From assembly GCA_001769655.1 (NCBI GenBank), contig MEPC01000002.1, positions 1 to 64,000 of the forward strand: DNA of 64,000 nt, in the 5' to 3' direction. This DNA is from Bacteroidetes bacterium RIFCSPLOWO2_12_FULL_37_12. Its GTDB lineage: Bacteria > Bacteroidota > Bacteroidia > 2-12-FULL-37-12. The position numbers and the translations under genes were made by a program. This document shows, piece by piece, positions 1 through 64,000 of this stretch. The notes below the pieces were generated by a model. The model was given only the letters and a program-made list of their open reading frames with translations, was not told where the DNA came from and did no database searches. Position 1 is the first letter of the stretch. The number at the start of each line of letters is the position of its first letter.

Positions 1-605
1 GTATCTAGGCACAAAGCATAAGTATGGCCAATCTCTGCATCTAAATATTTAACGAATCCATCTCCCCAATATTCTGATGTTTCCGTTGCAGTGAAATTTA
101 AACCTGTAATTCCATTTCCTCCTGAATAATATTCTCTAAATACACATCTTATGGCATTTCCTTTATTTGCACATCCATTTGTGATATCATATAATGCAAA
201 ATTATACCAATCGTAATATCCACTTGGGTGTATTGTAAAAGTAAAAGTACCTGCCGTAGAAAAAGTGAATGAATACCAAATAGAGCGGAGCTCTTCATCG
301 CGAAAACAAGAAGTAGAAGTAAGATTATCATTTTCAATCCCCCCGCCGTCAATTAAAGCCGGTAGATTTGTAGTATTTGTTTCACAAGATACAGGTATAG
401 ATGTAGAGCAATCCCCGCCTTCTACCTCTTCTTTTTCCTTAGCTTGCTGAGCAAATATTTTTCCATTGATTCCTATCACTAATAAGGAGATAATTAATAT
501 AAATTTGGTTAGATAGCAAAGATGGATAGGTATTGTATTGTATTGTATTGTATTGTATTGTATTGTATTGTATTGTGGCACGGGTACTAAATGTTGAGTT
601 TTCAT
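1..605 (-). CDS. N-terminal part of a secreted, possibly phase-variable protein (runs off the left edge)
   Basis: An open frame starts at ATG 605 and has no stop down to base 1, so only about 201 N-terminal residues are seen. It begins with ten residues, then three tandem QYNTI pentapeptides encoded by the TATTG microsatellite, then a signal-peptide-like segment (about residues 26-52: a Lys, a long Ile/Leu/Val core, then a FAQQ cleavage region). After an acidic stretch the mature part is rich in Thr/Ser/Gly/Tyr and Cys, typical of Bacteroidota surface or extracellular proteins. No other in-frame ATG lies between the repeat and the signal peptide, so the repeat is probably translated. With nine repeat units the frame is open. 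The function and any C-terminal sorting domain lie outside the window. Confidence 0.75.
   Translation of the reverse strand, partial: MKTQHLVPVPQYNTIQYNTIQYNTIPIHLCYLTKFILIISLLVIGINGKIFAQQAKEKEEVEGGDCSTSIPVSCETNTTNLPALIDGGGIENDNLTSTSCFRDEELRSIWYSFTFSTAGTFTFTIHPSGYYDWYNFALYDITNGCANKGNAIRCVFREYYSGGNGITGLNFTATETSEYWGDGFVKYLDAEIGHTYALCLD
531..575. repeat. (TATTG)9 pentanucleotide microsatellite inside a coding frame
   Basis: Nine perfect TATTG units (CAATA on the minus strand) lie 30 bases inside the secreted-protein gene. Fifteen codons read QYNTI three times. Five is not a multiple of three, so gain or loss of one unit shifts the frame before the signal peptide; only unit counts differing by multiples of three keep it open. 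This is the classic layout of a slipped-strand contingency locus. Confidence 0.9.
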
Positions 606-906
606 AATGGTGAGGGTTTTGAGTTAAATTTTACAATGATAAAACTAATTTAAATAAAAATAATATTAAGCGTTTAAAAAATTGAAATCGAAAAAATGAA
701 AATAAAAAAATAAAAAACGTTTCCTTCCAAGAACAACACAAAAATAAAATGTAAATGTACTACATAAGTATGTTAAAACCAAATAAAAAAGAAAAAATAT
801 TTCATGATTTTTATCAATTTTTAATACTGCTTTAATCTACGAAACTACCAGAATAAAACATAACCATTCCTCTTATTCCGTCAATCCACAATCCTACGTG
901 GAAAAC
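606..906. other. AT-rich divergent spacer without a gene
   Basis: The 375 bases between the secreted-protein start (605) and the STAND gene (981) hold no convincing gene. They are very AT-rich with several A runs. The right end carries the promoter described separately. I see no hairpin, tRNA or other repeat here apart from simple A/T tracts. Confidence 0.6.
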
Positions 907-939
907 TTGGTGAAAAATCATTTTTTTTTCGTATATTTG
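907..939 (+). promoter_or_regulatory. Bacteroidota-type promoter of the STAND/WD40 gene
   Basis: TTGG at 907-910 and TATATTTG at 932-939 match the Bacteroidota -33 (TTTG) and -7 (TAnnTTTG) boxes with 21 bp between them. Transcription should start near 945, giving a leader of about 35 nt before ATG 981. Confidence 0.6.
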
Positions 940-980
940 CCTGTCCTGAAAAATCCGGATGCAATCGGAGTAACCCTGCC

Positions 981-3900
981 ATGGCAAAAAAACCAAAAGA
1001 AACCCTAAAAAAAAGTTCTCAGCCAAAACAAGATGAGAAAATTAGTACTCCTCTAAACCCGTTTAAATTCCTTAATTATTACACCGAAAAGGACTCAGCC
1101 ATTTATTTTGGAAGGGAAAAAGAAATAGCTCAGCTTCTCACCTTAGTAGAAAAATCAACTATTCTTTTGGTGTACGGCTCTTCCGGTTGCGGAAAGTCGA
1201 GCATGATCCAGTGCGGGTTGGTTTCTGAATTGGGAAAAAAAGGAATACACCCCTTGCTCGTAAGAAGAGGAAATGATATTTCTCAATCCACTGTTTTTTC
1301 CATTTATTCAGAACTTAATAATTCCGGGACGGATGATGTGTCTGTCAATTTTTTTCTTTTGGAATATAATCGGAAAACGAATGAGAAAGAAAAAGATGAA
1401 CAGGATGATTTAAAATTAATTGTAAAAAAATCAACTAAGGCAAGCGTTTCATTGCAAAAAGCGATAGAGAAATTTCATAGCCAAAAAAATTCTCCGGTAT
1501 ATCTGATTTATGACCAGTTCGAAGAATTATTTATTTCGGGAACCCCTGAGGAAAAGAACACCTTTGTAGAAAATCTTAAAATTTTAAGTCAATCAAAAAT
1601 TCCTGTTCATTTTATCTTTATCATCCGCGAAGAATATTGGTCTGAATTATACGATTTTGAAAAACAAATTCCCGGGTTTCTGGATAACCGTTTTCGTCTT
1701 GAAAAAGTGTCACAAACCCTTGCGCAACGCATAGTCCATGAAATGCTCAAAGCCGGCGGCATGACTATGGAAAATGGGTTTGCTGTAAGAGTGTCTGACG
1801 TAGTAGCAAGCGGAAAAAATACCATTGAACTTACCTATCTTCAGGTATATCTGGACCGGATTTATCAGAATAAGAAAATTAGTGGTTCGGTTATGAATCA
1901 TTTTAATATCACAGATATTGATGTTATTGGAGACATAAAAGATGTGCTCGGAGAATTTCTGGAAAATCAGCTTGAGAAAATGCCGGACAGACAATCTGCC
2001 GAAACCATTCTTAAAACATTTATAACCAAAGAGGGTACCCGGCGGTTTATGCGTAAAAAAGATGTTCTCTATTTCAGCCAGGCGCTTGGAAACGAAATAC
2101 CCTTAAAAGATATTGACTATTATATTCAGCATTTTGTATCCATTTCCATTCTAAAAGAGAAAAATGAATACGGAGAATATGAATTTCTTCACGATAGTTT
2201 AGCTGAAAAAGTATTTCAAAAACTTTCCGGACAGGAAAAAGAATTGTATAACATGGACCAGGCATTGGTAAATGGGCTTGCCTATTATCGTAAAAAAGGT
2301 ATTCTCTTGCGCGAAGAAGAATTAAACTGGATGAAACCTTATGAAGAAAAATTAACCACTCATAGCGATTTTAAAGACCTGCTCATAAAAAGTAAAAAAG
2401 GAATTAAAATACGCAAAAGAAATCGAAGGATTCTGGTGACAGCAGTAGTCGTGCTCATTTTTGGATTTGCATCATCCTCTGTTTTTTATTTTACCAATGC
2501 AGAAAAATTTAAAGCCAACGTTGCAGAGTTGACTCAAAAAGTAAAAATGCAGGTTGACCAAATTTTAAAGTTCAAAGATGAACTAAAACAAAAAATTGCG
2601 CTTATTGGAGAAAAAGAAAAAGTAATTGTAGAAAAACAAAGCCAGATTGAAAAATTAAAAACAGCGCTTGATGCAAAAGAACAGTTGGTAATTTTGAATA
2701 AGAAGATGGCAGAAGAACAGCGATGGCTCGCGGTTAAGAACGAAAAATTAGCCAAAGAAAATTTTAATAAATACATGGAAGCAGTGGAATCAGCGGATTC
2801 TGCACTAAAAATTGCAAGAGAAAGAGAATCGGAAATCATGAAGTTAAAATCTGCATCCAATTTACCGAGGTATCAAAACATGCCCAACGTGAATGCCATT
2901 ACTAAATCCAGTGAATTAGCCATTCGTTCAGTGGTAAAAATTCAGGATGACCCGGTGTTGAGTTACCGGCTGGCTGAATCGGCTTATGGACTGTTTCAGA
3001 GTGATATTTCAATTCAGGCATTGGTTTCTGCTTATAATTCTCCCGCATTGAGACGGTGTGCTGTTGATATCCGCAAAAGCAAGATGTTGATAATTTCTGA
3101 GGATGCGTTATCATCTATTAGGATAGAAGCAAGTTTTTCACCCGATGGAAATAATATTATTGTTCCCACCGAAGCATACACTGCATCACTCATTAATCTG
3201 GAAGGAGAAAAGATGATGGATTTGAAAGGAAATGAGGCAGTAGTGTTGAATGGGAAGTTTTCTAAAGATGGTAATTTGATACTCACTATTTATAATGATA
3301 AAATTGGCAGATTATGGAATTATAAAGGAGAAATGCTTGCCATATTAAAAGGACACAAAAATTATCTCACCTATTCCGATTTTTCCAGCTCAAATCTGAT
3401 TGTAACAGCATCGTGGGATAAAACAGCCCGCATCTGGGATACTGCGGGTGTCACTAAAACCATTCTTAAAGGGCATGATGAGATGGTGCGAAAGGCAATT
3501 TTTTCAGGCGATGGCACCGTTGTACTCACAGGTTCTTTTGATAACACCGTCCGGTTGTGGGATTTACATGGAAATGAACGATTGCAGGTTAAATTGCCTG
3601 ACGAAAAATTTGTGGATTTGGATTTTATTCCTTTTCAGGATAAATTTATTGTTGTATCTGACAAATTTTCAAGAATTTTTGATTTTTTAGGAAATGTATT
3701 AAATGAATATCCGAATTCGGTGTTGAAATTTTCATCAGACGGAAAGACGTTTATAAATATTTTCAGAGACAAAATTTTATATACCGATGCACGGGGTGTC
3801 ACCCGTAATATTGCCCGTGGGAATACAGAATGGATAATGGGCGCAGACATTTCTCCCGATGGAAATTACATTGCTACCCGTGCTTACAATGTTGCAAAAG

Positions 3901-4133
3901 TGTGGGATGTTCGCAAAGAAAGAGAATTATTGGTGTTAAACGGACATTCCAAAAAAATTGAAGAAATAAAATTTTCGCCCGACAGCAAACATGTGGTAAC
4001 TACTTCTCTCGATGGCACCGCAAGAATTTGGCTTATTGACCCTGAGATGATTATTAAGAAAATTAACGAGGAAGGGACGGCATCTAAAATCAGGCAGTTG
4101 ACTCCGGCAGAAAAGGAGCTTTACGGGATATAA
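981..4133 (+). CDS. STAND-type P-loop NTPase with transmembrane helix, coiled coil and WD40 repeats
   Basis: 1050 residues. The N-terminal half is an nSTAND/AAA-like NTPase: an N-terminal NPF...YFGRE entry motif, Walker A GSSGCGKS at residues 66-73 and Walker B YLIYDQFEEL at 174-183. A single hydrophobic helix lies at about 484-504, flanked by basic residues, followed by a long Lys/Glu-rich coiled coil (about 505-650). The C-terminal third has WD40 units with RIWD, RLWD and KVWD signatures (about 720-1035). Such proteins are usually annotated as WD40/NACHT-like ATPases and act as signalling or conflict-sensing scaffolds; the ligand is unknown. The gene is monocistronic, with its own promoter and no effector gene beside it. 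Start ATG 981 fits the promoter and the basic N-terminus. Confidence 0.85.
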   Translation: MAKKPKETLKKSSQPKQDEKISTPLNPFKFLNYYTEKDSAIYFGREKEIAQLLTLVEKSTILLVYGSSGCGKSSMIQCGLVSELGKKGIHPLLVRRGNDISQSTVFSIYSELNNSGTDDVSVNFFLLEYNRKTNEKEKDEQDDLKLIVKKSTKASVSLQKAIEKFHSQKNSPVYLIYDQFEELFISGTPEEKNTFVENLKILSQSKIPVHFIFIIREEYWSELYDFEKQIPGFLDNRFRLEKVSQTLAQRIVHEMLKAGGMTMENGFAVRVSDVVASGKNTIELTYLQVYLDRIYQNKKISGSVMNHFNITDIDVIGDIKDVLGEFLENQLEKMPDRQSAETILKTFITKEGTRRFMRKKDVLYFSQALGNEIPLKDIDYYIQHFVSISILKEKNEYGEYEFLHDSLAEKVFQKLSGQEKELYNMDQALVNGLAYYRKKGILLREEELNWMKPYEEKLTTHSDFKDLLIKSKKGIKIRKRNRRILVTAVVVLIFGFASSSVFYFTNAEKFKANVAELTQKVKMQVDQILKFKDELKQKIALIGEKEKVIVEKQSQIEKLKTALDAKEQLVILNKKMAEEQRWLAVKNEKLAKENFNKYMEAVESADSALKIARERESEIMKLKSASNLPRYQNMPNVNAITKSSELAIRSVVKIQDDPVLSYRLAESAYGLFQSDISIQALVSAYNSPALRRCAVDIRKSKMLIISEDALSSIRIEASFSPDGNNIIVPTEAYTASLINLEGEKMMDLKGNEAVVLNGKFSKDGNLILTIYNDKIGRLWNYKGEMLAILKGHKNYLTYSDFSSSNLIVTASWDKTARIWDTAGVTKTILKGHDEMVRKAIFSGDGTVVLTGSFDNTVRLWDLHGNERLQVKLPDEKFVDLDFIPFQDKFIVVSDKFSRIFDFLGNVLNEYPNSVLKFSSDGKTFINIFRDKILYTDARGVTRNIARGNTEWIMGADISPDGNYIATRAYNVAKVWDVRKERELLVLNGHSKKIEEIKFSPDSKHVVTTSLDGTARIWLIDPEMIIKKINEEGTASKIRQLTPAEKELYGI

Positions 4134-4137
4134 TTAA

Positions 4138-4174
4138 TCATCCAACATCCAACATCCAACATCCAACATCTAAT
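4138..4174. repeat. Heptanucleotide array (CATCCAA) at a stop codon
   Basis: Four tandem copies of a 7-nt word (CATCCAA on the plus strand, TGTTGGA on the minus) lie between two convergent genes. On the minus strand the TAG stop codon of the outer membrane protein at 4170-4172 lies inside the first unit, so the array starts at the coding boundary. Confidence 0.8.
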
Positions 4175-5783
4175 CTCTCTTCTTATCCCAATCTTCCTGT
4201 AACTTCATCTCATTTTTAACAGGTTGACCAGTAGATTCTGCACCCTGCTTCAACATTTTATCAATATACGATTTAAGATAAAGTGGCACTCCATCTGTTC
4301 CTTTAGGAGTGGCACCGGTAGAATCAACAGCAGTTGGATAGGGAGAGAATGGCTCAGAATCCTTATGGTCGGGAATTCCATCTTTATCAGAATCGAGTGT
4401 CACTCCGTCAGTGCCTACCCGTGCTCCCTTTGGTGAAAATGGTTCCTGATCGTTTCCATCTATAATTCCATCCCCATCCGAATCACTTCCGATTTCACGA
4501 ATTTTTTTTCTAAGATCCATTATTTCCTCGTAATCGGCATTCATTTCCTGGTCAACATTAGCCGAACCTAAGGAAGGACCTAAACGATAAAGAATAGTGG
4601 CATATAAACCTGACAACGCATCATAATCGGTGGAAAGCACATTACCAGGGACATCCTGATATCTTCTTCCATCCCACATATCTGTTTTGGGAATCATTTC
4701 ATTTTGAAAAACATATTCACATCCTAATGAAAAATCTGCTGATATTTTAAAAAGAACACCCATACCGGCAGTAAAAATTGCGATGGGTTGAATGGAATTA
4801 TAGGATGAATCGTTACTTAACAGCAAGGACTCATAATCATCGTCCATTTTTGCATTTTCAAGACCATTTGAATAGTCATATTTACGTCCATTTGCATCGC
4901 TTAAATTGCTTTTCACAAAATAAAACATAAAGCCAGGTCCGAAAAATCCGTATAGCTGAATATTTGGTTCTCTTAAAAGACCAAGATTGTTTACATTAAG
5001 TCGTAAATGATAGGAAGTATAAACAAACCAGGTTTGAAAATTCCAATAGGTTATATCATGGTAGTTAAATTGTGCATCCACAGTGCCATCATAAGCAAAG
5101 TTCGGTTTCACATTTTGTCCGGAGAAACGTCCCATCACCAGACAACCTCGCAAAGCAGAACCAATACCAATCGGTTTGGCGCCATCAAATCCGACTGCTA
5201 TATCAGGTTTACCTATGACATCACCATGAAAATAAGTTAACCCAACTCTTGCACCTATTTCAAATTTTTTCAACGGTACTTTTGGAAGGGGTTTTAAGGA
5301 GGATTTGTTATAAAAATCAGGACCTAATTTCCGTTTTCCGGAATTAAAATTTTGCTGAGGTTGGATTACAACGATTACCTTGCTTTGAGGAAGCGAGCCG
5401 GATATATCCCTCTTTTCAGGTTGGCTTCCATCTTTAGAAGGAGTTAAAGAGAAATCAGTAGAGGTTGGATTGAACAAATAAACAGAATCAACTTTGTAAT
5501 AATAAGGTGAGAGCGATTTAAAAGCATAAATACCTTTCACGTTATCATTTAATGGCATTACATTAATAGTTTGTCCATTCAAGTCAATCCATTCTTCATT
5601 TTCATGGGAATTTGCAGAACGATAAGAAGAGTTTAAACCGGTAAGAGATGTATTTTGGCTATACAGGTAGTTTGAAAATAATAAATATATGAAAACGAAA
5701 CAAACAAATCCACGAAGATATTTTGAATATCCTATAAAGCTAGAAAAAGCTTTAAAAAAGATATGGTAGAGTTTGAAAAACAT
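4170..5783 (-). CDS. Outer membrane beta-barrel protein with thrombospondin type 3 repeats
   Basis: Secreted outer membrane protein. From ATG 5783 the N-terminus has a basic/aromatic region, a hydrophobic core (about residues 25-43) and an SQ cleavage site. The middle (about 150-430) has alternating aromatic/glycine strands typical of a Bacteroidota barrel. Near the C-terminus two Asp-rich calcium-binding type 3 motifs occur (DSDGDGIIDGNDQEPFSP and DSDKDGIPDHKDSEPFSP), which often tether OmpA-like domains, although no OmpA peptidoglycan domain follows. The frame stays open upstream to TTG 5849, but ATG 5783 gives a normal signal peptide. It follows the propeller gene at 5852-6832 on the same strand, suggesting a surface-protein pair. 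Exact role unknown. Confidence 0.75.
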   Translation of the reverse strand: MFFKLYHIFFKAFSSFIGYSKYLRGFVCFVFIYLLFSNYLYSQNTSLTGLNSSYRSANSHENEEWIDLNGQTINVMPLNDNVKGIYAFKSLSPYYYKVDSVYLFNPTSTDFSLTPSKDGSQPEKRDISGSLPQSKVIVVIQPQQNFNSGKRKLGPDFYNKSSLKPLPKVPLKKFEIGARVGLTYFHGDVIGKPDIAVGFDGAKPIGIGSALRGCLVMGRFSGQNVKPNFAYDGTVDAQFNYHDITYWNFQTWFVYTSYHLRLNVNNLGLLREPNIQLYGFFGPGFMFYFVKSNLSDANGRKYDYSNGLENAKMDDDYESLLLSNDSSYNSIQPIAIFTAGMGVLFKISADFSLGCEYVFQNEMIPKTDMWDGRRYQDVPGNVLSTDYDALSGLYATILYRLGPSLGSANVDQEMNADYEEIMDLRKKIREIGSDSDGDGIIDGNDQEPFSPKGARVGTDGVTLDSDKDGIPDHKDSEPFSPYPTAVDSTGATPKGTDGVPLYLKSYIDKMLKQGAESTGQPVKNEMKLQEDWDKKRD

Positions 5784-5851
5784 ATAAATCAAATAAGATC
5801 CAAAGCACCTAATAGCCCCAAATATATAAAAAACAGAATTAATAAACAAAA

Positions 5852-6832
5852 TTAATTTTGAATTCTGTAAATGCCTATTTCTGCTGTTTGTTTATCAGAA
5901 CCGGGATATGCAAGGTAAATGCGATTTAATAACGGTATCATCAGCATATTAACGGAACCCTCCATGGTCGGAAGTTTAAAGGCAGGGTCAAATCCGCCGT
6001 TTGAATTTTGCTGAAATACCTGAAGAAACCCTTCCGTACAAGAAATATAAATTCTTTTCAGGTAAGGGTCGAAGAAAATCTCACTTGGTTCTGACGCACA
6101 CTCATAGTTGCCGGTAGTTCTTCCTGTATAAGTGCCAAGGGTTATAAATCCCGATGGTTTTCTTAGGGATGAAAATAATTTAGTTCCTGCATAATCGGCG
6201 GCCATGGAAACGTTGTCTTTTCCTGAAATTTTCCAGATATTTATTGTTTTCAACGTGGCAAGGTCAATGACTTCAATCTGGCTTTTATCGGGGATATTGA
6301 CAAACATCTGATTGCGTTTAAAATCGAAATCAAAGTCACCGGGTTTTCCGCTTAATTTGATATTTCCGGTCAGTTTTCCTGTTTCAGAGTCAATAACAGC
6401 AATGGATTTTAAATATCCGGCAAACAATTTTTTTGAGATGACATCGTAATAGACAATTCCGGATTCTTTGCCAAGTATAAGCGATTTATCTACAGAATAA
6501 TTTTCAAGACTAATAAATCTGCACAATCCATCGGCATCAATTACAAACAATTGGTCGGCATGAGAAACAAATGCAAGTGATTTTGGTTTGTTTAACTTAT
6601 CTGTGGAATATAATTCCTTGCCATCGGTAAGATTAATGATGAAAAGGGAATTTTGTTCTTCTGAAATCAGGAATAATCGTTGCCCTTTTACATCCATTTC
6701 CATTCTCGTTAAAGTGGAGTTGATATTTACGAGTGGCACCTTTCTTTCAAAAACCAAGGGAGGGCGGTTTTGAGAAAATAATGACGTAAAAAGAATTAAT
6801 ACAAAGAATAATGATATAGAGAGATTTTTCAT
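5852..6832 (-). CDS. Secreted YncE/YVTN-type beta-propeller protein
   Basis: 326 residues with a clear signal peptide (MKNLSISLFFVLILFTSLFSQ). The mature part has repeated blades alternating short strands with turns such as VIDSETGKLTGNIKL, VIDLATLKTINIWKI and FQQNSNG, characteristic of the YncE/NHL-like propeller superfamily. It probably works in the periplasm or at the cell surface as a binding scaffold. It is transcribed with the outer membrane barrel gene downstream and starts 13 bp after the nuoN stop codon, so it may ride on the nuo transcript. No catalytic motif is recognised. Confidence 0.7.
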   Translation of the reverse strand: MKNLSISLFFVLILFTSLFSQNRPPLVFERKVPLVNINSTLTRMEMDVKGQRLFLISEEQNSLFIINLTDGKELYSTDKLNKPKSLAFVSHADQLFVIDADGLCRFISLENYSVDKSLILGKESGIVYYDVISKKLFAGYLKSIAVIDSETGKLTGNIKLSGKPGDFDFDFKRNQMFVNIPDKSQIEVIDLATLKTINIWKISGKDNVSMAADYAGTKLFSSLRKPSGFITLGTYTGRTTGNYECASEPSEIFFDPYLKRIYISCTEGFLQVFQQNSNGGFDPAFKLPTMEGSVNMLMIPLLNRIYLAYPGSDKQTAEIGIYRIQN

Positions 6833-6845
6833 ATTCCGGGTTTTT

Positions 6846-8210
6846 TCATTGAATTAACGCCGGAAAGATACCAAAAACAATTAATAGTATAACCTGAACC
6901 CAAACAATGAGGCGGAAAGGCAAACCTACATGAATCTTTTCAACAGAATTATCCATTTTAAACATCAATCCGATTACCCGCAGGTAATAAAATGCTCCGA
7001 TCAGGGAAGTGATTAATGCAATAGCCACTAAAAGAGTATATCCATTGATAAACGCCTGTGTAAAAATATTTAGTTTAGCAAAAAAACCTGCGGCGGGTGG
7101 TAAACCGATCATGGATGAAAGGGAAATCGCCGCCAGCACGGCTAATTCCGGATTTTGTTTTGCCAATCCCCTGAATGACTCAAGCGCATCCGCTTTGCCT
7201 TTCTTTTCCAATAAAAAATAAATACCGAAAAGAGTTAAGGATGCAAGAGAATAACTCAGGGCATAGAACAAGATGCTTTTATAAGAAGGATCTTCAGGTA
7301 CCAGCACACCCATTAACATATATCCTGCATGGGCAATGCTGGAATACGCAAGCATTCGTTTAAAACTGGTTTGATAAAGTGCAGTAACATTTCCCAGTGT
7401 CACTGTCAATGCAATGATTAACCATAGAGAATTTTGCCAGGTTTGGGAAGTAACCAAAAATGCCTGATTAAACAACCGGATAAATGCAAATAGAACGGAT
7501 GCTTTCACAAGGGTAGCCATAAAAGCAGTAACATGGGTTGGAGATCCCTGGTAAACATCGGGGGTCCAGAAATGAAAAGGGACAGCAGATGCTTTAAAAG
7601 CAAGACCGGACAAAATTAATAACGTACCGAGTAAAAGCAGGGGAGAGGACCCTTCGGGAATTCCTGAACTAACCGTTTTGATATCAGAAAGTAAGAAGGA
7701 GCCGGTTACGCCATAAATAAAAGTAATTCCAAGCAGAAAAATACCGGTTGAAAAGGAACCCATCAGAAAATATTTTAACGACGCTTCTCTTGACTTTTCG
7801 TCCTGAATATTTCCGGCGGCAATAATGTATAATCCGATGGAAATAATTTCTATACCCAGAAACAACATAACTAAGTTAAACTCCAGTGTCACTACTATGG
7901 CGCCGACTAAAATGAAACAAAACAAAGCAGTATATTCTGCTGTTGGTAGTTTAAATTCCTCTCCTGTATTATAAAACAAAATGAAGTGGCACAGTCCTAA
8001 GAACAATAATACTTTCAGCATAGGATTTACCAGATCATCAGCTAAAAGCATTTGATTGAAATAACTGCCTTTTTCGTCAAGAGTAAAAATAATTCCTAAA
8101 GAGATCAATAAAACAAAACCCGTCAAATATTTTATTAATTTTTCTTTTTCCAGCAAGCCCAGAAAAAGCGAAACAACCCCAAGTCCGGTGAATATATATA
8201 TATAGTTCAT
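6846..8210 (-). CDS. nuoN: NADH-quinone oxidoreductase subunit N
   Basis: 454 residues, about 13-14 hydrophobic helices. NuoN is one of three antiporter-like membrane subunits of complex I and takes part in proton translocation. The central segment with SLKYFLMGSFSTGIFLLG, FKASAVPFHFWTPDVYQG and the KRMLAYSSIAHAGYMLMG motif is characteristic; the Lys of the broken-helix region (FKASA) and the Lys of the KR motif are present. It directly follows nuoL, where NuoM would be expected first. NuoM was considered for this gene, but the SPTHVTAFMATLVKAS segment and the IEIISIGLYIIAA helix fit NuoN better. Start ATG 8210. Confidence 0.9.
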   Translation of the reverse strand: MNYIYIFTGLGVVSLFLGLLEKEKLIKYLTGFVLLISLGIIFTLDEKGSYFNQMLLADDLVNPMLKVLLFLGLCHFILFYNTGEEFKLPTAEYTALFCFILVGAIVVTLEFNLVMLFLGIEIISIGLYIIAAGNIQDEKSREASLKYFLMGSFSTGIFLLGITFIYGVTGSFLLSDIKTVSSGIPEGSSPLLLLGTLLILSGLAFKASAVPFHFWTPDVYQGSPTHVTAFMATLVKASVLFAFIRLFNQAFLVTSQTWQNSLWLIIALTVTLGNVTALYQTSFKRMLAYSSIAHAGYMLMGVLVPEDPSYKSILFYALSYSLASLTLFGIYFLLEKKGKADALESFRGLAKQNPELAVLAAISLSSMIGLPPAAGFFAKLNIFTQAFINGYTLLVAIALITSLIGAFYYLRVIGLMFKMDNSVEKIHVGLPFRLIVWVQVILLIVFGIFPALIQ

Positions 8211-8224
8211 GTTGAAATAATTTC

Positions 8225-8278
8225 AATACCAAATGACCAATGCCAAATGCCCAATGTTCAATTCCCAATGACCATTTA
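8225..8278. repeat. Heptanucleotide array filling the nuoL-nuoN junction
   Basis: Seven-nt words of the AATGACC/AATGCCC type run tandemly from just after the nuoL stop codon towards the nuoN start. They occupy most of the 68-bp spacer where nuoM would normally sit. The word is shared with the array at 22291-22327. Confidence 0.8.
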
Positions 8279-10195
8279 TCAAAAAATAAAGTTTAGCGCA
8301 AGAATCACCACCAATCCTATCACCATTCCAAAAATATAGTAACCGGTTTTTCCGTTTTGTAACAACCGGAGATATTTGCTGAATCCCATCACTGCATCAC
8401 CTGTTCCATTTACTTTACGGTCAATGATTCCGGCTTCAATCCGCAAGTTTAGAAAATCGTGAATAAAATGCATTGGTCTTATTAAAATGTATCTGTATAA
8501 TTCGTCAATATAAAATTTATGATAGGATAGATTATGCCAAAAAGATAATTTGACTTTCTCAGAAACAGGAATTATTTTTTTGATAAAATAAATTCTTCGC
8601 GCAAGTAAAATGCTCATAATAATCAATGCAATGGAAACCCCCATAAGCGTCCATTCGGTAGCATGGGACAGATGGGCTGTTTCTAGATGGCTGAGTTTTA
8701 ATTCGGCTTTTGAAAATACCGGTTCCAGAAATTTATCAAATTTTTGTGACCCTCCAAGTAATTGTGGGATACCCACAAACCCGCCAATAGCAGAAAGAAC
8801 CGCCAGAATTATCAGGGGATAAGTCATTACATTGGGGGATTCATGCAGGTGATGTTTTTGTTCATGGGTTCCCCGGAATTCGCCATAAAAGGTAAGAAAG
8901 AGCAAACGAAACATGTAAAAGGAGGTCAGTAAAGCGCCAAAAAGAGCGAATCCCCAGAATACGACATTGTATTCGAAGGCGTGGACGAGTATTTCATCTT
9001 TAGAGAAAAAGCCGGAGAGCGGAGGAATTCCGGCAATAGCCAGAGTTGCTAATAGAAAAGTAAGAAATGTTATCGGAAGATGTTTTTTTAATCCTCCCAT
9101 ATTCCGAACATCCTGTTCATTACTCATGGCGTGAATGATAGAGCCAGCGCAAAGGAATAAAAGGGCTTTGAAAAAAGCGTGGGTCATAAAATGAAACATT
9201 GCCGAAGAGAATGCAGTGACACCGAGCGCCATGCACATGTAACCAAGTTGGCTTACGGTAGAATAGGCGAGCACTTTTTTAATATCGTTCTGTGATAAAG
9301 CAATAAAAGCGGCGAGAAGGGCAGTACACAATCCTGTAATAGCTACAATATTCAGTGTCACCGGTGCCAGTGCAAAAAGAATATTTGAACGGGCAATTAG
9401 GTAGATACCGGCTGTTACCATCGTAGCGGCGTGCATTAAAGCAGAAACGGGAGTAGGACCTGCCATGGCATCGGGTAGCCAGGTATATAAAGGGATTTGA
9501 GCGCTCTTGGCAGAAGCCCCGATAAAAAGCAATATCGTAATCATGGTTATGATAAAAGTTCCGGATTCAAAATCATTTGCCCTGCTGAAAACCTTATCAA
9601 ATTCAAGTGAACCAAAAACCACATAAATCAGCATGATACCGGCAAAAAATCCTAAATCACCGGTACGGTTCATGAGCATGGCTTTCATGCCTGCGTAAGT
9701 GAAATTAGTATTCTTAAACCAGAATCCAATCAAAAGAAATGAGCTGACTCCAACTCCTTCCCATCCTATAAAAAGAAAGAAATAATTAGCAGATGATACC
9801 AGAAGTAGCATGGAAAACATGAACAGATTCAGGTATGAGAAAAAGCGTGGATAATCAACATCGTGGCTCATGTATCCCACTGCATAAATGTGAATAAGAA
9901 AACCCACACCCGTAACTACCAACATCATTAATAATGATAATGGGTCAACCAATAAACTAAAAGGCAAAGAGAAAGAGCCGATTTGGGCGAATTGATAGTA
10001 GGTAACTTTTATACTTTCTTCTCCGGAATTCAAAAATTCAAAAAACGTAATCACTGTTACAAGAAAAGCGAGTGCCACGCTTCCTAAGGCAATAGTAGTT
10101 ACCATTGCTTTTGAAAAATGTTTCTTACCCAGAAAAACATTTAGCAGAAATCCCAGAAGAGGGAGAAGGGGAACGAGAATTATATAATTAGACAT
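8279..10195 (-). CDS. nuoL: NADH-quinone oxidoreductase subunit L
   Basis: 638 residues, the largest antiporter-like subunit at the distal end of the complex I membrane arm. Seen directly: the N-terminal helices, FLFIGWEGVGVSSFLLIGFW, KSAQIPLYTWLPDAMAGPTPVSALMHAATMVTAG (Lys and the HAATMV region), KKVLAYSTVSQLGYM, and the long C-terminal lateral helix region ending in a last membrane segment. The length fits NuoL. It sits 4 bp after nuoK. NuoK, NuoL and NuoN together form part of the proton channel array; the NuoM module between NuoL and NuoN is not encoded next to it. Confidence 0.95.
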   Translation of the reverse strand: MSNYIILVPLLPLLGFLLNVFLGKKHFSKAMVTTIALGSVALAFLVTVITFFEFLNSGEESIKVTYYQFAQIGSFSLPFSLLVDPLSLLMMLVVTGVGFLIHIYAVGYMSHDVDYPRFFSYLNLFMFSMLLLVSSANYFFLFIGWEGVGVSSFLLIGFWFKNTNFTYAGMKAMLMNRTGDLGFFAGIMLIYVVFGSLEFDKVFSRANDFESGTFIITMITILLFIGASAKSAQIPLYTWLPDAMAGPTPVSALMHAATMVTAGIYLIARSNILFALAPVTLNIVAITGLCTALLAAFIALSQNDIKKVLAYSTVSQLGYMCMALGVTAFSSAMFHFMTHAFFKALLFLCAGSIIHAMSNEQDVRNMGGLKKHLPITFLTFLLATLAIAGIPPLSGFFSKDEILVHAFEYNVVFWGFALFGALLTSFYMFRLLFLTFYGEFRGTHEQKHHLHESPNVMTYPLIILAVLSAIGGFVGIPQLLGGSQKFDKFLEPVFSKAELKLSHLETAHLSHATEWTLMGVSIALIIMSILLARRIYFIKKIIPVSEKVKLSFWHNLSYHKFYIDELYRYILIRPMHFIHDFLNLRIEAGIIDRKVNGTGDAVMGFSKYLRLLQNGKTGYYIFGMVIGLVVILALNFIF

Positions 10196-10199
10196 AAAA

Positions 10200-10508
10200 T
10201 CACCATTTCATTTTGTCAATCAAATTAATATCAATAGAACCATTATGCTTATAAATCATTACAACAATAGATAACCCGACCGTAACTTCTGCGGCGGCTA
10301 CCAGCATGATGAAAAATACAAAAATTTGTCCCGATGAGTCCCCCATAAAAGCAGAAAAAGCAACCATCAAAAGATTCACTGCATTTAGCATCAGTTCAAT
10401 GGACATGAGGATGATGATGGCATTTCTTCGTGTCAGCACGCCAAGTATTCCCAACGCAAAAAGGATTGAACTGAGATAGAGGTAATAGTTGATTGAGATG
10501 GAACCCAT
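10200..10508 (-). CDS. nuoK: NADH-quinone oxidoreductase subunit K
   Basis: 102 residues and three transmembrane helices, the normal NuoK size. The conserved glutamates in IELMLNAVNL and AAAEVTVGLSIVV are present; they are needed for proton translocation in characterised complex I. It lies between nuoJ (18-bp gap) and nuoL (4-bp gap) in the usual order. Confidence 0.95.
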   Translation of the reverse strand: MGSISINYYLYLSSILFALGILGVLTRRNAIIILMSIELMLNAVNLLMVAFSAFMGDSSGQIFVFFIMLVAAAEVTVGLSIVVMIYKHNGSIDINLIDKMKW

Positions 10509-10526
10509 ATTTTTTTAAATATTATT

Positions 10527-11027
10527 CTAATTCCCGGCTTTCACCTTTCCAATAAAAACAGCTCCCACCATTGCTGTAAGGAAAAGCACTGCCGATAATT
10601 CGAAGGGTAAGAGAAAGTCATTAAATAAAGTCATTCCTAAATTTTTTACGAGACCTATATCGGGATTTGGTAAGACATGAGCAGTTTTATCAACTGTTTT
10701 TCTGAAAACTGCGGTTAATACCAATAAAAGTAAACCGGAGGTGATCACTCCTGAAAGCTTAAGCCATAAGGGCTTTGCCGGTTCAGATTCTTTATTCAGA
10801 TTCATCAACATTATTACAAAAAGAAAAAGCACCATGATAGCGCCTGCATAAACAATAACATGTACCACCGCAATGAATTGTGCATTTAATAACACAAAGT
10901 GCCCGGCAATACTGAAGAATGTCATTACAAGAAATAATACACTGTGAACCGGATTCTTAGCAGTTATTACAAGGATTGCGAAAATGACAGCAAGAATTGA
11001 TAATGAAAAAAAGGCGATTTCAATCAT
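10527..11027 (-). CDS. nuoJ: NADH-quinone oxidoreductase subunit J
   Basis: 166 residues with five hydrophobic helices. The conserved NuoJ stretch VIVYAGAIMVLFLFVIMLMN carries the flexible glycine helix that changes shape during turnover. Usual order J-K-L follows. A nested pair of mobile repeats separates it from nuoI upstream, so about 290 bp of non-coding DNA interrupts the operon; whether nuoJKLN is read from an upstream promoter or from one within the repeats cannot be told. Confidence 0.93.
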   Translation of the reverse strand: MIEIAFFSLSILAVIFAILVITAKNPVHSVLFLVMTFFSIAGHFVLLNAQFIAVVHVIVYAGAIMVLFLFVIMLMNLNKESEPAKPLWLKLSGVITSGLLLLVLTAVFRKTVDKTAHVLPNPDIGLVKNLGMTLFNDFLLPFELSAVLFLTAMVGAVFIGKVKAGN

Positions 11028-11047
11028 TGGATTTATAATTAATTGTA

Positions 11048-11208
11048 GTTACTGTTCAGTCCAAAATGAAAAAATAAAATTTTGCCACTGATTACACGGA
11101 TTAATGTTATAAAAAATCTTAAAATCGTGTTTAATCAGTGTAATCAGTGGCTAAATTTTTTTTCTTGTTCAATTAGTGGTTTAATTAATTTGGATACTGA
11201 ACAGTAAC
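11048..11208. mobile_element. Family 1 short inverted-repeat element, copy 1 (between nuoI and nuoJ)
   Basis: About 161 bp with terminal inverted repeats GTTACTGTTCAGT / ACTGAACAGTAAC and an inner inverted repeat of the type CCACTGATTACACGG... / ...AGTGTAATCAGTGG. It has no coding capacity. The 8-bp target duplication TAATTGTA is at 11040-11047 on the left and at 11306-11313 on the right, after the nested family 2 element. Other copies lie at 23048, 39938 and 55779. Confidence 0.9.
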
Positions 11209-11210
11209 TA

Positions 11211-11305
11211 TACTGTAAACGGAGCAAATTTCAGCAAAAATCTAAATAATCATATAACCATTTAACAATCATCCAGAGTACACGAAATTTATACCGATTG
11301 CAGTA
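11211..11305. mobile_element. Family 2 short inverted-repeat element, copy A, nested in the family 1 target duplication
   Basis: 95 bp with ends TACTGTAAACGG... and ...CCGATTGCAGTA, flanked by TA on both sides (11209-11210 and 11306-11307). It resembles a TA-targeting (Tc1/mariner or IS630-like) MITE. Its position inside the right-hand TAATTGTA of the family 1 copy shows it arrived second. Other copies are at 18347-18457 (inverted) and 22117-22279. Confidence 0.85.
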
Positions 11306-11316
11306 TAATTGTATTA

Positions 11317-11841
11317 CTATAGTATTACTACCTCCCTTTTGTCTTGTACGGTTTTTACTGGTTCCAGCAATTTATCTTTTCCATACACGAGATTCCCACG
11401 GAAAAAGCTTGATAAAGCCATTTCTCCTTCCAAATATATGGCTTGTTTAGGACATGCTTCTTCGCAGAATCCGCAAAAAATACATCGTAACATATTAATT
11501 TCGTACCGGGAAGCATATTTTTCTTCTCTGTATAAATGTTCTTCACCGGATTTTCTTTCAGCGGCATCCATCGTAATTGCTTCTGCGGGACAAGCCAATG
11601 CGCATAATCCGCAGGCAGTACAACGTTCTGCGCCATTTTCGTCACGTTTCAATACCTGCAATCCTCTGTAAACCGGGCTGAATTTTCGTTTTTCATCTGG
11701 AAATTGAATGGTGGTTTTCCTGCCGAATAAATGCCGGATAGTGACCAACAGCCCTCCTAAAATGGCAGGAATGTATAACCTTTCCATTAAGTTCATTTTT
11801 TTCTGAACCACTACTTTAGAACGGGATGTTAAGAGTTTCAT
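11317..11841 (-). CDS. nuoI: NADH-quinone oxidoreductase subunit I (2x4Fe-4S ferredoxin-like)
   Basis: 174 residues. Two CxxCxxCxxxCP motifs, CTACGLCALACP and CIFCGFCEEACP, bind the N6a and N6b clusters that pass electrons towards the quinone site. The N-terminal amphipathic segment docks onto the membrane arm. Start ATG 11841 is contiguous with the heptad array that fills the nuoH-nuoI spacer. The gene is followed by the nested repeat elements instead of directly by nuoJ. Confidence 0.95.
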   Translation of the reverse strand: MKLLTSRSKVVVQKKMNLMERLYIPAILGGLLVTIRHLFGRKTTIQFPDEKRKFSPVYRGLQVLKRDENGAERCTACGLCALACPAEAITMDAAERKSGEEHLYREEKYASRYEINMLRCIFCGFCEEACPKQAIYLEGEMALSSFFRGNLVYGKDKLLEPVKTVQDKREVVIL

Positions 11842-11885
11842 TTCGATTTACGAGTTACGATTTTAGATTTACTATTACGTAATTT
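11842..11885. repeat. Heptanucleotide array (TCGTAAA) between nuoH and nuoI
   Basis: On the minus strand, words TCTAAAA, TCGTAAC, TCGTAAA, TCGAAAT follow one another at 7-nt spacing and the last runs into the nuoI ATG. The same word is used before der (34576-34613). Confidence 0.7.
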
Positions 11886-12908
11886 TTAACTTTTAAAAAA
11901 TAAAATAAAAAGTCCTGTCAGCATCATATTTAACACTGCCAATGGAATCAACACTTTCCATCCCAGGTGCATGAGTTGGTCAAAGCGGAATCTCGGAATG
12001 GTCCATCTTACCCACATAAAGAAAAATATAAAAATTATTATTTTCAGGAAAAAAACGCTACTACCGATTATGGATATTGCATTTGGTGATAATCCTAGTT
12101 CGTTCATAAATGGAAAATTATAACCGCCGAAATATAGGGATGCCATTACAGCCGAAGAAATAAACATATTAATGTATTCTGCAAAAAGGTAAAGCCCGAG
12201 TTTCATGCTACTGTATTCGGTATGATATCCACCCACTAATTCGGCTTCACATTCAGGAAGATCGAATGGAGTGCGGTTTGTTTCTGCAAAAGCACAAATC
12301 ATAAAAATCAGAAATCCGAGTGGTTGGTAAAAAACGTTCCAGTGAAATCCGGGTTGTTGTTCAACAATTTCGCGGACACCAAGCGTACCAGAGCTCATTA
12401 ATAATGCAATCAGTGACATACCCATGGCAAGTTCGTAACTAATCATCTGGGAAGAAGCTCTTAACGCTCCGAGTAATGAGTATTTATTATTGGAAGCCCA
12501 TCCTCCCACCATGATGCCATAAACGCCCAGTGACACAACTCCGAATACGAAGAGTATGCCTATGTTAACATCTGCCACTTGCAGATTATATATCTGACCA
12601 TTAATAGTTATAGCAGGACCCCAAGGTAAAACGGCGCTGGTCATTAAAGCAGTAGTGATAGCTATGCAAGGTCCCAGGATAAAAAGTATTTTGTTGGAAG
12701 TAGAAGGGATTATTTCCTCTTTGAAAAAGAATTTCAAACCATCGGCAACGGGCTGTAAAATTCCGAAAGGACCTGCACGGTTTGGACCAATTCTATCTTG
12801 CAAAAAAGCGGCTACTTTTCGCTCAGCAAGTGTGGAATACATGGCGATGAGCAAGGTTAGCCCAAAGATGATTATGATAAAAATAATTTTGAATGTTAGT
12901 TCTGTCAT
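11886..12908 (-). CDS. nuoH: NADH-quinone oxidoreductase subunit H
   Basis: 340 residues, eight or so helices. NuoH forms the quinone chamber together with NuoB and NuoD. Diagnostic segments: AERKVAAFLQDRIGPNR near the N-terminus, AFAETNRTPFDLPECEAELVGGYHTEYS in the centre (the acidic E-channel loop), and RWTIPRFRFDQLMHLGWK near the C-terminus. The length is typical. It lies between nuoG and nuoI in the standard order. Confidence 0.96.
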   Translation of the reverse strand: MTELTFKIIFIIIIFGLTLLIAMYSTLAERKVAAFLQDRIGPNRAGPFGILQPVADGLKFFFKEEIIPSTSNKILFILGPCIAITTALMTSAVLPWGPAITINGQIYNLQVADVNIGILFVFGVVSLGVYGIMVGGWASNNKYSLLGALRASSQMISYELAMGMSLIALLMSSGTLGVREIVEQQPGFHWNVFYQPLGFLIFMICAFAETNRTPFDLPECEAELVGGYHTEYSSMKLGLYLFAEYINMFISSAVMASLYFGGYNFPFMNELGLSPNAISIIGSSVFFLKIIIFIFFFMWVRWTIPRFRFDQLMHLGWKVLIPLAVLNMMLTGLFILFFKS

Positions 12909-12962
12909 TATGTTTAATAGTAATTCTAAAAACTACCATTTTGTCCATTTAATAATTTCTAA

Positions 12963-13934
12963 TTAACTTTCATCCACTCTTTTCCCATAAACCCCATAGT
13001 CGGCTGTCGGCAATTCAGTAATCTCTTCGTAGTTATTCTGAGAAATTACGGAATGATGTTCAATATGACGGGGTCCATCAATAATCCAGGAATTCATTTC
13101 CTTTTGAGCAAACCGGCAATCATTGCAAATAAATTCTTTAACTTCGCCATACTGGTCTTTTCTTGCAGTAACTCTCAACACATTTTCTCCCTGAAACCAA
13201 AGAACCACTTTTCCACAACATTTGGTACAGGAACGGTGAGCATCAACGGGCTTGGTAAACCAAACTCGCTGTTTAAAACGGAAAGTCCTGTCCGTAAGAG
13301 CGCCAACCGGGCAAACATCAATCATATTTCCCGAAAAATCGTTGGTAACGGCATTAGAAATATAGGTGCCAATTTCTGCGGCATCCCCCCGGTTCAGTAC
13401 TCCATGAATACGGTCATCAGTAATTTGATTTGCTGTATAAACACAACGGTAACAAAGAATGCAACGCGTCATGTGTAATTTTATATTGGGACCAATATCA
13501 ATTTTTTCGAATTTCCTGCGAGGTTCTACATAACGGGTCTTTTGATTACCATGGTCAAAAGCAAGATTTTGAAGGTCACATTCACCTGCCTGGTCACAAA
13601 TAGGGCAATCAAGAGGATGATTTATCAACAACATCTCCACAATCCCTTTTCGTGCTTCAAGAACTTCAGGTGAAGTAATATTCTGAATGACCATTCCATC
13701 CTGAACAGGAGTACAGCAGGATGCTACCAATTTGGGCATCGGGCGTGGATCTTTGGAAGAACCTTGAGTGACTTTCACCAGACAAACCCTGCACTTTCCA
13801 CCGCTTTCTTTCAGAGAGGAATAGTAGCACATTGCCGGTGGAACTATGGCGCCTCCGATTTTGCGGGCGGCATTTAGGATGGTAGTATTCGGTTCTACTT
13901 CTATTTCGTGGTTGTCAATCGTAATCTTTGACAT
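12963..13934 (-). CDS. nuoG: NADH-quinone oxidoreductase subunit G, short form
   Basis: 323 residues: an N-terminal 2Fe-2S ferredoxin domain (Cys in PPAMCYY and GGKCRVC), the His-Cys 4Fe-4S motif region (HPLDCPICDQAGECDLQ), and a second 4Fe-4S set (TRCILCYRCVY). The large molybdopterin-like C-terminal domain of enterobacterial NuoG is absent, as is usual for Bacteroidota. A CTKCCGK motif near residue 237 adds another possible metal site. It is the first gene of this nuo block and has its own -7 box upstream. nuoA-F, which usually precede it, are not here. Confidence 0.92.
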   Translation of the reverse strand: MSKITIDNHEIEVEPNTTILNAARKIGGAIVPPAMCYYSSLKESGGKCRVCLVKVTQGSSKDPRPMPKLVASCCTPVQDGMVIQNITSPEVLEARKGIVEMLLINHPLDCPICDQAGECDLQNLAFDHGNQKTRYVEPRRKFEKIDIGPNIKLHMTRCILCYRCVYTANQITDDRIHGVLNRGDAAEIGTYISNAVTNDFSGNMIDVCPVGALTDRTFRFKQRVWFTKPVDAHRSCTKCCGKVVLWFQGENVLRVTARKDQYGEVKEFICNDCRFAQKEMNSWIIDGPRHIEHHSVISQNNYEEITELPTADYGVYGKRVDES

Positions 13935-13960
13935 AAGCTATAGGGTATAAAAACAGTTCC

Positions 13961-13968
13961 CAAAGATA
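13961..13968 (-). promoter_or_regulatory. -7 box upstream of nuoG
   Basis: On the minus strand this reads TATCTTTG, a perfect TAnnTTTG. It lies 26 bp before the nuoG start, so nuoG heads its own transcription unit. A clear -33 box was not found. Confidence 0.5.
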
Positions 13969-14006
13969 TAAATATTTATAGAAAAAAAAAGTGAATTTTT
14001 ACCTTA

Positions 14007-14093
14007 GGGCACTTCTAAAAATTCTATCTTTTATTTCCTCCCTCTTTATCTCCCTCCAAAGGGAGACATTAGGTTGAATTTTTAGAAGTGCCC
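14007..14093. mobile_element. Family 3 short inverted-repeat element, copy 1
   Basis: 87 bp with ends GGGCACTTCTAAAAATTC and its reverse complement, flanked by TTA on both sides (14004-14006 and 14094-14096). The interior holds CCTCCCTCTTTATCTCCCTCC-like sequence. The right-hand TTA, read on the minus strand, is the TAA stop codon of yidD. Copy 2 is at 40220-40308 in the opposite orientation. Confidence 0.85.
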
Positions 14094-14306
14094 TTACGGT
14101 ACTGGATCATATCCTGAGCCACCCCAGGGATGACAAGAAGCGAAACGTTTTAAGGTTAACCAGAATCCATAGAATACACCATGCTTTTTAAGCGCCTCTA
14201 TTCCATATTGAGAACAAGTAGGAGTGTAGCGGCAGGAAGAGGGCAGAAGTGGAGAAATAAGGTGTTTATAGAATTTGATTAATAATATGAGAAAGTTTGT
14301 GAACAT
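14094..14306 (-). CDS. yidD: Membrane protein insertion efficiency factor YidD
   Basis: About 70 residues from ATG 14306 (an upstream TTG at 14318 is less likely). The family signature is seen: [30 protein letters not shown] followed by [13 protein letters not shown]. YidD assists YidC-dependent membrane protein insertion. It directly follows rnpA, the conserved rnpA-yidD pair, but rpmH is absent upstream and yidC downstream. The stop codon is the TAA at the boundary of the family 3 element. Confidence 0.92.
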
Positions 14307-14321
14307 AGAAAATAGCAAATA

Positions 14322-14723
14322 TCAAACATCAAATCTAATTAACTCAGAGAACATTCTAATCTTATCACCTATCTCCGAAAACTTGCTGAATTTAGAGGAA
14401 ATATAAATTAATCCTAAGTGTAACATTTTGTTTTGAGGAATTGCTTTAAGAATTAAATTTTTATGTAACCGGTACGCTTCCCGGATACGTCTTTTAATTA
14501 AATTCCTTTGTGTTGCGCTGGGAAATTTTGCTTTTGGAACGCTTATTAAAACACTTGCTTTCGGCTCTGTTGTATTTTGTTCAAGAAATAAATATATAAT
14601 CCTTAGCGGGTAGATTTTATTGATTTTTCCCTCTTTCAGCAAACGCTCAATATTTATTTTACCTGTGAGATGTTCCTTTTTAGGAAATCTGAAATTAATA
14701 GTGTTTTCTATCATATTGTACAT
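14322..14723 (-). CDS. rnpA: Ribonuclease P protein component
   Basis: 133 residues. RnpA binds the catalytic RNA of RNase P and helps it process tRNA 5' ends. The signature RNLIKRRIREAYR is present, after the N-terminal FPKKEHLTGK region that corresponds to the RL...F start of the family. Start ATG 14723 or ATG 14714; no Shine-Dalgarno decides. It is followed by yidD and diverges from tatA. Confidence 0.9.
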   Translation of the reverse strand: MYNMIENTINFRFPKKEHLTGKINIERLLKEGKINKIYPLRIIYLFLEQNTTEPKASVLISVPKAKFPSATQRNLIKRRIREAYRLHKNLILKAIPQNKMLHLGLIYISSKFSKFSEIGDKIRMFSELIRFDV

Positions 14724-14823
14724 TTAATCCTACATTCCACAATTAATGTTAATTAAAAAAATCATATAAATTTTTATAAATTAATGATTATAGATAACTT
14801 TACAAACCCTAACACAAACAATC

Positions 14824-15111
14824 ATGCAAAATTACCTTTTTTTAGGAAACCTTGGAGGAGGGGAGATATTTGTCATCCTCGTTATTATTCTTATTTTTTT
14901 TGGTGGAAAAAGAATACCTGAATTGGCAAGGGCACTTGGCAAAGGCATCCGGGAATTTAAAGATGCGCAACATGGGGTAGAACGGGAAATTAGGGAAGGG
15001 TTAAAAGAAAATCCACAAGAGAAGAAACCGGTTGCAGAAAATAAAATCGTTGAATCAAAAAACACCGTAGAGACAGGTTTTAAACCCGTCTCCACAGACA
15101 TTAATCCATAA
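14824..15111 (+). CDS. tatA: Sec-independent protein translocase TatA/TatE
   Basis: 95 residues: one N-terminal transmembrane helix (GGGEIFVILVIILIFFGGKRIPELARALGKGIREF) followed by the amphipathic helix and a charged tail, the standard TatA architecture. It forms the pore-like oligomer for folded twin-arginine proteins. A TAnnTTTA box (14795-14802) about 20 bp upstream may be its promoter. It is followed 11 bp later by gatA, so the two are probably cotranscribed. Confidence 0.93.
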   Translation: MQNYLFLGNLGGGEIFVILVIILIFFGGKRIPELARALGKGIREFKDAQHGVEREIREGLKENPQEKKPVAENKIVESKNTVETGFKPVSTDINP

Positions 15112-15122
15112 TACTACAATCC

Positions 15123-16547
15123 TTGACGCATTATTTATCAATTTCTGAAATTCAAAAAGATCTCCGGGAAAAAAGGATAACCTGCGTTGAGCTGGTTAAC
15201 TATTTTCTTACCCGCATTAAAGAACTAAAACACCTGAATGCCTTTTTAGATGTTTATGAGGAAGAAGCCATTTCTCACGCCAAAAAATCGGATGAAAAAA
15301 TTAAAAATGGACAAATGGGTAGATTAACAGGACTTGTGATGGGATTAAAAGATGTCATCTGTTACAAAAACCATCCTGTTCAGGCATCAAGCAAGATTCT
15401 TAATGGATTTCATTCTATATATAATGCTACAGCGGTAGAAAGATTGTTGAATGAAGATGTGAATATTATAGGGCGTCTTAATTGTGATGAATTTGCAATG
15501 GGCGCTTCCAATGAAAATTCCGCGTTCGGTCACGTTCATAATTTTGTAGATGAAACCAGGGTTTCCGGAGGTTCATCCGGCGGTAGCGCCGTGGCTGTAC
15601 AGGCAAATCTTTGTCATGCGGCATTGGGTTCTGATACCGGTGGCTCCGTTCGTCAACCGGCGTCATTCTGCGGAATTGTTGGCTTAAAACCTACCTATTC
15701 AAGAATTTCACGCTATGGCTTAATTGCTTATGCAAGTTCTTTTGATATTATTGGTACCCTTACAAAAAGTGTTGAAGATGCCGCATTATTGCTCGAAATT
15801 ATGGCAGGGAAAGATGAATATGATAGCACTGTTTCTTCTTCGGAAGTACAGCAGTATTCAAAAGAAATTTTACCTGCTAAAAAGTATAAAATCGCATACA
15901 TAAAGGACTATCTTGAAAATCCAGCGATTAATTTTTCAATCAGAAGGGAAACAGAAAATTTTATTTCATTACTAAAAGATAGAAAACATACAATAGAAGG
16001 GGTGGATTTTCCGTTTTTAGATTATATGGTTCCCACTTATTATCTGCTCACAACCGCTGAAGCCAGCGCTAATCTTGCAAGATACGATGGACTTCGGTAC
16101 GGACAAAGAGCAGAGGGAATTCACGAATTAGAAAATCTCTACAAGAAATCGCGGACGGAGGGCTTTGGAGAAGAAGTAAAACGTAGAATCATGCTGGGGA
16201 CTTTTGTATTAAGCGAGGGTTTTCAGGATGCTTATTTTACGAAAGCTCAAAAAGTAAGAAGGGTTATCAAAGATAAAACAATGGAAATATTAGCGGATTA
16301 TGATTTTATATTAACGCCAACCACTCCCAGTACGGCTTTTAAATTAGGAGAGCACACGCAAGACCCGGTGCAAATGTATCTTCAGGATATATTTACAGTT
16401 CAGGCATCTTTAGCAGGAATTCCGGCTGTATCCTTTCCCTTTGGTAAAGATGATGACAACCTTCCCATAGGGCTTCAATTGATGGGAAGGGAGTTTTGTG
16501 AAGGTGATTTACTAAACCTTGTAAACCAATTTGTTAATTGCCCGTAG
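15123..16547 (+). CDS. gatA: Aspartyl/glutamyl-tRNA(Asn/Gln) amidotransferase subunit A
   Basis: 474 residues of the amidase-signature family. The catalytic Ser-cisSer-Lys elements are visible: Lys in GLKDVICYK, then RVSGGSSGGSAVAV and GSDTGGSVRQPASFCG. GatA releases ammonia from glutamine for the GatB kinase/transamidase. The start is TTG 15123: no ATG precedes the conserved N-terminus in this frame, and the tatA stop lies 11 bp upstream. gatC is far away (26366) and gatB is not in the window, so the subunits are dispersed. Confidence 0.95.
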   Translation: MTHYLSISEIQKDLREKRITCVELVNYFLTRIKELKHLNAFLDVYEEEAISHAKKSDEKIKNGQMGRLTGLVMGLKDVICYKNHPVQASSKILNGFHSIYNATAVERLLNEDVNIIGRLNCDEFAMGASNENSAFGHVHNFVDETRVSGGSSGGSAVAVQANLCHAALGSDTGGSVRQPASFCGIVGLKPTYSRISRYGLIAYASSFDIIGTLTKSVEDAALLLEIMAGKDEYDSTVSSSEVQQYSKEILPAKKYKIAYIKDYLENPAINFSIRRETENFISLLKDRKHTIEGVDFPFLDYMVPTYYLLTTAEASANLARYDGLRYGQRAEGIHELENLYKKSRTEGFGEEVKRRIMLGTFVLSEGFQDAYFTKAQKVRRVIKDKTMEILADYDFILTPTTPSTAFKLGEHTQDPVQMYLQDIFTVQASLAGIPAVSFPFGKDDDNLPIGLQLMGREFCEGDLLNLVNQFVNCP

Positions 16548-16596
16548 AAGGACGAATAGTTGAATACTAATAGGGTAATATATTAGAATACAGAGC

Positions 16597-16655
16597 AGAA
16601 TAGAAGATAGAAAATAGAAAATAGAAGATAGAAAATAGAAAATATCCAATAGCAA
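16597..16655. repeat. Heptanucleotide array (AATAGAA) ending at a start codon
   Basis: Words AATAGAA/GATAGAA repeat with a perfect 7-nt period about eight times, end in AATAGCA, and the next unit contains the ATG of the transglycosylase gene at 16656. The array therefore forms its translation initiation region. Confidence 0.85.
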
Positions 16656-18335
16656 ATGCGCATTATAATTAAATTTTTTATAGCTTTTTCACTGATAACA
16701 GTAACAATAAATCTTTCCCAAGCTCAGATTAATTTCCGTTATGCTGATTCCCTTTTTTTTAAACCTGCTGAAGTTATTCAGAAACCTGTAAGGATTGAAC
16801 CGGAAGATTTATCCGTAAAATTTGTTGCTCCCAAAAAAACCGGATTTATACCGGTTCAATACACAAGCATGGATGCAAGCTGGCTCTACTGCGATTTTGA
16901 AACAGCTATAAAATCATCAGTGATTTCACCTAACGAAAAAGATACCTTTTTACAAAATGATACAGAGACCGGGATTCCTTTAATTTCCACCGAATATGCA
17001 AATTGGTTGAAAGATATAGAGTGTGAAGAATATTATGCAGAGCCACCTCGTTTGGAGGTGACACAAGTTTCTACCGAGGAAGTAAACAGGATTTTCTCCT
17101 CTTTCAATATGACATTTTCGATGACGTACAACCGGCATGTTCAGAATCACATTGACTATTTTACTAAAAAAGATCCGTATTATATTAAATTGATGCTTAC
17201 CCGGGAATATAAGTATTTGAAAATTTTCGAAGATGCATTGAAAGAATATGACATGCCTGACGAGTTGAAATACCTTGTCATTGTGGAATCGGGCATCAGT
17301 CCGACTGCAATTTCACGTTCGGGAGCGGGTGGATTGTGGCAATTTATTCCTTCCACAGGAAAATTATTTGGATTGAACATCACCGAATTTGTATATGAAC
17401 GGATGGATCCTTATAAATCATCCATTGCCGCGGCGAGGTATCTAAAACAATTATTTGGATTTTTTAATGATTGGCAATTAGCATTAGCCGCTTATAATTG
17501 CGGTCCCGGCGCTATAAGCAGAGCCATGCGAAGGTCGGGGGGAAAAGATTTTTGGTCCATTTACAAATATTTACCTGTAGAAACCAAAAGTTACGTACCC
17601 TCTTTTATTGCTATAACTTATCTGATGAATAATTCACATTTCTACGGAATTTGCGAAGATGAATTGGATAGAATATACGACTATGAAATTTTGGAAGTCA
17701 GTGAATATCTGAATCTGAATAAATTTGCGAATTATCTGGAAATCCCATTAAAGGCGATACTTTCAATGAATCCGGAATTAAGAACAAATATTGTTCCCGG
17801 AGCGTGTGAGAATCCCTATTATTTACGTATCCCGTTACGCTTAGCAAGGCGAGTGTTTGAAAAACAAAATGAAGCGTTGGTTTACGCTTCTTTTGACCCG
17901 CAAGAATTGAAAAATGATTCAGTGCTGGCAAAAAACAATTTTCCATTGGTAAGAATCAATCATATCGTTCGCAAAGGGGAAACGCCCATTGGCATCTCAA
18001 AACGTTATGCGGTTCAGGTAGCAGATTTATTCCGCTGGAATGAAAATAAAACAGACAATTTGATTTATCCTGGTCAACATCTGTTAATTTGGAAAGCGAA
18101 AACCGGAAAAGAAAAATACGATGCTGATAAAGTATATTCATTTAATTCCAGTTTAAAAAACAAGAATTCAAAGTATAAAAACAACGGGAAACAAAAAGTT
18201 TATTTAGTGTCACCGGGCGATACGCTATGGAGCATCTGCCAGAAATACAACGGTCTGTCTGTTGAAAAAATAAAACAGTTGAATAATTTGAAAGGGAACA
18301 ATATAAAGCCAGGGCAAAAGTTAGTGTTGGGGTGA
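16656..18335 (+). CDS. Membrane-bound lytic transglycosylase (MltD-like) with two LysM domains
   Basis: 559 residues with a signal peptide (MRIIIKFFIAFSLITV...SQAQ). The central SLT domain (about residues 170-330) shows the catalytic Glu in VIVESGISPTAISRSGAGGLWQF and the later LALAAYNCGPGAI motif. Two LysM domains (about 428-475 and 508-558) bind glycan. It cleaves peptidoglycan with formation of 1,6-anhydromuramic acid, so murQ elsewhere in the window could recycle its products. An about 170-residue N-terminal region precedes the catalytic domain. Confidence 0.9.
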   Translation: MRIIIKFFIAFSLITVTINLSQAQINFRYADSLFFKPAEVIQKPVRIEPEDLSVKFVAPKKTGFIPVQYTSMDASWLYCDFETAIKSSVISPNEKDTFLQNDTETGIPLISTEYANWLKDIECEEYYAEPPRLEVTQVSTEEVNRIFSSFNMTFSMTYNRHVQNHIDYFTKKDPYYIKLMLTREYKYLKIFEDALKEYDMPDELKYLVIVESGISPTAISRSGAGGLWQFIPSTGKLFGLNITEFVYERMDPYKSSIAAARYLKQLFGFFNDWQLALAAYNCGPGAISRAMRRSGGKDFWSIYKYLPVETKSYVPSFIAITYLMNNSHFYGICEDELDRIYDYEILEVSEYLNLNKFANYLEIPLKAILSMNPELRTNIVPGACENPYYLRIPLRLARRVFEKQNEALVYASFDPQELKNDSVLAKNNFPLVRINHIVRKGETPIGISKRYAVQVADLFRWNENKTDNLIYPGQHLLIWKAKTGKEKYDADKVYSFNSSLKNKNSKYKNNGKQKVYLVSPGDTLWSICQKYNGLSVEKIKQLNNLKGNNIKPGQKLVLG

Positions 18336-18346
18336 AAAATCAATTG

Positions 18347-18457
18347 TACTGCAATCGGAATAAATTTCGTGTACTATGAATGATTGTTATATGGTTAAAT
18401 GGTTAAATGGATATAGAGTTATTTAGATTTATGCTGAAATTTGCTCCGTTTACAGTA
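18347..18457. mobile_element. Family 2 short inverted-repeat element, copy B
   Basis: 111 bp, in inverted orientation to copy A: starts TACTGCAATCGG and ends CCGTTTACAGTA. TA follows on the right (18458-18459), while the left flank has TG, so one side of the TA pair has probably mutated. The interior has a repeated word ATGGTTAA. Confidence 0.8.
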
Positions 18458-18542
18458 TAGTACTTTAAATCTTATAAAAAACATCTCCTTATCCTTCCTG
18501 TAACAACTGAATATTGTAATCGAATTCTGCCAATTTACCAAC

Positions 18543-18573
18543 TTTGCTGAATAACAATTTTTTATTAATTTTG
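18543..18573 (+). promoter_or_regulatory. Bacteroidota-type promoter of the YebC gene
   Basis: TTTG at 18543-18546 and TAATTTTG at 18566-18573, separated by 19 bp, match the consensus exactly. Transcription is expected near 18580, which supports ATG 18625 rather than the upstream ATG at 18544 as the true start. Confidence 0.75.
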
Positions 18574-18624
18574 AGGTTTGTTTTAAAACAACATTCTAAT
18601 TCAACAATCTTAAATCAAAAATCT

Positions 18625-19365
18625 ATGTCAGGCCACTCCAGATGGGCAACCATTCGCAGGAAAAAAGGAGCGAATGATGCCAAACGTTCAAAAATCTTCA
18701 CTAAAATTATCAAAGAAATTACAATCGCCACCCGGCTTAGCGGTCCTAATCCGGAAGGAAATCCGCGTCTCCGGCTTGCCATTCAAAATGCCAAAGGAGC
18801 CAACATGCCTAAAGATACCGTTGAAAGGGCAATTAATAAAGGCGCAGGCAAAGATGGCACTGTTTATACAGAGGTGGCATACGAAGCTTATGGACCAGGT
18901 GGCATTGCCCTTTATGTGGAATGTACAACTGATAATATAAATCGTACCGTAGCCAACATTCGGGCTATTTTTAACAGGCATGGAGGTACTCTTTCTACAA
19001 AAGGGTCTCTTGATTTTCTATTTACCAGACAAGGAATCTTTTCGTTTCCTAAAGGCAACCTTAACGAGGAAGATTTTACGTTTACTATGATAGATGCAGG
19101 CGCTGAAGATGTGGAATTTGATGATGAATTTGTGACCGTTTCCTGTCCCATCAATGAATTCGGCAGGATACATAAAAAACTTGACGAATTAGGCATTGAG
19201 CCCGAAGAAGCCGGTCTTCAGCGTATTCCTACGTTAAGAAAAAACCTCGATGCGGATACCACACGGAAAGCATTGAAATTAATTGACCTGATTGAAGATG
19301 AAGACGATGTGCAAAAGGTCTATCATAACCTGGAAGTGGACGAAAAAATGATGGCTGAGATGTAA
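18625..19365 (+). CDS. YebC/PmpR-family protein (TACO1 family)
   Basis: 246 residues from ATG 18625. The family start MSGHSRWATIRRKKGANDAKR is intact, followed by NPRLRLAIQNAKGANMPKDT and YEAYGPGGIALYVECTTDN. The family has been described as DNA-binding regulators and, more recently, as ribosome-associated factors that help with difficult peptide motifs. The frame remains open 81 bases upstream but that stretch contains the promoter. It is probably monocistronic. Confidence 0.93.
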   Translation: MSGHSRWATIRRKKGANDAKRSKIFTKIIKEITIATRLSGPNPEGNPRLRLAIQNAKGANMPKDTVERAINKGAGKDGTVYTEVAYEAYGPGGIALYVECTTDNINRTVANIRAIFNRHGGTLSTKGSLDFLFTRQGIFSFPKGNLNEEDFTFTMIDAGAEDVEFDDEFVTVSCPINEFGRIHKKLDELGIEPEEAGLQRIPTLRKNLDADTTRKALKLIDLIEDEDDVQKVYHNLEVDEKMMAEM

Positions 19366-19406
19366 AGAAGATTGTTTCTATACACTTATATGTCTTTTTA
19401 ACAACC

Positions 19407-19997
19407 ATGAAAAAGTCAAAAAAATACTCCAAAAATAAAAAGGAGAAACCAAATATCCTAAAAGAACCGGAAGTTGCTTATACTTCATCAGGACAATCGC
19501 CACTCAATTTTGAAAAGATTTGGGCAATGTTTCAGGAAACAGACAAAAAAATACAAAATCTGGCAAAATTGTATGGAAATGTTTCTAAAAGCATGGGAGA
19601 GGTTGCGGAAGATTTCTTTTTCAACGGATTAGAAACTACCATGCAAATCGGAAATATAAAATTTCATACTGTTGAAAGAAATAGAACACGTAAAGTTAAT
19701 AATGAACACGGTGAATTTGATATTTTTTTAATTAATGACGAGATACTTGTATTGGTGGAGGTAAAGTATAAACTTCATAGCAACGATGTGGATGAGTTTG
19801 TTAAAGATAAACTCCCATTATTTAAAAGATTATACCCGGAATATTCCGATAAAATTCAATATGGTGCTTTGGCATCGCTGGCAGTTTCTGAAACCGTCGG
19901 TAATCTGGTAATAAAAAATGGTTTATATTTATTAACCCAATCAGGTGAAAATATCAAACTTTTGAATGGTAAGAATTTTCTGCCCTCACAATTTTGA
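19407..19997 (+). CDS. Unknown protein with a PD-(D/E)XK-like nuclease core
   Basis: 196 residues. The N-terminus is Lys-rich, then a short helical segment (WAMFQETDKKIQNLAKLYGNVSKSMG). The C-terminal part has GEFDIFLINDEILVLVEVKYK, which matches the Asp...(Glu-x-Lys) core of PD-(D/E)XK proteins, followed by strands and helices consistent with the fold. Similar DUF3782-type proteins are common in bacteria, without a settled role. It ends 6 bp before the carboxyltransferase gene, so the two may be cotranscribed, although no functional link is evident. Confidence 0.6.
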   Translation: MKKSKKYSKNKKEKPNILKEPEVAYTSSGQSPLNFEKIWAMFQETDKKIQNLAKLYGNVSKSMGEVAEDFFFNGLETTMQIGNIKFHTVERNRTRKVNNEHGEFDIFLINDEILVLVEVKYKLHSNDVDEFVKDKLPLFKRLYPEYSDKIQYGALASLAVSETVGNLVIKNGLYLLTQSGENIKLLNGKNFLPSQF

Positions 19998-20003
19998 AAT
20001 TAT

Positions 20004-21551
20004 ATGCATAACACTAAATTTGAAATCCTACAGCGGAAAAATGATGAAACACTTTTGGGTGGTGGAAAAGACCGCATTGAAAGCCAGCATGCCAAAGGAA
20101 AGCTTACCGCCCGTGAAAGAGTAAACCTGCTTTTGGATGAAGGGACATTTGTGGAAATAGGTAAATTTGTTATGCATCGGTGTAAAGATTTTGGTCTTGA
20201 TAAAGAGTTTTATCTTGGAGATGGAGTCATTACCGGTTATGGCACTGTGAACGGAAGACCTGTATATGTTTTTTCGCAGGACTTCACCATTTTCGGAGGT
20301 TCACTCTCTGAAACCAATGCAGAAAAAATTGTGAAAATCATGGATTTAGCGGCGAAGAATGGAGTGCCGGTAATAGGGTTGAATGATTCAGGCGGTGCAA
20401 GAATTCAGGAAGGGGTGAATTCACTGGCGGGATACGCTGATATTTTTTATCGTAATACAAGAATGTCCGGCGTAGTGCCACAGATATCGGCTGTCATGGG
20501 ACCCTGTGCCGGTGGCGCTGTTTATTCTCCTGCCATCACCGATTTTATATTGATGGTTGAGAAAACTTCGTATATGTTTGTCACCGGACCCAACGTAGTT
20601 AAAACAGTGACACACGAAGAAATCACTTCCGAAGAATTGGGAGGTGCCACGGCACATAGCACAAAAAGCGGGGTGTGCCACTTTGCATGTGCTAATGAAA
20701 TTCAATGTATTGAAACTATTAAAAAAATCCTGGGTTATTTGCCACAGAATTGCGAAGACGATGCTCCTGTGTATGCTTACAAACCGGAAACAAATGAAAA
20801 ACGGGAAAAATTAAATACGCTGATTCCGGAAAATCCCAATCAACCCTACGACATGCATGAGGTAATTGCAGAAGTGATTGATTCAGCAAGTTTTCTTGAA
20901 GTGCATAAAAATTTCGCTGAGAATATCATTACAGGATTTGGAAGGGTGGAAGGACGTTCTATTGGTATTGTTGCCAATCAGCCCGCCCATCTTGCCGGAG
21001 TGCTCGACATTCATTCGAGTAATAAAGCGGCAAGATTTGTGAGAACCTGCGATGCGTTTAATGTGCCCTTGCTGGTATTTGAAGATGTTCCAGGATTTCT
21101 TCCCGGTACTGACCAGGAGTGGAATGGCATTATTTCAAACGGCGCGAAACTTCTTTTTGCATTCAGTGAGGCAACGGTGCCGCGTATTACGATTATCACC
21201 CGAAAAGCTTATGGGGGAGCGTATGATGTTATGAATTCCAAACACATCGGAGCTGACTTGAATTATGCATGGCCCACGGCGGAGATTGCCGTAATGGGTG
21301 CTAAAGGAGCGGCTGAGATTATCTTTAAAAAGGAGATAAATGAAAGCGAAAATAAAGAACAAAAGCTGAATGAGAAAATAGATGAGTATAAAGAGAAATT
21401 TGCCAATCCCTACCGCGCCGCTCATCGCGGTTTTATTGATGAGGTTATTTTGCCGGAAGACACCCGCATTAAAGTAATTTCTGCCTTTAAAATGCTCGAA
21501 AACAAAGTGGACTCACTCCCGCGAAAAAAACACGGGAATATTCCGTTGTAG
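20004..21551 (+). CDS. Acyl-CoA carboxylase carboxyltransferase (propionyl-CoA carboxylase beta type)
   Basis: 515 residues. Both crotonase-like halves are present: GVPVIGLNDSGGARIQEG and MGPCAGGAVYSPAITDFILM in the N-terminal half, and FVRTCDAFNVPLLVFEDVPGFLPG and RKAYGGAYDVMNSKH in the C-terminal half. It transfers a carboxyl group between biotin and propionyl-CoA (or drives methylmalonyl-CoA decarboxylation). The neighbouring convergent cobalamin adenosyltransferase fits a methylmalonyl-CoA/propionate pathway that needs adenosylcobalamin. Biotin-carrier and carboxylase subunits are not in the window. Confidence 0.9.
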   Translation: MHNTKFEILQRKNDETLLGGGKDRIESQHAKGKLTARERVNLLLDEGTFVEIGKFVMHRCKDFGLDKEFYLGDGVITGYGTVNGRPVYVFSQDFTIFGGSLSETNAEKIVKIMDLAAKNGVPVIGLNDSGGARIQEGVNSLAGYADIFYRNTRMSGVVPQISAVMGPCAGGAVYSPAITDFILMVEKTSYMFVTGPNVVKTVTHEEITSEELGGATAHSTKSGVCHFACANEIQCIETIKKILGYLPQNCEDDAPVYAYKPETNEKREKLNTLIPENPNQPYDMHEVIAEVIDSASFLEVHKNFAENIITGFGRVEGRSIGIVANQPAHLAGVLDIHSSNKAARFVRTCDAFNVPLLVFEDVPGFLPGTDQEWNGIISNGAKLLFAFSEATVPRITIITRKAYGGAYDVMNSKHIGADLNYAWPTAEIAVMGAKGAAEIIFKKEINESENKEQKLNEKIDEYKEKFANPYRAAHRGFIDEVILPEDTRIKVISAFKMLENKVDSLPRKKHGNIPL

Positions 21552-21557
21552 GGTTAC

Positions 21558-22103
21558 TTACTCACCCTTCCAAGGAATCTCTTTCGCCCCCAAATCAGCC
21601 CCCAGTTGTCGTGCAAGCACAAAGAGATAATCTGAAAGTCGGTTCATAAACTTAATGATGATTTCAGGAACATAATTTTCTTCGGCGATTTGTACAATAT
21701 GCCTTTCTGCGCGCCTGCATGTACAACGGGCAATATGGCAAATTGAAATTGTGCTGTGACCGCCGGGTAGAATGAAGTTTTTTAATTCCGGCAAGACATA
21801 GTTCATTTCATCTATTTCGTTTTCAAGAAGTGTGATATCCTCTTCTTTCAGTTCGGGAATTTTCATTTTTGATTTTCCAGTATCGGTGGCAAGCACAGAA
21901 CCAATGGTGAATAATTTATTCTGTATAAAAAGAAGGGTCTCCTGAATTTCCTGGTTTATTTCCTGGTCTTTAAGCAATCCAACCCAGGAATTCAATTCAT
22001 CCACAGTGCCATACGCTTCTATACGAATGTCACATTTTGGAACCCGGGTGCCCCCAATCAAACTGGTTTGACCTTTGTCGCCTGTTTTTGTGTAAATTTT
22101 CAT
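21558..22103 (-). CDS. PduO-type cob(I)alamin adenosyltransferase
   Basis: 181 residues. Signature parts: MKIYTKTGDKGQTSLIGG at the N-terminus (ATP site), VDELNSWVGLL, and CTCRRAERH near the C-terminus. It makes adenosylcobalamin from ATP and reduced cobalamin, the cofactor of methylmalonyl-CoA mutase. It converges on the carboxyltransferase gene with a 6-bp gap. Its promoter region abuts a family 2 element only about 14 bp upstream of the start. Confidence 0.93.
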   Translation of the reverse strand: MKIYTKTGDKGQTSLIGGTRVPKCDIRIEAYGTVDELNSWVGLLKDQEINQEIQETLLFIQNKLFTIGSVLATDTGKSKMKIPELKEEDITLLENEIDEMNYVLPELKNFILPGGHSTISICHIARCTCRRAERHIVQIAEENYVPEIIIKFMNRLSDYLFVLARQLGADLGAKEIPWKGE

Positions 22104-22116
22104 GGTTTTTATATTA

Positions 22117-22279
22117 TGCTACAATCGGTATAAATTTTCGTTTAACTCTGTTCATTATTCCATTGTTCCATTGTTTCATTGTTGTGCTGAAATCATGGAG
22201 TCAATTAACAATGAAACAATGAAACAATAGAACAAAATGTCACTATAGACATTTGCTGAAATTTGTTCCGATTACAGTA
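22117..22279. mobile_element. Family 2 short inverted-repeat element, copy C, enlarged by 8-nt words
   Basis: 163 bp with ends TGCTACAATCGG and CCGATTACAGTA, flanked by TA on both sides. The interior differs from copies A and B: it carries tandem 8-nt words (ATTGTTCC/ATTGTTTC) and their inverted complement (AACAATGA), giving a hairpin. The remaining family 2 sequence (GCTGAAATTTG near the right end) is conserved. Confidence 0.75.
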
Positions 22280-22290
22280 TAATAAATTTT

Positions 22291-22327
22291 CAATGACCAA
22301 TGGCTAATGACCAATGACCAATGTCTA
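22291..22327. repeat. Heptanucleotide array (AATGACC) at the ABC ATPase stop codon
   Basis: Five 7-nt units (AATGACC, AATGGCT, AATGACC, AATGACC, AATGTCT). The TAG stop codon of the ABC ATPase gene lies at the edge of the last unit. The word is the reverse complement of TTGGTCA, a heptamer reported for cyanobacterial STRR repeats. Confidence 0.8.
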
Positions 22328-23014
22328 ATTCTTATTCGTCATTTCATCCCTCTCAATCAACCCATCCAGCAATCTCACTACCCTACGCGCATGCCTTGCA
22401 ATGTCTTCTTCGTGTGTCACTAAAATAATAGTGTGTCCTTTTTTATATAGTTCATCAAACAAACTCATGATTTCCTGAGAGGTTTTGGAATCAAGATTCC
22501 CTGTGGGCTCGTCGGCAAGTAATATGGATGGTTTGTTAACCAACGCCCTTGCAATGGCAACGCGTTGCCGCTGACCTCCGGAAAGTTCATTGGGTTTATG
22601 TGTCACTCTGTCGGCAAGACCAACATCGGCGAGTTTTTTTTGAGCAATTTCATGCCTGACGGTACGTTTAAAACCGGCATAAACAAGTGGCAACATGACA
22701 TTCTCAAGAGCGGAAGCACGGGGAAGAAGGTTGAAGGTTTGAAATACAAATCCGATTTCTTTGTTTCTGATTTCTGCCAGTTCATTATCACTCAGGTTAC
22801 TCACATCTTTATTATTAAGAATGTACTTTCCACTGCTGGGAGAATCCAGACAACCCAAAATATTCATCAACGTGGATTTTCCGGATCCCGAAGGACCCAT
22901 GAACGCAACATATTCTCCCCGTTCTATTTTTATGCTGATGGAACGTAACGCATGAATGGTTTCACTTCCCATTTGATATATGCGTGAGATATTGGAAATA
23001 TCTATGATTGGCAT
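22325..23014 (-). CDS. ABC transporter ATP-binding protein, LolD/MacB type
   Basis: 229 residues. Walker [11 protein letters not shown]-loop [11 protein letters not shown], signature [15 protein letters not shown], Walker [14 protein letters not shown] and the H-loop ILVTHE are complete. The size and the [20 protein letters not shown] segment fit the LolD/MacB/FtsE group, which energises lipoprotein release or peptide/drug export with FtsX-like permeases. No permease gene is adjacent on either side, so the partner is unknown. Confidence 0.9.
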
Positions 23015-23047
23015 TGGGGGATTAGAAATTGGAAATTAGAAATTATC

Positions 23048-23207
23048 GTAACTGTTTAGTCAAAGTTTAAAAAATACAATTTAGCCACAGATTACACGGA
23101 TTAATATTATAAAAAACGTAAAACCATTTTTAATCAGTGTAATCCGTGACTAAATTTTTTTTCTTGTTCAATTAGTGGTTTAATTAATTTGGATACTGAA
23201 CAGTAAC
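23048..23207. mobile_element. Family 1 short inverted-repeat element, copy 2
   Basis: 160 bp, ends GTAACTGTTTAGTC and ATACTGAACAGTAAC, with inner inverted repeat TTAGCCACAGATTACACGG / GTGTAATCCGTGACTAA. No exact 8-bp duplication is seen at the edges; AATTGGAA follows on the right and the same word occurs 12 bp before the left end inside a small 7-nt array (ATTAGAA, ATTGGAA, ATTAGAA), so the left duplication may have been changed by repeat expansion. Confidence 0.8.
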
Positions 23208-23266
23208 AATTGGAAATAAAAAATGTAACAATGAAGCAACGAAACAAAATGTTAATACATCTATTT

Positions 23267-26266
23267 CTAAAACACCGGCAACAAAATCTCCCGGTCTTTC
23301 ACCCGTTTTTGAAATTCTTCGTCAAAAGTACGAAATTCCTGTTCGTCTAATTTAAAGCGGAGGGTTTCAAATACGGAAACAGCATCATCCGTTCTACCAA
23401 CATTTAATGCGGCTAATGAATATTCTTTCATAATAGTAACAGAGTATGGGTTATTTTTTATTCCAGACAACAATATAAGATAACTTTTCAATTCATTGTC
23501 GTTTTGTGCATGAATTTTTGCCAATTCAATTAGCGCTTTTTCAAAAAAAGGATTTAAAGATGCAATTTTTTCTAACAATTCCATTCCTTCTTTATGTTTA
23601 TTTAAGGCAATATATACTTTGGCAAGCAAATAATCATATTCAAATTGAAGAGCATGAAAAGGTTTTATTTTTTTTAAGCCGTCAAGTATAGCAGTGTATT
23701 TTTTTTCTTCAAAATCAAGCCAATACTTAGCGAGCTGATAATTCTGATATAAATCAGAACTATCGTTTTTCATCCACGAAACTTTTTCATTAATCAAGCG
23801 CATTTTAGTAATATTTTTTTGATGGTAAAAATAATGTAATAATTCGGCAGAAGAAGAGAGCAGGGGTTTATTCTCACGAATTGAATTATAAATAAGCATA
23901 AGGGTATCGCGAAAAAGGGTATTGAGATGCAAATGAATTATTCTTGCTTTGTTAAAATCGTCCATTTCCTTTATCCGGTTTAATGACAGTGAATCAAAAA
24001 TTGAAATTTTTTCCTGTGCTGATTCCTTGTAACTGCTGTGTCTTAAACTCATAAAAATATTTTTTGCTTCTTCAAACTTTCCCGATTCAGCAATGCTCTC
24101 ACAATAATTAAAAATGGAAGCAGTGTCATTAATGAGCATATTTCTTTTAAAATAATCAGCCGAAAGTTCGTATGCTCCTTGTTCAAACATCCACTTACCA
24201 AGAATGTCATTGCTCATACCTTCGTAGGTTCCGCTCTCGTGCGAAACAGCAAGCAAATTATTTTTGCCTTCCTCCACTTGTCCCCGGTAGTAATGCAATA
24301 CCCCCGTCAAAAAATCGAGGTTTTCCCTCTGAAATTTAAAAATGGCTTTTTGTGAATATTTATTAAAATACCAGGTGACACTGTCGTTCTGATTTTTCAG
24401 ATGGTAAACCCCGTAATTGTATAAATAACAAAAACGATTATTATCCAGGTTTATTTCATTAAAATATTTTTTCTCAAAAGGCAAGGGTTTGAATATCCCA
24501 TAAAGAGCATAAAAAGCCAGTTTGTTGGTTTCAAATGAGGGAGAGGAACTTTTCTTATTTTCTATAATTAATTTCAGCCCTTCTGTTTCGTTTTTGTGGC
24601 GAGTATAAATGGAAAGAAGGTTTGAAGTTGCCAGTTTATTATTTTGGAAAAGTCCATTGCTTTTTTGTAAGAAAAAACATGCTGAATCAGACAAGCCGGT
24701 TTTTTCATATAAGAGCGCCAGATTATTTTGTAAAGCGGTATTACCGGGATATTTTTTCAATCCATCCCGCAGGGTAAACAGCCCTTCAAAGAAATTGTTA
24801 TTATTCAAAAATAGTTCGCTTAACTGCAAGTAAATGTATGGGCTATTGTTTTTTGAAATTCCCGATTCGAGTGACACTCTTGCCGCAATAGGATCGTCTT
24901 GGATGATTTTAATTAGGGCATTTCCGTACAGTGCTTTATTGTTGATCACATTCACCGAGAGAGCATCTTTATACATTCCGCCAGCCATGGGTTTATTGTT
25001 CATCTGCCAGTATAAGTCAGCCAGCGCGGTAGATATACCTGATTTATACTGGTAATATCCCGAATAACCCGAACGGCTGATAACGACAAATAAAACCGTA
25101 ACCCCCATGATCAGATATAGTAAAGGAGAATTCTGATGGGGTTTGAAGATAACTTTCCAGACCTGCATTTTCTTTTCAAAAAGCGAATAAAAATTTGCCG
25201 CTACAAAAATGAAATATGCCCACGAAAAGGAAAATTGTGAATAAATTATTTGTTCTTCAATACCTTTATACAGAGTGTCATTTTCAGTGCCATATAAAAA
25301 ACCAATCGTTGACAGGGCAAGCAGTGACACAGATGCATAAATCATAACGAATGGAATGCGATACGGAGAAAGTTTGTTAATAGAATTAATTTTAAAATAG
25401 AAGCTGAAAAATCCAGCTACAGCATTTATTAATAAAAGAAAAATCGCCGGTGGAAATAAGTAAAAAGAACCAAAAAACTCAGCGGTTCTCATATAATAGA
25501 TCAACAGAAAGAGGCAATAGGCGCTTCCTATATAGAAGAAAAGATACTTACCGGCTCTTTTTTCCGGTTTGTCTGAAAGAGTGCAGAAGTATGTAATTAA
25601 ATTCACTCCTTCTGCTGAAATAAACAGAATAAACAGAAAACATACAATCAATAATCCCTGCAACCCATGGTTTACGGTGTATTGCAGTGTAACCAAAAAA
25701 TCATTGGAGTAGAAAACAAAAAACCCTGAAATAAAAATCAAAGATAGAAAAGAAATAAATCTGAAAATATGCGGAGTAGAAGGAAAAAAAGCGTGAAACA
25801 AATAAGCAGTTAAACCAAAAGCAAGTAAAACGGAGGGCAAGTACCATTTATTTTCAAGCAAAACATGAAATTCAAACTGCACAAAAATCAGCATGAATAA
25901 AAGTATTCCTCCCAGAAAATAATACCTGGGTAAACTTGTTATGTAAGTAAGGAATAAGGCACAAGCGGCAATAATAAAAACCAGAAAAAGTTCAGCGCAA
26001 AGATTGTTTTCCGTAATTCCACCCACAACGTAACGGCTGTTTGATACAAAAGCAGTGCCCTCAACCATCCATTGCAGATGATTCTTAAAGAAAGTATCGT
26101 AGGGTACAATTATGCTTTCCAATTCATTTTCAATCCGAAGTGGAATGGCATTTTCAAATCCTATCGTATAATAATAAACAATAAATCCAATGACTCCCGA
26201 TAGAAAAATCAAGCAAGCGTAAATGAATTGACGGTAAGGGGAGTGCCAGTTTTTCCAAAAAAGCAT
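23267..26266 (-). CDS. Large membrane protein with tetratricopeptide repeats, unknown function
   Basis: 999 residues from ATG 26266 (a TTG lies directly before it). The first about 400 residues hold some 10-12 hydrophobic helices; the rest (about 420-990) is a long run of degenerate TPR-like helix pairs, for example ALYGNALIKIIQDDPIAARVSLESGI, TALQNNLALLYEKTGL and KEYSLAALNVGRTDDAVSVFETL. The layout suggests a multipass inner membrane protein with a large repeat domain on one side. I do not recognise the family. It is followed by a family 1 element and then the ABC ATPase. Confidence 0.65.
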   Translation of the reverse strand: MLFWKNWHSPYRQFIYACLIFLSGVIGFIVYYYTIGFENAIPLRIENELESIIVPYDTFFKNHLQWMVEGTAFVSNSRYVVGGITENNLCAELFLVFIIAACALFLTYITSLPRYYFLGGILLFMLIFVQFEFHVLLENKWYLPSVLLAFGLTAYLFHAFFPSTPHIFRFISFLSLIFISGFFVFYSNDFLVTLQYTVNHGLQGLLIVCFLFILFISAEGVNLITYFCTLSDKPEKRAGKYLFFYIGSAYCLFLLIYYMRTAEFFGSFYLFPPAIFLLLINAVAGFFSFYFKINSINKLSPYRIPFVMIYASVSLLALSTIGFLYGTENDTLYKGIEEQIIYSQFSFSWAYFIFVAANFYSLFEKKMQVWKVIFKPHQNSPLLYLIMGVTVLFVVISRSGYSGYYQYKSGISTALADLYWQMNNKPMAGGMYKDALSVNVINNKALYGNALIKIIQDDPIAARVSLESGISKNNSPYIYLQLSELFLNNNNFFEGLFTLRDGLKKYPGNTALQNNLALLYEKTGLSDSACFFLQKSNGLFQNNKLATSNLLSIYTRHKNETEGLKLIIENKKSSSPSFETNKLAFYALYGIFKPLPFEKKYFNEINLDNNRFCYLYNYGVYHLKNQNDSVTWYFNKYSQKAIFKFQRENLDFLTGVLHYYRGQVEEGKNNLLAVSHESGTYEGMSNDILGKWMFEQGAYELSADYFKRNMLINDTASIFNYCESIAESGKFEEAKNIFMSLRHSSYKESAQEKISIFDSLSLNRIKEMDDFNKARIIHLHLNTLFRDTLMLIYNSIRENKPLLSSSAELLHYFYHQKNITKMRLINEKVSWMKNDSSDLYQNYQLAKYWLDFEEKKYTAILDGLKKIKPFHALQFEYDYLLAKVYIALNKHKEGMELLEKIASLNPFFEKALIELAKIHAQNDNELKSYLILLSGIKNNPYSVTIMKEYSLAALNVGRTDDAVSVFETLRFKLDEQEFRTFDEEFQKRVKDREILLPVF

Positions 26267-26311
26267 CAAGTATAATGGAAATAAAAAAAATTAAAAATTA
26301 TGAATTAAAAC

Positions 26312-26362
26312 AATAAATTCTTAGTTCGTAATTCTTAACTCTTTATCCTTTATCCTTTATAG
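26312..26362. repeat. Heptanucleotide array (ATAAAGG) downstream of gatC
   Basis: On the minus strand the words ATAAAGG, ATAAAGG, ATAAAGA, GTTAAGA, ATTACGA, ACTAAGA follow with 7-nt spacing, starting 4 bp after the gatC stop codon. Words drift along the array but the period is kept. Confidence 0.7.
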
Positions 26363-26365
26363 TGA

Positions 26366-26662
26366 TTATTCCCCAATCACTTTCGGAACGCGGAAATAAA
26401 AACTATCTTTTTTTGGCGCATTTTTTAGCGCATCTTCTCTTGTGATGTTTTGAATAACCTTATCTTCTCTTAAATTATTAATTTCACTACTTATGTGTGT
26501 CAACGCCGGAACACCCTCCGTATCCAATTCATTTAATTTTTCTACAAATCCTAAAATATTATTAAGGTCTTTAATTATTTTTTGTTTGGATTCACCCTCA
26601 AAAGAAAGCCGTGCAAGATGAGCCAATTTATCAACGGTAGATTCTGTGATTACGGGAGCCAT
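26366..26662 (-). CDS. gatC: Aspartyl/glutamyl-tRNA(Asn/Gln) amidotransferase subunit C
   Basis: 98 residues. The GatC signature is seen: VDKLAHLARLSF near the N-terminus, then ILGFVEKLNELDTEGVPALTHI and NLREDKV, ending with FYFRVPKVIGE. GatC stabilises the GatA-GatB interface. It starts 4 bp after the plsC stop codon, so plsC and gatC form a small operon apart from gatA. Confidence 0.93.
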   Translation of the reverse strand: MAPVITESTVDKLAHLARLSFEGESKQKIIKDLNNILGFVEKLNELDTEGVPALTHISSEINNLREDKVIQNITREDALKNAPKKDSFYFRVPKVIGE

Positions 26663-26665
26663 GAT

Positions 26666-27403
26666 TCAGAAGGGTTTATTATCTTTATTCAATTCAAGTT
26701 GCATAATCTGCCACACTTTTTCCTTTATCTCGGCAAGATTTTCTTTTGAGTACAAAGCACAATCAATGGGTTCATGAACAACTACTCTTAAAAAACCCGG
26801 ACGCACTAAAAATTTTTTATCATCCGGGAAAAAAAACCTGTTATCAGGGAATGTTACAGGTACTAATTTTACTTTTTTTTCCAAAGCTACGACAAAAGGA
26901 CCATCTTTGAATTTTCCAAGAGCGGGGGCGGAATGATTAATGGTTCCTTCCGGGAAAATAACTAAGTTATTTCCCTTTTCAAGGTGTGCAAGGGATTTCA
27001 GAGCCGCCCGTGCACTGTTAATCTTGCTCTCTCTATCAACTATAATATGCAAACGCCTGTAAATAGCTCCGAAAAGCGGCACTTTTTTCAAGGATGCTTT
27101 TCCTACAAAAACCAGATTTCCCGGAAGAACGGCGTAAGAAACAATAATATCGAGGAAAGAGGTATGATTCGGACAATATATATAATTTTCTTTTTTGGAT
27201 GGTTTAAATCGAAAATCCTTTTTTAAATAGATACCCGGAACAACTAAAAAAAGTTTCGCAATGAATTTTTCATACTGATAAGCAAAAGGATGAAAATATT
27301 CAAATCGGGCACTAATCCAAAGTAATGGATAAAACAGCAAATACATCGTAATCCATGCTGAAAAGAAAAAGATCGAATATATCCGTTTCAAAATTGCTAT
27401 CAT
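26666..27403 (-). CDS. 1-acyl-sn-glycerol-3-phosphate acyltransferase (PlsC family)
   Basis: 245 residues. The catalytic NHxxxxD motif occurs as NHTSFLD and the phosphate-binding motif as FPEGT; an N-terminal membrane helix is present. The enzyme acylates lysophosphatidate to phosphatidate in membrane lipid synthesis. It is divergent from the deoxynucleoside kinase gene and precedes gatC in one transcript. Confidence 0.9.
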   Translation of the reverse strand: MIAILKRIYSIFFFSAWITMYLLFYPLLWISARFEYFHPFAYQYEKFIAKLFLVVPGIYLKKDFRFKPSKKENYIYCPNHTSFLDIIVSYAVLPGNLVFVGKASLKKVPLFGAIYRRLHIIVDRESKINSARAALKSLAHLEKGNNLVIFPEGTINHSAPALGKFKDGPFVVALEKKVKLVPVTFPDNRFFFPDDKKFLVRPGFLRVVVHEPIDCALYSKENLAEIKEKVWQIMQLELNKDNKPF

Positions 27404-27427
27404 GGTGCAAAAGTAAAAATTTTTATG

Positions 27428-27435
27428 TAAGTTTG
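27428..27435 (+). promoter_or_regulatory. -7 box of the deoxynucleoside kinase gene
   Basis: TAAGTTTG, a perfect TAnnTTTG, 18 bp before ATG 27454. The same eight bases are used before murQ, mnmH and the YceI-fused pyrophosphatase. It supports ATG 27454 as the start. Confidence 0.55.
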
Positions 27436-27453
27436 AGCACTATTTCCCAAAAC

Positions 27454-28068
27454 ATGCATATAGCCATAGCCGGTAACATCGGTTCGGGTAAAACTACCCT
27501 TGCCACAAAACTTAGCAGTCATTATTCTTGGGAACCCCAATTTGAAGGAATTGAAGATAATCCGTATCTGAATGACTTCTATAACGATATGCAACGATGG
27601 GCTTTTCATTTACAGATTTACTTTCTTCAAAGAAGGTTTAATCAGATCTTGAAAATAGGTAAGTCCAAAAAAACAATTATTCAGGATAGAACTATTTACG
27701 AAGACGGATATATTTTTGCGCCAAACCTGCATGCAATGGGTTTAATGACTACCAAAGAATACAACACGTATTTTGAACTTTTTGAAACGGTCATACAACA
27801 ACTTCGTCCACCTGAATTACTGATTTACCTTCGTGCAAGTGTTCCGAAATTAGTAGAGCAGATTCAGCGGAGGGGTAGAGAATACGAGGACTCCATTCGT
27901 TTGGAATATCTCCGCCGGTTGAACGAACGATACGAAGCATGGATTTCAACTTATAATTCCGGTAAATTATTAATCATTGACGTGGATGAATGTAATTTTG
28001 CAGAGGAAAGAAGTTGCCTGGGAAATGTAATTCAGAAAATCAGTGCAGAGCTACATGGATTGTTTTAA
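27454..28068 (+). CDS. Deoxynucleoside kinase family protein
   Basis: 204 residues from ATG 27454. The P-loop is GNIGSGKTT; other family elements are EDNPYLNDFYND, the IQDRTIYEDGYIF (DR-x) motif and the lid RRGREYEDSIRLEYL. Such enzymes phosphorylate deoxynucleosides in salvage. The frame is open 99 bases further upstream, but that stretch contains the -7 box and overlaps the plsC start, so the shorter form is preferred. Confidence 0.88.
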   Translation: MHIAIAGNIGSGKTTLATKLSSHYSWEPQFEGIEDNPYLNDFYNDMQRWAFHLQIYFLQRRFNQILKIGKSKKTIIQDRTIYEDGYIFAPNLHAMGLMTTKEYNTYFELFETVIQQLRPPELLIYLRASVPKLVEQIQRRGREYEDSIRLEYLRRLNERYEAWISTYNSGKLLIIDVDECNFAEERSCLGNVIQKISAELHGLF

Positions 28069-28075
28069 ATTATCA

Positions 28076-29173
28076 ATGAAAATATATTTTTTAATACTCT
28101 GTTTTTTTTTATCCCTATCATGTTTTTCCCAGGATAGCTTACCAACACCGCCTGTTCCTTCTGCAGATGATGAATCCATGTTTAATCTGAACGGATATCT
28201 TGATTCCTATTACGCTCTTTACTCAGACAGTTTGGAAATATGGAGGAAATATCAAAAATTTTCTTCTACTTCGCCTTTAAATAATACAATCAGTTTAAAT
28301 TTACTTCATTTATTAGGGAGTTATGAAGGAAACAACACGCGTGCTGTGTTTGGACTTCAATATGGAGATATTGCGGATGTAAATTTTATATATCCTTTCA
28401 ATATAATACAACAGGCAAGCGCCGGTGTCGGCATTGTAAATAATTTATGGTTTGATGCCGGAATTTTTCCTTCACACCTCGGAATGGAAGAGCTTCTGCC
28501 TAAAGATAATATTTTAAGTATCAATTCTATGAATTCCTACTACCTGCCAAAATCACAAGCGGGTTTTAAATTAAGTTTTGATGCCACAGAAAAATTAGGT
28601 TTTCAAATTTATTTATTAAATGGTTACAACATGATTAGAGATAATAATAAAAAGAAAAGTGTTGGATTTGTTACGGATTATTCCCCAAGGGAAAATTTGA
28701 ATTTTTACTATTCAAACTATATAGGAGATGACAATTGGGATCAAGGAACATCTCATTTATTTTTAATTAATACATTCTCAGTTAACTATGTTTTCAAGGA
28801 AAGGTTGACCATGGTTTTTGGATCTGATTTCGGTTCAAAAGAAAACTCCGATGTAACCGGCAGTGAGTATGCTCCCTTCTTCAATTGGTTAGTTAATGCA
28901 AGCTATAAAATAGGTCAGAAATTTACGTTGAGTTCCCGATGGGAATCGTTTAATGACGGAAATGCAGTTTTATCGGGATTTACTTATGATAAATACATTG
29001 GGTTGGTTTCCCAGGGAATTACTTTTGGGCTTGAATTCAAACCATCTGATAACTCTTTTTTGCGTTTTGAAGCAAGACAATTGACTGCCGATAAAAAACT
29101 GAAAATTTACTATACCGATGCACCTACAAATGTCCGCAGAGAGGCAGTTGTTTCGATGGGCGTATGGTTTTAG
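28076..29173 (+). CDS. OmpL-like outer membrane porin (beta-barrel porin-2 type)
   Basis: 365 residues with a signal peptide (MKIYFLILCFFLSLSCFSQ, starting at the Met encoded at 28076). The mature protein begins with FNLNGYLDSYYALYSD, the typical first strand of the Bacteroidota OmpL-like porin family, and continues with alternating aromatic strands, ending in a terminal strand with Val/Phe (VSMGVWF). It probably forms a pore for small solutes. It follows the kinase by 7 bp and converges on the pyrophosphatase gene. Confidence 0.75.
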   Translation: MKIYFLILCFFLSLSCFSQDSLPTPPVPSADDESMFNLNGYLDSYYALYSDSLEIWRKYQKFSSTSPLNNTISLNLLHLLGSYEGNNTRAVFGLQYGDIADVNFIYPFNIIQQASAGVGIVNNLWFDAGIFPSHLGMEELLPKDNILSINSMNSYYLPKSQAGFKLSFDATEKLGFQIYLLNGYNMIRDNNKKKSVGFVTDYSPRENLNFYYSNYIGDDNWDQGTSHLFLINTFSVNYVFKERLTMVFGSDFGSKENSDVTGSEYAPFFNWLVNASYKIGQKFTLSSRWESFNDGNAVLSGFTYDKYIGLVSQGITFGLEFKPSDNSFLRFEARQLTADKKLKIYYTDAPTNVRREAVVSMGVWF

Positions 29174-29180
29174 AAGTATT

Positions 29181-31583
29181 TTACCCTTCCTTCACCGGTA
29201 TTCTCATTCCATAAAAAGAACGATGAACAAAAAAGAGAGCGATGGCAAAGAAAATTATACCAAGTGGGATAGAAATATTTTGTGCATGAACCGCAATTTC
29301 AACTGCCAACAATCCGAAGAGAGTTGTGAATTTGATGATTGGATTAAGTGCCACCGATGAAGTATCTTTAAAAGGGTCTCCTACCGTATCACCAATTACA
29401 GTAGCGGCATGCAATGGAGTACCTTTCTCTTTTAAATCAACTTCCACTACTTTTTTTGCATTATCCCAGGCACCACCAGCATTTGCCATAAATATGGCCT
29501 GGTATAGCCCAAATACAGCAATGGATATCAGATAGGATGTGAAAAAAGTAGGACTAAAGAATGCAAAAGCCAATGTAATTGAGAAAATAACTCCAAAAAT
29601 ATTAATCATTCCTTTTTGAGCATATTGTGTACAGATTTTAACAACTTCTTTGGAATCATGAACTGAAGCGCTTTGCGTATTTTCAAGCCGGATATTTTTT
29701 TTAATGTATTCAACAGCCCTGTATGCTCCAGTAGAAACTGCCTGAATGGAAGCTCCAGAAAACCAATAAATGACTGCTCCACCGCTTATTAAACCAAGCA
29801 AAACAGTAGGGTCAAGCAAATCAAGTTTTAATTTCAGCATAAGAATGATAGAAAATATCATAGTCGTGGCGCCAATAACTGCTGTTCCGATTAATACCGG
29901 TTTGGCAGTGGCTTTAAATGTATTTCCGGCGGAATCATTTTCTTCCAGATATTGTTTTCCCTTATGAAAATCGGGAGTGAAATTAAATTCTTTTTCAATT
30001 TCAGGTTTGATATTGGGAACATTTTCAATCTGTGAAAGTTCAAAAATGGATTGTGCATTATCAGTTACCGGACCATAACTATCTACCGCAATGGTTACCG
30101 GACCCATTCCAAGAAAACCGAATGCCACTAAACCGAAAGCAAAAACAGTCGGATAATCGGTAAATAATACATCGGATAGTCCGTTTATGCTTGTATAATA
30201 TGCTATTACCATTAAACCAACCATGGTAAGTCCTTTCCAGAATGCACTGAAATTTCCAGCAACCAGTCCCGATAAAATGGTTAAAGAAGCGCCACCTTCC
30301 CTCGAGGCAGTTACTATTTCTGCAACGTGAGCTGATTTGGAACTGGTGAAAATCTTAGTTAGTTCAGGAATAATAGCGGCAGCAAGAGTGCCACAACTTA
30401 TAATGGTGGAAAGTTTCCACCATAACGTAGAACCCATGTCGCCAATCAGTATATAACTGACAACAAAGGTGATTAGAATTGATATAAGCGAAGTAATCCA
30501 GACGAGATTAGTTAAAGGCGTTTCGAAATTGAATTTGTCTTTATTTCTGAACATGGAAGAAGAAATAAAACTATTGAGTTGGTAGGAAAATATGGAAGTG
30601 AAAACCATGAGAATCCGCAATATAAAAATCCAGACAATGAGTTTGATTTGCACCTCCGGGTTAGAAAGTATCATAGTCCCATTTTCCAGAGTCATTCCGG
30701 TAGCAAGAACAATAAAGCTGATCAGTGCCACTCCGGTGACACCATACGTTTCAAAACCATCAGCGGTAGGTCCTACGCTATCACCGGCATTATCTCCTGT
30801 GCAATCTGCTATGACCCCTGGATTTCTTGCATCATCTTCTTTGATGTTAAAAACGATTTTCATAAGGTCAGAACCAATATCGGCAATTTTTGTAAAAATG
30901 CCACCGCAAATCCGCAATGCACTTGCGCCTAATGATTCTCCAATGGCAAAACCTACAAAGCAGGCACCGGCACTGGTTCTATCTACAAAAAGCAGAATAA
31001 ACAACATCATTAATAATTCCACACAAATTAACAGTACCCCTATACTCATGCCGGTACGCAAAGGAATTTCCATGACATCGTAAGGTTTTCCTTTTAATGA
31101 TGCAAACGCAGTTCGGCTGTTGGAGAATGTATTAATACGGATGCCAAACCATGCAACCATGTAAGAGCCAAGTATTCCAAGTACCGACCATAAAAGAACC
31201 AGAAAAACTTTTCCTGCTTCCATTTCCTGCAGAAAACCGAAATAATAAACAATACAGGCGCCTATAAAAATTTCCAGTAAAATCAAAAGTTTTCCCTGCT
31301 GAAAAAGGTAGGTCTTGCATGTTTCATAAATCAATGCGGATATATCAAGCATGGATTTATGAGCTGGTAATTTTTTTATTTGAAAGTACTCATAAATACC
31401 GTAGAGGAGTCCCGCGAGCACAATTAAACTTCCTATCAGGAGCAGTTGAAACCCGGTTACTTCATATCCAATTAAATGGAAATTGTAATGAAGATCCGGG
31501 ATTTTTAAATCTGCTTCGCTGGCAAAACTTAAAACCGGAGCCATTAGGAAAGATAACAGTAAATAAATACGTGCTTTGAGCAT
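29181..31583 (-). CDS. hppA: Membrane-bound proton-translocating pyrophosphatase, divergent K+-independent type
   Basis: 800 residues, about 16 helices after a signal-like N-terminus. It couples pyrophosphate hydrolysis to ion pumping. Active-site acidic motifs are present but altered: DIGSDL (canonical DVGADL, residues 235-240) and NPGVIADCTGDNAGDSVGPTADGFETYG where [15 protein letters not shown] is canonical. The GNTxK motif at 553-557 has Lys, the mark of K+-independent enzymes. It resembles the evolutionarily divergent H+-pumping group known from Chlorobium and actinobacteria; this placement is inferred. A second, canonical enzyme is at 59547. Confidence 0.88.
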   Translation of the reverse strand: MLKARIYLLLSFLMAPVLSFASEADLKIPDLHYNFHLIGYEVTGFQLLLIGSLIVLAGLLYGIYEYFQIKKLPAHKSMLDISALIYETCKTYLFQQGKLLILLEIFIGACIVYYFGFLQEMEAGKVFLVLLWSVLGILGSYMVAWFGIRINTFSNSRTAFASLKGKPYDVMEIPLRTGMSIGVLLICVELLMMLFILLFVDRTSAGACFVGFAIGESLGASALRICGGIFTKIADIGSDLMKIVFNIKEDDARNPGVIADCTGDNAGDSVGPTADGFETYGVTGVALISFIVLATGMTLENGTMILSNPEVQIKLIVWIFILRILMVFTSIFSYQLNSFISSSMFRNKDKFNFETPLTNLVWITSLISILITFVVSYILIGDMGSTLWWKLSTIISCGTLAAAIIPELTKIFTSSKSAHVAEIVTASREGGASLTILSGLVAGNFSAFWKGLTMVGLMVIAYYTSINGLSDVLFTDYPTVFAFGLVAFGFLGMGPVTIAVDSYGPVTDNAQSIFELSQIENVPNIKPEIEKEFNFTPDFHKGKQYLEENDSAGNTFKATAKPVLIGTAVIGATTMIFSIILMLKLKLDLLDPTVLLGLISGGAVIYWFSGASIQAVSTGAYRAVEYIKKNIRLENTQSASVHDSKEVVKICTQYAQKGMINIFGVIFSITLAFAFFSPTFFTSYLISIAVFGLYQAIFMANAGGAWDNAKKVVEVDLKEKGTPLHAATVIGDTVGDPFKDTSSVALNPIIKFTTLFGLLAVEIAVHAQNISIPLGIIFFAIALFFVHRSFYGMRIPVKEG

Positions 31584-31754
31584 AAGTTGGGTTGTTAGTT
31601 AGAATCGGGGTGCGAATATAGTAAAATTGACTAATTTACATTCAAATTGGAGTAAGTAAAGTTTTACTTAGTTTTATGACCATTTTTTTTAAAAATATCT
31701 ATTCGGTTTATTTATAATAAAAACGAAAAAAACGATTTATTTTTAAATTAGTGG

Positions 31755-31762
31755 TAATTTTG
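31755..31762 (+). promoter_or_regulatory. -7 box directly before cheR
   Basis: TAATTTTG (TAnnTTTG) ends 8 bp before ATG 31771, so the transcript would be almost leaderless. No good -33 box is visible. Confidence 0.4.
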
Positions 31763-31770
31763 AAGGTATT

Positions 31771-32571
31771 ATGAATCTGGAAAAGCTTTTTTTAAACCTT
31801 AAAACCAAGTATGGATATGATTTTACAGAATACGCTGATTCATCCATACGGCGGAGAGTGGAACATTTTATGAAGCAAGAGCACATTCACACTTTTGAGG
31901 AATTATCCGGCAAAATTATTAATAATGAAGAATATTTGGAATTATTTATTCAGAGCTTGTCGGTGACAGTGACAGAAATGTTCAGGGACCCTTCTTTTTA
32001 TTTATCATTAAGAGAAAAAGTTTTAACCCGTCTGGAGACCTATCCGGTTTGTAAAATCTGGTTAGCCGGATGTGCAACAGGAGAAGAGGTTTTTTCAATG
32101 GCAATTTTATTGCAGGAAACAGGAATTTATTCACGTTGCATGATTTATGCCACCGACATTAATCAACAATCTTTACTTATAGCCCGGCAGGGTATTTATC
32201 CATTAGATACCATGAAAAAAAATATTTCAAATTACATTGATTCCGGTGGAAGAAAATCGTTCAGCGAATATTTTACAGCAAACTTTGGCTCAGCACTCAT
32301 GCAACAAAGTTTATTGACCAATGTCGTGTTTTCTCCGCACAATCTTGCGGTGGATAAGTCATTTAATGAGTTTCAGCTGATTGTTTGCCGGAATGTATTG
32401 ATTTATTTTAATTCTGAACTGCAATCAAAAGTTTTGGATTTGTTCTACGAAAGTTTATGTCCGCTTGGAACACTGGCTTTAGGCAATAAAGAGTCACTCT
32501 ATTTTACATCCCAAAAAAATAATTTTACAGAATTGGATTCTAAAGAGAAAATATATATAAGAAAATCATGA
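31771..32571 (+). CDS. CheR-type protein-glutamate methyltransferase
   Basis: 266 residues. An N-terminal CheR helical domain (YADSSIRRRVEHFM) is followed by the SAM-binding domain: TVTEMFRDPSFY, WLAGCATGEEVFSMAILL, YATDIN and VCRNVLIYFN. CheR methylates glutamates on sensory proteins; in Bacteroidota such enzymes often pair with CheB and kinases outside chemotaxis. No CheB gene is nearby. It overlaps the downstream kinase by 4 bp (ATGA), implying coupled translation. Confidence 0.88.
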   Translation: MNLEKLFLNLKTKYGYDFTEYADSSIRRRVEHFMKQEHIHTFEELSGKIINNEEYLELFIQSLSVTVTEMFRDPSFYLSLREKVLTRLETYPVCKIWLAGCATGEEVFSMAILLQETGIYSRCMIYATDINQQSLLIARQGIYPLDTMKKNISNYIDSGGRKSFSEYFTANFGSALMQQSLLTNVVFSPHNLAVDKSFNEFQLIVCRNVLIYFNSELQSKVLDLFYESLCPLGTLALGNKESLYFTSQKNNFTELDSKEKIYIRKS

Positions 32572-34430
32572 AAACAAAAATAAATTCAACCGTTTTATTA
32601 GTAGATGATAATCCACATAATATTTTTTCCATGCAAAACCTGCTGGAACGTTCTGACAGGAATTTTCTGACAGCAACTTGTGGAAAAGAAGCGTTGAAAC
32701 TGGCACTTAGCCAATCCCCTGATTTAATTGTATTGGATGTGAATATGCCCGATATGAACGGATTTGAAGTGGCGGAGATTTTGAAATCAAATAAAAGAAC
32801 CTGCGATATTCCTATTTTATTTGCTTCAGCGGAGAAAAAGGAAGCAGGAAATATAAAAAAAGGATTTGCAGAAGGGGGAGTAGATTATCTGTTTAAACCG
32901 CTGGATCCTGAGACAACGAGAGCCAAGGTGGAGGCAATTTTAAAAATGGAGATCAGCAGAAGGGAATTGGAGAAAAATAATTTATTACTTCAACGTTATG
33001 AGCTACTCATTAACAACTCGGCTGACATCATCTGTATTATTGATCCTGTACTATTAAAAATTGAAGAAGTAAATAATGCAGTGTTTCACATACTTGGTTA
33101 TAAACCGGAAGAATTGAAGGGAACAAAGCTTCAATTATTGGTATGTAATGAGGATCGGGAGAAAATCACAAACCTTGCAAAATTATCCAAAGAAAAATTT
33201 TCCTTAGAATGTCGTGTATATGCAAAAGACAGAACTATCAAATGGTTGCATTGGAATATTGTCGTTCAGCAAGCGAAATGGTTTGCAAATGCGCGTGATG
33301 TGACGCAGGCAAGGCAAGTGGAAGTTATCCGGCATTATCTGGCAACGGTAGTGAAACAATCCGGGGATGCCATTTATTTGCATGACCAGGATGGAGCGAT
33401 TATTTCATGGAATAAGGGAGCCGAAAATATTTATGGATTTACTGAAACAGAAGCACTTTCTATGAAGATATGGAACATCATTCCAAATCATTTATATTCC
33501 GAGACACAGGAAATAATCAATCGCATCTGCAACGGAGAAAAAATCAGCATGTTTGAGTCGCATAGAATAACCAAGCACGGTAAAATAATTGACGTGTTGT
33601 TTTCTGCCTCTGTGTTGAAAGATGAAAATCAAAAAATTCGTTCTATTGCAATTACAGAGAGGGATATCACTCAGCAAAAAATTAACGATGAAAAAATTAA
33701 ATCTTTAAATCTTGAGTTGAGTAGAAATCTTGCAAAACTTGAAGTGATAAATCGTGAGTTGGAATCATTCTCCTATTCTGTGTCCCACGATTTGCGTGCA
33801 CCTTTGAGAATAATCAATGGATTTATTAAAATAATCAAGGAAGACCATGAAACGGGTTTAAACGATGATGTAAAGAAGAATTTAAATATTATTATTCTCA
33901 ACGTGCTGGAGATGGAACAATTAATCAGCGGATTACTTGCTTTTTCTAAAATCAGCAGGAAAGAGCTTGTTAAAACAAAAGTACAGATGGATTGGATGGT
34001 TAAGGAAATTGTGGCACAAGAGAGCAGTTCAAAACCAACCCTCAGCGTGAAAGTGAATATTCATCAGTTGCCGGATGCCATTGGTGATGCACTTATGCTT
34101 AAACAGGTATGGACTAATTTGATTTCAAACGCCTTTAAATACTCTTCCAAGAAAAAAAATCCGGAAATTACTATTGGTTTCACACAATTAGAAAATGATA
34201 TCATGTTCTTTATAAAAGATAACGGCGTTGGCTTTGATATGACAAATTATGACCGGTTGTTTGGTGTTTTTCAACGTCTTCATACTGATTCGGACTTTGA
34301 AGGAACCGGAGTTGGACTGGCTTTGGTTCAACGAATCATCAACAAGCATGGGGGCAAAGTATGGGCGGAAGGAAAAACAGGAGAGGGAGCTGTATTTTAT
34401 TTTACCTTGCCCGTTGTTAAGGATGAATGA
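32568..34430 (+). CDS. Hybrid signalling protein: receiver, two PAS domains, histidine kinase
   Basis: 620 residues. An N-terminal receiver (about 8-128; phospho-acceptor in LIVLDVNMPDMNG, Lys in YLFKPLD), two PAS domains (about 145-255 and 262-378), HisKA with His407 ([13 protein letters not shown]) and an HATPase domain with NLISNAFKYS, DNGVGFD and GTGVGLALVQ. No membrane segment, so it is cytosolic. It is translationally coupled to cheR; one module probably reads the other's state. Confidence 0.88.
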   Translation: MKTKINSTVLLVDDNPHNIFSMQNLLERSDRNFLTATCGKEALKLALSQSPDLIVLDVNMPDMNGFEVAEILKSNKRTCDIPILFASAEKKEAGNIKKGFAEGGVDYLFKPLDPETTRAKVEAILKMEISRRELEKNNLLLQRYELLINNSADIICIIDPVLLKIEEVNNAVFHILGYKPEELKGTKLQLLVCNEDREKITNLAKLSKEKFSLECRVYAKDRTIKWLHWNIVVQQAKWFANARDVTQARQVEVIRHYLATVVKQSGDAIYLHDQDGAIISWNKGAENIYGFTETEALSMKIWNIIPNHLYSETQEIINRICNGEKISMFESHRITKHGKIIDVLFSASVLKDENQKIRSIAITERDITQQKINDEKIKSLNLELSRNLAKLEVINRELESFSYSVSHDLRAPLRIINGFIKIIKEDHETGLNDDVKKNLNIIILNVLEMEQLISGLLAFSKISRKELVKTKVQMDWMVKEIVAQESSSKPTLSVKVNIHQLPDAIGDALMLKQVWTNLISNAFKYSSKKKNPEITIGFTQLENDIMFFIKDNGVGFDMTNYDRLFGVFQRLHTDSDFEGTGVGLALVQRIINKHGGKVWAEGKTGEGAVFYFTLPVVKDE

Positions 34431-34575
34431 TAGCTATATCTTTGCAAATAAGTAAATTGCAAAGTGTCAATGGTTTACTATTGAGTCGTAAACCGTAATT
34501 TTCCACCCCCTACCCCCGCCAGCAGGGGACAGGATTCCCTTACTTATCAGGTAAATCAAGAGATTTCACAATTCA

Positions 34576-34613
34576 ATCGTAAATCGTAAATCGTAATTCG
34601 TAAATCGTAAATA
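34576..34613. repeat. Heptanucleotide array (TCGTAAA) at the der start codon
   Basis: Five 7-nt units TCGTAAA/TCGTAAT end 2-3 bp before ATG 34616 and form the der translation start region. The 145 bp before it hold no gene, only an inverted stretch around GGTTTAC/GTAAACC and a CCCCC/GGGGG run. Confidence 0.85.
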
Positions 34614-34615
34614 GA

Positions 34616-35926
34616 ATGTCAAACATCCTTGCCATAGTTGGCCGCCCTAATGTAGGAAAGTCCACACTTTTCAACCGTCTTACCGAAAGCAAAAAAGCAA
34701 TTGTAGGAGAAATTTCAGGAATTACTCGCGACCGTCATTATGGCTTTGGTGAATGGAATGGAGTTTCTTTTTCTGTAATAGACACAGGCGGCTACATACC
34801 CGATTCAGAAGATGGCTACGATAAGGCAATCAGGGAGCAAGTAAAATTAGCTATTGATGAGGCAAGTGTCATTTTGCTTATGGTGGATATAAGGGAAGGA
34901 CTTTTGCCACTTGATAAAGAAATTGCCATGATGTTACTCCGGTCAGGAAAAAAAATTATTGCTGTCGTGAATAAGGCAGATAATTTTAATCAGCTTATTG
35001 ATATGCATGAATTTCATGGTTTAGGGTGTAAGGAACTATTCACTTTATCTGCTATAACAGGTTCAGGAACAGGAGAATTACTTGATTATGTAATGGAACA
35101 CTTTAAGTTAAATGATGGTCATAAAAAGGACTCAACCATTCCTGTTTTTTCTGTGCTGGGAAGACCGAATGTAGGAAAATCAACGTTCATCAATGCATTG
35201 ATAAGGCAAAACAGAAACATCGTTTCGGATAAACCAGGCACTACCCGTGATAGCTTATACACCCGATATACCCTATTCAATAAAGATTTTTATATAGTGG
35301 ATACAGCAGGACTTAGAAAAAAAACTCAGGTCACTGAAAACATTGAATTTTTTTCGGTCCTGAGGTCTATCAGTGCACTGGAAGAATCAAATGTATGCTT
35401 GGTAATGGTTTCAGCCGTGGAAGGATTTACAGCGCAGGACCTGAACATTGTTTCCCTTGTATTAAGAAATAAAAAAGGGTTGATTATTCTGGTAAATAAA
35501 TGGGATCTGGTTGAAAACAAAGATAATCACGCAATAGAAGCGATGGTAAGTGAAATTGAAAGTAAGTTAAAGCCCATGGAAGGAATACCTATATTAACTA
35601 TTTCGGCGTTAAGTAAGCAAAGAATATTTAAAGCAATTGAAACGGCGCTGGTTGTCTATGCAAACCGTCAGAAAAAAATTTCCACTTCAGTGTTGAATGA
35701 TAAATTACAAAAAGATATAGCGCATTACCCACCTCCTTCTACAAAGGGAAAGTTTATTACAATAAAGTACATCCATCAATTACCGGGGATTCCACCTGCT
35801 TTTGCGTTTTTTTGCAATCTACCACAATATATAAAAGACAATTATACCAGGTATCTCGAAAACCGGATTCGCCATCATTTTGGGTTCGAAGGAGTGCCTT
35901 TAAAATTAATTTTCAAAAAAAAATGA
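34616..35926 (+). CDS. der: Ribosome assembly GTPase Der (EngA)
   Basis: 436 residues with two tandem GTPase domains: first P-loop GRPNVGKSTLFN (about residues 8-19) and second GRPNVGKSTFIN (about 182-193), each with DTAG/DTGG, NKxD-type (VNKADNF, VNKWDLV) motifs, then a C-terminal KH-like domain (FITIKYIHQLPGIPPAFAFFCN). Der is essential for 50S subunit assembly. It has no cotranscribed neighbour. Confidence 0.96.
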   Translation: MSNILAIVGRPNVGKSTLFNRLTESKKAIVGEISGITRDRHYGFGEWNGVSFSVIDTGGYIPDSEDGYDKAIREQVKLAIDEASVILLMVDIREGLLPLDKEIAMMLLRSGKKIIAVVNKADNFNQLIDMHEFHGLGCKELFTLSAITGSGTGELLDYVMEHFKLNDGHKKDSTIPVFSVLGRPNVGKSTFINALIRQNRNIVSDKPGTTRDSLYTRYTLFNKDFYIVDTAGLRKKTQVTENIEFFSVLRSISALEESNVCLVMVSAVEGFTAQDLNIVSLVLRNKKGLIILVNKWDLVENKDNHAIEAMVSEIESKLKPMEGIPILTISALSKQRIFKAIETALVVYANRQKKISTSVLNDKLQKDIAHYPPPSTKGKFITIKYIHQLPGIPPAFAFFCNLPQYIKDNYTRYLENRIRHHFGFEGVPLKLIFKKK

Positions 35927-35934
35927 AAAAAAGT

Positions 35935-35964
35935 TTTGCAATGCTAAAAATCTGATTATCTTTG
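35935..35964 (+). promoter_or_regulatory. Strong Bacteroidota promoter of a small lipoprotein gene
   Basis: TTTG at 35935-35938, 18 bp, then TATCTTTG at 35957-35964, a very good match to the consensus. Expected start near 35971, leader about 22 nt. Confidence 0.75.
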
Positions 35965-35993
35965 CGACAAATTTTTAAAAACACAACACAAAA

Positions 35994-36203
35994 ATGAAAA
36001 AGTTAATGTTATTACTATTCGCAGGGAGCTTAACAGCATTCCTTAGTTGCGGATCACCCAGTGAGCAACAAGCCACAGAAGGTGAGCAAGCGGCAGAAGA
36101 AACCGTTGATAAAATGATGGAAGAATCAGCCGCTCCTGAAGCCACAACTCCTGCACCACAGGATTCAATGGCCGCTCCTGCTGATACTACTGTAAAAGAG
36201 TAG
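35994..36203 (+). CDS. Small secreted lipoprotein, Glu/Ala-rich
   Basis: 69 residues. A type II signal peptide with lipobox (FLSCGS) ends in the Cys that becomes lipidated; the remainder is an acidic, low-complexity tail rich in Glu, Ala, Thr and Pro (EQQATEGEQAAEE, PAPQDSMAAPADTT). It has its own strong promoter and terminator, indicating an abundant, independently expressed transcript. No enzymatic domain is visible. Such tiny lipoproteins are common in Bacteroidota and their function is unknown. Confidence 0.8.
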   Translation: MKKLMLLLFAGSLTAFLSCGSPSEQQATEGEQAAEETVDKMMEESAAPEATTPAPQDSMAAPADTTVKE

Positions 36204-36215
36204 TTTCAGTAATGC

Positions 36216-36252
36216 AAAAAAAAGATTGGGTTTAACCGCCCAATCTTTTTTT
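36216..36252. terminator. Bidirectional Rho-independent terminator
   Basis: Hairpin AAAAAAAAGATTGGG, loop TTTAACC, then GCCCAATCTTTTTTT. It ends both the lipoprotein transcript and, from the other strand, the murQ transcript, whose stop codon is at 36251-36253. Confidence 0.85.
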
Positions 36253-37078
36253 ATTTTTTCCTGTTTTTCTTAAGTGCGCTTCGTACACTACCTGCGTTCA
36301 TTAAGATCTTGTTTGCCCTTTTGTAGTCGAGGTCAAGTTCGTCTATCAGAATGCGTGTACCTCTATCTATTAATTTATAATTTGATAGTAGCATATCCAC
36401 CATTTTACTTCCTCTTATTCTACCCAATTTTATCATCAGTGATGTTGAAAGCATGTTTAAAACCAATTTTTGTGCTGTGCCTGATTTCATGCGGGTGCTT
36501 CCGGTAACAAATTCTGGTCCTACCACAACTAAAATTGGAAAATCTGCAAGTTTGATTATTGGGCTTCCCGGATTGCAAGCCAAGGCACCTGTAGTGATTC
36601 CCTTTTTTCTGCATTTTTCGAGCGCTCCTACAACGTAAGGGGTTGTTCCCGAAGAGGAAATTCCCAATACGGTATCTTTTCTGTTAATGGAATGTTTTTC
36701 AAGATCTTTCCAACCCTGAGTAGTACTGTCCTCAGCAAATTCTACGGCTTTCCGGATGGCTTTATCTCCACCGGCGATTATTCCAACTACTAATCCAAAA
36801 GGTACTCCATAGGTAGGAGGACATTCGGAAGCATCTACAATTCCCAACCTGCCGCTGGTTCCGGAGCCAATATAAAAAAGCCGTCCCCCTTTTTTCATTT
36901 TTGGTAAGATTTGATTTATAAATTTTTCTATGGAGGGAATTGCTTTTTGAACTGCCTTTGGAACAGTCATGTCCTCTTTATTTATAGAGGATAAAATAGT
37001 CCGGACGCTCATTTTATCCAGATTTTTATAATGCGAAGTTGCTTCGGTAATTTTTTTGAAAGTGGGGGAGGGAGACAT
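36251..37078 (-). CDS. murQ: N-acetylmuramic acid 6-phosphate etherase
   Basis: 275 residues, slightly shorter than the usual 300. A SIS-type sugar isomerase fold with KKGGRLFYIGSGTSGRLGIVDASECPPTYG, the catalytic Glu-containing VEFAEDS region, and TGSTRMKSGTAQKLVLNML. It splits the lactyl ether of MurNAc-6-P in peptidoglycan recycling, matching the lytic transglycosylase at 16656. It has its own -7 box and no partner gene. Confidence 0.92.
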   Translation of the reverse strand: MSPSPTFKKITEATSHYKNLDKMSVRTILSSINKEDMTVPKAVQKAIPSIEKFINQILPKMKKGGRLFYIGSGTSGRLGIVDASECPPTYGVPFGLVVGIIAGGDKAIRKAVEFAEDSTTQGWKDLEKHSINRKDTVLGISSSGTTPYVVGALEKCRKKGITTGALACNPGSPIIKLADFPILVVVGPEFVTGSTRMKSGTAQKLVLNMLSTSLMIKLGRIRGSKMVDMLLSNYKLIDRGTRILIDELDLDYKRANKILMNAGSVRSALKKNRKK

Positions 37079-37100
37079 GGCTATGAAGGGGAGTGCAATG

Positions 37101-37108
37101 CAAACTTA
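37101..37108 (-). promoter_or_regulatory. -7 box before murQ
   Basis: Minus-strand TAAGTTTG, 22 bp before the murQ start and within a GCAAACTTACATGAAATTTT block shared with the mnmH and pyrophosphatase upstream regions. Confidence 0.55.
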
Positions 37109-37125
37109 CATGAAATTTTTTTATT

Positions 37126-37629
37126 TCATCTATACCCAATCCTCCTTCTGTTTTCCCAGTTTTCCTTTTCATTCTTTTCATCCATCAGGTATTTTAGCGC
37201 TTCATAAACATCTTTGAATTGACGGTTATAGCGGTTTTCCATCTCTTTTAACTTTTCAGTTAAGTCCTTGTGGGAAAGAGCGTAATGGCGCATAATTACA
37301 AAAGCTCTCATTACAGCTATGTTTACCTGAATTGCCTTCTTACTTCTTAATACGCTTGAAAGCATTGAAACGCCCTGTTCGGTAAAGGCAAAGGGTAAAG
37401 CCCCGCCAAAATAACTTTTAGAAGGTATCACAATTTGTGATACCATTTCGCTTACCTCATTATCTGAAAGTACAAACACAAAGTCATTCGGGAATCGATC
37501 AATATTACGCTTGACGGCTTGCTTTAAAGCCCTGTTTTCGACTTTATACAGTTTAGCGAGGTCAAAATCAAGCATGACTTTTTGCCCTCTTATTTCATGG
37601 ATTTTTGTTTGGATGGATTGTAAGTGCAT
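37126..37629 (-). CDS. ORF6N domain-containing protein
   Basis: 167 residues. The N-terminal ORF6N domain is clear: HEIRGQKVMLDFDLAKLYKVENRALKQAVKRNIDRFPNDFVF, then the FAFTEQGVSMLSSVLRSKKAIQVNIAVMRAFV stretch. The domain is common in phage and mobile-element proteins and in chromosomal relatives and probably binds DNA. The C-terminus is a charged coiled coil (KEMENRYNRQFKDVYEALKYL). It has no phage neighbours here, so it is a single accessory gene. Role unknown. Confidence 0.8.
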   Translation of the reverse strand: MHLQSIQTKIHEIRGQKVMLDFDLAKLYKVENRALKQAVKRNIDRFPNDFVFVLSDNEVSEMVSQIVIPSKSYFGGALPFAFTEQGVSMLSSVLRSKKAIQVNIAVMRAFVIMRHYALSHKDLTEKLKEMENRYNRQFKDVYEALKYLMDEKNEKENWENRRRIGYR

Positions 37630-37723
37630 GTTAGTAGATGATTAAAAAATTTAATGGTAAATGTGGGGCAAAGGTAAGAAAAGTAAGTTAATTGATGAAA
37701 ATAGATAGGTATAAAAATGCAAT

Positions 37724-38485
37724 TTAACCAATCAGTATTGCAGAAGGATTAAATAATAAGTGTTCGTTGTCTGCAACATAGCCCAACTGGTTGGTTAGTA
37801 AAGTAGTGTTGCCTATTTTAAAAGCCGGTGTATTATTATGATGATGTCCGAAAATCCAATAGTTTGCACTACTGCTTTCAATAAAATCGTGTAACTCAAC
37901 TGCAAATGCACTGTTTATATTGCTGTTTTTGTATTGCTGGGGATAATGCATCAACGTAGGCACATGGTGTGTTACCACTATTCGTTGTTTATCAGTTGGC
38001 TTTGCCAATGAAGTTTTTAAAAAATCATAATCATTGTTATGTAGCGCATTAAAATCTTTGGTTGTAAAATCTTTGCCTTTGTTTTTTATCAGCCAAAAAT
38101 CGTTTACATTTTGTTGCACAACCCATTCGTATTGCGGTGGAATGTGACTCCACAATGTGCTAAACAGCAATTCTACATTTTTGTAAACAACCGTTTGGTT
38201 ATTCAGAAAAAAAACATTGTCTCTTATTTTTCCAAGCAGTGGTTTAAAATTTTGAACCCCCAAATCCTCATGATAATATTCGTGGTTGCCTGGAATCCAA
38301 TAAGTGTTTTCAAAATTATCGGAACAGAAATTGAAAAAGTCATTGTGTTCATTCAGCTTTGTAAACAATATAATGTCACCCGCAAGCAATAGAATTTCAC
38401 CTTCCGGTTTTAATGGAAAGCGTTTCAGGAAATTTTTGTTTTCCTGAAATTCTAAATGTAAATCGGAACAATATTGAATTTTCAT
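37724..38485 (-). CDS. Metallophosphoesterase of the calcineurin-like family
   Basis: 253 residues from ATG 38485 (a GTG 18 bases upstream would overlap mnmE). Metal-binding motifs are complete: CSDLHLE near residue 6, LAGDI, PGNHEYY, VTHHVP and FGHHHNN. It is a cytosolic dinuclear-metal phosphoesterase with unknown substrate, of a type frequent in accessory genes. The start is 4 bp beyond the mnmE stop codon, so it is probably transcribed with mnmE. Confidence 0.85.
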   Translation of the reverse strand: MKIQYCSDLHLEFQENKNFLKRFPLKPEGEILLLAGDIILFTKLNEHNDFFNFCSDNFENTYWIPGNHEYYHEDLGVQNFKPLLGKIRDNVFFLNNQTVVYKNVELLFSTLWSHIPPQYEWVVQQNVNDFWLIKNKGKDFTTKDFNALHNNDYDFLKTSLAKPTDKQRIVVTHHVPTLMHYPQQYKNSNINSAFAVELHDFIESSSANYWIFGHHHNNTPAFKIGNTTLLTNQLGYVADNEHLLFNPSAILIG

Positions 38486-38489
38486 TTTT

Positions 38490-39881
38490 TCATTTTCCCA
38501 CACAAAACCTCGAGAAAATCGCCCCTAACACTTCCTCATTCGTAACCTCCCCCGTCAATTCTCCAAAATAATGCAATGCCTGCCGGATATCTGTGCTGAG
38601 CAAGTCACCACTCAATTTATTGTTTAATCCTTCTTTTGTTTTTTCAAGAGCATAGATAACCTTTGATAATGCCTCATAGTGACGAATGTTGGTTAAAATT
38701 GTGGCATTAGATTTTATTTTTTGAATACTCAGCAGTTTTTCCATCTTTTCTGAAATTAATCTAAAATTATTTTCACGTTTGCTTTTTTCAGTTGCTGATA
38801 ATATGATTAAAGGTTTTACGGTTGAGAAATCGGAGTTGGATTTTTCAGTTTTATCCGATTTATTACCGATAAATAACACCGGAATTCTGTTTCCTGTTAA
38901 ATTTAGTATCGGTTCAATTTCTTTAGTAACATCTTCCGGTTCCGAAATGCTGATATCAAAAACATAAAGTATTAAAGATGATTTTTCTATTTTTGAAAAG
39001 GTTCTTTCAATTCCCAACGTTTCAATTTCTTCAACTGCTTCTCTGATTCCCGCCGTATCAATAAACCGGTAGGGGATACCGTTTATTTGAACAATGTCTT
39101 CAATGGAATCACGCGTAGTACCCGGAATAGGTGACACGATTGCTTTTTCTTCATTCAGCAAAAGATTCAGCAAAGTTGATTTTCCGGCGTTTGGTTTTCC
39201 GGCTATAACTACTGGAATTCCCTTTTTTAGTGCGTTCCCAAAAGAAAATGATTTTGATAGAACAGTTAACCTCTTATGAATTTCCTGAATGAGAATAATT
39301 AACTCTTTCCGGTCTGCAAATTCTACGTCTTCTGTGCTAAAGTCCAATTCCAATTCAATTAAAGCGGTAAATTCAAGCAATTTTTCTCTAAGAAATTTTA
39401 GCTCTTTTGAAAACCCTCCACGCATCTGTTGAAAGGCAGTACGGTGTGATAATTCGGAGTCGGAAGCAATAATATCGGCAACTGATTCCGCCTGAATCAG
39501 GTCTAACTTCCCATTCATAAATGCACGCATGGTAAACTCACCCGGTTTTGCCTGTTGCGCCCCGTTATGGATAAGTAGTTTAAGTATTTCCTGTACTATA
39601 AAGGGAGAACCATGACAGGAAATTTCGGCAACATTTTCACCGGTATAGGAATGTGGCTCATGAAACAGTGACACTACTACATCATCCAGAATTTTTTCTC
39701 CATCCATGATTGAACCGACATGTAAGGTATTTGCGGATCGAATATTTAGATTTGCCCCTTTGAAAATTTTGTTGCAAATAGCTATAGCATCTTTTCCGCT
39801 GAGACGTATTACTGCAATAGCTCCTATACCTTCAGGGGTAGATAAAGAAGTAATTGTATCGTTATTGTTGTAGAATGCCAT
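38490..39881 (-). CDS. mnmE: tRNA uridine-5-carboxymethylaminomethyl modification GTPase
   Basis: 463 residues: an N-terminal tetrahydrofolate-binding domain (ATPEGIGAIAVIRLSG), a helical domain containing an inserted GTPase domain (GKPNAGKSTLLN, DTAGIRE, GNKSD), and the catalytic C-terminal end RFCVGK. MnmE with MnmG modifies U34 of tRNAs that MnmH can later selenate, linking it to selD-mnmH in this window. It is transcribed with the phosphoesterase. Confidence 0.96.
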   Translation of the reverse strand: MAFYNNNDTITSLSTPEGIGAIAVIRLSGKDAIAICNKIFKGANLNIRSANTLHVGSIMDGEKILDDVVVSLFHEPHSYTGENVAEISCHGSPFIVQEILKLLIHNGAQQAKPGEFTMRAFMNGKLDLIQAESVADIIASDSELSHRTAFQQMRGGFSKELKFLREKLLEFTALIELELDFSTEDVEFADRKELIILIQEIHKRLTVLSKSFSFGNALKKGIPVVIAGKPNAGKSTLLNLLLNEEKAIVSPIPGTTRDSIEDIVQINGIPYRFIDTAGIREAVEEIETLGIERTFSKIEKSSLILYVFDISISEPEDVTKEIEPILNLTGNRIPVLFIGNKSDKTEKSNSDFSTVKPLIILSATEKSKRENNFRLISEKMEKLLSIQKIKSNATILTNIRHYEALSKVIYALEKTKEGLNNKLSGDLLSTDIRQALHYFGELTGEVTNEEVLGAIFSRFCVGK

Positions 39882-39937
39882 AAAGTTTGAAATAGAAATT
39901 AGAAGGATTCGCCCAAACCTGATTAGTTACAAATATT

Positions 39938-40099
39938 GTTTCTTTTCAGTCAAAACAAAAAAAATACAATTTAGCCACAGATTACACGGATTAATGTTAT
40001 AAAAAATCTTGAAACCGTTTTTAATCAGTGTAATCAGTGGCTAAATATTTTTTTCTTGTTCAATTTGTGGTTTAATTAATTTAGGCACTGAACAGTAAC
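39938..40099. mobile_element. Family 1 short inverted-repeat element, copy 3
   Basis: 162 bp. The left end GTTTCTTTTCAGTC is a decayed version of GTTACTGTTCAGTC; the right end is CACTGAACAGTAAC. It is flanked on both sides by the perfect 8-bp duplication CAAATATT (39930-39937 and 40100-40107). It sits between mnmE and tRNA-Val. Confidence 0.9.
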
Positions 40100-40137
40100 C
40101 AAATATTCAAAATAATTCATAAACTTGCAGAAAAATA

Positions 40138-40212
40138 GGGCATTTAGCTCAGTTGGTTCAGAGCACTACCTTGACAGGGTAGGGGTCACAGGTTCGAACC
40201 CTGTAATGCCCA
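40138..40212 (+). tRNA. tRNA-Val(GAC)
   Basis: 75 nt cloverleaf: acceptor GGGCATT/AATGCCC with discriminator A, D arm GCTC..GAGC, anticodon stem CTACC/GGTAG with loop TTGACAG (anticodon GAC), and T arm CACAGGTTCGAACCCTGT. CCA is not encoded. A family 1 and a family 3 element flank it. Confidence 0.93.
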
Positions 40213-40219
40213 CGGTTAA

Positions 40220-40308
40220 GGGTACTTCTAAAAATTCAACCAAATGCCTCCCTCTGGAGGGAGATAAAGAGGGAGGAAAATAAAAAGATTGAATTTTTAG
40301 AAGTGCCC
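40220..40308. mobile_element. Family 3 short inverted-repeat element, copy 2
   Basis: 89 bp, ends GGGTACTTCTAAAAATTC and GAATTTTTAGAAGTGCCC, in the opposite orientation to copy 1. It is flanked by TTAA on both sides (40216-40219, 40309-40312). The right-hand TTA, read on the minus strand, is the stop codon of the PorT-like gene. Confidence 0.85.
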
Positions 40309-41007
40309 TTAATCTTTCAACAAATCCTTTAATGGCTTCAGTTGCTTCATCCGCGATCCCTTATTTCCAAAATTTGAAAGACGAAAAGTAAGAGCTACAA
40401 TCCAGATACTATGTTTCACCATAGGTCCTCCTTCTACCGAGTTCATATCCGTAATCCCATATTCATATTTACCTTCAATCGTAAAATCTTCTACAAAGGC
40501 ACCAGCGCCTGCCTGTAATCCAAAACTGTAATTTTTTAATCCTTCCTGCAAGGTAAATGTTTTTAAATTTCTGCCGGTAATTTCCCTTGCGGCAATTAAA
40601 TAACCTGGTACTCCGCCGATTTTGAATGTCAATCCCCTGTCGCCTTTAAAACGGTCTATGATATTAAATACTGCTAAGAGTGGCACATCAATAAAATGCA
40701 GTTTCAAACGGTATAAAAATCCATCAAGGTTTCTTTCCGCCCCTTTTTGACTGTAGAGAATATCGGTTTGAAATGCAAACATTCTGTCTAACAACGCATT
40801 TTTTGTCCGGAAGGTGAAATTTATATACATCCCGGCATGATAAAACATATTCATCTCGTAATTTCTTCGTTCAAAATTCGGGTCCCGTAATAAATTGGAA
40901 AAATTTGGTCCCCCTCTCACCCCATAATAGAAAAAAAAATTTTGGGAGAATAGGATTGAACTATTGAAAAATAGTTGTATAACTAAAATTAATTGAAATT
41001 TTTTCAA
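40309..41007 (-). CDS. PorT-like outer membrane beta-barrel protein
   Basis: 232 residues with a signal peptide (MKKFQLILVIQLFFNSSILFSQ). The mature part starts with the FYYGVRGGPNFSNLL strand typical of the Bacteroidota PorT/OMP_b-brl_2 group and continues as an eight-stranded small barrel. PorT itself is linked to type IX secretion, but the wider family is functionally diverse, so that role is only a possibility. The stop codon is the TAA at the edge of the family 3 element, followed by GGGCAC element sequence. Confidence 0.75.
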   Translation of the reverse strand: MKKFQLILVIQLFFNSSILFSQNFFFYYGVRGGPNFSNLLRDPNFERRNYEMNMFYHAGMYINFTFRTKNALLDRMFAFQTDILYSQKGAERNLDGFLYRLKLHFIDVPLLAVFNIIDRFKGDRGLTFKIGGVPGYLIAAREITGRNLKTFTLQEGLKNYSFGLQAGAGAFVEDFTIEGKYEYGITDMNSVEGGPMVKHSIWIVALTFRLSNFGNKGSRMKQLKPLKDLLKD

Positions 41008-41101
41008 AATGATTGCTATTATATGCCTGTCATCTTTCCATTTCAGCGGAAAAATACTGAAATTTGCCGGAACTTAACAAATTTAATACTGTTTAAGAAA
41101 A

Positions 41102-41192
41102 TGGGTATAAGGGTATAGGGTATAGGGTATAAGGGCGAAATTAGTGTATTTCCCTTATACCATTATACCTTTATACCCCTATACCCTTTTTA
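41102..41192. repeat. Hairpin of GGGTATA words, copy 1
   Basis: The left arm is four GGGTATA(A) units, the right arm TATACCC units, with a GCGAAATTAGTGTATTTCCC-like centre. A second copy in the same orientation lies at 41921-42000; together they bracket the gene at 41217-41903. Confidence 0.8.
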
Positions 41193-41216
41193 CAAAAGTA
41201 TAAATCGCAAAGAAAT

Positions 41217-41903
41217 ATGAATATTCTGGTTTCGGGCACTGTAAAACAACTCAACGAATTTGAAAAAAATTTTATGAATGATAGTTCAGAGAACAGGGTT
41301 AAAAGTCAAGCAACGTATCGTCTAAATCAGGGAATTTTAACAGAAGAAGATTTTATCAATAAACCCGATATTGTATTTGACCTTAATTTTGATGACGACA
41401 CCAATCGGTTTAAGCATTATAGCACAAAGAATGGTGTAGTGTTTTTTTTATCAGCCACAAAAGTAAGATTAAGCGACCTGTTAAAAAAACATACCGGCTC
41501 TTCATGCATACTCTATGGATTGAACTGTCTGCCGGGTTTTATTAATAATAAATTACTTGAAGTCACCATCCCTGATGCAAAGTTTGAAAATAAATTAAAC
41601 TTATTGGCATCAGAATTAGGATTTAAGTATCAAAAAGTGAAAGACCAGGCGGGCATGGTGACACCCAGAATAATCTGCATGATTATTAACGAGGCATATT
41701 TCATGCTCGAAGAGGGAACAGCCACGCGGGATGATATAGATAAAGCCATGAAGCTGGGAACTAATTATCCTTATGGACCCTTTGAATGGGCAAATCGTAT
41801 CGGTGTAAAGAATGTATGTGATATTTTAAAGGCAGTTTTTGATGAAACAGGAAATGTGAAATACAGGATAAATAAATTATTAGAACAATCGCATGGGCTT
41901 TGA
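41217..41903 (+). CDS. Reduced 3-hydroxyacyl-CoA dehydrogenase-like protein lacking the NAD motif and active-site His
   Basis: 228 residues. The C-terminal helical domain is clearly that of 3-hydroxyacyl-CoA dehydrogenase: DQAGMVTPRIICMIINEAYFMLEEG, DDIDKAMKLGTNYPYGPFEWANRIG. The N-terminal about 95 residues lack the GxGxxG dinucleotide motif, and the catalytic HFFNP region is replaced by NCLPG (GLNCLPGFINNKLLEV). It is therefore shorter than the usual about 290 residues and may be a non-catalytic partner or have a changed reaction. Direct GGGTATA hairpins flank it. Confidence 0.7.
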   Translation: MNILVSGTVKQLNEFEKNFMNDSSENRVKSQATYRLNQGILTEEDFINKPDIVFDLNFDDDTNRFKHYSTKNGVVFFLSATKVRLSDLLKKHTGSSCILYGLNCLPGFINNKLLEVTIPDAKFENKLNLLASELGFKYQKVKDQAGMVTPRIICMIINEAYFMLEEGTATRDDIDKAMKLGTNYPYGPFEWANRIGVKNVCDILKAVFDETGNVKYRINKLLEQSHGL

Positions 41904-41920
41904 TTGAATACTAAAAGAAA

Positions 41921-42000
41921 ATGGGTATAAGGTATAAGGGTATAGGGTATAAAGGCGTAATTATAGTATTTCCCCTATACCATTATACCCCTATACCATT
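41921..42000. repeat. Hairpin of GGGTATA words, copy 2
   Basis: Same words and centre (GGCGTAATTATAGTATTTCCC-like) and same orientation as copy 1, between the dehydrogenase-like gene and the convergent selD. It could fold as a terminator-like stem for both. Confidence 0.8.
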
Positions 42001-42023
42001 TTTACTAATTTCCGCAAACTCAT

Positions 42024-43088
42024 TTAGCATGAGTATATAACCACTACCGACTTTACTCTCTTTTCTACTACTCTCCCTACCGGTTTAAAACAAATTTCAT
42101 CTACATGATTTTCCCTGCAAATACTTTTGAAAATTTCAGCGATTTCGGGGGAAATACTTACCAACAACCCACCGGAAGTTTGCGGGTCGCATAAAATTGG
42201 AATAAGATTTTCAGAGAGACCGAAAATTTTATGGCCATAACTGTCAAAATTACGTGTAGTGCCGCCCGGAAAACATTTTTTAGCAATATAGTTGTCAATG
42301 CCTTTAATAACAGGTATCGTATCTGCAAAAAGTTCAACAGTGACATTGGAACCTTCCGCCATTTCCAATGCATGACCAGCCAATCCGAATCCGGTGACAT
42401 CCGTCAAAGCATGAACAGATTTTAATTTTCCCAATGAAATTCCCAATTTGTTTAGAGTGCACATTTGTTTCACCGCTTGTTGAAGGTCATTTTCTTCCAA
42501 AATCCCTTTTTTTTGCGCAGTAGTTATAATTCCAATTCCTAACGGTTTAGTCAGAAATAACAAATCCCCCTCTATGGAAGTATTGTTTCTTTTAATATCA
42601 GAGATTGGAACAATACCATTTACTGCCAACCCAAAAATTGGTTCAGGAGAATCAATGCTATGACCACCCGCTAAAGGAATTCCTGCATCTGTGCAAACGT
42701 TAATTGCTCCTTCCATAACTCTTTTTGCAATTTCAGGCGCTAGTTTGTTTATGGGCCATCCCAAAATGCTTATGGCTAATATTGGTTGACCGCCCATGGC
42801 ATAAATGTCACTGATGGCGTTAGCGGCGGCAATTCTTCCGAAATCAAAAGCATCATCCACCACCGGCATAAAAAAGTCGGTTGTACTGATTAATGCAGTG
42901 CCATTGCCTAAATCAAGCACAGCGGCATCATCCTTACTTTCATTTCCTACCAGCAAACCGTGCCACTTAGACGACTGCGTAATTCCGGAGAGAATTTTTT
43001 CCAGAACCGCCGGGGCAATTTTACAGCCACAGCCGGCGCCATGACTGAATTGAGTAAGGGCAGGGGAGGAGGGAGGGTTTGTTGTCAT
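42024..43088 (-). CDS. selD: Selenide, water dikinase
   Basis: 354 residues. The active-site segment FSHGAGCGCKIAP carries the catalytic Cys and Lys (Cys form, not selenocysteine). ATP-binding features DDAAVLDLGNGTALISTTDFF and LADVTGFGLAGHALEM-like DVTGFGLAGH are present. It makes selenophosphate for tRNA 2-selenouridine and, where present, selenocysteine. mnmH follows 230 bp away on the same strand; selA and selB are not in the window, so tRNA selenation is the visible use. Confidence 0.95.
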   Translation of the reverse strand: MTTNPPSSPALTQFSHGAGCGCKIAPAVLEKILSGITQSSKWHGLLVGNESKDDAAVLDLGNGTALISTTDFFMPVVDDAFDFGRIAAANAISDIYAMGGQPILAISILGWPINKLAPEIAKRVMEGAINVCTDAGIPLAGGHSIDSPEPIFGLAVNGIVPISDIKRNNTSIEGDLLFLTKPLGIGIITTAQKKGILEENDLQQAVKQMCTLNKLGISLGKLKSVHALTDVTGFGLAGHALEMAEGSNVTVELFADTIPVIKGIDNYIAKKCFPGGTTRNFDSYGHKIFGLSENLIPILCDPQTSGGLLVSISPEIAEIFKSICRENHVDEICFKPVGRVVEKRVKSVVVIYSC

Positions 43089-43211
43089 ACGGGTAAAATT
43101 AGGTTACTTTCATTTATAACTAAGGTACTATGGTTTAAAAAAAATTGAATAACATATAACAAAAAATTTTTAATGTCAAAGGAGTTGAAAACTTAGAAGT
43201 TATTTATTTTT

Positions 43212-43290
43212 AATATCGAATTTTGAACAAGGAATAATGAATTTCGAAGTAACCATAACTTCAACATTCATTATTCCTTGTTCGATATTC
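43212..43290. repeat. Hairpin upstream of selD
   Basis: Arms AATATCGAATTTTGAACAAG... and ...CTTGTTCGATATT with GGAATAATGAA/TTCATTATTCC form a long imperfect inverted repeat with an ACTT/AAGT-flanked loop. It fills the selD-mnmH spacer, which otherwise has no gene. Confidence 0.7.
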
Positions 43291-43317
43291 GTTATTCCTT
43301 TTTTTGATTTTTTCTTG

Positions 43318-44280
43318 TCAAATTAAGTGAATCTTACTCTTATCCCGCTGACTCATTCCATGCTTATACATCTTATCATAATACGCTAACATCAACTTCG
43401 CCCATTCTTCCATCCTTCCATCATTCAGATAATTTATAGATTCTTTTAATTGTTGTGTTCCTAATTTCTTTTCTATTTTCCTTGTGCAATCAATTAATAT
43501 TTCTTTTGAAAATTTTCCGTAATCATTCAAAATCCTTTTTATTCTCTCTTCCTCCGTCACCTCAAGCACATATAAATCAGAACTTCTCATCTGACTATAA
43601 ATTTTATCCGGAATTTTAATTTTACCGATATTCCGGCTTTCATCTTCGAGCCATAGAGGTTTTTCGGCATCAATCTGCGACCAACACATCGCAAGTTCAT
43701 TCTCAAATTGCTCATTGGTAGGTTGAGGGTTTTGCCCTAAAGCGCCAAAGGCAGAGCCCTTATGACAGGCAAGTTTTTCAAGGTCTATCACCTGCTCTCC
43801 TTTTTCAGAAAGTTTTTGTAAAAATTCTGTTTTACCGCTTCCGGTCAATCCACCAAGTATCTTTAATTTTCTGGGTTGTTCTAAAGTTTCTAATACCCAA
43901 TTTCTGAAAATCTTATATCCCTTAATCAGTGTCACTGTATTCCAACCTGCTTTATGTAATATCCAGGAAAAAACCTCACTTCGTAATCCACCGCGCCAGC
44001 AATAAATCAACACATTCTTACTTTTGATTTTTTCTTCCACCATTCGTATTTTTTCCGCAAATTTGTTTCCTACAAGCTCGAACCCAAGGACAACCGCTTC
44101 ACTTCTCCCTTTTTCTTTAAACGTTAATCCTACCTTAGCTCTTTCTTCATTATTCAGCAAGGGTATGTTTATTGCCCCAGGTATATGCCCCTGTTCAAAC
44201 TCTGATGGGCTCCGGACATCCAACACAGAAGTATTTTTTGATTCTTTAAGAAATTCAATGATGTTTATTGATTTTGACAC
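43318..44280 (-). CDS. mnmH: tRNA 2-selenouridine synthase
   Basis: 320 residues: an N-terminal rhodanese domain with the catalytic Cys in YCWRGGLRSEVF (about residue 93) and a C-terminal P-loop ATPase-like domain (GGLTGSGKTEFLQKL). It replaces sulfur by selenium in the wobble 2-thiouridine of tRNAs using selenophosphate from SelD. Start GTG 44280 is the only start that fits the conserved N-terminus. The -7 box ends just 4 bp before it, so the mRNA may be leaderless. Confidence 0.93.
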   Translation of the reverse strand: MSKSINIIEFLKESKNTSVLDVRSPSEFEQGHIPGAINIPLLNNEERAKVGLTFKEKGRSEAVVLGFELVGNKFAEKIRMVEEKIKSKNVLIYCWRGGLRSEVFSWILHKAGWNTVTLIKGYKIFRNWVLETLEQPRKLKILGGLTGSGKTEFLQKLSEKGEQVIDLEKLACHKGSAFGALGQNPQPTNEQFENELAMCWSQIDAEKPLWLEDESRNIGKIKIPDKIYSQMRSSDLYVLEVTEEERIKRILNDYGKFSKEILIDCTRKIEKKLGTQQLKESINYLNDGRMEEWAKLMLAYYDKMYKHGMSQRDKSKIHLI

Positions 44281-44284
44281 GGGG

Positions 44285-44371
44285 CAAACTTACATGAATT
44301 TTTTATATTACACATAAACGCGATAAAAAAGTATCGGTGTATGGGTGTGTCGTCGTATCGGGGTAAATAAA
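44285..44371. repeat. Promoter-bearing repeat upstream of mnmH, copy 1
   Basis: About 87 bp that is homologous to 62401-62488: begins CAAACTTACATGAA (minus-strand TAAGTTTG -7 box at 44285-44292), then ATTACA..TAA.CG.GATAAAAA and a tract of 8-nt words TATCGGTG/TATGGGTG. No coding potential. Confidence 0.75.
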
Positions 44372-44421
44372 ACCTTTATAGAATAAATTTAAAAGAATAA
44401 TACGGATTTTGAAAAATGTTG

Positions 44422-44429
44422 TATATTTG
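44422..44429 (+). promoter_or_regulatory. -7 box of the retropepsin-like gene
   Basis: TATATTTG (TAnnTTTG) ends 32 bp before ATG 44462. No convincing -33 box at the usual distance. Confidence 0.5.
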
Positions 44430-44461
44430 TATTTATTATTAAACCAAATATTAATTCATTA

Positions 44462-44848
44462 ATGAAACCTGTTATTCCGGTTAAAATTATATCGTTAAAT
44501 AATACAACCAGTGAGGTGAATGCAGTATTTGATACTGGCTCGTACTATACAATAATAAGAACTGACAAACTACCGCCCGATACCCAAATAATTAAAAATC
44601 ATAAGACATTCAGGACTGCAAATAAACAAGGAGGTTTAACTATTTTCGGTGAAACGATTTTAATTATTCAAATCGGGAAAAAAAGGGTTGATGATAAAGT
44701 ACTGGTTTCCGCTGAGCTTGGAAGTGAAATGTTAATAGGCGCTAAAACCATGCAATCCTGGGATATTTCCATTATAAATACCAACGGTAAAACAAAAATA
44801 AATGTTGCGCATGATATGCGAGATCCTGAAATTACTGAAGTGGACTAA
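44462..44848 (+). CDS. Retropepsin-like aspartic protease domain protein
   Basis: 128 residues. The N-terminal VNAVFDTGSYYTII has the DTGS active-site motif of single-lobe aspartic proteases, and GSEMLIGAKTMQSWDISI matches the hydrophobic-hydrophobic-Gly element near the C-terminal half. One lobe only, so a dimer is needed for activity. It is cytosolic (no signal peptide). It is followed 22 bp later by a zinc-ribbon/LysM gene. Substrate unknown. Confidence 0.7.
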   Translation: MKPVIPVKIISLNNTTSEVNAVFDTGSYYTIIRTDKLPPDTQIIKNHKTFRTANKQGGLTIFGETILIIQIGKKRVDDKVLVSAELGSEMLIGAKTMQSWDISIINTNGKTKINVAHDMRDPEITEVD

Positions 44849-44870
44849 TTTTTAAACAACCAATCGTTCT

Positions 44871-45488
44871 ATGCCCTGTCCCGTTTGTCATAAAGAAGAT
44901 ATTGACCCGGAATTAAGAATTTGCCCGAATTGCAATACCGACCTCGAATTATATTCCTACATCGGAGGGCTTGATAAATCAAAAAAGAAAAACAAAAAAC
45001 AAAAATTTTTCTTTTTAACAATATCCGTAATTCTTTTGTCCGCTTTTATATATTTTTATTGGTTTGGATTCAAAAAAATGAAACACACAAACAGCGGAAA
45101 AAATGAAGTTGAAATGGCATTATTGACAAAGGAAAATGATAGTCAGAAAAAAGAAATATCAAAATTGAAAGATGAATTAACCACGCTGAATAAAAAAATT
45201 TCAGAACAACCCGCTAATCCTTCCGCTGTTCAATCTCCCATCCCTTCAACTCCTCAACCTCTTAAAGTCGCTACCTCAAAACCATCCAATCCATCCTCTG
45301 CTAAATCCGGAAATACTTCCTCAAAACATTTCAAAACCCACGTTGTAAAAGAAGGGGAAACTGCTTTTGGTATAGCACGCATGTATTATGGAAACGGAAT
45401 TCATTATACAAAAATTGTAAGAGATAATAATCTCCCCGATGCAACCTTTATCCGGATTGGAATGGAGCTGAAAATATATGACTTGTAA
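44871..45488 (+). CDS. Membrane-anchored LysM protein with N-terminal zinc ribbon
   Basis: 205 residues. The N-terminal CPVCHKEDIDPELRICPNC is a four-Cys zinc ribbon in the cytosol; a single membrane helix follows (about 46-64, FFFLTISVILLSAFIYFYWF), then a coiled-coil/Ser-Pro-rich stalk and a C-terminal LysM domain (HVVKEGETAFGIARMYYG). The orientation puts LysM in the periplasm on peptidoglycan and the ribbon inside. Such a combination could connect wall and cytosol; no partner is evident. Confidence 0.75.
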   Translation: MPCPVCHKEDIDPELRICPNCNTDLELYSYIGGLDKSKKKNKKQKFFFLTISVILLSAFIYFYWFGFKKMKHTNSGKNEVEMALLTKENDSQKKEISKLKDELTTLNKKISEQPANPSAVQSPIPSTPQPLKVATSKPSNPSSAKSGNTSSKHFKTHVVKEGETAFGIARMYYGNGIHYTKIVRDNNLPDATFIRIGMELKIYDL

Positions 45489-45511
45489 TTCAAATTTTTT
45501 TTGTACATTTG
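45483..45511 (+). promoter_or_regulatory. Promoter of the T9SS amidase gene
   Basis: TTG at 45483-45485 and TACATTTG at 45504-45511 with 18 bp between. Expected transcript start near 45518; leader about 12 nt before ATG 45530. It overlaps the last codons of the LysM gene. Confidence 0.65.
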
Positions 45512-45529
45512 CGTAAATTTGAAATAACC

Positions 45530-48500
45530 ATGAAAAAACTGATAGTGATTTTCTTTCTACTTGCAACATTTTTGACAAAAGCACAGAGCGATTATGCTGA
45601 TTATTTTCAGACAGCATATACACAACACCCGAAAGTTCCTAAAGGATTATTGGAAGCAATTTCCTATTCTAATACCCGCATAAATAATATAAATCCTTCT
45701 GTGGATTTTGAACCACACCATGGTCCGGCAAGGTATGGGCTTTTTGGCTTAATCCTCGACGGGAAAGGATTTTTTAAAAATAATCTTTTAGACGTTTGCG
45801 CACAGAATAACCTTACTCCTGAACAGTTTCTGGCAAATCCACGAATTCAAATACTTGCCGTAGCATCTTTCATAGATAATCTTTCCACAAATTATCCACA
45901 GGCAACTTCTTCTAATCTTTCTGCGTGGCATCAGATATTAAAAGATTTTTCTGAAATCCAATCATCAACATTAATCAATCAATTTGCCCGTGAATTATAT
46001 TCTTACGAAATATATACAAACCTTAACAAAGGATTTTCTTCCGGCAATATTTCAGTGTCACCACAGAGCATCCATTTTTCCGAAATATACAACGAAAGCA
46101 CGCTTAAAATTCTAAAAGCCCGCAATGTCACCATTGAAAGAAGTCGTGTCACTGCAGATGGCTCCGTTTTTACTCCCGTAACATCCCCTGATTATCCTCC
46201 TGCATTATATGTTCCCGCTTCTACCAGCAATTATTCCTCAAGGAGTGGCACTGCGATAACAGCGGTTACAGTACATACTGTACAAGGCACTTATGCAGGG
46301 TGTATATCCTGGTTTCAGAATTCCAGCGCTGGGGTTTCCGCCCATTATGTTGTCAGGTCGTCTGATGGTCAGATAACGCAAATGGTGTTGGAAGCCGATA
46401 AAGCATGGCATGTGAAATCTGCAAACCCATATACAATAGGAATCGAACACGAGGGGTACGTGGATAATGCCTCATGGTACACCGATGCCATGTATCAGGC
46501 ATCCGCAAACCTCACTATTGATATTTGCCGCGACAGGACTATTAACCCCAAATCCTGCTATAACGGCGCCTCTTCTTCCGGAATTCAAACGTTACCCGAT
46601 TCCATTCACATTAAAGGTCATCAGCATTTTCCAGTACAAACACATACTGACCCGGGCATCAACTGGAATTGGCCCAAATATTATGCTCTGATTAATCCAT
46701 CAAGTTGTGGCACTCCGGCGAATCTTGTTTATACTTCACCTACTCTTTCATCTGTAAAATTAGGATGGGACCTTGTTAATGATGCCACTAATTATACAAT
46801 ACAAATACGTGTCAAAGGAACGACTACCTGGTCTAATTATACATCTACAGTTAATTCTTATACAGCATCCGGATTACAAACCGGAACCTATTACGAATGG
46901 CAGGTTTCTGCAACCTGCGCGAGTGGTACATCAAATTATTCTTCTTTAGCAAAGTTTAAAACATTAAACAGTGCCACTAACACTACCGATTGTAATGGCA
47001 CCTATACCGATACCGGAGGAAGTAGCGCTAATTATACCAATAACGAACATGCTACTTATACAATAGCTCCTCTCTATGCCACGTCACTTTCCGTTACATT
47101 TAATAGCTTCGGATTAGAAGCAAATTTCGATTACATGTATATTTATAATGGTACTTCAACTTCCGCTCCGTTACTTGGTGTTTATACAGGCACTAATACT
47201 CCCGGAACCTTTACAGCAAATTCAGGAGCTGTCACATTCCGGTTTTTCTCTGACGGCGCCACTGTTTCGTGGGGATGGACCGCCACCTGGCAATGTACTT
47301 TGCCGACTTGCGGAATTCCCTCGGGTTTAAATTCAGGAAATATTACCTCTTCCTCCGCTACCCTAAATTGGAGTGCTGTTACCAATGCCACTAGTTATGT
47401 AGTTCAGACACGCGTATTGGGTTCAAGCACCTGGACTGAAAATTCTGTAACAACACTTTCTAAAGATGTCGCCTCATTAATTGCAGGTACAAGTTACGAG
47501 TGGCAGGTTAGTGCTGTCTGCCCTTATGGAAATTCATTATTTTCAGCTGTTCAATCGTTTTCTACGCTTACACTTTCTTACTGCCCTTCCAACGGTCAAA
47601 GTGTTACTGACGAATACATTGCCAAAGTACAACTTAACACAATCAATAATGCAAGTGGCGCCACCACAGGCGGATACGCAAATTATACTACCATCAGCAC
47701 GGATGTTTATCAAACCGGTTCTTATCCGGTGACACTAACTCCCGGGTTTACCGGTAGCGCTTATCCTGAATATTTCAGAGTTTGGATTGATTTTAACAAT
47801 GACAAAGATTTTTCAGATGCCGGAGAAATGGCTTACGATGCCGGTGCCACAAATACCAGCGCAGTGAGCGGCAATATTACCATACCTTCTTCCTCCATTC
47901 TGGGACAAGTCAGAATGAGAGTAAGCATGAAATACAATGGCGCATCCACCGCTTGTGAATCGTTCCCTTACGGGGAAGTGGAAGATTACACACTCAATAT
48001 TGTAGCGCCTCTATCCTGTAATGCGCCTGCAGGCATAAACGCTTCTTCCGTAACCTCAAATTCTGCTATCATCGGTTGGAGCAGTGTCACCGGTTCGTCT
48101 TATTATAATCTTCGTTATCGTGTCACCGGTTCATCCACTTGGACAAATGTTACTAGCACTACTAATTCGAAAAGTTTATCCGGGCTTTCTGCATTAACAA
48201 CGTATGAATTGCAGATTTTAACAAATTGTTCCGGCATTAACAGTGCGTATTCTGCTGTATTTAATTTTAATACGTTAGGTGCCGTTACTTCTTATTGTGT
48301 ATCCAAAGGACAATCACAAGCCGATGAATGGATTGCAAATGTGAAAATCGGTTCTATCAATAACGCTACCACTGCTTCAGCAGGTGGGTATGGCGATTAT
48401 TCGTATTTGATTACTGACCTTGTTGCCGGTTCTGCAAATACAATTTATCTGAAACCAGGATTTACATCCTCAGCATATCCTGAATATTTCCGCGTTTGGA

Positions 48501-49591
48501 TTGATTTGAATAATGATTATGATTTTGATGATGCAGGCGAATTGGTCTATGATGAGGGCTCTGCAAACACAACTTCTCCTTCCGGCACTATCACTATTCC
48601 ATCCGCTACTTCTCTTGGGACCAAACGAATGAGGGTTTCCATGAAATATAACGGCGCTCCTACTTCCTGCGAAACATTCGGATATGGGGAGGTGGAGGAT
48701 TACTCAGTTAAAATAATTGCAGGAGGTACTTCTGCTCCTAAAGTGGTTACTATTGGCGCCGGAACCAGCACAAATAATACACTGATTTACGATACCTATT
48801 ACATGGATCACAGGTTTCAGATGATTTTAACAAAAGCAGAATTACAGGCGGCTGGATGGGTTGCCGGACAAAATTACATAGGGTATGTTGCATTTAACAC
48901 CGGATCAGCATCAACCCAGGTGATGAATGCTTTTACCATTAAAATTAAAAACATTGTAGAAACAAGTTTTGGAAGTTCCAGTTTTATAACCGGCGCTACT
49001 CAGGTATATTCTTCAAATTTTACAGCCACTGCCAATTCATGGAATACGCATACCTTGTCCACTCCGTTTAATTATAATGGTAATGCCAGTTTATTAATTG
49101 AGGTTTGCTTTAACAACAGCACTTATACAACCAGTTCAACTATATACGGAAGCACGCAGTCAACCTACAAAACGTTAGCATTACGCACCGACATTAAAGA
49201 TGGAGGGGCTTGTTCAAATACTACGGGAACGAGGAATTATTTTCGTCCGAATGTGAAATTAAAGTTCATGAACACGGCTTCCGGCAGGATAGTAACAGAA
49301 AATTCTGAAATGAATGAGCATATTTCAGGAATTGATTTTTCTGTATTTCCAAATCCAAACAAAGGGGAGTTTTATTTGAATGTTAATTCACAAATAGAAT
49401 GTAATTCATCTGTATTGATTTCAGACCAGTTAGGAAGAAAAATTTATTTCAACCGCGAAATGAAACTTTCGGAAGGAAATAATGTGATGTCTATTAATAT
49501 GAATTCTGAGGAGATGCCAACGGGAATATATTATATCGTGATTCAATCAGATATTATACTGGAAAAAAGAAAGCTAATTGTTATAAGGTAG
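45530..49591 (+). CDS. Multidomain secreted amidase with CUB, FN3 and GEVED domains and a type IX sorting domain
   Basis: 1353 residues from ATG 45530. Order: signal peptide (MKKLIVIFFLLATFLTKAQ); a helical N-terminal domain (about 20-115); an N-acetylmuramoyl-L-alanine amidase type 2 domain (about 235-385; TVHTVQGT, HYVVRSSDGQITQM, IGIEHEG, HIKGHQHF); FN3; CUB (about 487-590; DYMYIYNGT); FN3; GEVED (FRVWIDFNNDKDFSDAGE); FN3; a second GEVED; an unclassified segment; and a C-terminal type IX sorting domain (VFPNPNKGEFYLNV...GIYYIVIQ). It probably acts on peptidoglycan outside the cell, possibly on prey or competitor walls. Confidence 0.88.
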   Translation: MKKLIVIFFLLATFLTKAQSDYADYFQTAYTQHPKVPKGLLEAISYSNTRINNINPSVDFEPHHGPARYGLFGLILDGKGFFKNNLLDVCAQNNLTPEQFLANPRIQILAVASFIDNLSTNYPQATSSNLSAWHQILKDFSEIQSSTLINQFARELYSYEIYTNLNKGFSSGNISVSPQSIHFSEIYNESTLKILKARNVTIERSRVTADGSVFTPVTSPDYPPALYVPASTSNYSSRSGTAITAVTVHTVQGTYAGCISWFQNSSAGVSAHYVVRSSDGQITQMVLEADKAWHVKSANPYTIGIEHEGYVDNASWYTDAMYQASANLTIDICRDRTINPKSCYNGASSSGIQTLPDSIHIKGHQHFPVQTHTDPGINWNWPKYYALINPSSCGTPANLVYTSPTLSSVKLGWDLVNDATNYTIQIRVKGTTTWSNYTSTVNSYTASGLQTGTYYEWQVSATCASGTSNYSSLAKFKTLNSATNTTDCNGTYTDTGGSSANYTNNEHATYTIAPLYATSLSVTFNSFGLEANFDYMYIYNGTSTSAPLLGVYTGTNTPGTFTANSGAVTFRFFSDGATVSWGWTATWQCTLPTCGIPSGLNSGNITSSSATLNWSAVTNATSYVVQTRVLGSSTWTENSVTTLSKDVASLIAGTSYEWQVSAVCPYGNSLFSAVQSFSTLTLSYCPSNGQSVTDEYIAKVQLNTINNASGATTGGYANYTTISTDVYQTGSYPVTLTPGFTGSAYPEYFRVWIDFNNDKDFSDAGEMAYDAGATNTSAVSGNITIPSSSILGQVRMRVSMKYNGASTACESFPYGEVEDYTLNIVAPLSCNAPAGINASSVTSNSAIIGWSSVTGSSYYNLRYRVTGSSTWTNVTSTTNSKSLSGLSALTTYELQILTNCSGINSAYSAVFNFNTLGAVTSYCVSKGQSQADEWIANVKIGSINNATTASAGGYGDYSYLITDLVAGSANTIYLKPGFTSSAYPEYFRVWIDLNNDYDFDDAGELVYDEGSANTTSPSGTITIPSATSLGTKRMRVSMKYNGAPTSCETFGYGEVEDYSVKIIAGGTSAPKVVTIGAGTSTNNTLIYDTYYMDHRFQMILTKAELQAAGWVAGQNYIGYVAFNTGSASTQVMNAFTIKIKNIVETSFGSSSFITGATQVYSSNFTATANSWNTHTLSTPFNYNGNASLLIEVCFNNSTYTTSSTIYGSTQSTYKTLALRTDIKDGGACSNTTGTRNYFRPNVKLKFMNTASGRIVTENSEMNEHISGIDFSVFPNPNKGEFYLNVNSQIECNSSVLISDQLGRKIYFNREMKLSEGNNVMSINMNSEEMPTGIYYIVIQSDIILEKRKLIVIR

Positions 49592-49594
49592 ATG

Positions 49595-50002
49595 CTATTC
49601 CGAAAATTTCCCTCTCCACTTTTTTACTTCCGCCCTCCTTTTTTTATCTTTTAATCTTCGTTCTTTTGTTGATTTTGAAATCCGGGTTGGGATTCTTTTT
49701 TTCTGATTTTTAAGACATTTTTCCAGTAAGACAAAAAACTTCTCAAGGCAAATTTCCTTATTTTGCAATTGGCTCCGGCTTTCCTGTGAATAAAGAATCA
49801 GTTCCCCCTGTTCATTAATATAATTTTTCAACTTTTCATTTATCTTGTTTTTTTGTTCGCTATTCAACAGTCGTGAAGCGTTGACCGGAAAATGCAATTC
49901 TACTTTCGATTCCGTTTTATTAACATGCTGACCTCCTTTCCCACTGCTTCGTGCGGTGTTGAAATAAATTTCTTTTTGTAGGTTTAGTAAGGGGGATTTC
50001 AT
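49595..50002 (-). CDS. arfB: Alternative ribosome-rescue factor ArfB
   Basis: 135 residues. The catalytic GGQ motif occurs in ARSSGKGGQHVNKTESKVELHFPV; the C-terminal basic tail (RISKSTKERRLKDKKRRAEVKKWRGK) is the part that enters the mRNA channel in ArfB. It hydrolyses peptidyl-tRNA on stalled ribosomes. It converges with the amidase gene, with only 3 bp between them. Confidence 0.9.
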   Translation of the reverse strand: MKSPLLNLQKEIYFNTARSSGKGGQHVNKTESKVELHFPVNASRLLNSEQKNKINEKLKNYINEQGELILYSQESRSQLQNKEICLEKFFVLLEKCLKNQKKRIPTRISKSTKERRLKDKKRRAEVKKWRGKFSE

Positions 50003-50130
50003 GGGGTTATTTGATCAATTGTAACTAATAGCTACATAAATACTTCTCCACTGAAAGAACAACACTTAACATAAAACACTAAATAAGAAATGTCTAAGTA
50101 TTTTTAGATGATTTGTGCTTTTGAGCTGCC

Positions 50131-51012
50131 TCACCCCCTCCCATACCCAAATTCCTTCAATTTTCTCTCATTTCCCCTCCAACCAGGTTCTGTTTTCACT
50201 CTTGCCTGTAAAAATACTTTCTTTGCGAAAAATTCTTCAATATTCATTCTGGCTCTGGTAAGCACATTCTTAAGCTTTTCTCCCTTTTTTCCTATGATAA
50301 TTCCTTTCTGGCTTTCCCTTTCCACCATTATTTCCGCTTCTATGTGAATAATTGTTTCATTTTCTTTAAACGAGATGATTTGTACTTCTGTGCAATAGGG
50401 AATTTCTTCTCCGTATTGCAGAAAAATCTGTTCCCGTATGAATTCACCGGCAAAAAATTTTTCCGGCTTATCGCTAAGTTCTTCTTTCGGATAAAAGGGT
50501 TCCGATTCGGGTAAATGCTCAAGAATGAGCTGAATTATTTTTTCAAGATTGAATCCTTCAATAGCTGATATGGGAAAAACATCGGTTGCTACTTTTTTTG
50601 ACAACCATTCATTTCTTTTTTCTTCCACTTCCGGCTGAGAAGACAAATCAACTTTATTTAATAGAATGAAAATAGGAATATTTAATTTAATTTCATTTTC
50701 AGTAAGAAACAAATCGGGAGAGTTGTCTTTAATATCGGTCACATAAAATAAAACATCTGCACCCTGGTATGAATTTTTGACTTCCTGCATCATTGTTTCA
50801 TGCAGTTTATAAGCAGGTTTTAATATACCCGGAGTATCGGTAAAAATTATCTGGTATTCCGGTTTATTTAATATGGATAGTATGCGATGTCGCGTAGTTT
50901 GTGCTTTAGGGGTAACAATACTTAAAATATTACCCGTAAGTTTATTGATGAGCGTTGATTTCCCTGAATTGGGTTTTCCGATAACTGCAACAAAACCTGC
51001 TTTATGTTTCAT
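50131..51012 (-). CDS. era: Ribosome maturation GTPase Era
   Basis: 293 residues from ATG 51012. G domain motifs: GKPNSGKSTLINKL, TDTPGI, NKVD; C-terminal KH domain with VERESQKGIIIGKKGEKLKNV and FLQARVKTEPGWRGN. Era helps 16S rRNA maturation. An upstream in-frame start at 51033 is possible, but the shorter form fits the family. It is divergent from the tRNA cluster. Confidence 0.95.
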   Translation of the reverse strand: MKHKAGFVAVIGKPNSGKSTLINKLTGNILSIVTPKAQTTRHRILSILNKPEYQIIFTDTPGILKPAYKLHETMMQEVKNSYQGADVLFYVTDIKDNSPDLFLTENEIKLNIPIFILLNKVDLSSQPEVEEKRNEWLSKKVATDVFPISAIEGFNLEKIIQLILEHLPESEPFYPKEELSDKPEKFFAGEFIREQIFLQYGEEIPYCTEVQIISFKENETIIHIEAEIMVERESQKGIIIGKKGEKLKNVLTRARMNIEEFFAKKVFLQARVKTEPGWRGNERKLKEFGYGRG

Positions 51013-51067
51013 TTTTTTTGCAAATAACAACAATCTGATTTATATTTCATATATTTGCGCTTAATAT

Positions 51068-51140
<73 letters not shown>

Positions 51141-51145
51141 CAAGT

Positions 51146-51173
51146 AAAAGCCGGATTTTCCGGCTTTTTTTTT
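51146..51173 (+). terminator. Terminator after tRNA-fMet
   Basis: Hairpin AAAAGCCGGA, loop TTT, TCCGGCTTTT, then a run of T up to the first base of tRNA-Arg. It would separate the two tRNAs unless read-through occurs. Confidence 0.75.
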
Positions 51174-51245
51174 GGTTCCATGGTTCAATGGATAGAACGT
51201 GAGCCTCCGAAGCTCAAGATCCAGGTTCGATTCCCGGTGGGACCA
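51174..51245 (+). tRNA. tRNA-Arg(CCG)
   Basis: 72 nt: acceptor GGTTCCA/TGGGACC with one G:U pair, D arm GTTC..GAAC, anticodon stem TGAGC/GCTCA with loop CTCCGAA (anticodon CCG), T arm ending TTCGATTCC, discriminator A, CCA not encoded. It directly follows the terminator. Confidence 0.9.
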
Positions 51246-51264
51246 CTCCTTTGAAAAAAACAAA

Positions 51265-51407
51265 TAATAGAACAATAGAACAATAGAACAATAGAACATT
51301 TGAACAATTGAATTAAGAACTTAAACATAGTTCAACATTCACTATTCAAATGTTCTATTGTTCTATTGTTCTATTGTTCAACTGTTCTACTGTTCTATGG
51401 TTCAAAA
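51265..51407. repeat. Large hairpin of ATAGAACA words
   Basis: The left arm is tandem 8-nt ATAGAACA units, the right arm is CTATTGTT/CTACTGTT units, separated by about 30 bp. The arms pair over about 50 bp. The rest of 51246-51675 is very AT-rich, with a smaller inverted repeat and no gene. Confidence 0.8.
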
Positions 51408-51458
51408 AATTCGTTAAGAAATCACAACTCACACTTTATTTTCAGTCATTTTTTATAG

Positions 51459-51487
51459 GTGTATGAATAAATTTAATATTCATACAC
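51459..51487. promoter_or_regulatory. Perfect 11-bp inverted repeat upstream of the hybrid kinase
   Basis: GTGTATGAATA, loop AATTTAA, TATTCATACAC. It lies 190 bp before the kinase start in an AT-rich region with no T run after it, so an operator or an RNA stem is more likely than a terminator. Confidence 0.45.
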
Positions 51488-51675
51488 TTATATGTGTTAT
51501 TTTATATATTTATAAGTAATTGAATATCAATAGTATATTATTTTAATATTAAAATATCAATGCAAAAATAATTTTAATAAAATTAAAATAGTTCTAATAA
51601 ATTTAAAATATTCAATTTATTAATAAACATTATATTTACTTTTACATTTCAAAACACAAAATAACAAAACAAATC

Positions 51676-54600
51676 ATGCCATTTCTTAACCGTCTTTCTA
51701 TCAGCACCCGTCTTCTTTTAATCGGACTTGTTCCTACCCTCGCTTTGCTATTTTATTTACAGGATTATATCAGAAAGGAAATTGCTGTTAAAAATGAAAC
51801 ACAAACTCTTATTAGTAATGTAAAGTTAGCAGAGACCATGTCTTCCTTAATTCAAACACTCCAAAAAGAAAGAGCTTACTGCATTTCATTTCTTAGCTCA
51901 GATGATGAGTCAGTCAAGGAAGAATTTATAAAACAAATGGAGGAAACACAAAAATTCTCTTCTCTTTATATAAAAGAATCGGAGAATGAAAAAAATAATG
52001 CCTTGCTTATTGAAATAAACCGGCTCCAGCAAGTTCGCAACCGCATAGTAAAACATTCTCTGACACCCGATGAAGCCGGCAATTATTATAATAACCTTAA
52101 ATCAGAATTGCTTCTCGAAACGCAGGACTTGTTGAAAAAACAATCAGACCTCACTATTCGGAATCTGGTTAATGAATTAATGTTTGTAGCATATATGAAC
52201 GATTTTCTTGCCCGGCTCCGCTCACAATTGACAAAATCGCTGAGAACCGTTGAAATTATGCACGATAGTGATCATATCGAAATTATTTCGACTTATGGTA
52301 AAATGAATATTAATCTTGAGAAGTATCTGAAGACAGCCAAATCAGAATTAAAAAACACATTCCAAACTCAATACTACCAACCGATTCATCCGGGTATTTC
52401 CTCTTTGATGGATTCAGCAATTTATTACAGAAATTCATTTATTAAAAATGTTTCTTACGATGAATGTTGGTATCGTACTACTATGGCCATTAATACATTA
52501 AAAAATATAGAAGAAAGTTATTTTACCTCTATAAATTCCATAGCGGAAAAAAATAATGAATCAGCAAAATCAGAATTGTATAAAAGTGTTTTTTTTGCCG
52601 GATTTATTTTATTGGTGCTTATTGTGATAATTTCCGGAACTATCCGTGGCATAACCCAATCAGTTTCATCCATTGTGGAGGCAACTGAAAAGATGACACA
52701 AGGAAACACTGCCATAGAAATAGATATTCAGAATAAAGATGAAATTGGGTTAATGGCGGATTCAATCAGAAAATTGATTAATTCTACCAACACGTTTTCG
52801 CAAATTGCAGAATCAATTGGGAAAGGGAATTATGATGTAAATGTACCGTTGAGAAGCGATGAGGATACATTGGGTACGGCACTTGATTCTATGAAGACAA
52901 ATTTAAAAAAGTTGCATGTTGAAAATAAAGAAAGAAATTGGATATTGTCCGGTAATGCAATTATCAACGAACAAATCAGAGGAGAAAAAGAGGTCAGACA
53001 GCTTGCCGCGGATGTTATTCAAACACTTTGCCGTTACATGAATGTAAAAATCGGCGCAATTTATTTATGTGAAAATAATGAGTTGAAAATCGGAGGAAGT
53101 TATGCGTATGAGATCAGAAAACAATCTATCCAACATTTTAAAAATGGTGAAGGATTGGTAGGACAAAGCGCCTTTGAACAAAAGCCCATTCTTTTTACGG
53201 ATGTACCGGATGATTATGTAACCATTCATTCCGGGTTAGGAAAAATTGACCCTAAACAAATAATAGTTCACCCGGTTGTTTATCAGGGTGAAACAAAAGC
53301 AGTCATTGAAATGGGTTCCCATCTGGAATTTTCACAGCTTGACATAGAATTACTCAAGACGGTTTCCGAAAGCATAGCGATTGGAATTCATGTGTCACTA
53401 TCACGGGAAAAGCTTAAAGAGTTATTGGAAGAAACACAACGTCAGTCAGAAGAGTTGGAAGCACAGCAGGAGGAACTACGCAAAACCAACGAAGAGTTGA
53501 CCGTGAAAACAGAAATGCTGGAACGCTCAGACGCTGAAATGAAAGCACAGCAGGAACTGTTACAGCAAACCAATGAAGAATTGGAAGAAAAGGCGAAGCT
53601 TCTGGAAGAACAAAAAGATAATCTTGAAAATGCGAAAATGGAGTTGGAAAATAAAGCAAGGGAACTGGAGATAACCAGTAAGTACAAATCAGAATTTCTT
53701 GCAAATATGTCGCATGAACTGCGTACTCCACTGAATAGTGTTTTGATATTAGCACAGTTGTTAATGGAAAATAAAAGCAAAAATCTTGGGGAGCGAGAGA
53801 AAGAATTTGCCGGGAATATTTATTCTTCCGGAAATGATTTACTAAACCTGATTAATGAAATACTTGATTTGTCAAAAGTGGAAGCCGGCAAAGTGGAACT
53901 CGAAATCACCCAGCTCTCAACCCGGGAAACGGTTTTACATATTCAGTCCTTGTTCTCTGAACTCATGAAAAATAAAGCGCTTGAATTTTCAATAAATTTT
54001 GATGTAAATAATTATCCTGAATTTATTGAAACCGATAAACAAAGAATGGAACAGATCATAAAGAATCTTTTATCCAATGCCGTTAAATTTACACCGGAAG
54101 GAGGTAAAATACAAATGAATATTTGTCGTGCCGGTAAAGAGGTTTCCTATAATAATATGAAATTGAAGGATGTAAAGATGGCGGCTATATCCATCAGTGA
54201 CACCGGTATAGGAATTCAGCCGGAAAAGCAGAGTATTATTTTTGAAGCATTTCAACAGGCAGATGGTTCTACAAAACGGAAATACGGTGGCACAGGATTA
54301 GGACTATCAATAAGCAGGGAAATAGCAAGTATTCTTGGTGGTGAAATTCATTTACAAAGCGAACCGGGTAAAGGTTCCATCTTTACGTTGTACCTACCGG
54401 TAAATTTTATAAAAGATGCTAATTGGCAGGGTAATCAAAAATTAATCGTGAATAAAAAGGATTATTCCAACAAAATCCAAAAAACAGAGGTTGCTGATTT
54501 TTATGACTCTGCGGATGTCCCGGATGATAGAAAAGAAATTTCTGACGGTGACAAAGTGGTTGTCATTATTGAAGATGATAGAAATTTTGCAGAAATGCTT

Positions 54601-55722
54601 TTACATCTTACCAGAGAGAAAAAATATAAAGGGCTGGTAGCGTTGAATGGACGTAACGGATTAAATTTAGTAAAGCAATTTATTCCCGCGGCAGTAATTT
54701 TAGACCTTAAACTACCTGACATGGAAGGAACTGATGTTTTACGCCATATTAAAAATGATTCAACCCTCAAACATATTCCGATTCAGATTATTTCGGGTTA
54801 TGATGCCAGAAAGCAAACTTTGGAAATGGGCGCATTTGATTTTTTATTTAAGCCGGTGAATGTTCAGCAGTTACACCAGGTTTTTGGAAAATTGGAAGAT
54901 TTTGTTAAAAGAAAAATAAAACAATTATTAGTCATTGAAGATAATAAAAGTCAAGGTCAGGCAATATGTGAACTTATAGGCAACGGAGATGTTATTTGCA
55001 CAAGCGTAGAGAAAGGATTAGAAGCCATATCGTTGATTAAAGAACAAAGATTTGATTGCATTATTCTTGATCTTGGTCTGCCCGATATTTCCGGATTTGA
55101 ATTGATTGAGAAAATTAAAGATATGCCTGAAAGCAGAAAAACCCCTGTAATCATTTATACAGCAAAAGAATTAAACAAAGACGAGAATTCCCGTTTGACC
55201 CGTCTTGCAGAAAGCGTGGTTTTAAAAACAACAAATTCATTTGACCGGTTACTTGATGAAACGACACTGTTTCTTCATAGAGTGGAAAGCAAGTTGCCAA
55301 AAGAAAAACAATATAGAATCCGACATCTTCATCAAACGGATGAAATTTTAAAAAATAAAAAAGTGTTGATTGTAGATGATGACATGAGAAATGTTTATTC
55401 CCTGATTAACCTGCTCGAAGATGAAGGGATGATTTGTTTTACTGCTGAAAATGGAAAGATTGCTTTAAACATTCTTCGCGAGCATAATGACATTGCTCTG
55501 ATTTTAATGGATGTCATGATGCCGGAGTTAGATGGATATGAAGCAACCCGTGAAATCCGCAAGATTGAAAAATATCAGAAACTGCCAGTTATAGGATTAA
55601 CAGCGAAGGCAATGGTAGGGGATCGCGAAAAATGCCTTGCATCAGGAATGTCTGATTATATAGCCAAACCGGTAAATGTAGAAAAACTTTTATCGCTTAT
55701 GAGAGTATGGTTGTATAAATGA
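51676..55722 (+). CDS. Hybrid histidine kinase with nitrate-type sensor, HAMP, GAF and three receivers
   Basis: 1348 residues. TM1 (about 12-28), a periplasmic nitrate-sensing-like helical domain (LQKERAYCISFLSS), TM2 (about 305-320), one or two HAMP units (to about 420), GAF (about 440-578), a coiled coil (580-670), HisKA with His680 (NMSHELRTPLN), HATPase (DTGIGI, GGTGLGLSIS), then three receiver domains with Asp1008 (VILDLKLPD), Asp1130 (IILDLGLPD) and Asp1277 (ILMDVMMPE). It is a full phosphorelay front end without an Hpt domain. It is followed by a family 1 element and then the PAS-kinase-regulator genes. Confidence 0.9.
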   Translation: MPFLNRLSISTRLLLIGLVPTLALLFYLQDYIRKEIAVKNETQTLISNVKLAETMSSLIQTLQKERAYCISFLSSDDESVKEEFIKQMEETQKFSSLYIKESENEKNNALLIEINRLQQVRNRIVKHSLTPDEAGNYYNNLKSELLLETQDLLKKQSDLTIRNLVNELMFVAYMNDFLARLRSQLTKSLRTVEIMHDSDHIEIISTYGKMNINLEKYLKTAKSELKNTFQTQYYQPIHPGISSLMDSAIYYRNSFIKNVSYDECWYRTTMAINTLKNIEESYFTSINSIAEKNNESAKSELYKSVFFAGFILLVLIVIISGTIRGITQSVSSIVEATEKMTQGNTAIEIDIQNKDEIGLMADSIRKLINSTNTFSQIAESIGKGNYDVNVPLRSDEDTLGTALDSMKTNLKKLHVENKERNWILSGNAIINEQIRGEKEVRQLAADVIQTLCRYMNVKIGAIYLCENNELKIGGSYAYEIRKQSIQHFKNGEGLVGQSAFEQKPILFTDVPDDYVTIHSGLGKIDPKQIIVHPVVYQGETKAVIEMGSHLEFSQLDIELLKTVSESIAIGIHVSLSREKLKELLEETQRQSEELEAQQEELRKTNEELTVKTEMLERSDAEMKAQQELLQQTNEELEEKAKLLEEQKDNLENAKMELENKARELEITSKYKSEFLANMSHELRTPLNSVLILAQLLMENKSKNLGEREKEFAGNIYSSGNDLLNLINEILDLSKVEAGKVELEITQLSTRETVLHIQSLFSELMKNKALEFSINFDVNNYPEFIETDKQRMEQIIKNLLSNAVKFTPEGGKIQMNICRAGKEVSYNNMKLKDVKMAAISISDTGIGIQPEKQSIIFEAFQQADGSTKRKYGGTGLGLSISREIASILGGEIHLQSEPGKGSIFTLYLPVNFIKDANWQGNQKLIVNKKDYSNKIQKTEVADFYDSADVPDDRKEISDGDKVVVIIEDDRNFAEMLLHLTREKKYKGLVALNGRNGLNLVKQFIPAAVILDLKLPDMEGTDVLRHIKNDSTLKHIPIQIISGYDARKQTLEMGAFDFLFKPVNVQQLHQVFGKLEDFVKRKIKQLLVIEDNKSQGQAICELIGNGDVICTSVEKGLEAISLIKEQRFDCIILDLGLPDISGFELIEKIKDMPESRKTPVIIYTAKELNKDENSRLTRLAESVVLKTTNSFDRLLDETTLFLHRVESKLPKEKQYRIRHLHQTDEILKNKKVLIVDDDMRNVYSLINLLEDEGMICFTAENGKIALNILREHNDIALILMDVMMPELDGYEATREIRKIEKYQKLPVIGLTAKAMVGDREKCLASGMSDYIAKPVNVEKLLSLMRVWLYK

Positions 55723-55778
55723 AAAGGAAAATTATTAGATTCACATTTTCAATTGCATTAAATATTTATTTCATAATC

Positions 55779-55940
55779 GTTACTGTTCAGTACCCACGAA
55801 ATAAACCATAAATTGAATAAGAAAATAAATCTTAGCCACGGATTACACGGATTAAAAATGGTGGTAAGATTTTTTTTATAACATTAATCCGTGTAATCCG
55901 TGGCTAAATTTTATTTTTTCATCTTGGACTGAACAGTAAC
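55779..55940. mobile_element. Family 1 short inverted-repeat element, copy 4
   Basis: 162 bp, inverted relative to copies 1-3. Ends GTTACTGTTCAGTACC and GGACTGAACAGTAAC, inner palindrome TTAGCCACGGATTACACGG / CCGTGTAATCCGTGGCTAA. The 8-bp target duplication TCATAATC flanks it perfectly (55771-55778 and 55941-55948). It separates the hybrid kinase from the PAS gene. Confidence 0.93.
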
Positions 55941-55983
55941 TCATAATCTAACAAAGTTTTTTAATAATAAAAAAAATAAACAA

Positions 55984-57966
55984 ATGAAAAAAGAACAAAC
56001 CAATAAAATGCTACCACACTTGCAAGACCATTTGGCAGCAATTGTTCAATCTTCTGATGATGCCATTATCAGTAAATCAATGGATGGGACGATTGTCTAT
56101 TGGAATTTGGGAGCCGAAAAAATATTCGGATATAAATCTGATGAAGTAGTTGGAAAATCAATTAATCTCCTTGCTCTGCATAAAACGGATGAGCACAAAG
56201 AGATAGTGGAAAAATATAAACGAGGAGAGAAATTAGAGCACTACGAAACCAAAAGAATTAAGAAAGATGGTTCAACAATAGAAGTATCTTTAACTGTATC
56301 TCCGATTTTCGACCATCAACACAAAACCGTTGGCTTTTCCACCATCGCCAGAGACATTACAGGGAAGTCACTCTATTCCAAATATGCAAGAAGTTTGATT
56401 GAAGCCAGCTTAGACCCGCTTGTTACCATCAGCGCTGATGGGAAAATTACAGATGTAAATGAAGCGTCCGTTAAAGTTACAGGTGTATCACGAGAAAAAC
56501 TGATAGGCACGGACTTTTCAAATTATTTTACAGAACCGGAAAAAGCCAGGGAAGGATACAGGCAGGTATTTGAAAAAGGATTTGTTGCAGATTATCCGCT
56601 AACTATCAAAAATAAAAATGGAAAATTAACCGATGTGTTATACAATGCTTCCGTTTATAAGGATGATAAGGGAAATGTTCTTGGAGTGTTTGCTGCCGCC
56701 CGTGACATCACCAAACAAAAGGAAGTAGAAAATCAAATTCAGAAAATACAAACCTATACAAGGATGCTCATTGAAACATCTCTTGACCCTCAAATCACAA
56801 AAGGAACAGATGGACTTATAAAAGATGTAAACGAAGCGACAATTTTGGTAACGGGAGTGCCGCGCGAAAAAATTATAGGAACTCATTTCCCAAACTATTT
56901 CACCGAGCCGCAAAATGCAGAAAGGGCATATCAGGAGGCATTTGCAAAAGGAGTGGTAAGAAATATTCCATTAGCCATCAAACATACTTCAGGAAAAATT
57001 ACAGATGTGCTTTACAATGCAACTGTATATAAAGATGAGTCAGGAAATGTTCAGGGTGTGTTTGCCTCAGCCAGAGACATTACCGATAGAATTAAAGGCG
57101 AAGAAGAAATAAAGAAAAGTCAGGCATACACACGAAGTTTAATTGAAGCCAGTTTAGACCCGCTTGTTACCATCAGCGCTGATGGAAAAATATTGGATGT
57201 GAATGAAGCATCCGTTAAAGTTACGGGTGTAACCCGTGAAAAACTAATTAGCACTGACTTTTCAAATTATTTCACTGAACCTCATAAAGCAAGGGAAGGT
57301 TATCAGCAGGTTTTTGAAAAAGGATTTGTTGCAGATTACCCGCTCACCATCAAACATAAAAACGGAAATTTAACGGATGTGTTATATAATGCTTCCGTTT
57401 ATAAAGATGAAAAGGGAAATGTGCTGGGAGTATTTGCCGCCGCCCGCGATGTAACGGAGCAAAAACAAACATCACAATATGCAAGAAGTTTGATTGAAGC
57501 ATCACTTGACCCTTTAGTTACCATCAGTGCCGATGGAAAAATCTTGGATGTGAACGAGGCATCGGTGAAAGTTACGGGTATTTCCCGTGAAAAACTGATT
57601 GGTACTGATTTTTCAAATTATTTTACTGAACCCAATAAAGCGCGTGAAGGTTATCAGCAGGTTTTTGAAAAAGGATTTGTTTCCGATTATCCGCTCACCA
57701 TCAAGCATACAAGCAATAAATTAACTGATGTATTGTACAATGCTTCTGTTTATAAAGATGACAAAGGAAATGTGCTGGGTGTTTTTGCCGCTGCCCGTGA
57801 TATAACTGCCCAAAAACAATTAGCAGAAAGAGAAGTAGCAGAAAGAGAAAAAGAGTTGCAAAGAATTGAAGAGTTAGAAAGATTCCGAAAATTAACTGTT
57901 GGCAGAGAATTAAAAATGGTTGAGTTAAAAAAAGAAATTGAAGAATTAAATAAGAAAGCCAATTAA
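55984..57966 (+). CDS. Cytosolic sensor protein of five tandem PAS domains
   Basis: 660 residues, no membrane segment and no kinase domain. PAS 1 (about 12-133) is divergent. PAS 2 (136-256), PAS 4 (382-497) and PAS 5 (498-610) are almost the same sequence (SLIEASLDPLVTISADGKI, FSNYFTEP.KAREGY.QVFEKGF, DVLYNASVYKD), and PAS 3 is a related variant. DNA is also very similar, so the duplication is recent. The C-terminus is a helical signalling coil (ERFRKLTVGRELKMVELKKEIEELNKK). It presumably passes its signal to the kinase encoded 28 bp downstream. Confidence 0.88.
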   Translation: MKKEQTNKMLPHLQDHLAAIVQSSDDAIISKSMDGTIVYWNLGAEKIFGYKSDEVVGKSINLLALHKTDEHKEIVEKYKRGEKLEHYETKRIKKDGSTIEVSLTVSPIFDHQHKTVGFSTIARDITGKSLYSKYARSLIEASLDPLVTISADGKITDVNEASVKVTGVSREKLIGTDFSNYFTEPEKAREGYRQVFEKGFVADYPLTIKNKNGKLTDVLYNASVYKDDKGNVLGVFAAARDITKQKEVENQIQKIQTYTRMLIETSLDPQITKGTDGLIKDVNEATILVTGVPREKIIGTHFPNYFTEPQNAERAYQEAFAKGVVRNIPLAIKHTSGKITDVLYNATVYKDESGNVQGVFASARDITDRIKGEEEIKKSQAYTRSLIEASLDPLVTISADGKILDVNEASVKVTGVTREKLISTDFSNYFTEPHKAREGYQQVFEKGFVADYPLTIKHKNGNLTDVLYNASVYKDEKGNVLGVFAAARDVTEQKQTSQYARSLIEASLDPLVTISADGKILDVNEASVKVTGISREKLIGTDFSNYFTEPNKAREGYQQVFEKGFVSDYPLTIKHTSNKLTDVLYNASVYKDDKGNVLGVFAAARDITAQKQLAEREVAEREKELQRIEELERFRKLTVGRELKMVELKKEIEELNKKAN

Positions 57967-57993
57967 TAAGAAAACCTAAATTCTAAATACGAA

Positions 57994-59043
57994 ATGCAAT
58001 CTTCTTTACAAAATAATTCCACCGATACGAAAGATACCCAACGTGCATTCTTGAATATACTTGACGATTATAGCGTTGAAAAAGTAAATATGGAAAATAC
58101 GCAGAGGTCTGTTCTCAATATTCTAGATGATTATTCGGAAGAAAAATATCGGGCAGAAGAAACGCAACGAGCGTTACTGAACATTCTGGAAGATTCTGCA
58201 ACTGACAGAATAAATATGGAAAATACACAACGGGCTTTGTTGAACATTCTTGACGACTACAGTACGGAAAAAGCAAATATGGAAAACACACAGCGGGCTG
58301 TTCTTAATATTTTAGACGACTACGCGGATGAAAAGGAAAAAGTAGAAAATATAAATCAAGATTTAATTGTAGTCAATAAAGAATTAGACGCATTCACTTA
58401 TTCTGTTTCGCACGATTTAAGAGCACCGCTTCGCGCTGTGTACGGTTATGCTCAAATACTTAATGAGGATTATGGAACAAAATTGGACACAGAAGGAAAA
58501 CGAATTATAGGAACCATCTGTAAAAATGCCGAACGAATGGGAGTGTTGATTGATGAATTACTTGCGTTTTCCAAACTTGGGCGCAGAGAGTTACAAAAGA
58601 GAGAAATTGATATGAATGTTCTGACTAAAGGCGTACTGACTGAACTGAATAAATTAATGGCACATAAAGCAAAAATAAATATAAGCAAATTACATGTTGT
58701 AAAAGCTGATTACAGCTTGATTCAACAAGTTATGTTCAACCTTATTTCAAATGCCATAAAGTATTCTTCAATGAAAGAGTATTCGCATATAGAAATATTT
58801 TCGAAAGAAATAAAGCAGGATATTGTTTTTTCCGTAAAAGACAACGGTGCCGGTTTCGACATGAAATATTATGATAAACTTTTTGGAGTGTTTCAAAGGT
58901 TGCATAAGCAAAATGAATTTGAGGGTATAGGAGTAGGTTTGGCGATTATTCAACGTATCATCCTAAAACATGGAGGAAAGGTATGGGCAGAAGGAAAAGT
59001 AGGCGAAGGAGCAACATTTAATTTTTCATTAACAATAAACTAA
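57994..59043 (+). CDS. Histidine kinase with an N-terminal 21-residue coiled-coil repeat
   Basis: 349 residues. Five tandem 21-residue units (residues 15-119) of the type [21 protein letters not shown], exactly three heptads each, then HisKA with His140 ([12 protein letters not shown]) and HATPase ([26 protein letters not shown]). No input domain of its own and no membrane segment; the repeated coil may dock on the coil of the PAS protein upstream. It is followed 14 bp later by the response regulator. Confidence 0.9.
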
Positions 59044-59056
59044 TATACAAAAAAAT

Positions 59057-59494
59057 ATGAATTACGAAGCAGAAATTCTTTTAGTAGAAGACAACATCTA
59101 CGATGCCGAACTTACTATAAGGGCATTAAAAAAAAATAATCTTGCAAACAAATTAGTGCATTTGGAAGACGGGCAGGAAGCGCTTGATTTTATTTTTGCT
59201 GAAGGAAAATATGTCATCCGGAAAGCGCTGGATTATCCTAAAGTAATATTGCTTGATTTAAAAATGCCAAAAGTAAATGGTCTTCAGGTTCTACAAATAA
59301 TAAAAGCAGATGAACGGACAAAAAAAATTCCGGTTGTAGTACTTACCTCATCAAAAGAGGATCCGGACATTCAGAAATGTTATGAAATGGGAGTAAACAG
59401 TTATGTGGTAAAGCCCGTTCAGTTTGAAAAATTCGTTAAAGCAGTTTCTGAACTTGGATTGTACTGGATGATTCTAAATCAGCCGCCTAAATGA
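59057..59494 (+). CDS. Single-domain response regulator (Rcp1/CheY-like)
   Basis: 145 residues: one receiver with the acidic pocket VEDN, phospho-acceptor Asp67 ([13 protein letters not shown]), Thr in [10 protein letters not shown] and Lys in YVVKPV. The 50-residue insertion-like region before the Asp ([23 protein letters not shown]) is typical of Rcp1-like regulators paired with bacteriophytochrome-type kinases. Last gene of the PAS-kinase-regulator set; no output domain, so the target is a further protein. Confidence 0.9.
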
Positions 59495-59546
59495 ATATTA
59501 ACTATGAAATAAGTATGTTTTAATTTCGGTAAACCTTGAAAACTAC

Positions 59547-62378
59547 TTACTTTATGGGTTTGTAAATCTCAAGCGAAAAATCTACCGTGATTTCACTACC
59601 AACCCCTTTAGAAGGTTCACCTACCTGAAAATCCATCCGGTTAAGTTTTACTTCCCCCTGAAGTGAGGCAACTTCAACACTGTCATCAGGAAATATTTCT
59701 TTTCCTGTACATAAGAAAGGTATGGAAATTTCTTTGGTAATATCTTTTACAGTAAGATTTCCGTGTGCCACAAATTGATTTCCTGATTTTTCTATCTTGT
59801 TAGATACAAATTTGAAAGCAGGAAATTTATCTACGTTAAAAAAATCTTTACTTTTCAGATGCCTGTCTCTGCCATTATTGGATGTATTGATAGAATTTGC
59901 CTGAATAATTACATCTACATGGCTTGAATCCGGAATATCTGAAAATTTTATATTTCCCTGCACATCTGAGAAACTTCCTTTGGCTTTGGAAAAAACCATG
60001 TGAGAAATTTCAAAATCAAGAAAAGAATGGGCTTTGTCAATTTTCCATTCACCTTTCATAGTGGAAATGTCAATGGAAGAAACAATGTCAATAGGTGTCA
60101 CTGTTTCAGTAGGTGTCACTGTTTCATTTTTCTGTTCAGTGACATTAGTTACGTCTGATACATTGCTTTGAGTTTTAGTTTGATTTGCGAGAAGGAAAGG
60201 TCCTAACACAAGCGCTACTATACTCATTAATTTAATAAGAATATTAATTGAAGGACCGGATGTATCCTTAAATGGATCACCTACGGTGTCACCCACGACT
60301 GCCGCTTTATGTGGTTCAGAACCTTTATAATACATTTTTCCGTTGATTTCAACTCCTTCTTCAAAGGTCTTTTTAGCATTATCCCATGCCCCACCGGAAT
60401 TTGCCTGGAAAATTGCCATCAATACGCCACAGACGGTAGTTCCAGCCAGTAAACCACCCAATGCTTCGGCGCCAAAGCCGGGAGTAAATGCAATTAATAC
60501 CGGTGCCACAACCGCCAGTAATCCGGGGATAATCATCTCACGTAAAGCGGCTTTGGTTGAAATCTCAACGCATTTACCGTATTCAGCTTTACCATCGGCG
60601 GCATGAAAAGTATTCTGGTCTTCCGAAGACCATTCTTCCATGGATTTTCCGGTATTTTTTTTCATTACTTCAAGCGCTGATTTCAACGCAGGAATATTTG
60701 CGAATTGTCTTCTTACTTCTTCAATCATAGACATGGCGGCTTTGCCAACTGCTTTCATAGCAAGTGCAGAAAAAACAAATGGAAGCATCCCACCAATAAA
60801 CAATCCGGCGATTACATTGGCTTTAGAAATATCTATACTTTTTATATTTGCCGATGACATATAAGCGCCAAAAAGAGCAAGAGCGGTCAATGCGGCTGAT
60901 GCAATGGCAAACCCTTTTCCTATAGCGGCAGTTGTATTACCCACAGCATCCAATTTATCGGTTCTGCTACGAACTTCTTTTGGTAAACCAGACATTTCAG
61001 CTATACCCCCTGAATTATCGGAGATGGGTCCGTATGCATCAACGGCTAATTGAATTCCAAGATTTGATAACATCCCAACAGCGGCAATGGCAATTCCATA
61101 AAGGCCAGCAAAATAAAAAGCGCCAATGATAGAGAAGGCAATCAACAATGTAGGAATAGCCGTTGACATCATACCCACTCCCAAACCGGCTATAATGTTT
61201 GTAGCGGCACCTGTGTGAGATTGCCTGACAATTGACATAACAGGTTTTTTCCCTGATCCGGTATAGTACTCGGTTACTAATCCTATCAATACACCGGCGA
61301 CCAAACCAATGACGGTAGCCCAGAAAACTCCTGAAGCGGTCATTATTCTTACTTCACCGTAAAGAACATCATTGTATTCCCAACTCGCCGGAAGCATCCA
61401 TTTAATAATGAACCAGGAAGCAACAATCATAATTAAGGAAGAAACAATTTCACCGGTATTGAGTGCTTTTTGAGGATCGCCACCTTCTTTGACTTTTACA
61501 AAGAATGTTCCGATTATAGACATGATAATTCCCACTGCCGCTAACACTAAAGGCGTCAGCACACCGCTTAAACCATTAAAATTATCGTTAAAACCGGGAG
61601 CCATAAAAGTGGCGCCAAGTACCATCGTACCTATGATAGAACCAACGTATGACTCATATAAATCCGCTCCCATTCCGGCTACATCGCCAACATTGTCGCC
61701 GACATTATCGGCAATAGTGGCAGGATTCAATGGATGGTCTTCAGGAATTCCCGCTTCTACTTTTCCCACAAGGTCAGCTCCAACATCAGCCGCTTTTGTA
61801 TAAATTCCACCTCCTACTCTGGCAAAGAGAGCGATGGAGGATGCGCCAAATGAAAAACCGGTAAGGACGGTAATAACTTTATTCAGGTTATCAAGCGTAT
61901 CTGTACCGAAAATTTTTTGATATACAATAAATAAAACGCTTAAACCCAAAACGCCAAGTCCAACTACACCGATACCCATAATGGTTCCACCTGTAAAAGC
62001 AATTTCGAGGGCTTTTCCCAAACTGGTTCTCGCCGCATTTGTGGTTCTTACATTTGCTTTAGTTGCCGCTTTCATTCCTATATAACCGGCTAAAATGGAA
62101 CAACCAGCCCCGCAAACAAATGAAAGAGCTACTAATGGGGATGAAATATTACTATCGGCTGAAACTGCTAATAAAATACTTACGCAAACGACAAAAACGG
62201 ATAAAATTTTATACTCAGCTTTTAAAAAAGCCAGAGCACCTTCTGCTATATGCTCTGAAATTTTTTTCATTTTATCGGTACCGGCATCAAGATTAGATAT
62301 CCAGCGTGAACGCCATACGACAAATAGCAAAGCTATTATGCCGAAGAATGGTAGAATGTATATAATATTTTGTGCCAT
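59547..62378 (-). CDS. hppA: Membrane-bound pyrophosphatase with a C-terminal YceI domain
   Basis: 943 residues. Residues 1 to about 731 are a canonical ion-pumping pyrophosphatase with [11 protein letters not shown] (198-208), [23 protein letters not shown] (218-240) and [10 protein letters not shown] (480-489; the Ala marks the K+-dependent type; Na+ or H+ cannot be decided). A Thr/Val-rich linker (about 732-775) leads to a YceI-like lipocalin domain (776-943; [26 protein letters not shown]). The C-terminus of these pumps faces the periplasm, which is where YceI proteins act. The fusion is unusual. Confidence 0.93.
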
Positions 62379-62400
62379 GTTTATGTTATTTTTGGGGACG

Positions 62401-62488
62401 CAAACTTACATGAAATTTTTTGAATTACATATTTACGTGATAAAAATTGTATCGGTGTATGGGTGTGCCGGAGTGTCGGAGTGAATAA
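62401..62488. repeat. Promoter-bearing repeat upstream of the fused pyrophosphatase, copy 2
   Basis: Homologous to 44285-44371. The minus-strand -7 box TAAGTTTG is at 62401-62408, 22 bp before the pump start. The distal part is TATCGGTG, TATGGGTG, TGCCGGAG, TGTCGGAG, an 8-nt array. Confidence 0.75.
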
Positions 62489-62510
62489 ACTGCATAATAC
62501 CAGTATAAAC

Positions 62511-63806
62511 ATGAATTCTTATCAGGAAGCAGAAGAATTTCTTTTTAAACAACTCCCGATGTTTCACCGGATAGGTGGAGCCGCGTATAAAAATAATCTT
62601 GATAACATAAAGAAACTTTCAGAATTTTTAGATAATCCCGAAAAAAAATTCAAGTCCATTCATGTAGCGGGAACCAACGGAAAAGGAAGCACTTGCCATT
62701 TTCTAGCCAGCATTTTTCAGACAGCTGGATATAAAACGGGTTTATTTACATCACCGCATTTAAAATCATTCAGAGAAAGAATAAAAATTAATGGGATTCC
62801 TATTGAAGAATCAGAAGTAGTAGAATTTGTTAATTTGTGTAAGTCAAATTTAGAAATACTCAAACCCTCTTTTTTCGAAATGACGACCGCATTGGCATTT
62901 GATTATTTTGCAAAAAGCAAAGTGGACATTGCCATTATTGAAACTGGAATGGGAGGGCGGTTGGATTCCACTAATATAATCACTCCAATACTATCTGTTA
63001 TTACAAGTATTTCAATGGATCATACAGAATTTTTGGGAGACACACTGAAAAAAATTGCGAATGAAAAATCAGGAATAATCAAACAGGGTGTACCCGTTGT
63101 CATTTCGGTTTGTCAGAAAGAAACAGATGATGTGTTCAGTAGTGTAGCCGCTGAGAAGCATTGTGATATTTATTTTGCAGAAAAAAATTACAAAGTGGAA
63201 GCAGTGAGGGACGCTGAAGATGGGGTGATTGTTTATTTTTCAGTCAGAAAATTACCGGTATCACCTTTTACTTTTATTGAGACCCCTTTAACAGGAATTT
63301 ACCAGTCAAAAAACATTCCCGGTGTTTTGAAATCAGTTGAAATACTCAGCAAAATGGGTTTTTTTCTGAATAAGAGAGATGTTGAAAATGGATTTGCGCA
63401 AGTAATTAAAAATACTGCTTTTATGGGAAGATGGTACATGTTGCAAGAAAATCCATTAATAGTATGTGACGTGGCACACAACGAAGACGGAATAAATCAT
63501 TTAATGAATCAGGTTTCATTAATGAAGTTTACTAAATTGATTATTGTTTTAGGAATGGTAAAAGAAAAAGAAAGTCAAAAGATTTTGAAACTATTGCGTA
63601 AAGATGCGTTTTATATTTTTTGTGAAGCAAGTATTCCCCGTGCCAAGCCGGCAGAAGAGCTTGCCGAAGAAGCCAGAAGAGAAGGATTAAACGGCATTGT
63701 CGAAAAAAAACCTTCAGATGCTCTGAAATTAGCTAAAAGCAAAGCCGGCAGTGGTGATTTTATTTTGATAACCGGAAGCACCTTTGTGGTAGGGGAGGTG
63801 ATTTAA
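62511..63806 (+). CDS. folC: Bifunctional dihydrofolate/folylpolyglutamate synthase
   Basis: 431 residues from ATG 62511. The Mur-ligase-type P-loop is VAGTNGKGSTCHFLASIF; other signatures are TSPHLKSFRERIKING, ETGMGGRLDSTN and SMDHTEFLGDT, and CDVAHNEDGI in the C-terminal domain. It adds glutamate to dihydropteroate and folates. An upstream in-frame ATG at 62463 lies within the repeat and is unlikely. It is divergent from the pyrophosphatase gene. Confidence 0.93.
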   Translation: MNSYQEAEEFLFKQLPMFHRIGGAAYKNNLDNIKKLSEFLDNPEKKFKSIHVAGTNGKGSTCHFLASIFQTAGYKTGLFTSPHLKSFRERIKINGIPIEESEVVEFVNLCKSNLEILKPSFFEMTTALAFDYFAKSKVDIAIIETGMGGRLDSTNIITPILSVITSISMDHTEFLGDTLKKIANEKSGIIKQGVPVVISVCQKETDDVFSSVAAEKHCDIYFAEKNYKVEAVRDAEDGVIVYFSVRKLPVSPFTFIETPLTGIYQSKNIPGVLKSVEILSKMGFFLNKRDVENGFAQVIKNTAFMGRWYMLQENPLIVCDVAHNEDGINHLMNQVSLMKFTKLIIVLGMVKEKESQKILKLLRKDAFYIFCEASIPRAKPAEELAEEARREGLNGIVEKKPSDALKLAKSKAGSGDFILITGSTFVVGEVI

Positions 63807-63894
63807 ACCTTTTACATTTTTCATTTTTTGTTAAGTGTTATATGTTTTTTTCTAAACCCTGAAATGTTTTGGTATAAAATCCAGTTTGGATATT

Positions 63895-64000
63895 TTAAAT
63901 CCTTCCTTTTGCTTTCTTTAAAATTCTAATTAGTGCGGTATCCAGGGTTGGATATTTATATTGATAGCCGGATTGCAAAATTCTTTCAGGTTTCACGCGG
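63895..64000 (-). CDS. C-terminal end of a TIGR01777-type (SDR39U1/YfcH-like) epimerase, cut by the window edge
   Basis: Only the last 35 codons are seen, ending with a stop at 63895-63897. The sequence RVKPERILQSGYQYKYPTLDTALIRIL resembles the C-terminal DUF1731-type segment (RV-P--L---GF-F-YP-L--AL) of this NAD(P)-binding family. The rest lies to the right of the window. Confidence 0.65.
   Translation of the reverse strand, partial: RVKPERILQSGYQYKYPTLDTALIRILKKAKGRI

Follow-up and report, generated by a model that had tools for sequence, protein, structure and literature searches.

Frameshift contingency loci have been described chiefly in host-adapted pathogens. The opa genes of Neisseria contain a repeat that encodes a part of their signal peptide core. 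The surface protein Opa is switched by CTCTT repeats, located in the stretch that encodes its leader, at a rate of about 1e-3 per generation (PMC3960869). Pentanucleotide arrays have been described also in the case of the pil1 and pil3 loci of Streptococcus gallolyticus, which have (GCAGA)n leader peptides (PMC3894217). Poly-G/C contingency loci of Campylobacter, Neisseria and Helicobacter have been catalogued with the use of PhasomeIt (PMC6321876, PMC5953494), and the published repeat thresholds are at least 9 units for G/C and at least 5 units for pentamers (PMC5953494). Bacteroidota are better known for switching by DNA inversion. Recent reviews stress such inversions (PMC11868660), and Ornithobacterium hominis is reported to have a putative phase-variation mechanism acting on its FSD adhesins (PMC13183296). 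Our search of the open-licence literature yielded neither a PhasomeIt-like inventory for Bacteroidota nor a description of slippage control of type IX substrates.

The gene described here, referred to as gene A, is encoded on the minus strand at the very beginning of the analysed window, i.e., the whole 64,000-nucleotide stretch of the genome of the uncultured Bacteroidetes bacterium RIFCSPLOWO2_12_FULL_37_12. Its sequence features suggest, with a probability that we put at about 0.8, that gene A is an ORF-internal simple-sequence-repeat contingency locus with a predicted slippage switch in its leader. As in the case of Neisseria opa, a pentanucleotide lies in the 5' leader-coding region of a probable surface protein, a change of unit number shifts the reading frame, and several genes of one set could switch independently. 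Unlike in opa, the repeated unit is CAATA and it precedes the hydrophobic core within an extended n-region, the cargo resembles type IX substrates, paralogues carry poly-C tracts, and the host belongs to Bacteroidota. Gene A is not a member of the opa family, as its Pfam domains are PKD and Ig-like, and no Opa beta-barrel is present among them. With pil1 and pil3 it has in common a pentamer array in a short leader frame and a frame-dependent outcome, but in pil1 a separate peptide acts on a terminator, whereas here the array is a part of the exported-protein ORF and no terminator hairpin is predicted. The likeness to Ornithobacterium hominis is that of another member of Bacteroidota with many adhesin genes and putative phase variation (PMC13183296). 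The features of the locus (window coordinates) are as follows:

1-27, no strand assigned: overlap used for the contig join, identical to the last 27 bases of contig C25 (51889-51915)
3-449, minus strand: start of the mature protein of gene A, cut by the contig end, with the rest on C25; weak match to PF23759
450-530, minus strand: remainder of the leader, comprising PIHLCYLTK, the hydrophobic core FILIISLLVIGI and the predicted cleavage site KIFA/Q
531-575, minus strand: predicted slippage tract, (CAATA)9 on the coding strand and (TATTG)9 on the plus strand, read as (QYNTI)3
576-605, minus strand: ATG (603-605) and 30-nt prefix MKTQHLVPVP before the tract; gene B shows conservation of this ATG and of its 5' context
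606-644, minus strand: 5' UTR block (TTTTATCATT..TAA..CAAAACCCT..ATG) common to genes A and B
750-782, minus strand: candidate promoter of Bacteroidota type (TTG-N19-TACATTTA) with an imperfect -7 box, upstream of the start and the tract

Tandem Repeats Finder reported at positions 530-576 a repeat of period 5 with 9.4 copies and a 100% match, the top-scoring microsatellite of the window. The number of (CAATA)9-type arrays expected in the genome by chance under a first-order Markov model is 2e-19. An assembly artefact is unlikely, because the 45 bases of the array are shorter than the read length and two loci agree. The stop-free minus-strand ORF that starts at ATG 605 reads MKTQHLVPVP(QYNTI)3PIHLCYLTK, followed by the core given above and by KIFA/QQ; the hydrophobic core and the FA/Q cleavage site of the signal peptide were judged by eye. 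The n-region of 34 residues is unusually long. In addition to the candidate promoter listed above, a second, weaker one is present at -131; the consensus used for all promoter candidates is that of the Bacteroidota primary sigma factor.

The CAATA unit is stop-free in all three forward frames and gives one pentapeptide in every frame, so that the frame outcome is set only downstream of the array. In our frame simulation 6, 9 and 12 units gave products of 1073, 1078 and 1083 aa, respectively, while 8 units gave 53 aa and 10 units gave 33 aa; the two OFF frames of gene A terminate within 28-58 codons. The original prediction had described nine perfect TATTG units beginning 30 bases after ATG 605 and translated as three QYNTI pentapeptides with the signal peptide in the same frame, that is, an ON configuration. 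Both the 100% repeat match and the ORF, which is open to 1078 aa, agree with this description. Its claim that a single unit gained or lost breaks the frame is reproduced by the simulation, and its claim that no other in-frame ATG could rescue translation holds for GTG and TTG as well, since none of the three codons occurs in frame between the array and the hydrophobic core.

The window opens at the end of contig C2, and gene A is therefore cut at its base 1; the array was considered as a cause of this contig break and rejected. The frame of gene A runs on into contig C25 for 885 codons, and the joined protein of 1078 aa contains PKD and Ig-like domains (Pfam). A C-terminal type IX sorting domain, for which the original prediction had proposed to look by extending the gene to the left, is indeed reached via C25, at the cut-off of its family: it is borderline, with 26.9 bits, or 27.1 bits with neighbours, against a family cut-off of 27, and its scores are lower by hmmscan (22.2 bits) and for TIGR04183 (19.6; cut-off 23). 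A type IX secretion system is present in the genome, which encodes SprA (2543 bits) and about 150 type IX sorting domains; only two of the genes with these domains, A and B, contain a CAATA array. Gene A is adjoined in divergent orientation by a gene (981-4133) encoding an nSTAND1 NTPase with WD40 repeats (1050 aa).

Elsewhere in the 3.94 Mb genome, TATTG arrays of at least three units occur at one site only (C24:257167-257191, five units). This array also lies, in frame, between the ATG and the signal peptide of an exported-type protein, of 1439 aa, and its gene, with the leader at C24:257080-257226, is referred to as gene B. The type IX sorting domain of gene B is clear (42.3 bits; TIGR04183 25.1, cut-off 23). 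In the frame simulation 2, 5 and 8 units are ON, and 4 and 6 units are OFF; thus A and B are both assembled in an ON state. Genes A and B are homologous at the DNA level over a block that opens at about -40, in the 5' UTR, takes in the array and closes with the cleavage-site codons; past this point there is no homology. Within this block the 84 leader bases 3' of the array are 71% identical, while none of the 70 array bases in A and B together departs from the repeat, for which the chance of no substitution at the divergence of the leader is about 3e-6. Perfect arrays in a diverged leader are as expected if slippage keeps renewing the arrays. The prefix ahead of the array is 30 bases long in A and 35 in B, which allows the different copy numbers of the two genes to be both in frame. 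The mature proteins are largely unrelated and share only common Ig-like modules; homology of their N-terminal domains is unsupported (hhalign probability 0.4%).

A search of the genome with gene B revealed six further genes that encode its N-terminal mature domain. The identity of this domain to that of the first member of the family is 76-92% in the paralogues and 42% in gene B. The bodies of the paralogues look, from their VGIGTxxPxxKLDVNG-type repeats and C-terminal coiled coil, like trimeric fibres, and they match no Pfam family above the cut-off. A leader is visible in five of the six, the contig of the remaining one (C37) beginning just after the tract, and all five carry a run of C7-C12 where genes A and B carry CAATA. 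Their layout consists of a long n-region with the C run and then a signal peptide that ends in SQ, and in each a candidate promoter of Bacteroidota type lies 71-89 bases before the ATG, so that candidate promoters precede the ATG in all five of these leaders as well as in A and B. The ON and OFF states could be read for C1, C3 and C23, as in C5 (C12) and C28 (C10) there are N gaps beside the tract, and the lengths are given as assembled, since assembly can misstate poly-C runs. Paralogue C1 (C9) is in frame and ON. Paralogue C3 (C11) is OFF, being shifted by a single base; its frame of 825 codons is intact, and no start codon occurs 3' of the tract. Paralogue C23 (C7) is OFF when read from its upstream ATG and has an intact frame of 796 codons, and a short signal could be initiated at an internal ATG that is in frame. 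The occurrence of both ON and OFF states with the coding region intact is therefore a property of the poly-C paralogues only, the CAATA genes being both ON.

With regard to the published thresholds, the pentamer counts of nine in A and five in B are not below five units, and the poly-C leaders of the paralogues are in the PhasomeIt-type range except for that of C23 with seven. As a class, C-runs of at least 9 are not enriched in the genome (13 seen vs. 13.4 expected in the Markov model). The enrichment is confined to long C runs and to their position: C-runs of at least 12 were seen five times vs. 0.19 expected (about 26-fold, p ~2e-6), and four of the 13 C-runs of at least 9 fall within the 0.025% of the genome that the paralogue leaders represent (p ~3e-12).

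A scan of 84,980 species for ATGAAA followed by 12-42 bases and three CAATA units retrieved 11 loci. The same architecture was found in only one of them, in Cytophagales MAG-153 (L032, 2658-4406), where (CAATA)8 lies in frame between the ATG and a lipoprotein-like signal of a 583-aa ORF that matches no Pfam family; most of the others are chance or intergenic matches. At least four CAATA units occur in just 4 of 395 Bacteroidia genomes, and the unit is therefore not a general leader motif; the relatives listed for comparison belong to the same class but to other orders. In one Bacteroidia genome (G100, locus L033), (CAATA)7 directly precedes the ATG of a GH123-type exported protein. Distant homologues of the N-terminal domain of gene B are encoded by other Bacteroidia; in five of the nine inspected the signal peptide is of the ordinary short kind and no repeat is present, and two of these distant homologues have a 9-base run of C or G that is placed outside a comparable leader. 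A (CAATA)11 array was also noted in a Gastranaerophilales MAG (L024, 7334-7388, reverse strand), in a gene with GWD1 phosphohistidine-like and PPDK_N parts; it is OFF as assembled, and 10 or 13 units would join both halves.

The mechanism that we propose for gene A would involve the start of both transcription and translation upstream of the repeat, the latter at ATG 605. Slipped-strand mispairing would lead to the gain or loss of CAATA units in individual cells. As a unit length of 5 is not divisible by 3, the ON state would recur only at every third copy number: those in frame (6, 9 and 12) would join the start to the signal peptide and the exported protein (1078 aa at nine units), and in two of three frames the exported protein would probably be lost. 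The (QYNTI)n peptide would be located in an extended, tolerant n-region and cleaved off along with the signal peptide; the mature protein would hence be identical in ON variants of differing length. At least eight genes with such leaders (A, B and six paralogues of B) may each switch on their own and thereby make the cell surface more diverse. We presume that their products are located at the surface and that switching is of benefit. The phase-variation reading of the original prediction gains support from the second in-frame CAATA leader and from the poly-C paralogues, some of which are out of frame. A point against it is that A and B are both ON, as would be seen also with arrays that are stable and under selection.

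Slippage of the array without any adaptive role, with OFF cells being lost and the tolerant n-region letting arrays persist, would be consistent with the ON state of both CAATA genes in the assembly and with the many other short tandem arrays of the genome, which are mostly intergenic. Such a neutral origin does not, however, predict recurrence at the same leader position, and both pentamer arrays of the genome belong to copies of a single leader, while the paralogues keep another slippery tract at the same position in a mixture of ON and OFF states. For this reason we consider it rather unlikely. The unusual n-region of 34 residues might in turn suggest that translation begins 3' of the repeat, which would then be merely a part of the 5' UTR. 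This is hardly credible given that gene A offers no ATG, GTG or TTG in the appropriate frame ahead of its hydrophobic core, that gene B retains the upstream ATG together with its 5' context, and that the candidate promoters are positioned further upstream.

The repeat might also tune expression, with copy number setting its level, either because the G-free CAATA keeps the 5' coding region unstructured or because the leader peptide acts as an attenuator. Compared with shuffled controls, the leader RNA has less structure (z = +1.68), the (CAATA)7 array of G100 lies directly before a start codon, and pil1 of Streptococcus gallolyticus has GCAGA repeats in a leader peptide (PMC3894217). Nevertheless, the predicted fold of the gene A leader contains no terminator-like hairpin with a T run, the ORF with the repeat is that of the surface protein itself and not of a separate peptide, poly-C tracts, as present in the paralogues, would not have such a structural role, and the effect of slippage on the frame is unavoidable anyway. 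Tuning is thus improbable as an explanation, and a frame switch in the leader is the reading that we prefer.

The slippage mechanism itself is of an already known kind. What is new, in an environmental member of Bacteroidota, is a leader block common to two otherwise different exported proteins, and a gene family in which either of two tract types can occupy the same position. The original prediction had stated that pentamer loci of this type are not common knowledge in environmental Bacteroidota; our literature search agrees with that, but repeats in leaders of surface proteins as such are classical in Neisseria opa (PMC3960869), and putative phase variation of adhesins is reported for one species of Bacteroidota, Ornithobacterium hominis (PMC13183296). 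Tentatively, the 5' UTR, start, tract and signal peptide may represent a transplantable cassette that was recombined before unrelated surface proteins, with an exchangeable tract type, giving at least eight independent switches and a combinatorial repertoire; we regard this as possible, though doubtful. A set of slippery leaders that includes fibre-like proteins and type IX substrates would untie slippage bet-hedging from immune evasion, and phage or grazing pressure would be obvious candidate drivers. The model of a leader switch is directly testable, as ordinary sequencing reads reveal the copy number. OFF members of the set may be misannotated, because they have no in-frame start.

In an 854-kb sample of the genome, the perfect 5-mer arrays of at least four copies are two in number, those of genes A and B. 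The same sample contains 39 perfect 7- and 8-mer arrays, 37 of which lie outside ORFs of at least 100 aa; the coding position of the 5-mers against this background speaks for the leader switch. Many perfect or near-perfect tandem arrays of the latter unit sizes, nearly all of which are intergenic, are present in the window, at 4139-4170, 16599-16644, 34575-34612 and 51266-51403, and in other parts of the genome. A 351-base tandem duplication (1.9 copies, 85% alike) occupies a coding region at 57166-57819.

Several other homopolymeric runs were noted in the genome. At C24:169640-169655 (L201), G15 lies just after a lipoprotein-type signal (MKMPLHKISPALIVSVMLTIPSCQNPEDVIEAR); the gene is OFF as assembled (40 aa), and a G run of 13 or 16 would give 678 aa. 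A G9 run at C20:282014 was considered as an OFF locus and not counted, as a TTG start gives read-through into a glycosyltransferase-like protein. Runs of G13 at C39:20353 (L203) and of G9 at C38:87831 (L202) and C33:81592 (L204) are located within exported-protein genes, all of them ON, and in each a single base gained or lost truncates the product. At C23:76526 (L183), C12 lies directly 5' of the ATG of an exported TPR protein (MRKPLFISLPFFSF...), where it may possibly have an effect on expression.

Follow-up and report, generated by a model that had tools for sequence, protein, structure and literature searches.

Probable Stepwise Insertion of Two Small Non-Coding Elements Between nuoI and nuoJ in a Bacteroidia Genome

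Two Elements Occupy the nuoI–nuoJ Spacer

We analyzed a window of 64,000 nucleotides, the whole stretch of DNA studied here, from a 3.9-Mb Bacteroidia genome (43-contig draft assembly). Its nuoI–nuoJ spacer most probably records two successive insertions, in which an element of family 1 duplicated 8 bp of its target and an element of family 2 was later placed in the right-hand copy of that duplication (Table 1). We assign a probability of about 0.9 to this two-step reading as a whole, comprising the order, the families, and a near-neutral effect. Two steps of insertion can thus be read clearly from this site within a respiratory operon.

The layout given in the preliminary description (11040–11313), namely TAATTGTA, family 1, TA, family 2, and TAATTGTA, was present as described. 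Both non-coding elements lie between stop and start codons and leave the two genes intact, in agreement with its statement that no gene was split. NuoG-, NuoH-, NuoK-, NuoL-, and NuoN-like genes neighbor nuoI and nuoJ in the same run.

Table 1. Features of the nuoI–nuoJ region and further copies of both families in the window.
Feature	Position	Strand	Remark
nuoJ	10527–11027	-	Intact; NCBIfam-confirmed
nuoI–nuoJ spacer	11028–11316	-	289 bp now; 23 bp minus both elements and duplications
TAATTGTA, left copy of element 1's 8-bp target duplication	11040–11047	.	8 bp is the family rule
Element 1 (family 1)	11048–11208	.	161 bp, non-coding; putative IS66-type MITE
Left terminal inverted repeat of element 1, GTTACTGTTCAGT	11048–11060	+	
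Internal hairpin of element 1, first arm	11069–11104	+	Core GCCACTGATTACACGGATTAA
Internal hairpin of element 1, second arm	11131–11166	+	Core TTAATCAGTGTAATCAGTGGC
Right terminal inverted repeat of element 1	11196–11208	-	
Left TA of element 2's duplication	11209–11210	.	Formerly bases 1–2 of the right-hand TAATTGTA
Element 2 (family 2)	11211–11305	.	95 bp, non-coding MITE; TA target; ends TACTGTAAACGGAGCAAATTTC / TACTGCAATCGGTATAAATTTC
Right copy of TAATTGTA	11306–11313	.	Separated from element 1 by element 2, whose second TA is the first TA of this copy
nuoI	11317–11841	-	Intact; NCBIfam-confirmed
Further family 2 copy	18347–18457	.	111 bp
Further family 2 copy	22117–22279	.	163-bp long form
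Further family 1 copy	23048–23207	.	
Further family 1 copy	39938–40099	.	Target duplication CAAATATT
Further family 1 copy	55779–55940	.	Inverted relative to 11048–11208; target duplication GATTATGA (element's orientation)

Removal of both elements and the duplications restored a 23-bp spacer, TAATACAATTAATTATAAATCCA (coding strand). Among 93 relatives, the nuoI–nuoJ spacer ranged from -4 to 126 bp with a median of 30 bp, and the restored 23 bp fell within this range. Relatives with both genes were mostly approximately 55–70% identical in NuoI/NuoJ; the nearest belonged to the same class only, and NuoJ matches in genome contigs showed 52–67% identity. We also considered the spacer as a general collector of hairpins and rejected this idea, as only 5 of 44 spacers of at least 40 bp folded with z < -3.

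Element 1 Preceded Element 2

The order of events was read from the flanking octamers. The octamer that follows element 2 is identical at all eight positions to the one preceding element 1, whereas TATACTGT, the octamer immediately after element 1, matches TAATTGTA at only two of eight; two random 8-mers of the window agree with a chance of approximately 6e-5. Because TAATTGTA recurs only beyond element 2, element 1 is placed first and element 2 later, which bears out the proposal that family 2 entered the first TA of the right-hand copy. The gene order would be identical if element 2 had come first and element 1 had inserted beside it, but TATACTGT should then repeat TAATTGTA, and we consider this order highly improbable.

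The two elements adjoin, with 2 bp between them, and might instead form one composite unit that moves together, the TA/TA around element 2 being incidental. However, the two families differ in their ends and in the length of their duplications, and no other fetched site (36 full family 1 copies and approximately 20 family 2 copies) carried both families within 400 bp. Since the families never lie within this distance at the other fetched sites, the pair does not behave as one unit, and a composite origin is extremely improbable; the account of two separate insertions in the preliminary description withstood this comparison.

According to the two-step reading, non-autonomous elements would have inserted one after the other into a 23-bp nuoI–nuoJ spacer. 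A family 1 MITE, mobilized in trans by a single-ORF IS66 (ISGka4/ISBst12-like) transposase, would first have duplicated TAATTGTA, and a family 2 MITE of the IS630/Tc1-mariner type would later have inserted at the TA starting the right-hand copy. With both inserts non-coding and situated between stop and start codons, the genes would have remained unbroken, and the nuo transcript would have gained a long structured stretch before nuoJ. The mobilizing transposases named here are putative and are deduced from the ends and duplications of the elements.

Comparable arrangements are known from other bacteria. The BOX/RUP/SPRITE clusters of Streptococcus pneumoniae likewise consist of small intergenic repeats inserted into each other (PMC10969869), but they belong to other families, and in the present site both duplications are intact and the order is readable. 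MITECca01 of Cardinium, also a member of Bacteroidota, is a high-copy and mainly intergenic MITE (PMC9769881) that, unlike the elements described here, derives from IS982 and has its parent IS still present. The Chunjie MITE of Geobacter uraniireducens differs in being a single insertion with other ends in another host.

Family 1 Is a Multicopy Element with an 8-bp Target Duplication

Element 1 has the ends GTWACTGTTCAGT with terminal inverted repeats of 13 bp. Searching the genome for this 13-bp end with at most one mismatch yielded 73 matches (3 for the reversed control), and a DNA search of the genome returned 40 scored places, almost all of which were family 1. The core-arm pattern matched 98 times and its reversed form 0 times, which suggests approximately 49 copies of family 1 because each copy carries two arms. 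Family 1 is thus short, non-coding, and multicopy with inverted ends, as is characteristic of MITEs.

An exact 8-bp duplication was found at 14 of the 36 full copies, whereas other lengths from 4 to 12 bp were found at 0–1 copies when the ends were held fixed, and four further copies matched at seven of eight positions. Duplications matching at seven or more positions thus flanked 50% of the full copies, compared with 2.6% when the left and right flanks were shuffled against each other, and the 8-bp duplication that had been proposed for the nuo site proved to be a property of the family. The targets of the 18 well-duplicated copies were A+T-rich, with A at positions 2–3 and T towards positions 6–7, a pattern that TAATTGTA broadly fits. 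Moreover, a family 1-type element was found nested in another family 1 copy at C1:1227–1535 (L107), with CAAAAAATC, corresponding to 8 bp and one matching base, on both sides. The uninterrupted version of this site occurs in sibling family 1 copies and provides an empty-site comparison within the genome.

Element 1 was 99% identical to the copies at C42:198574 and C39:1960, each of which had a perfect 8-bp duplication; therefore, family 1 moved recently. By a mechanical ORF call, none of the 36 copies lay inside a gene, and the neighboring genes were co-directional at 25 copies, divergent at 10, and convergent at 1. Spacers at co-directional sites were often very short. The nuo site is typical of family 1, given that the family avoids genes and lies mostly between co-directional neighbors.

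Family 1 Resembles IS66 Elements at Its Ends

A REP/RAYT system, with a RAYT tyrosine transposase and a tagged hairpin, was considered for the hairpin core, but the ends and duplications of family 1 point to a DDE element. The match in both ends and duplication length leads us to assign family 1 to IS66, and these features make an IS66-type MITE its best reading. Ends of the same type, together with 8-bp duplications, were seen at plasmid loci annotated as IS66 transposases. The end GTTACTGCCCAGGCT was found with the duplication CTTCATTC at L411, GTAACTATTCAGCCC with AACTCGTC at L414 (ISGka4), and GTAACTGCTCAGCAC with TAAAAATC at L415, and a fourth locus (L416) matched more weakly. Listed by plasmid host, the IS66 ends were GTTACTGCCCAG in Acaryochloris, GTAACTATTCAG in Geobacillus (ISGka4) and in Anoxybacillus, and GTAACTGCTCAG in Deinococcus. 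The end search, which was run without a shuffled control, recovered no ends at two of six IS66 loci. The single-ORF IS66 subgroup (ISGka4, ISBst12-like), which bears the name ISBst12, shares the ends GTWACTGnYCAG and exact 8-bp duplications with family 1, but family 1 is 161 bp long, has a hairpin interior, and carries no transposase gene. Duplications of 8 bp have also been described for the IS66 elements ISPpa5a and ISPpa7 (PMC3281130).

Two other genomes contained related ends. In one Bacteroidia genome (G152), exact GTTACTGTTCAGT was found near contig ends and also directly 3' of the stop codon of an ORF with the tail STSRKQNQNIWNALTQALEGKPIKFAC. This tail resembles the IS66 C-terminus and aligned weakly (E = 2) to a Neochlamydia IS66 fragment, which is itself approximately 45–64% identical to annotated IS66 transposases. 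The assembly of G152 contains only the ends of this candidate parent IS66, at contig ends, and lacks its body. A second genome (G158) carried MITEs of approximately 152 bp with the same ends as family 1 and an unrelated interior, one copy having an 8-bp duplication. In the host assembly, whose 43 draft contigs could lack a collapsed IS, no IS66 transposase (PF03050) was found, and family 1-type ends lay beside IS66 features only in other genomes.

Family 1 had no match in plasmids. Its end occurred in 98 IMG/VR stretches, and none of the fetched subset that was aligned matched family 1; one IMG/VR contig with the core motif (L334) matched the hairpin only. No publication describing an IS66-linked MITE in Bacteroidota turned up in our literature searches, and family 1 thus appears to be an undescribed IS66-type MITE family in Bacteroidia.

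Family 2 Targets TA

Family 2 comprises approximately 20 copies of 87–163 bp with the common ends TACTGYAAWCGG...AAATTTC, and the end of element 2 gave 34 genome matches compared with 0 for its control. TA flanked both sides at nearly all of these sites. Short elements with inverted ends and TA on both sides follow the pattern of IS630/Tc1-mariner-type MITEs, and the TA target is the sole basis on which family 2 is provisionally assigned to this type. Like such MITEs, family 2 is small and non-coding, but it differs in that no IS630 DDE_3 transposase (PF13358) was found in the genome. Similar family 2 ends, in the host or in other genomes, had no transposase beside them.

Possible Effect on the nuo Transcript

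We take a near-neutral insertion as the default reading, and any effect on nuo is putative. The insert RNA was predicted to fold at -85 kcal/mol compared with -42 kcal/mol in shuffles (z -11), and the 18 core stem pairs were almost invariant across family 1 copies, the variable stem positions being confined to two per arm, opposite each other. These two features would suit inserts kept as a regulatory device, with terminator, processing, or stability hairpins tuning nuoJ–N relative to upstream nuo. However, the conservation of young copies can come from common descent, and covariation was discarded as evidence of RNA function because the stem showed no compensatory pair changes. Moreover, Rfam gave no match above gathering, the region contained no Bacteroidota-type promoter (TTG/TAnnTTTG), a terminator scan found none within its 8-nt loop limit, which makes it blind to the 26-nt loop, and family 1 copies occupy many unrelated spacers. 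A regulatory role is therefore unlikely, and we retain near-neutral insertion as the preferred reading. The distribution of copies shows that the elements accumulate between co-directional genes, operons included, so that any influence on the polarity of transcripts can be tested directly.

The Hairpin Core Recurs in Other Bacteroidota

Further members of the phylum also carry the family 1 hairpin core, GCCACNGATTACACNGATTAA ... TTAATCNGTGTAATCNGTGGC (window 11084–11151). The exact core pattern was found in 9 genomes of a 247-genome sample of Bacteroidota, most of those besides the host belonging to genus g58, and its reversed control in 0. In G553 (L417–L427), the core AATCNGTGTAATCNGTGGC lies inside repeats with ATGACTRTCCG-type ends, as read by eye, unlike the IS66-type ends of the present family, and in other genomes the core occurs alone or in tandem (G568 L428; L212–L232). 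In host copies, the N position of AATCNGTGTAATCNGTGGC is occupied on this strand by A, C, or T, and not by G. The core might be an independent, Bacteroidota-wide repeat module adopted by MITEs with unrelated ends, a proposal that we hold tentatively and regard as doubtful. If true, the core may help non-autonomous elements to spread or to be tolerated. A literature search with the sequence string of the core returned no paper, and we consider the shared hairpin core the part that could lead to less familiar biology.

Other Repeats in the Window

Several further repeats were observed in the window. A third small inverted-repeat element, with ends AGGGCACTTCTAAAAATTC, is present at 14006–14094 and 40217–40310 in opposite orientations and is probably another MITE family. 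Hairpins with arms of the short tandem words GGGTATAA, AACAATAG, and CATTGTT were found at 41095–41196, 41915–42008, 51263–51398, and 22117–22279, and their build is similar to that of the interiors of families 1 and 2. A repeat starting with GCAAACTTACATGAA occurs in three copies (37100–37140, 44284–44371, and 62400–62489), two of which continue with GTATCGGTGTATGGGTGTG. Additionally, four direct repeats of approximately 300 bp at a spacing of 351–372 bp were found at 56382–57776, and these probably represent a coding gene with repeated domains.
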